The notes under the pieces were generated by a model. The model saw only the letters and a program-made list of their open reading frames with translations, was not told where the DNA came from and searched no databases. This document shows positions 1 through 24,583 of a DNA stretch of 24,583 nucleotides, one piece after another. Location of the stretch: assembly GCF_000003605.2 (NCBI RefSeq), contig NW_003134838.1, positions 374,630 to 399,212 on the forward strand, written 5' to 3'. A program made the translations under genes and the position numbers. This stretch comes from Saccoglossus kowalevskii. Lineage: Eukaryota; Hemichordata; Enteropneusta; Harrimaniidae. The number at the start of each line of letters is the position of its first letter. Positions within the stretch are counted from its first letter, which is position 1.

Positions 1-93
1 CCGAGACATAATCTGAATAATTCACTGTGACATCCATAGGCAATTTCCCTAATTTAATAGCATCATTGGAAATTAAAATGCATTCGTCCACGT
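1..93 (-). other. Possible exon running off the left edge
   Basis: On the minus strand an ag at 95-94 could open an exon reading DVDECILISNDAIKLGKLPM, then DVTVNYSDYVS, off the window. The composition looks protein-like, but about 30 open codons can be chance at this base composition. Not recognised. Confidence 0.2.
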
Positions 94-1016
94 CTTATTC
101 GATAGTAAGACACTTAACTAAAGAATGAAGATGGCACACTTATTAGGAAGATGAGATAGCACAAACAGAATAGAGGTTGCACTAAAGTTGATAATACTAC
201 AATTAATCTCCAACGGGATGTAAGAAAATTGAAGCCTTTTTCGAGGCCACCGGTGTGAATATCATTTCGGACAAGTAACGGATAAGTAATACACGGATTC
301 AGAGCTCTGTCCATTGCTTAGGTCGAAATCGGTAGCTTATGGATTAATTGATTGTCACAGCAAAAAGCAAAATGTTGCACATTATTATTATGAAATGATA
401 TCAGTCAGTCATGTGACCAGGCCAATATTGGTCGTGTCTCAGCAATACTCCGATGGGTAAAGTGATTCTTTTTAAATAAATTTGAATAACTTTTATGATC
501 ACGATGTATTTATATTGTAAAATTTTAATATTATATATATTTCAATAAGATTAGCTGTGCAAATTAGTCACGTGTCTATGCGTTTTAGAATAATTTCGTA
601 GATGGCAGATTAACTGTCCCTTTTATAGATGATTCCAACATACAATCATGATGCTGCATTTTTATACAATCGTAGGATACACTTATCCAAAACGTTAAAC
701 ATCAGGGCTAGGTCAATATGTTTTATTATATTTTTCAACTTCGACTTGACTACAAGTCATCATGTTAACAGTATTACATTATTATATTGGACAAATAACA
801 AAAATAACGTCTCAAACTGTAAAGTTTTGAAACATAGATAAAGATATAACTGACATTTATACAGTAGATACATATTCAGCCATAAATTAAGCAAATTGGT
901 TCGTTTATCTATATGTTAATATCTAGCTATATAGATTACATTTTTGATTTTAGACAGTACTCAGCAGCTATTTGAGTCTTTCAGGATATGGGCTATTGCA
1001 ATTTATTTGCTTTCAG
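94..1016. other. AT-rich DNA without clear gene
   Basis: The longest ORF (66 codons, minus, 114-314) has no splice support or known motif. I see no repeat that stands out. Confidence 0.5.
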
Positions 1017-1143
1017 CGACTGAGAATAAAGAACACAAAGCAGCCGCTTTGGCGAATACAGCAACCGACGGCCCAGTCATCACACATCCAGAAAGCAGGT
1101 GGTGGCGTCAGTAGAACTGTAAAGTCACATTTCGACATGTACA
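1017..1143 (+). other. Orphan exon candidate
   Basis: GC-richer than its surroundings, with a pyrimidine-rich acceptor (ttatttgctttcag) and a strong donor (aca|gtgagtat). One frame is open across all 127 nt (RLRIKNTKQPLWRIQQPTAQ and on to HFDMY). Another gives ATENKEHKAAALANTATDGP and stops at TAG before the donor. No family recognised and no partner exon found nearby. Confidence 0.3.
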
Positions 1144-1596
1144 GTGAGTATACTAGCTGTCATATTGTGCAAAGCATTTTAAATTTCAGTGAATTTTGAT
1201 TCTAATAATACTTCTGAAATGTCTTATATTTCCAAGAACGACTCTTTGTTGAAGTATGCCAAACTACACTGTAATTCTTGGAACCACTTTCACGTTTTTC
1301 ATTAAAAACACAATGTTTTAATTTGAAAGCACATTGCTGTAATAAAAAACATTATTATAACACTTTTTGATGAGAATTAAGCACATAAGCATAATGTGGA
1401 AGAATTAATTGTATGTGCGCTTATATGGTGTTACCCACCTAAATAGAAATCGAGATACGAAAACTGTATGATGCACTTCAGAAAGCAAAATTGCCAACAA
1501 TTAATGTTTCAACCGAACACATTAGACTATAAATGTTTCACAAAGTGTTAATGTATAAGGCACACTTGTGTTCATAACCCTTTTCTTTCGAATTTA

Positions 1597-1860
1597 TTTT
1601 TATTTTGATGCACTTACTACAACAAACACACATGCAATTTTTCAAGTAAAAACGCACGACTATGCATGTCTTATAAGTGCTTATGTATGCAACATGTACA
1701 CAATTTCATAAGAGTAACTAAAATACTTTTCTTCCATTTTTTTATTTTGAAGCACTTCCTAAAACAAACATATATGCAATTTTTCAACTTGAAGGTAAAA
1801 CACCTTACTATACTACCTAAAACACCCGATTATGCAAGTGCTCATATAAATAACACTGTA
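1597..1860. repeat. Diverged direct repeat, about 140-bp period
   Basis: ttttattttgatgcactta...acatgcaatttttcaa at 1597-1650 recurs as ttttattttgaagcacttc...atatgcaatttttcaa at 1737-1790. The following bases (actatgcatgtcttataagtg; gattatgcaagtgctcata) are also alike. Confidence 0.7.
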
Positions 1861-2049
1861 TGACGTCTACGGTATGTATCTATAATAGACACACTACTCA
1901 TTATCACATACTGTACTGTACTGTATTTTCAATAATAAACAGTTTTATATATTTATATATTTTGCGAGTGTACACCCTGTACATATCACACGTTGTATAA
2001 CCGATGGAATTAAATATGCAAGGCGGTGTTATCAATGCTAGAGTTTGTA

Positions 2050-2105
2050 GATCACATGGAATTAACGCTTGTATAATGCTATACAGGCGTTAATTCCAGG
2101 TGATC
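2050..2105. repeat. 56-nt near-perfect inverted repeat
   Basis: Arms of 26 nt (gatcacatggaattaacg... and its partner ...cgttaattccaggtgatc) with two mismatches and a 4-nt loop atgc. It would extrude as a cruciform or fold as a tight RNA hairpin. Confidence 0.9.
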
Positions 2106-2284
2106 AAATCATTAGATTTATTTTCTTTATAGATAGTATCCTTATATGAAGATTCTCATTGAAATGGGATGTTGACGCCAATATCCCTGCATAATGAAGT
2201 GTGAACATGTTAAATATTTTATATTCAACATCAGCATAACCATGTGACTGATAACATTTTGGGGGTAAAATTTGGGTGTATTGC

Positions 2285-3010
2285 TTATGCATATTCATGA
2301 GGTTACATGATCATATCTTGCCATTTCTTATGTCATCAGTTACATCTTTTGTTTGATGCCTTCATTATGGCACTGGTTGCATGTTCCGTAATGCAACAGT
2401 GTTGCAGATATGACAGTTATGCATATTAATGAGCATATACGGTCATCTGTTATTTTAATCGAATCTGTTATACATATTTATTTAGTTGATCTGTTGATCT
2501 CAAGCTTTTGGTCAGTTTTTCCTATAATTCGAGATGGCGGCCAAACCACGTGTCTGATCGAAAAAGTATTATTTTTCTCATATGCAACTATGACCATACA
2601 TGTTATATACAGTATCGGCAGTTAATTGGTTGAAGCACCAATAATGAGAAAGGAATTAATGCACACACTTTTGGTCATTTTTGTTAATAATACAAAATGG
2701 CGGCCAAACCACGTGACCAATCAACTTTTTGGGCTCAAACTTGAAAGAGCATGTAGATGGAGTATGCCAAATTTCATGTCAATCAGTCTGCAACTTTAAG
2801 AAGATTTTTGAAGGATTTAGCCTCGTTTTCGAAAACAAAGAAAATAGCGGCAAAAGTCACATGACATCTGATGTTATGTTACCTCGTTAAGGATAGGCAT
2901 GGGCTACATGTGCAACACAACAATAATTCGGACTTCTAGACCGCTACAAAGTGGTCAAAATGGCCGCTTTCGGTTTTCCCTAAATCCAAAATGGCGACCA
3001 AATTAATGAA
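2285..3010. repeat. Cluster of repeats with ATGGCGGCC core
   Basis: gatggcggccaaaccacgtg (2534-2553), aaatggcggccaaaccacgtg (2696-2716) and aaaatggcgaccaaatt (2988-3004) share cores. The first two also share the upstream text cttttggtca. A second motif, ttatgcatatt(c/a)atgag, occurs near 2286 and 2418. This looks like a decayed dispersed repeat. AANATGGCG is the YY1 consensus and CACGTG an E-box, but function is not implied. Confidence 0.6.
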
Positions 3011-3299
3011 CCAATCAAACTAAGTAGATATAGGTTAGTAGAAGTTATACACATGTACTAAGTTTCATTGTAAAAATTTGAAAGCCCTATTTCCTCAGAA
3101 AGGTCGAATTTTAACCCTTGATATCGCTCATGACCAATTAAAATTTAGAAAGTTTAGTGCACAAGTTAACATCACCACCAATCAGCACAGCAAGTTTGAA
3201 AACATTCTGTTCAGCCATTTCTCAAACGAGCTGACAAAAAAGAACGACGGAAAAAAGAAGTAAAAAACTCCAGCAATAACAAATACACATTACTCACTG

Positions 3300-4700
3300 A
3301 ATTTTGATAATCTTCAGAGTTTAAGAAAAAAGATCGAAGCGGACAAGATATTGCTAATATTCAGAATTAATTTTGTTCTGTTAGGACGGGTTATTGTTGG
3401 TCCAGTGCCCCCGCTCTCTATATAAGAAAAAAAACTTTGGTTAGGTAAATATAGTTTTAAAATACCACACTTCCCGTGTGAAAATAAACAATCAAACCAT
3501 TTGACGGATAGAAAGTGGAAGATGAATTAAATAGAATAAATGTGGCGCATATGTGCAAATTCGAAGATTGAGTGTGAAATTAACGATTTTTTTTCGATCC
3601 ACTATTGTTTTCCCCGGGAGTTTGATGTGCCTGAAGAAACTACATTTGTGACAACAATGCCACATGCACACGAGCGTACACAGGGTAGTTTAACGTGTTT
3701 CATGGACCTCGGGTTCTTTTCTCACTAGTTAACACTTCCGGAATATATTGAGAATGTTCGTTATACTGCTGCAATACTACCGTGGTACCACAACCCTAAA
3801 CATAAAATAGTGTTTTTATTAATATTTAATAATAGGATATGTTAATATTGACCAAATCCAGCAGTCCAACAAACAACTATATGAGTCAATGCATGATTGG
3901 CTACCAGCCAGACCAATCAGAGAGCAGCTTGTCTGTTGACAGGTTTAGTCGACGTATCACATTCCGCCTTGTATTTACAAGTAAGATTGAATTTCACCTC
4001 TTGTGTCCGATAACGGCGTTTGGCCGGCGTTTTTGATACCTTTGAGATATTATTTACTCACTAGATTACAATAAGCAACACGGAAGGAAGTAAAGAACCC
4101 AGAACAGGCACAAATTGTAATAACGACGCAAATTGTAGTAACGGTTGCAGCAATTTTTAATAACGAACATAACATGTAAAAGCCGTTACATTATTCCTTA
4201 TTGTAATAAATAAATTAAAAACTCATATTTTTTTTTAGAGATATGGATAAATAGTATGCTCTTATGTGAATGATTTGATGATATAAATTTCGTCATAGAC
4301 ACAACACACGCAAGGAAAATTAAATTACCCACTAAAATTAGAAACATATTTTGATAGTGATATTTTAATTTGAGGTGACTGTTCTAATATTGAATAGTTG
4401 CTTATATTCTTTATGTTAACTACTAGGCAGTGTTTATTAATTGGTCTAATCTTTGAAACATTCCATACAAGTCAGTAAAACACAAAACACTTAAAAATAG
4501 TTAATCACACTTAATCAACTGATGACGTTGATTCAGTTGATTTGATAAAACACGATGTGTAAGGCAACTTACCAATAACGTTTAAGAACAAAGTATTGCG
4601 CATTTTTTTATATTTAACATAAATACAAAGATAGCAAAGATTTTATTTATCAATAATGTCACTCGATTCAGCATAAATTTAAGTGAAGGAACAATAGGAA
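3300..4700. other. Intergenic stretch with a CCAAT-box pair
   Basis: No coding exon is supported. At 3896-3917 an inverted and a direct CCAAT box (attggctaccagccagaccaat) sit 12 nt apart. A donor-like acaagtaag follows near 3979, which could be a promoter with a first exon but could equally be a mobile-element end. Confidence 0.3.
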
Positions 4701-4744
4701 TAGACTAGGCTAATCGAACAAAAGGTAATAAACACATAAACAGG

Positions 4745-4750
4745 TTTATT
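4745..4750 (-). terminator. Polyadenylation signal AATAAA for copy A
   Basis: Canonical AATAAA on the minus strand about 100 nt past the copy A stop codon, at the edge of the duplicated unit. The 3' UTR would be short. Confidence 0.45.
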
Positions 4751-4852
4751 ACAACAACATCTACTGATATATACGGTGGCGGACATAATACGACTACAAT
4801 TTATAATTGATTGTTATAACGGTCGTCGGCTGCTTCCGCCTCCACTGCTTTC

Positions 4853-7800
4853 TCAAGTTTTAGTTACCACTGCAAAAATAAACACATACTTCATTAATTA
4901 GGGTATCTCAAAAGATGTTGTCAGTGAAAGACAACATAGTGAAACATGCTATAAATACGTGGTCAAAGTGTATCGACGTGAAATTTATATTTGTTACACA
5001 TTTAAACATCTATATATGTAAATAAATTGTTAAAAAATAAAAAGAATATAGTAAATATTACCTGAAAAAGGTGATGAGTTGTGGTTCAGGTATTTTAGTC
5101 ATTTTGAGGGGCGGATGCATTAAATCCGAACATGAATTAGTTTAGTCGAACTCAAAAAGTGCATATCAATGCATGGCACATAAACATCTATAATGACTGT
5201 GATATAGCCGAATTGTTTTCGAAGCTTAAAATCAAACACACACATACTCTAGTGACCAGTGCTGTCTGAACAGGTATACTTCAGCAGTCGAATATATTAA
5301 TACTATATAAGAAGATCAACCATTAAATTCTTATTTTTTCATTGTTCGATCAAATAACCGATTCACAACTGTTCATTTTTAAGTACTAGAATTGCCAGAT
5401 AAGGAGTGTTGTAAACCTGACCAACTTTTATTGTTATTTTCAAATATACAATTAATATAATTTATAGTAGCATTAAATCTATTATACAACAACCAAAGAA
5501 ATTAAATACGGCATTCAGTCATGGGAGTACAGTAAATAACTTACAAACAATAATGAGAACAATAGCAGCAATAATCACTAAGATAACCACAATGACAATT
5601 AGTAAACATCTCATCTGCCAATAACAAAAATAAAAAAGTTAGTTATTTAAAAAAATAGTGATTAAATATGAAACAAATCTGTTCAAATAAATAACTGTAT
5701 TATCAACACATTTTAGATTAAATACAAAAATAGTTACATTAGTGTGTATAGTTGAGGATGTTTAATCACTTGAGTGAAAAGTAAATGTGATTAGTTCAAT
5801 GGATCAACTATGTTGCAAAAATAATTGTTATCGTTACGGAGATAAACATTGGTCACATACGCTTCACATCAAACGAGCTGTTAGTCGAAGCCTCTATCAA
5901 GCCAGAGCTTTATTTTCCACGACACTCCTCATACAACTGTTACATTAAATTTCAAAAACTGGGCGCACAATCTGCTCATGAAATTTCATTGTTCAATAAC
6001 GCAAAAGTATTTTACTTTGACAACCACATTCAATCATACAACTCCGACGTCAATTGTTTGTGAAACGGGAACTCGTCAATAATTGCGGGTCTAAAATACA
6101 TATATAGTAATGACACACCTCAAAATATGTTTACATCACAATACCCCAAATTAGGCCATTAGAAGAGTAAATAACTACAGGAAGAGTCTTTCTTCAAATA
6201 CCAACATCAAATATGAAGCATAATGAACGTACAGTGTTTGCCTAAACACATACTCAACTGCCATATTCCATCCGTTAAATATTGCTCATCGGTTAATACT
6301 GTTTTAACTTATAGTTAGTTCCAAGGTGGGGTACATAATCAATGATAGGATAATGAAACAAATCATCATATTATTATATTGATATCAAAAATACCTTCAT
6401 ATTTTTTAAACTATATTTCTTCTTTGAATTCTTTGAAGGTTTAGCGAAATGTTGTTTGGCTATTTCTCCTAGATCATCTGGAGGAAGGAAAAACATGTTA
6501 AATATATCTAAAAATATCAAGTACATTTAGGTAACATGAAAGCAATTTGTTTTAAGGCGACCAGTAGGTCAAGATAAAGTACGCAATTCACAGGACAACG
6601 CAAAGTTGTGTACACAAAGTTCCCGTCCAGTGAAGGCGCAATTCTTCGTCAATTCGCCTTTTGCGCACAAGGTAGAAATATGTTGTGTATCTTTGGTCGC
6701 AAAATGTGAACCACTTTGAACGTCCTGGTTGTCCATTTGTGAGATACGATTGTTTACATACCATTAAATACCATTAAATTGCATGTGTTAATAAGATTAT
6801 CGTTTGATTTATTATTAAAGATCATGCCTAAAACACTAACATACATTATTATAGTAGTAGTATTATTGTATTCCCGAGTTATTGATTTTATAAATGAATG
6901 AACACCCAGTGTTTTTCACCAATATTTCATTCTAAAGTACAATATTGTTTTGTGTGAGTGTAAAGGTCAAAGTTTCCAAGGGACAACTGACTGTATGGAC
7001 GGGCGACTAGTTGTTTGATAACCAACTATAAATCTTTTTGGGCAACATTGTCTGACCCTTTTTGACGAAACTATTCATATCAAACTGCCTTACCAGTACA
7101 TAAATAAATATGAACTATTATATCATATAATAATATAACTTCATTGTGACACTGTTGAATCATCGTAGCAACTGTGAAATTCATGTTCATAAATACATCT
7201 GCAACAATTGTTTTCCCACCTGCTCTTTCAGCCAATACTCTAAGTTTTTCTTCACTTTCACACATTTTGTCTATTTTATCGTGCAGTAAGTCGGCAACTC
7301 CATGTACATTGTGATGACTCTGCTGTTGAACTGAAGGCGTTGCCCTTTAATACACAAATCATATATTCAATTTGAAACTGGCATTAATTTTGCACAATTA
7401 TATTTATCATTCTTTTACTAGTATTTCTGTTTAGTCAAATGCACATAATTTGATCAACATGAATGTAATAAATGGTTTAATGTTTGTACATATATAATGT
7501 TAATTATTTAACACATTTAAAACAAATGACAATTTAAATATGCTATGCTGGTACATTTGAGTATAGAGCAGGTTTCTTTTTGTTTGTACAATGTCTCCGA
7601 TCATATTCGTATTGAAAATGACCTCTTTCGCCAATACTTTACTAAGTTACAGCTCTTCACAAATATTCGAAATGAAACTATTTGTATTGAATTATTTTTT
7701 TCTTTGCCCATATTTGTATTGACAATACAATACTATCGCACATATTCGTGTTGAAAATAGTGTTCTTTGCTCATAATTTAATAAAAAATAGTCTTCTACG

Positions 7801-8255
7801 CCTATATTGATCATTCAAAAATAGAATTTATACGCCAATATACCTTTAAATCATTTTACATTTTATAGTCAAGCACCATATTTAAGAACACGCTCCTTGG
7901 CATTCCTTTGTTTTAGTAGCACTTTGATAAGCACTGTACGTGATGTCTATTTCGGCGACACCAATTTTGGGTTTCACTACAATGTTTCAAAACTGATAAA
8001 ATAACGCCACGTTTATAAATTTGGTAGTAACTGTAACTAGATAAACCAACTCAGAGGTATGCGTACGTTGGTGACAATATTTTTGTTCGAAGACTACTGT
8101 AAAAGAATGTAACAAGTGACCCATATTGCATATTTAGGATAGATATGTACAATGTAAACACCAACATGATTATTCCGTCGATGCACATTTTCAGATCTAT
8201 TTTGGTGAGAAGCAGTGGGACAATTGAAAATAAATATAAATCATTTTACTTACAT
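4853..8255 (-). CDS. VAMP/synaptobrevin-like SNARE, copy A (5 exons)
   Basis: Read on the minus strand as exons 8255-8254 (AT of the start codon, then gtaagt), 7344-7220, 6477-6395, 5614-5545 and 4869-4853. Every junction is in phase and the product is about 98 residues (VAMP8 is about 100, VAMP2 about 116). The start is MATPSVQQQ; then comes a SNARE coiled coil with HGVADLLHDKIDKM, EEKLRVLAERADDL and IAKQHF, a basic juxtamembrane stretch KKKYSLKNMKM (compare RKYWWKNLKM of VAMP2), and one 20-residue hydrophobic segment IVIVVILVIIAAIVLIIV. The family are tail-anchored membrane-fusion proteins of vesicles. Layer positions are hydrophobic as expected, but the zero-layer arginine is serine (CESEEKL against LERDQKL). 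The tail ends LVTKT at TGA where copy B has TGG. Exon 2 could instead start at 7330 or 7322; 7344 is preferred because only it completes ATG. SNARE assignment is firm, the exact start less so. Confidence 0.8.
7590..7850. repeat. Degenerate ~31-bp minisatellite in intron 1 of copy A
   Basis: About seven imperfect units of the form atattcgtattgaaaatag plus ttctttgcc. The repeated pieces are catattcgtattgaaaatg, catatttgtattgacaat, catattcgtgttgaaaatag and tacgcc/ttgccc spacers. Confidence 0.7.
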
Positions 8256-9059
8256 GAGTTGCAGTGGTCAGCAAAGCTATTCATGCGTTACAAATGTGTG
8301 TTTTTTTCTTCCACTTCCACCTCCGGCACGTTTATCTCCAAAATCAACAACAGTAATATAATATAATGATCAATGAGTACTAGTTTGACCCCTTTACTTC
8401 TTGTCGCAAAATTGACGTAAATATTTTGTACATGCGCAGAATAAGCATTTTTTAGTGTCAGGCCCGAGTTTTTCGTCAGAACGCTAAGCCGGATGAAAGT
8501 GGTTGTCAGCGTTTGAAGTAGATTTGAATTTTTATACAACAATTGTCATCTCTCGGCTTTGTGGATTCGCACCTACATTCTTTATATATTGTTTAACTCT
8601 TATAATGTCTATGGGTGTCCTTCTAGTGCAACCAGATGACAATGGACTTCATTGATTCCGCAAGGTGATGACCGAAGGCCGAATTCCAGAAAAATGTTGT
8701 CCATTTTTACATTTACATAGTGAAATCATTAAAATCGCTGACGAGGTATTGTTTATATATATCAATCTCTGAACAAAGTTTTTTGTTCTATTATCGTGAA
8801 GCAACCCATGTAAGGGACAGGACGGAACAGGGTTGATCGTTAATTGAAGAAGTACTATACAAAATGCAAATGTGTAAAGTAAAAAAATATTTCGGTATTT
8901 GCAGCCGTTTCTTGGTGGGTGTCCTACTTACCAACTGCAACTCTATGGCAGTGATACAATATCTGGTTTTGATGCTCTTTCTCTTACGTCAGAGATATAC
9001 TTTCTGTGAAGTAATGATACCTGACGTATTGGTAATATGTGTGGGCTACATAAAATGTT
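8256..9059. other. 5' flank of copy A up to the transposon
   Basis: Up to about 8480 this matches unit B upstream DNA. Beyond that there is no counterpart, so part of it may belong to the left end of the Tc1-like insertion. No gene seen. Confidence 0.4.
8355..8368 (-). promoter_or_regulatory. TATA-like tract upstream of copy A
   Basis: aatataatataatg lies about 100 bp upstream of the copy A start codon on the minus strand and is kept almost exactly in unit B. Position and conservation suggest a core promoter element; no start site can be read from sequence. Confidence 0.3.
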
Positions 9060-10113
9060 CAGAATATATCAGTATGTCTCACTGGCTTGAGAGATACCCA
9101 CATGACCACACCATGGGCAAAGTCCCAAGTCTGAGTCCCAGCTCTGTGCCCAAGACTTTGCCCTTCGTAGTATGGGCAAAACTTGTGAGCATGTTGCCAC
9201 ATCCTTGGGGATTACTGTACGATGGGTTTTGATGTGGACCTAGCATCACAAGCAAGGTGCAGGTCTTGTGCTCACTGCCAGAGCCAGGAAGGCCAAGGGC
9301 AGAAGGTGACAGTCATGCTGGCGGTTGAGTCGCAGACTAAAAAACATTGACGAGAAAGGCTCTAAGAGCACTGTTCATCGGTATTTGACCCAGAAAATTG
9401 GTTGGAGGGCATACAAGAGGCCCAAAATACCACAACCGACAGAGATCCAGAAAGAAAAGAGGCTGTCTTTCGCCAGGAAGTATGCCAGCTTGACGACGCC
9501 AAACAGTCAAAATGACCGGTTATACAATCATAGTCCTGAAAAAGTGCCTCCTTCTGAGCAGGCCCATACCATGTGCTATCAGAGCTTCACATTGTGTCAC
9601 AGGGCACCACAGTAAACACTCGATACTATCTGATACGGGAACCGACACTGGGGCCCATCATGAGCAGAAAGAAGAGGAGTGTTCCTGTCACCGACAGGAT
9701 GATGTAAAAACGACGCTCGGACATGGTGTTCATGCATATGCAGGATGATGCACCTGCTCATACCGCCCGTGTTAGGCAGGAGTGGTGTTAAAAGAAACGC
9801 CCTGGCTTTCTCCGTAAAGCAGAATGGCCCCCAACTCTCCAGACTTGAATCCAATTGAGAACTGCTGGGGGATACTGAATCTTCAGCAGCCGACCCCCTG
9901 TGTCCATGAAGCAGCTAAATGCAAGGGCAGTTAAGGAATGGGAGAACAATGAGCCCTTGGTTCTCAAAGACTTGGTGCACTATATGCCTGGGCGGCTCAA
10001 ATGTGATATTAAGATCAGTGATACAGTGGATATTAAATAAGGGGATTTTATCAGCATGTGTTTGATTTGTTGATTGCTAATCAACTTTAACGAACTTTTG
10101 GGACACGGTGTAT
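9060..10113 (+). mobile_element. Tc1/mariner-type transposon remnant
   Basis: Plus-strand fragments of a transposase lie in shifting frames. They include a helix-turn-helix piece MGKTCEHVATSLGIT (about 9163), a second DNA-binding piece SKSTVHRYLTQKIGW (9364-9408), MQDDAPAHTARVRQEW (about 9738-9785) and SPDLNPIENCWGIL (about 9836-9878). The last two hold the second Asp and the Glu of the DDE triad. Stops and frameshifts separate the pieces, and the first catalytic Asp region looks deleted. The right end is probably the terminal repeat ttttgggacacggtg followed by TA near 10111. The left end was not found with confidence (a weak candidate is atgggtgtccttctag near 8611). Absent from unit B, so it came after the duplication. 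Confidence 0.8.
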
Positions 10114-10705
10114 GTCGGATTGAGACACACTGCCGATGACACTTTGTTGTTCTTCACTCTAATATCTCAATTCTCACTTTGGTATTTACGAACATGTAAC
10201 TTAAATGTAACTTATTTAGTTAGTGTTTTTGCTTGAACCAGTAGAATTCCGAATAAATATGTAAGAGTAACAAATATGATGCTACCACGAATAATCAAAG
10301 CACATTCAGGAATTTACTATGTAGGAACATGTCCATGAAGATATTTTAAAGTATAATCATCATGATTGAGCATTAGTCTAAACATTATTTATAGACAAAG
10401 TAAAAATAAATAATGTTGACCTCTGACCCGGACAGCCATTTTTATCAAAGCATTTTGTTTGTTATGGTCAAAGTGGTTACAAACATTTGATGTGTTTTCT
10501 TTTGTAGTGAAATGCTGGTAAATCTTATTTACAGTGATGAATATGTATTGTTTCAATATAAGTTTATGAATTAATAACAAAGCTTTGTTAATCTGATAAG
10601 TGTTGGTGTTGCAAAATCCACTATACCATTTTCAGCAGGGGTTAGCGTTATTAACTCCTAATATGTGCTAACTAGAATTCACCGAGTCCTTCCAGAGATA
10701 ATTTG

Positions 10706-10923
10706 NNNNNNNNNNNNNNNNNNNNNNNNNNNNNNNNNNNNNNNNNNNNNNNNNNNNNNNNNNNNNNNNNNNNNNNNNNNNNNNNNNNNNNNNNNNNNNN
10801 NNNNNNNNNNNNNNNNNNNNNNNNNNNNNNNNNNNNNNNNNNNNNNNNNNNNNNNNNNNNNNNNNNNNNNNNNNNNNNNNNNNNNNNNNNNNNNNNNNNN
10901 NNNNNNNNNNNNNNNNNNNNNNN
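10706..10923. other. Assembly gap (218 N)
   Basis: Run of N in unit A. The flanks do not join cleanly when compared with unit B (about 18620-18650), so the true gap may hold an insertion. ORFs across it are artefacts. Confidence 1.
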
Positions 10924-11119
10924 CTAGTTTAATCAGTTGACTTATTCGAAGATTGGGTGTTTTTTTGACAAGACGGAGAAAAACAACTTAATATACCGCA
11001 ATAATTTATTAAATTATCGGTAATCGTGTCCATGTTGTACCATTGGGTTTTTTGCGACCCCAGAAATTTTGTATGGAATTCACCGGCGATCCCGTACGGC
11101 TTTCCATAAGGAGTTATCA

Positions 11120-11466
11120 TTCGTCTGGGAAATTATTAGTTTATGGCGTGAAATACTGCCTCGTACAGCAATTCATCATAGACAAGCCACACAGAGTATT
11201 GTTGTTAGACTGAAAGTACAGCATAACAATAAATAGTAATCATGGTTTTACAACTATAAGGGTGAACCATGTTTACAACCACAATGGTTCACTAGACCTA
11301 TTTAATCGATATTGAGGCCATTCAAACAAACGAGTTTATGATGCCATAAATATGGTCAAATGACTACATCGCACGTAGAAGACAGAACACTACAACATAT
11401 TTACAAAAAAATATTTGCAATGCTTTTAAATTTGGCTGATCGTGAATTGAACGTAAGTATATACAG

Positions 11467-11509
<43 letters not shown>

Positions 11510-12157
11510 TAATACACTAAGATATTGGAATAATGGTACATTTAGAAATAAGGTTTATCTCAGTATGACCTTTGGATATTAATAGTATTGTGAATAATTA
11601 TAAATTCCAAATATAATGCAGTCATGTCACAGACATGGTTATGTTTAAAGAAGATCTCGTGTGATAGTTTACGATCGTAAATATATTTACAAGTACGCGA
11701 GTGACGTCACAACCTTGAAATCAATTCTCATCAGATTGTGTTGAAATGACATTTAGCCAGTGATAACCCTTAGTGCAGGCATGGTAACTAGCGGCCTAAT
11801 ACCAAACAACAGTGAACATCATGTATGTCATTATTTGAAATCCGGATGTGTGGAATTGTCACATGAGAAATCGTAAAGTGATACTTCAATAATATTTTCA
11901 TTCATCGTTGAGTGTGAAAACTTAACAAGACATCATGTGGCAATGATTATGTAAACGGAAATGTTAAACGACTGGATTAATGTTTGGGACAAAATCATTA
12001 CACTGTGATTAACTCATGTGTCTTCATGTTAATGACAAGTATTCTATAAAACGCTTTGCTTGTCGCAAAATAAACAAATCGTGTTTGGACGAGTTTGGGC
12101 TTCACCGGGAGCCTCAACTACAAGTAAATTAGAATAAATAAAAGAAGTTAAATATAT

Positions 12158-12160
<3 letters not shown>
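11120..12160. other. Non-coding unit A DNA
   Basis: Matches unit B at 11160-11350 and 11640-12120. I see no exon conserved between the copies, so I read it as intergenic DNA between the VAMP-like gene and the unit edge. Confidence 0.5.
11469..11500. repeat. (AT)16 microsatellite
   Basis: Perfect AT dinucleotide run in unit A, absent from unit B. Confidence 0.98.
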
Positions 12161-12241
<81 letters not shown>

Positions 12242-12244
12242 TTT
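12161..12244. repeat. (ATTT)21 microsatellite
   Basis: Perfect 84-nt tetranucleotide run in unit A, absent at the matching place in unit B (about 21160). Its purity points to recent growth. Confidence 0.98.
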
Positions 12245-12776
12245 TAAAGTGAGCACAAAAAAGTTGTTAGTGTGTGTCTTGCAAAAGAGAAGAATTTGTA
12301 AAATATTATTTTTAACAAAACAGAGATTGAAGACGCAAGTGGAAGTCTGGTATAATGAATATTAAAATAGAAATATACAAGGATGCTCATTTTGTTCTAT
12401 GAAGGACGATTTTATCATTTTGTATATGATATATAACGCTATAGCTTATATAATGCTGGAAATCAATTGCTTATTGACATTAGCACCGAATTCACACATT
12501 GGCCAATGTTTCTATTCCCCCCTTTCCACATGTCATGTATGTATCACAAAATGTAAATATTATGTATAATACGAAGAATTTGTGTCTGGCTGGTTGGGTC
12601 TTTTATTTATCCAATTAGATCATTTTTAAAATGGTTTAGACTGTGATAGTATATGACAAAAATTGTTACAGGTGAATAAGGGGTCAATATTTATGGCCGT
12701 CACAGTTTGCCGTATGAGGTTGTAAGGCCAGACATGTTTTATTCCTTGTTTCTCGAGTTTTTATGAACTTTTTTGA

Positions 12777-13110
12777 GGAGGGCGGAAAAACATAAAATTA
12801 ATTCTTTTTTTCCATTAGATTTGTGTGATTCTCAAATTGTAAGTGAGATCATTGATCGAAGAGAAGAGATGAAATAAAATTTTATTCCATGTGTAACCTT
12901 GTGACTTCGGTACTTTGATCATGATACTCCCAGGAAAATGCAACTTGGATTTGTTATGCGGCGGGCGGTAAAAAATGGAGATAAAAATAATATTTTTTTA
13001 GCATTTTTTTGCGCTTACAAGTCGGCGGGCGCGAGAAATTATGTTGAAATAAAATTTTATTTTTATTTCATTTTTGGCTATTGTTCATTCGGCGGGTTCG
13101 CGAAACAAGG
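12777..13110. repeat. Dispersed GC-rich module in unit A
   Basis: Four cores, ggagggcggaaaaa (12778), gcggcgggcggtaaaaa (12959), gtcggcgggcgcgagaaa (13021) and ttcggcgggttcgcgaaa (13089), lie in AT-rich spacers that themselves repeat (gaaataaaattttatt at 12871 and 13045). It is absent from unit B, so probably an inserted repeat element. The 101-codon ORF over it is not supported as a gene. Confidence 0.5.
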
Positions 13111-14290
13111 GATAATAAAAGTCTGGCCTAATTATGTAATGATTCCCAAGGAACTTGTAAAGCAATTTATTCGACACAGTATTCTTGCAGTCAATATGAA
13201 TGTGATAATGTCTATTACTACTAAACAGTATATCATTCTATGAAAGTCCATTGCTATTTCCTGAATCCTAAATATACGAGTTAGCATAACATAGTGAATG
13301 CCAATTTAAAGAAATGACGCAAACATAGTCATCACAGTTATATTACAGTACAGTTTAAAACTGACTGTAAATGTTTCATGTTAAGTTGGTCACACATCTT
13401 TATCCGCCATATGTAAATATCGACAATCTTTATATCTATACAGCACTATGACACCTGCATCTTGATGCATATTATCCTAAACGTAAAACTAAGGAATGAA
13501 TTACAACATATATACCAAAATATTAACATACATTTTCAATGGTATTCTGTTGTCGGTCGCACAAATAACAATGCAAAGTATTGTTCCTTTCTTTTTTGGC
13601 TAGATTGATAATCATTCTCGCACTTGGTCTAATTTTGTACTATTTTGATTTAATAAATGTAATCATGAAGTTGCTGTATTACCAAAAACAACCATCAAAC
13701 GCCGTTCATGTTTTCGTGTATAATTTAATAATACACGATTGTACATTGACTAATTTTTAGTTTAAGGGTACAAATATTTTACATGTTCAAGCTATTAGTT
13801 TTTATGATCCCACGTCAATAAACCAAAAGTTGACCCTGCCTGTCTATTGTCGTCACCCCTTTCCCATACCTTGTATGTACATTGATCCCGATTTTCCCGG
13901 CATGAATTTCTAAGGGGTATTTTTCGTGAAACCAAAATTGGTAAGGAGTGCCAGGCTAATCAAACAAAACGAAATAAATACATAAACTGTCACAAAAATG
14001 CCTCGCGTCTTATATACAACGTCGTGGGGGTACTGAATTTGAGACAGTTTCCGATTGGTTGAAATTTAAAAGTATAGACGCCACGTGATACAGTGGTGTT
14101 TCCTAACACGGCCTGAAAATAATTTGTTACATTGATTCCGATTCACACCAGAGATACGTCTGTTTATAGCAATGTTTGGGAGATAATCCAGTATTTTTAT
14201 ACTCTTGTATGATTGATTAAGTAATTTAGTAAAAAAGGTATATGCAGATGGTGGTGGACTTGTGTCGCATGATATGACCATCATTCTTAA

Positions 14291-17200
14291 TTAATAGTTG
14301 TAATGATCGAGAGTTGGGTCGCTTCCGCCTCCACTGTTCTCCCAAGGTTTAGTTATTACCACTGCAAAAATAAACATATACTTCATTAATTAAAGATGAT
14401 GCAGTCAGACAAAACTGATGAACATTGTGAGAAATGCTATAAATATGTAGGTCAAAGTGTATCCATGTTAAATCTGTATTTGTTATATATTTAAACATCA
14501 ATATCTGTAAATAAATTGTCAAAATCTCAAAAAAATATAATAAATATTACTTGACAAACCTGATAAATTGTAGTTCAGGTATTTTTGTCATTTAGAGGGG
14601 TGGATGCATTAATTCGGAACACGAGAGAGTTTAGTTAAACTCAAATAGAGAATATCAGTGCATGGGACATGCATATTTATGTGACATGAGCATGAAAACT
14701 ATTCGGTTTTTTAGCTTAAATTCAAACACATACACATACACAAGGTATGCTTGACCTTGGCAGGGGAATATATTATTTTATGGAATAAGATCAACCACTA
14801 AATTAACACTGTTCGTTTAACAACTAATTCACAACTGTTTATTTTTAAGTACTGGAATTGCCAGTAATGAAGTGTTGTAATTCTGGCCCAGTTCAGCAAT
14901 ATGTATATGTTGTGTTTTAAATACAAAATTAATACATTTATAGCTGGATTAAATTTATTTTATAACGATCAAAGGAATGAATGAAGTAATTAAGAATAAA
15001 CATTCAGTCATTAGAAACTATTATTTAAAATGTAACGAGTACAAAAATAACTTACAAACAATAATGAGAACAATAGCAGCAATAATCACCATGACAACAA
15101 CGACCACAAAGACAATTGGTGAACATATCGTCTTCTTATAAAAGGAATGAACAAAATAATTAATTGAAAACGAACCTTCATTCATTAAATATGAAACAAA
15201 AATGTTCAAATAAATAGTTTAGAAAAGAGCATAAACAAAACATTAGTATGTATAGTTGAGGATGCTATAACCACTTGAATAAAATTTAAATTTAATTAGT
15301 CCCATGGATCAACAATATTGAAAAGATGATTGTTATCGTTACTTCCTCTCAAAAAAACACACTGAATAGAATTGTTTGTCGAAGCTCCATAAAGCTAGTG
15401 TCGCTATATTTTCAACGATACTCAATCACAAACAAATATTTCACGTCAACTGTTTGTCAAACATGAACTAATCAATAAAACATATGTAGTAATGGCATTA
15501 GGCCATTGGGGTCGCTACAATAAAATCTTTCTTCAAATTCCAATGTCAAATATAAAGCCTATTGAACGGTGAAAGCGTAAACACATACCCATCTGTTATA
15601 TTCTAGCTGTTATGTTATATATGACTCATCGTTGGATAACATTTAACGTATAACATGTTCAAAAATGTGGAAAATAATCAACGATAATGTAATCAAACAA
15701 ATCATCATATTATTACTATATTGTGAACAAAATTACCTCCCGATTAGTTGAAGATTCTGGGACAGGAGGATCATCTGGAGGAACAAAAAATACTTTTAAA
15801 TCACAAGTACACTCAAGTCGAGTAAGATTCACAAGGTAACGGAAAGTGTGTAGGTGGCAATAATGTGTACATATAGCGACTGTCCAGGCAAGGCGCAAAT
15901 CTTCGTTAATCCCAAAACACCAATTTGCACAATAGCAGACTGCTGTGAATCTTTGGTCGCAAAATATGAAGCGCGTTAAAAACCCTGGTTTAATTAATAT
16001 ATTTGGAAATTTACACCATAAACTCTTTATTTACCTTCCTGATTAATTGAATATTCTGGGAAACTTTGTGTGTCATTCTAGTCAGATCATCTGGAGGAAC
16101 GAAAAATACTTTTAAATGACAAGTACACTTAAGTTAAATAAGATTCACGAGGTAACGCAAATTGTGTATGTGGCAATAATGTGTACATATAGCGACTGTA
16201 CAGACAAGGCGCAAATCTTCGTTAATCACAAAACACCAATTTGCACATTCGCAGACTGCTGTGAATGTTTGGTCGAAAAATGTGAAGCGCATTGAAAACC
16301 TTGGTTTAATTAATATACATTCGAAAGTTTCGATTTTTTTCATAAAATACCATGTTAATATGATGATCGTTTAATCTATTTTTACAAGTTTACATGATGC
16401 ATAGCGATCCATTGTACACAAAAGGAAGATGACTGTAATGACGGGCGACTAGTTGTATGAAACCCACTATGATGTTTGGCAACATTGCTTGACCCTTCTT
16501 GGAGATACGATTATATCATTCCAAGATTTAACATTTTCCAAAGTGTTGCGTCATGAATCGCTTCATGTAAAACGGTTTTAGATAAATTTGAACCACGATA
16601 TCATATAATAATAGAACTTCTTTATGAAACTGATAAACCATATTAGCAATTGTGAAATACTGACTGTTTTCGAAAAAAATATTCATGAACACATGTATGC
16701 ATTGAATAATATAAATCATTTATTTCCTACCTGCTCTGTCAACATAAACTCTCAATTTATCTTCTTCTTTTTCAATAAAAGTTTTTTTAATAAAAGTCAC
16801 ATCGTCTTGCAATTTACTATAAACTCTCCGTCTATCTTGTTCAAGCAATCTTCTCTGTTCATCTTGCGAATCAGACATCTGTTGATACAATTAATACAAA
16901 TGCCAATTTAAATATGCTCTACTGCCATACACCAAAGTTTGAATAATGTCGCCGACCATATTCGTAATAAAAGTACGTCGTTTTGCCAATATTCTTATTG
17001 AAACCATTGTATTTGTATATACCCTTCTTTGTCGATATTTGTATGGGTATACTATCTTACGTTTTTATTTGCATTGAGAATACTCCCCTTCACACACATC
17101 CATATTGAAAATAATGTCTTTTGCCCATAATTATATCGAAAATACTTTCCTACCCTTTTATTAATAAATCAATTTTACATCTTCTTATTGGTCATTCACA

Positions 17201-17549
17201 AATAAAATGTATATATTTTATAGTCATCCCTTTTATAGGCATCTCATATAAGAACACGCTCATTCGCATTTCATAGATTTAGCAGTAATTTAATTAACAC
17301 AGCTGTACGTGACGCCTATTTCAGCGACAACTTAAGAAGTATGTGAACATTTGAGACAATATTTTCATCGTTTGAAGTACTACTGTAACGAATGTAATAG
17401 GTGAGCTATTATATATATTTATGAAGAACGGCGCAATTTGAACACTACTGTGATTATCGAGTGCACGAACATTTTCAGATCTATTTTAGGTGAGAAGGAA
17501 TAGCAAATAGTTGTTTTGACCAAAATAAACTAAATCATTTTACCAACAT
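14291..17549 (-). CDS. VAMP/synaptobrevin-like SNARE, copy B (5 exons)
   Basis: Minus-strand exons: 17549-17544 (ATG TTG, then gtaaaa), 16878-16731, 16090-16035 (exon 3a), 15131-15056 and 14361-14291, all in phase, giving about 118 residues. Exon 2 begins with a second in-frame ATG right after its acceptor, so the true start could be either. The N-terminus is very charged (MSDSQDEQRRLLEQDRRR). The coiled coil then runs KLQDDVTFIKK, EKEEDKLRVYVDRADDL and TRMTHKVSQNIQLIRK. A hydrophobic segment IVFVVVVVMVIIAAIVLIIV follows, then a 22-residue tail VITKPWENSGGGSDPTLDHY-NY ending at TAA. By alignment with copy A and VAMP2 the zero layer is glutamate (KEEDKL). The juxtamembrane basic WWKN-type block of copy A is missing because exon 3a is shorter (18 against 27 codons). 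This is a diverged paralogue, probably a tail-anchored protein of the secretory or endosomal system. No clear AATAAA was seen just downstream. Confidence 0.75.
15728..16330. repeat. Local tandem duplication carrying exon 3 of copy B
   Basis: Two about 300-bp copies, 15728-16013 and 16028-16330. They share the exon, its acceptor and upstream intron such as gtggcaataatgtgtacata and gcgcaaatcttcgttaatc. The pair is much more alike than units A and B are, so it arose later. Copy A has one matching region (6395-6720). Confidence 0.85.
15737..15774 (-). pseudogene. Second version of exon 3 (exon 3b) in copy B
   Basis: This 38-nt segment has a good acceptor (ttgttcctccag) and donor (gtaatt). It has the same phases (1 in, 0 out) as exon 3a at 16090-16035 and would encode DPPVPESSTNRE in place of the coiled-coil end. 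Aligned with 3a, it has lost a net 18 nt by several indels. Its homologous bases (TCCCAGAATCTTCAACTAATC) are therefore read in a different frame while the exit phase is kept. It cannot be spliced after 3a without a frameshift, so it is either a mutually exclusive alternative exon or a dead duplicate. I lean towards dead, because the coiled-coil pattern is lost. Confidence 0.45.
16945..17165. repeat. Degenerate ~31-bp minisatellite in intron 1 of copy B
   Basis: Same motif as in copy A (ccatattcgtaataaaag, caatattcttattgaaac, tccatattgaaaataatg, cataattatatcgaaaat, with ttttgccc spacers) in the same intron. The array therefore existed before the unit was duplicated. Confidence 0.65.
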
Positions 17550-17620
17550 GAGTTGAAGTTGAAGTGATGACTTCTATCTTCAAGTCAATCGCTGGCACAC
17601 ATTTACCTCCAAAATCAGGA

Positions 17621-17634
17621 ATATAATATAATGG
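17621..17634 (-). promoter_or_regulatory. TATA-like tract upstream of copy B
   Basis: Counterpart of the copy A tract (atataatataatgg), about 75 bp upstream of the ATG. Between tract and ATG both copies also keep cctcc(a)aaaatca and aactcatg. Confidence 0.3.
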
Positions 17635-17689
17635 TAGATACGAAATTTCTTTTAAAATTGTTTTTGTGCCAGGCGACAGTTCTGGACAT

Positions 17690-18020
17690 TGAGTGTCACT
17701 GTTGTTTTTCCTGACTTTTTTGTAAGTGCAAGTGCTGACACAGAGTGAATTTGGCCACAGAAGTCATATTCGCGTATGGGACTACATGACAGAGCTGTGT
17801 GGCCATCTCTCTAACAAATGGCAATTTTAATGGGCTATCCTGGCGTCAACCAGACTCGGTCACATTCGTTAGTGAATGAAACTCGGCCAGTGGAATTGGC
17901 CTTCCCATTGAGTCTGTGGCATACTCATCCAGGGTAGGGGGTCGACTTTGATATTCAGCCTAAGGTAGGATTTGAACTTGGGTCTACCGACCATGAGTCG
18001 GATGCGACATCCACGAAATT
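17690..18020 (-). mobile_element. tRNA-derived SINE candidate
   Basis: On the minus strand the segment begins with tRNA-like sequence: CATCCGACTCATGGTCGG resembles an anticodon arm with CAT, followed by AGTTCAAATCC, a good B box. The A-box side looks shortened. A GC-richer body of about 250 bp follows, unlike the AT-rich surroundings. The matching place in unit A (about 8480) lacks it. Family not identified. Confidence 0.5.
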
Positions 18021-18079
18021 GTTTGTCTCCTGTACTATTTCATCAAGCTTTCCAGGATTGGATGTTCGATTTTATTTTC

Positions 18080-19399
18080 AGTTAGTGAAATCTCAGGAAT
18101 GTGTAAATTCAACAATGAAGATATACACTAATTTACATATATTACGATAAACAATTAAACTGTTACATTACTTTTTTAAATGGTTATAACATTTTCTGTC
18201 AGCGATATTTGACGTTAAGTTAAATGTAAATGACTGTTTACTGCCTGAGCAAATAATTGAAAAACAGAGTAAGTAACAATAACAAACTACCATAAATACT
18301 CAAAGCATAGTCAGACATTACTATTTAGGATCATGTCACTAACACTGATAAAATGATTTTTAACCACTATTCTGAACGATATCCATATTCAAAGTTATTA
18401 ATTGGGAATCAATAATTAAAAATAAATTTTGTTTTGATAAAATAGAGAATGACTACACATTTCACCCAGAATCTCTTGAGACATTTTTCTTAAGGCATGT
18501 CCTATGTGATGGTTAAATCTATTTTTAAATATTTGATTTTTGTTTTGTTCTGAAATGCTGGTAAATCTCATTTATAACGAGGAATATGTATCGATTCAAT
18601 ATGAGTTGACATTTTCGCTCAACTTCTTCTTATTTGAATTATTTAACTTATTCGAAGTTGGGTGTGCATCACTTATTGCCTGTTATTGTTTAATTAAGAG
18701 TCTGCTATTGGCGGGTGTTTTATTTAGTATAATAGGGCGTTTTTATTGACAAGTCAGGTAAAACAACTCAATGTACCGTAAATTTCCAATGTATTTAAAC
18801 GTTACAGAAGTACCGGTAATTGAGTCCGAGTTATCGGGTTTTCTGCGAATTTTGTATGGGATCTACGTTAAAATGTCGGGGGTCTTTTAAGGTGTTCCTT
18901 AGTGTTTTCTTTCTCGACTTCAGTTTGAAGCATCGTTTTTGGAAAATTATAACAACACGAAGCCAGTAAAGGGTGAGGTTTTCATGGGGAAGGAAATTAG
19001 TCAGAAGGTCAATGTCGAGATGCTGATTCTAAAATTTCTAATTTCATTTTCTAAATCAAACATGTCACCAGGTTAAAGTATGGCTATGGTATATATATTT
19101 TTTTGTTCATATGACAATAAAGTGTACGGGCGGGTAACAGCTATTAGGAATGTAGACACTTCCGACCGATTTTATGCCGTAAGATACTGTCTACTAGCTA
19201 GGATATATAATAATCAAACCAACCTGGAGAGTAATGTTGATGGTATTATTTTACGAGTAAACTCAAAAGTACGGCATAACAATGAATGGTAACCATGGTT
19301 TGAGTGTAGAGAGTACAGGTGTACCTAGGTTATTTACAAAACACATTTAATCAATATCGAGGTCATTCAAATAAATCGATTTTATGATGCCATACAGAT
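18080..19399. other. Non-coding unit B DNA
   Basis: Matches unit A 10140-11350 in pieces. ORFs of 69-70 codons here (18540-18749, 19080-19292) are not kept in unit A and have no known motif. Confidence 0.5.
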
Positions 19400-20545
19400 G
19401 GTGTAAGTGTTATATTTAGTTGTTTCTTATACAGACGAATAATGCTTATTTCAGTGAGCTTGGGGAACTGTGAACTTTATTTATTTACTTACGTACATGC
19501 GTAAAGTCTACTTGGCAAATTTGGAAAGTTAAATTGGCAGAGTATTGAAGGTGAAATTCCATAATATAATACAAATCACAGATAGAAAATAAGATGTTCA
19601 CAAGAGTAGAGTGTTTATAGTAGAGACATTATAATAATTCTTTTGCATGCCATTTTTATTTTGTATGTGTAACAATATTTTGTTATTATGAATAAATTAA
19701 TGCTGGCATTTTTTAGCATAACCACAGCCGCTATGAATATGCAAACCAAGTTATTTGTATTCTTCTCAACAAAGAAACCGAAACTCTTGTTGTTGTAGTT
19801 ACGTGCAGTTTGGTACCTAAAATGGCGTCACTTTGACCCACGAATTCCGGAAAAATAACAGATTTAGTTTTGACGGCACAGAGAATCTATCGCAGCGTAA
19901 AAATATGTTCGCGTGAATGACACATTCGATTGCAAATATAGTGGATTCAGTGATCAAAAACGAAAATTATCTGATTTATAAAACACGACACTTTATTGCA
20001 ACATCGACTATTTTAAGGCTGCTCGGCAAAGTAACAACCAAGATCATAGAGTTTTCAAAACGTTCGTCCGCAATTAATAAGCCATAAACCCTCCCACTCG
20101 AGGCCAATACACTTCAACCCACCAAAACAATGCTAGTTGAAGATTCCTCCTGGCATATCAAGCGTGAAATAGGGACCGCAAACTATCGAAATGATTTTAG
20201 CGGTGAACTATTTGACATCACGGAAGTCGTTAAAATCGAGGTAAAATTTTCAAAAGTGAAAATCTACGAAATATTCGAAATGGTAGAATTGAAAATAACT
20301 CACCTGTAACTAATGGTATTTCACTTCAAAAACAACACAAAGTTGTAAAATACACTCAATATTACAGATAAAACCGAGAATAAAAAAACGCAACAATTGA
20401 TCATACGTTGTCCTAAGTGGAAAGCGACGCTGTGATTTCAACCTAACATACTAGTACACGCATTCACAGGATGTTTATTGCTAATCCCCACTAAAACAAA
20501 AGGCGTTTCGCGACCGGTGATAGAGGGACTGTGGTATAGCAGTCA
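19400..20545. other. Unit B block with no unit A counterpart
   Basis: This segment of about 1.1 kb replaces only about 270 bp in unit A, which are mostly the (AT)n tract. A minus-strand donor at 20304 (ttacag|gtgagt) is excellent and could end a non-coding first exon, but no coding frame accompanies it. A transposon insertion is the simplest reading; no terminal repeats recognised. Confidence 0.4.
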
Positions 20546-20652
20546 TGTCACATACATATACATATAGACAAAGAGCCATTGCTCGAAACGTCTAGCTATT
20601 TTTAATAGTTATTACTACGATTACCAAAATTATCTTCTATATGTGACAGACA
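20546..20652. mobile_element. Short insertion with inverted ends (MITE-like)
   Basis: Unit A has gtcatgtcacagacatgg. In unit B about 100 bp sit inside this site, bounded by tgtcacat...atatag and its complement ctatatgtgaca. The small size and inverted ends suggest a non-autonomous element. Confidence 0.45.
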
Positions 20653-21379
20653 TGTTTGTGTTTAAGCAAAATGTCGTGTGAGAGTTTGTTTTGATAATCA
20701 TAGATATGTTTATAAACACGCGAGTGACGTCAATATCTTGATATTGATTGTCACCAAAATGTGTTGATATGACATTTAGCAAATGGTAAACCAGCTAGGT
20801 AAAGTCATTATAACTAGCGGTCTAATACCAAACAACAGTGAGCATCATCATTTGAAATTCGACTGTATGGAATTGCCACATGGGAAATCGCAAAGTTATA
20901 ACGTTATACCTCAATCACATTTTAATTCAACATTGAGTGTGACAACTTAAAATGACATCATGTAACAATGGGTATGTAAACGGAAATATTAAACGACTGG
21001 TTTAATGATTTGAACAAAATTATTACAATGTGACTGGCTCATGTAACTTCATATTAATGACCACAACTATCCCAAAAAGTTTGTTTGTCGCGAAATGAAA
21101 AAAATGTTATCGGACGAGTTTGGGCTGCAGTAGGAACTCTTCCTACAAGTAAATTCATTAAAATCATCAGTTAAAATGCGTCATTGGAGTAAATGCGCAT
21201 CTATTCCAGAGAAAAAAAAGCAATCCTGATGAGGGGGATAAATTGACAAGAATTTGAATATATATTACATGCGTCTTTCTTTAAGGTTAATGGTCATGTT
21301 TTGATCAAGTACATACATTCCTGCTTGGTAAATATTACAAGTTTGGCTTATAAAAGTTCACATAATTATGGAAATGAGG

Positions 21380-21407
21380 CTGTAAGGCGAAGTGCTCGCC
21401 TTCAGCA
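21380..21407. repeat. Short hairpin
   Basis: gctg(t)aaggcga, loop agtgc, tcgccttcagc: eleven pairs with one bulged base. Absent from unit A. No run of T follows and there is no gene to terminate. Confidence 0.5.
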
Positions 21408-22032
21408 TGTATGTAAATTATGCAATAATCGCTATAAAACTAGTGTTGTTGAAGCCAATATTTCATGTTCCAACAGATTTATTCTCAACTAAAATTGACT
21501 AACATTATCTACTTTTCAAAAAATAATATACAATCGTTATCGTGAAATTAATATGATGTGACACACTGTAATATAAATGTGCGAAAGAACACAATATCGC
21601 TTCATTATAGTGTTATATTCAGAATAGTAAATATACCAGTTAACAAACTTATGCAACAATTTGAACAAACAACGTAAACATTTAATCACCACAGTTATAG
21701 CAAAATGCAGTTTAACACTGACTGTAGATGTTTAATGCTATGTTGGTCACACATTTGTTTTCGCCACGTGTATATACCGACTATCTTTATACCTATGCAG
21801 CACTATGCTACTTCATCTTGATGCGTATTTTCCTAAGCGTGAAATAAGGTATGAAAAACGGTATTATGTGATCAGACACAAATAAATATGATAAATATTT
21901 AGGGGAATATATATGGTAAATATGACGTTGCTGTAAGATAAATAGGTTGTTGTTATTTTATTTCTGTTATGCAATATTTTGTTTAGGTGTTTTTCCTACG
22001 TTCACTATTTAAGTATTATTAGTTTCTAATGA

Positions 22033-24278
22033 TCACTCCTGAAAAAAATGGTATCTAAATCAATAACACGTTACTTACCTCTGTATGTCTGGGTATTGGT
22101 GGGCAAAAGAATGATGGAAAACAATTGTACTTGGTGTACAGTGGAGATAGAAGACGCGGGTCTACGTCTTTTGGCCGAGTATATCCTGCAATGTATTCAA
22201 TACAAAATGCATTTGTCATGTACAGAATATAGGTATGTATTCCTAGTGATATAGTGACTTTATCATTAATTCCAAGCAACATGCAAAACATGTGTCGACT
22301 ATGAAATGTTTTGGAATATGACTGAATTATTACCGACTGTTCGAAATTAAAGGCACGATTTCCCTTGTGTTAAAATGTACACTAAGATTGATTTGGTAAG
22401 TAGTAAATAAATTGTGGTGTGTCAAGATTAAATTCGGAAATCGTTGTTATTATTAGTTTGAATAGTGTTGTGCACGTGCTATACATTCCCTCACAATGTA
22501 CCACAAAATACATTGTCAATCCAATATTATCACCTGTCAAAAGCTTACAAGAAGTCCAACAATCAGCACTGTTCATGTTTCCAACAATCCATACCACAGA
22601 TAGGATATTTTCATGAAATCTTTGAATCCATATGACCTGCGTAAATACAACACGACATTGAATATTCAATTCACCAGTAATTCGTTGTTGCCATTTGCTG
22701 TTTAATATATGATGCTTAAAAATTTACAGATTCTCCAACACTATTGTTTAGAATATGTTGGTATACCAGGATTCTTCAATAATAATAGTCATCACAACGT
22801 AACAATTAAACTTACTCAGTTTGTGGGATCGTTGCTAATGTACTAAAATTGACATAGATGGCGTCAGTCTCTACCAGTTCTGTTGTGTACGCCAGAGTTA
22901 CATTGCCACAGTGGCGTTGGACTCGATACAACCAGCAATAGACATCGGCAGAGGTGGGGGACGATATTTATAGAATAAGTTGCCAACGAAAATCATTGCA
23001 ATGACACCTAATCCTGACATTAATCCAATGAAAGCACCCTGGTGAAGGATAACAATTATATACTGATTTGAATTGTTCATGATAATTTAATTGTATAATA
23101 CAATTGTTTATTTGGTGAAAATTTGATTCGTATACGGAATTTAAAACATGCCTTAGAATTAGCACATGGGAAAAGAGTCCAAGCTTGAATACACCAAGAA
23201 CAGGCGCAAGTAATAATCCAGATAGACCGCCTGATAAGATTACTAATGTACCAAATTGTGAAACCAGAAGGACAAACACAATAGCCAAAACGCCGTATAC
23301 AGTAGCTGTAAGTGTAATTTATTATGTGCATGTAGTTAATATGTAGAGAATTAATAAACACAATAATATACAACAAAAAATGTTATTTGTAATATTGCAT
23401 TTTTTAAAATTATTACACTGAAGAACTGTTATTATCAGCACTGTTTGTTGATGAACGAAACATTTTCAGGTCTCAGCGTTCTCCAAGGAATTTGTCCAAT
23501 TGACCAAAAATCGAAGAAAGGAAATTACTGTAGAGAATCTGTATATTTCTAGAAGAGATATGCACATACCTAGAATCTTCAGAATAACTGTAGCTTTTCT
23601 ATCTGAAAGCGTTGTTACGTAAGATGACATTTTCAGTAAGTCTTCGAAAGTCACAGCTGCCAGCGAATTTAGCCCAGATGAGAGTGTGCTGTTCATTAAG
23701 ATATATGCAGAAAATTGTCACGTTTCAGTCTTATTTATTAGCAGATCCTTATATGCAGACTTCGCGCACGCAGTGATACATACTCGGTAGGACATGTTTA
23801 ATTTTTCACCCATTATAAACCGATATCGTGCTTATTGGTACTTGAACACAGTGGCGAGTGTTTTTCAGGTTAATACACACTTACTAACCTCAATGCCCAA
23901 CTCAATGCTGCCGCTATGAAGAGTCCAGCTAGTCCAGGAACATGTTGAAAGTGCTCAACCACAAAGTATGGCATCAACTGCAACAGAAGATTTAGTGTAG
24001 CATATAGTTTTAATTTAATATTTAAAACTTCGTATATATCTATCTGTCACTATAATGTGGAAGACGACGAAAACTGTTGCTGGTCATGTTAACAAAATTA
24101 CCTGCATTCCAAATACATAATATTAGAATGATTATTGATATACTGCTACCACGAACTCACCTGGTCAGGGCTTGATATGAATGGCGAACAAGTTGCATGC
24201 ACTGCATAAATGATTATAGCAGCGAATGCGAGAATAATAACAATAAGTTCCGAGAAGAATAGATGGAGAGGCATCGCT
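22033..24278 (-). pseudogene. SLC5 sodium/solute symporter, 3' half, broken frame
   Basis: Minus-strand exons: 24278-24161, 23977-23889, 23688-23570, 23305-23152, 23038-22902 (or to 22816), 22636-22534, 22185-22079 and a terminal GAG TGA at 22038-22033. Junction phases 0, 2, 1, 0, 2, 1, 0 all match once single-base losses are allowed for. The family are LeuT-fold Na+-coupled transporters. Recognisable pieces: a membrane segment SELIVIILAFAAIIIYAV, then SPDQ-LMPYFVVEHF; LSTLSSGLNSLAAVTFEDLL (the Ser-Thr pair matches the Na2 site of SLC5 proteins); LSDRKATVILKIL; GLLLAPVLGVFKLGLF with PCANSK in the next frame; GAFIGLMSGLGVIAMIFVG; KISYLWYGLLET, stop, TVLIVGLLVSF; YTRPKDVDPRLLSPLYTKY. The ANSKGA and DPRLLSPL blocks are typical of SLC5A8/A12-like carriers. 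Lesions: one T missing at 23171-23174, TGA at 22573-22575, and one T missing at 22539-22542. The 5' half lies beyond the window. It could be a decaying paralogue or a functional gene with assembly errors. Confidence 0.8.
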
Positions 24279-24583
24279 CTGGAGAAAAATACATTTTTTG
24301 TACACATATGCACAGCATTTGCTATGTTATTCCCCAGGCACCCAGTCATAAAAACTGGATGCAAATAAAGATGTGTTAATATAGTACAGAGATTGACAAA
24401 GTTTGAAACTATGTAAATCATTCTAAGCTCGTGTTTTGAAGCTATACATAAATAAAGTATACAGCTGCTGTTCAAACAGTATTGAAGACAAAATCATAAA
24501 TATAGTCTGAAAAGGCACGAGTGAAATATTGGTGATAAAAACATAAATAAGCTATAATACATAAATGATTGACTTTGAATGTG
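24279..24583 (-). other. Intron of the SLC5 gene, to the window edge
   Basis: Lies upstream of the exon with acceptor at 24280-24279 (tttttctccag). No frame here resembles the expected preceding SLC5 segment, so the next exon lies outside the window. Confidence 0.6.

Follow-up and report, generated by a model that had tools for sequence, protein, structure and literature searches.

Tandem brevin-type VAMP paralogues of Saccoglossus kowalevskii with serine or glutamate in place of the layer-0 arginine

The window analysed here, a stretch of 24,583 nt from the 572 Mb assembly of Saccoglossus kowalevskii (NW_003134838.1:374630-399212; internal label G000:C2657:374630-399212), contains two intron-bearing genes on the minus strand, denoted A and B, which are copies of a brevin-type VAMP gene. 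Each lies in one of the two units, about 7 kb long, of a tandem segmental duplication. The units match in blocks of 65-89% identity, at an offset of 8.0 to 9.5 kb, and the best block (E 2e-160) places the duplication, as judged by sequence comparison, beyond chance. The extent of the minus-strand exons given in an earlier note on this DNA holds, with the stop codon of A ending at 4853 and the first-exon region of B reaching about 17549. The main features, in window positions, are the following:

8284 to 4853, minus strand: gene A, the end of the stop codon being 4853
about 17549 or 16878 to 14291, minus strand: gene B
4784..12130, strand not applicable: duplication unit 1, gene A and upstream DNA, with blockwise, discontinuous similarity
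14268..21155, strand not applicable: duplication unit 2, gene B and upstream DNA
15769-16001 and 16085-16317 (span 15769..16317): secondary duplication within B, 233 nt, 91% identical, extending into exon 3

A broken transposase of the Tc1/mariner type is located on the plus strand at about 9310-9615 (within about 9060-10090), one frame of which matches HTH_Tnp_Tc3_2 with 37.9 bits. This remnant is placed between gene A and the upstream homology block of A, and has no counterpart block in unit 2.

Gene A was assembled from five exons:

8254..8284, minus strand: putative exon 1, beginning ATGAATAGC, donor CAT/GTAAGT; uncertain, the paralogue P (see below) being without this ATG
7220..7330, minus strand: exon 2, N-terminal and central coiled coil, with Ser at layer 0 (CESEEKL)
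6395..6477, minus strand: exon 3, layers +4 onwards and the juxtamembrane stretch KKKYSLKNMK, with a Pro in the last turns
5545..5614, minus strand: exon 4, transmembrane segment
4853..4869, minus strand: exon 5, tail (L)VTKT and stop

Spliced A passes the Pfam threshold for Synaptobrevin (PF00957; 58.2 bits, E 7.2e-16, cut-off 26.4 bits), its cytoplasmic part, without the membrane anchor, reaches 35.4 bits and is likewise over the cut-off, and the best match to a VAMP2 structure has an E value of 6.6e-10; by these scores, the kinship of A with the Synaptobrevin family exceeds chance. Gene A resembles the short VAMPs, or brevins (VAMP2, PF00957), in its SNARE-like coil, the RAD motif, the KKKYSLKNMK stretch ahead of a C-terminal anchor, and an exon boundary directly before that anchor, as in vertebrate VAMP genes. 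A single C-terminal anchor of the VAMP type with a short tail is predicted, by reading, in both A and B: the anchor exon 4 is followed by a tail of five residues in A and of 23 residues in B, the first codon of the tail being split by the intron in each case.

The structure of gene B is more complicated:

16731..16878, minus strand: exon 2, with an in-frame ATG at its start (16878) and Glu at layer 0 (KEEDKL)
16768-16797: 15-bp tandem duplication in exon 2
16035..16090, minus strand: exon 3 copy a, 56 nt, DLTRMTHKVSQNIQLIRK, fitting layers +4 to +8
15737..15774, minus strand: exon 3 copy b, 38 nt, DPPVPESSTNRE
15056..15134, minus strand: exon 4, transmembrane segment, AAGAAG acceptor
14291..14361, minus strand: exon 5, longer tail ending ..DPTLDHYNY and stop

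The 15-bp duplication adds five residues and pushes the first half of the B coil out of heptad register. Exon 3a is 27 nt shorter than exon 3 of A, at the donor side. Both copies of exon 3 are 2 mod 3 long, and joint use would break the frame, so that a transcript should contain only one of them. Spliced with exon 3a, B differs from the short VAMPs in staying under the Pfam cut-off (22.0 bits, E 1.5e-4, against 26.4 bits), with the unrelated PF25305 scoring 18.6 bits, just behind Synaptobrevin. Pfam searches with B spliced with exon 3b and with the cytoplasmic part of B alone gave no Synaptobrevin match, and the best VAMP2 chain has an E value of 0.25. As B is weak on its own in these SNARE tests, its link to VAMPs rests on the DNA common to A and B.

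Exons 2 to 4 of both genes are bounded by GT/AG sites, and introns 2-4 have phases 1, 0 and 1 in both, as calculated from exon lengths. Of the four introns with the same phases reported earlier, these three stand; the fourth shared phase does not, given the ambiguity of exon 1. A start at the ATG at 8284 would give phase 1 in A, whereas B would have either phase 0 or a start inside exon 2 (ATG 16878), and in the first-exon comparison with P, no ATG is present in P at the site used in A. Furthermore, the best alignment of exon 3 between A and B includes a 1-nt gap, so that part of this exon is read in different frames.

Alignments with VAMP2, on which the heptad layers were assigned, bear out Ser in A and Glu in B at the position of R56; accordingly, neither gene has the layer-0 Arg by which R-SNAREs are recognised, whereas P has it. 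Of the hydrophobic layers -7 to +8, A keeps mostly -5 to +5 in register (V, V, L, K, M, S, L, L, A, L, A) and then fits poorly, with layers +6 to +8 (F, S, S) aligned only through a one-residue gap and with a Pro nearby. B is in register from -1 to +8 (I, E, L, Y, A, L, T, V, I, I), and upstream of layer -1 its fit to VAMP2 is poor, becoming somewhat better when five residues are skipped. The statement that the layers align over the C-terminal half of the coil thus applies to B, but in A only as far as +5. The juxtamembrane Trp pair of VAMP2 (KRKYWWKNLK) is lost in exon 3 of A (KKKYSLKNMK, that is, YSLKNMK for YWWKNLK), and B is without the whole stretch. Taken together, A and B differ from the short VAMPs in layer 0, in the loss of the Trp pair, and in degraded layers +6 to +8 (A) or a degraded N-terminal half (B).

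The genome also contains paralogue P, a relative of A with the layer-0 Arg, on G000:C3219 (74783-74908 being the core of its exon 2). P, like the segmental duplication, the doubled exon 3 of B and the 15-bp duplication, comes in addition to what the earlier note described. It reads VLERGDKL at layer 0, and its exon 2 scores 41.1 bits against PF00957. Two regions of A have homologous DNA in P: exon 2 with its intron flanks (A 7135-7379; 70% identity, E 1e-30) and the first-exon region (A 8220-8412; 72%, E 6e-21). The comparison covers these two regions, since the sequence turns to N at about C3219:75520, where exons 3-5 of P fall, and stays so as far as 104791 at least. Because P has the Arg along with DNA common to A, the loss looks derived and most likely occurred within the A/B/P family, which supports the earlier proposal of a small family that has departed from the canonical zero layer.

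The genome-wide Pfam search for Synaptobrevin identified 13 places, with putative labels such as VAMP4, VAMP7, YKT6, Sec22 and tomosyn. Layer 0 is recognisable, by reading, in seven of these (C52, C3219, C3049, C2501, C4513, C2233 and C2924), and all seven, including P, have Arg; three of the seven exceed the Pfam threshold. C-terminal exons or ambiguous sequence make up the remaining six. Neither A nor B was among the 13 places, so that Arg-less relatives elsewhere may be missed by this search. The 30 kb adjoining the window on either side read N throughout, so the count of two tandem copies applies to the window. A whole-genome protein search with A returned six matches, namely two exons of the window, P (E 0.46) and three weak matches, which look unrelated on reading; the same search with B returned four exons of the window and two weak matches, P being absent. 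No canonical neuronal synaptobrevin exon was recognised by the Synaptobrevin family searches in the readable sequence of the genome; such a gene may be absent, missed, or located inside N stretches.

The rates of divergence around exon 2 suggest relaxed constraint on the coil. The exon 2 core of A and P (26 codons) contains 4 synonymous changes over 15.8 sites and 15 non-synonymous changes over 62.2 sites (pS 0.253, pN 0.241, pN/pS about 0.95), although the synonymous sites are so few that moderate constraint or positive selection could hide behind this ratio. For the last 16 codons of exon 2, pN and pS are 0.413 and 0.317 between A and B, and 0.500 and 0.500 between P and B. In a three-way alignment around exon 2, A and B differ at 47/109 exon positions (0.43) and 88/224 flank positions (0.39; p 0.55, or 0.63 and 0.22 under the two alternative ways of aligning), A and P at 28/109 (0.26) and 76/224 (0.34), and B and P at 59/109 and 111/224; none of the exon-flank contrasts is significant in any of the three modes. 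Changes unique to B amount to 36/109 in exon 2 and 53/224 in the flanks (p 0.086). In both exon and flank, the distance of A from P is smaller than that from B, which argues against a simple recent A-B split across the whole unit. These distances are compatible with one or two losses of the Arg and with more than one order of the duplications.

A different picture emerges when intron 4 and part of intron 3, the latter ending where the blastn alignment stopped, are used as the reference (200/820 positions different between A and B, 24.4%). Compared with these introns, exon 2 diverges faster (46/109 or 50/103, 42-49%; p 2e-4 or less), as does exon 3 (22/56, 39%; p 0.017), whereas exon 4 is slower (8/70; p 0.012). 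Accelerated evolution of the coil was considered on this basis and dropped, as the introns adjacent to exon 2 are equally divergent; in reading selection, we give more weight to these adjacent flanks than to the intron 4/intron 3 reference. That exon 4 is more alike than the introns would fit either gene conversion or a degree of constraint. As previously noticed, A and B have the same membrane core, IIAAIVLIIV; it lies within a 45-nt run of identical DNA, which covers synonymous sites and the donor and extends into the intron, while nearly all of the eight differences in exon 4 alter the protein (by reading). The contrast between a diverged coil and a conserved membrane exon is real, but as the identity extends to synonymous sites, gene conversion or constraint on the DNA itself fits as well as protein constraint.

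The earlier view that the copies are not obviously dead receives modest backing from a neutral simulation, with rates taken from introns 3 and 4 (820 columns with 15 gap events, of which 11 are not multiples of three). At half the A-B divergence per copy, the longest branch assumed, exons 2-4 stay open with a chance of 0.032 for A and 0.030 for B, or about 0.001 for both jointly; at a quarter of the divergence per copy, the chance rises to 0.16. The exon limits were picked by eye on open frames, which biases these figures toward openness, and the 1-nt gap in exon 3 speaks against strict constraint. On the sequence evidence, the open frames are modest evidence for coding, stronger for A than for B: A is probably coding, and for B this is doubtful.

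On balance, we lean towards the interpretation of A and B as relaxed VAMP duplicates, that is, tandem paralogues in which the Arg was lost under relaxed constraint together with other features of fusion-competent SNAREs. According to this scenario, a unit of about 7 kb carrying a brevin-type VAMP gene, which most likely had the layer-0 Arg as in P, was duplicated to produce the A/B pair, and Arg would have changed to Ser in A and to Glu in B as constraint relaxed. Lost alongside it would be the Trp pair in both copies, layers +6 to +8 in A and the heptad register of the first half of the coil in B. Relaxed constraint is suggested by the divergence of exon 2, which is no less than that of its flanking introns, by the A-P pN/pS and by the degradation of the other SNARE features; the faster divergence of exons 2 and 3 relative to the intron 4/intron 3 reference would instead fit positive selection, with which the exon 2 flanks disagree. 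Gene A most likely still encodes a tail-anchored membrane protein that, if made, would pair weakly and partially with Q-SNAREs through its N-terminal and central layers, with no tight zippering at the membrane, whereas B is probably further along toward loss or toward an unrelated membrane protein.

Several alternatives account for part of these observations. That A and B are unexpressed pseudogenes, with frames open by chance, is unlikely overall but deserves serious consideration: the coil evolves almost neutrally, the first exon is ambiguous and its start codon is not common to P, part of exon 3 is read in different frames, and B has a duplicated and shortened exon 3 as well as an out-of-register insertion. 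Against this stand the kept splice sites and phases of introns 2-4 and the low joint chance of two open copies, with the reservation on exon limits noted above. The inhibitory or non-fusogenic role proposed earlier found no positive support, relaxed constraint accounting for the same facts, and we consider it rather improbable that A, perhaps along with B, serves specifically as an inhibitory SNARE, taking the R position in a Q-SNARE bundle with neither an ionic centre nor tight membrane-proximal zippering and so competing with P or another VAMP. The pattern in A, with layers -5 to +5 largely intact except for the Ser at layer 0 and the Lys at -2 and with the layers nearest to the membrane lost, would be expected of a partial zipperer, and the frames of both genes are open; however, evolution of the coil near the local non-coding rate is unexpected if binding to Q-SNAREs must persist. 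The precedents, syntaxin 6/Tlg1, GS15/Sft1 and rBet1/Bet1, are Q-SNAREs and not Arg-less VAMPs. The concept itself is established, PMC3627133 naming these proteins as examples of inhibitory SNAREs (i-SNAREs) that act through their amount or location and form non-fusogenic complexes. By analogy, A could likewise form partial, non-fusogenic bundles. The competition for the R position would also liken A and B to R-SNAREs of the tomosyn/amisyn type; the exons on C2233 and C4513, presumably tomosyn/STXBP6-like, differ in keeping the Arg and in ending with a stop and no anchor in the frame read, A and B being tail-anchored. Still less probable is a lineage-specific brevin family that shed the layer-0 Arg through duplication and now serves as an internal decoy for P, the N-terminal and central zipper surviving in A and the C-terminal half in B.

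We assign the lowest probability, a very small one, to A being a v-SNARE that still drives fusion, with a polar residue tolerated instead of Arg. Ser is small and polar, and layer 0 is not absolute: yeast R-SNAREs with an R-to-Q change work with a Q-SNARE partner that carries R (PMC11091695). However, the regular layers +6 to +8 and the Trp pair are missing from A, and the Glu in B is a charge reversal.

No report of Arg-less animal VAMP duplicates was found in the literature searched, though such a report may exist. If A is expressed, the A-B-P set would document how a duplicated R-SNARE gives up the residue that is otherwise conserved most strongly, P serving as the Arg-bearing comparison from the same genome. 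Should the pair be decaying, A and B would be an ordinary instance of duplicates under relaxed constraint and would caution against reading a new function from changes at layer 0 alone.

Outside the two genes, exons on the minus strand at 22898-24493 may belong to a sodium-coupled transporter of the SLC5 type; a Pfam search with three frames of these putative exons (E 0.01) gave no match, and one frame weakly resembles sodium-coupled monocarboxylate transporter 1 (E 0.0058). The segment 17750-17999 is likely a dispersed repeat: contig C2924 has a stretch 71% identical to it (E 1.7e-40) close to its VAMP7-like gene.
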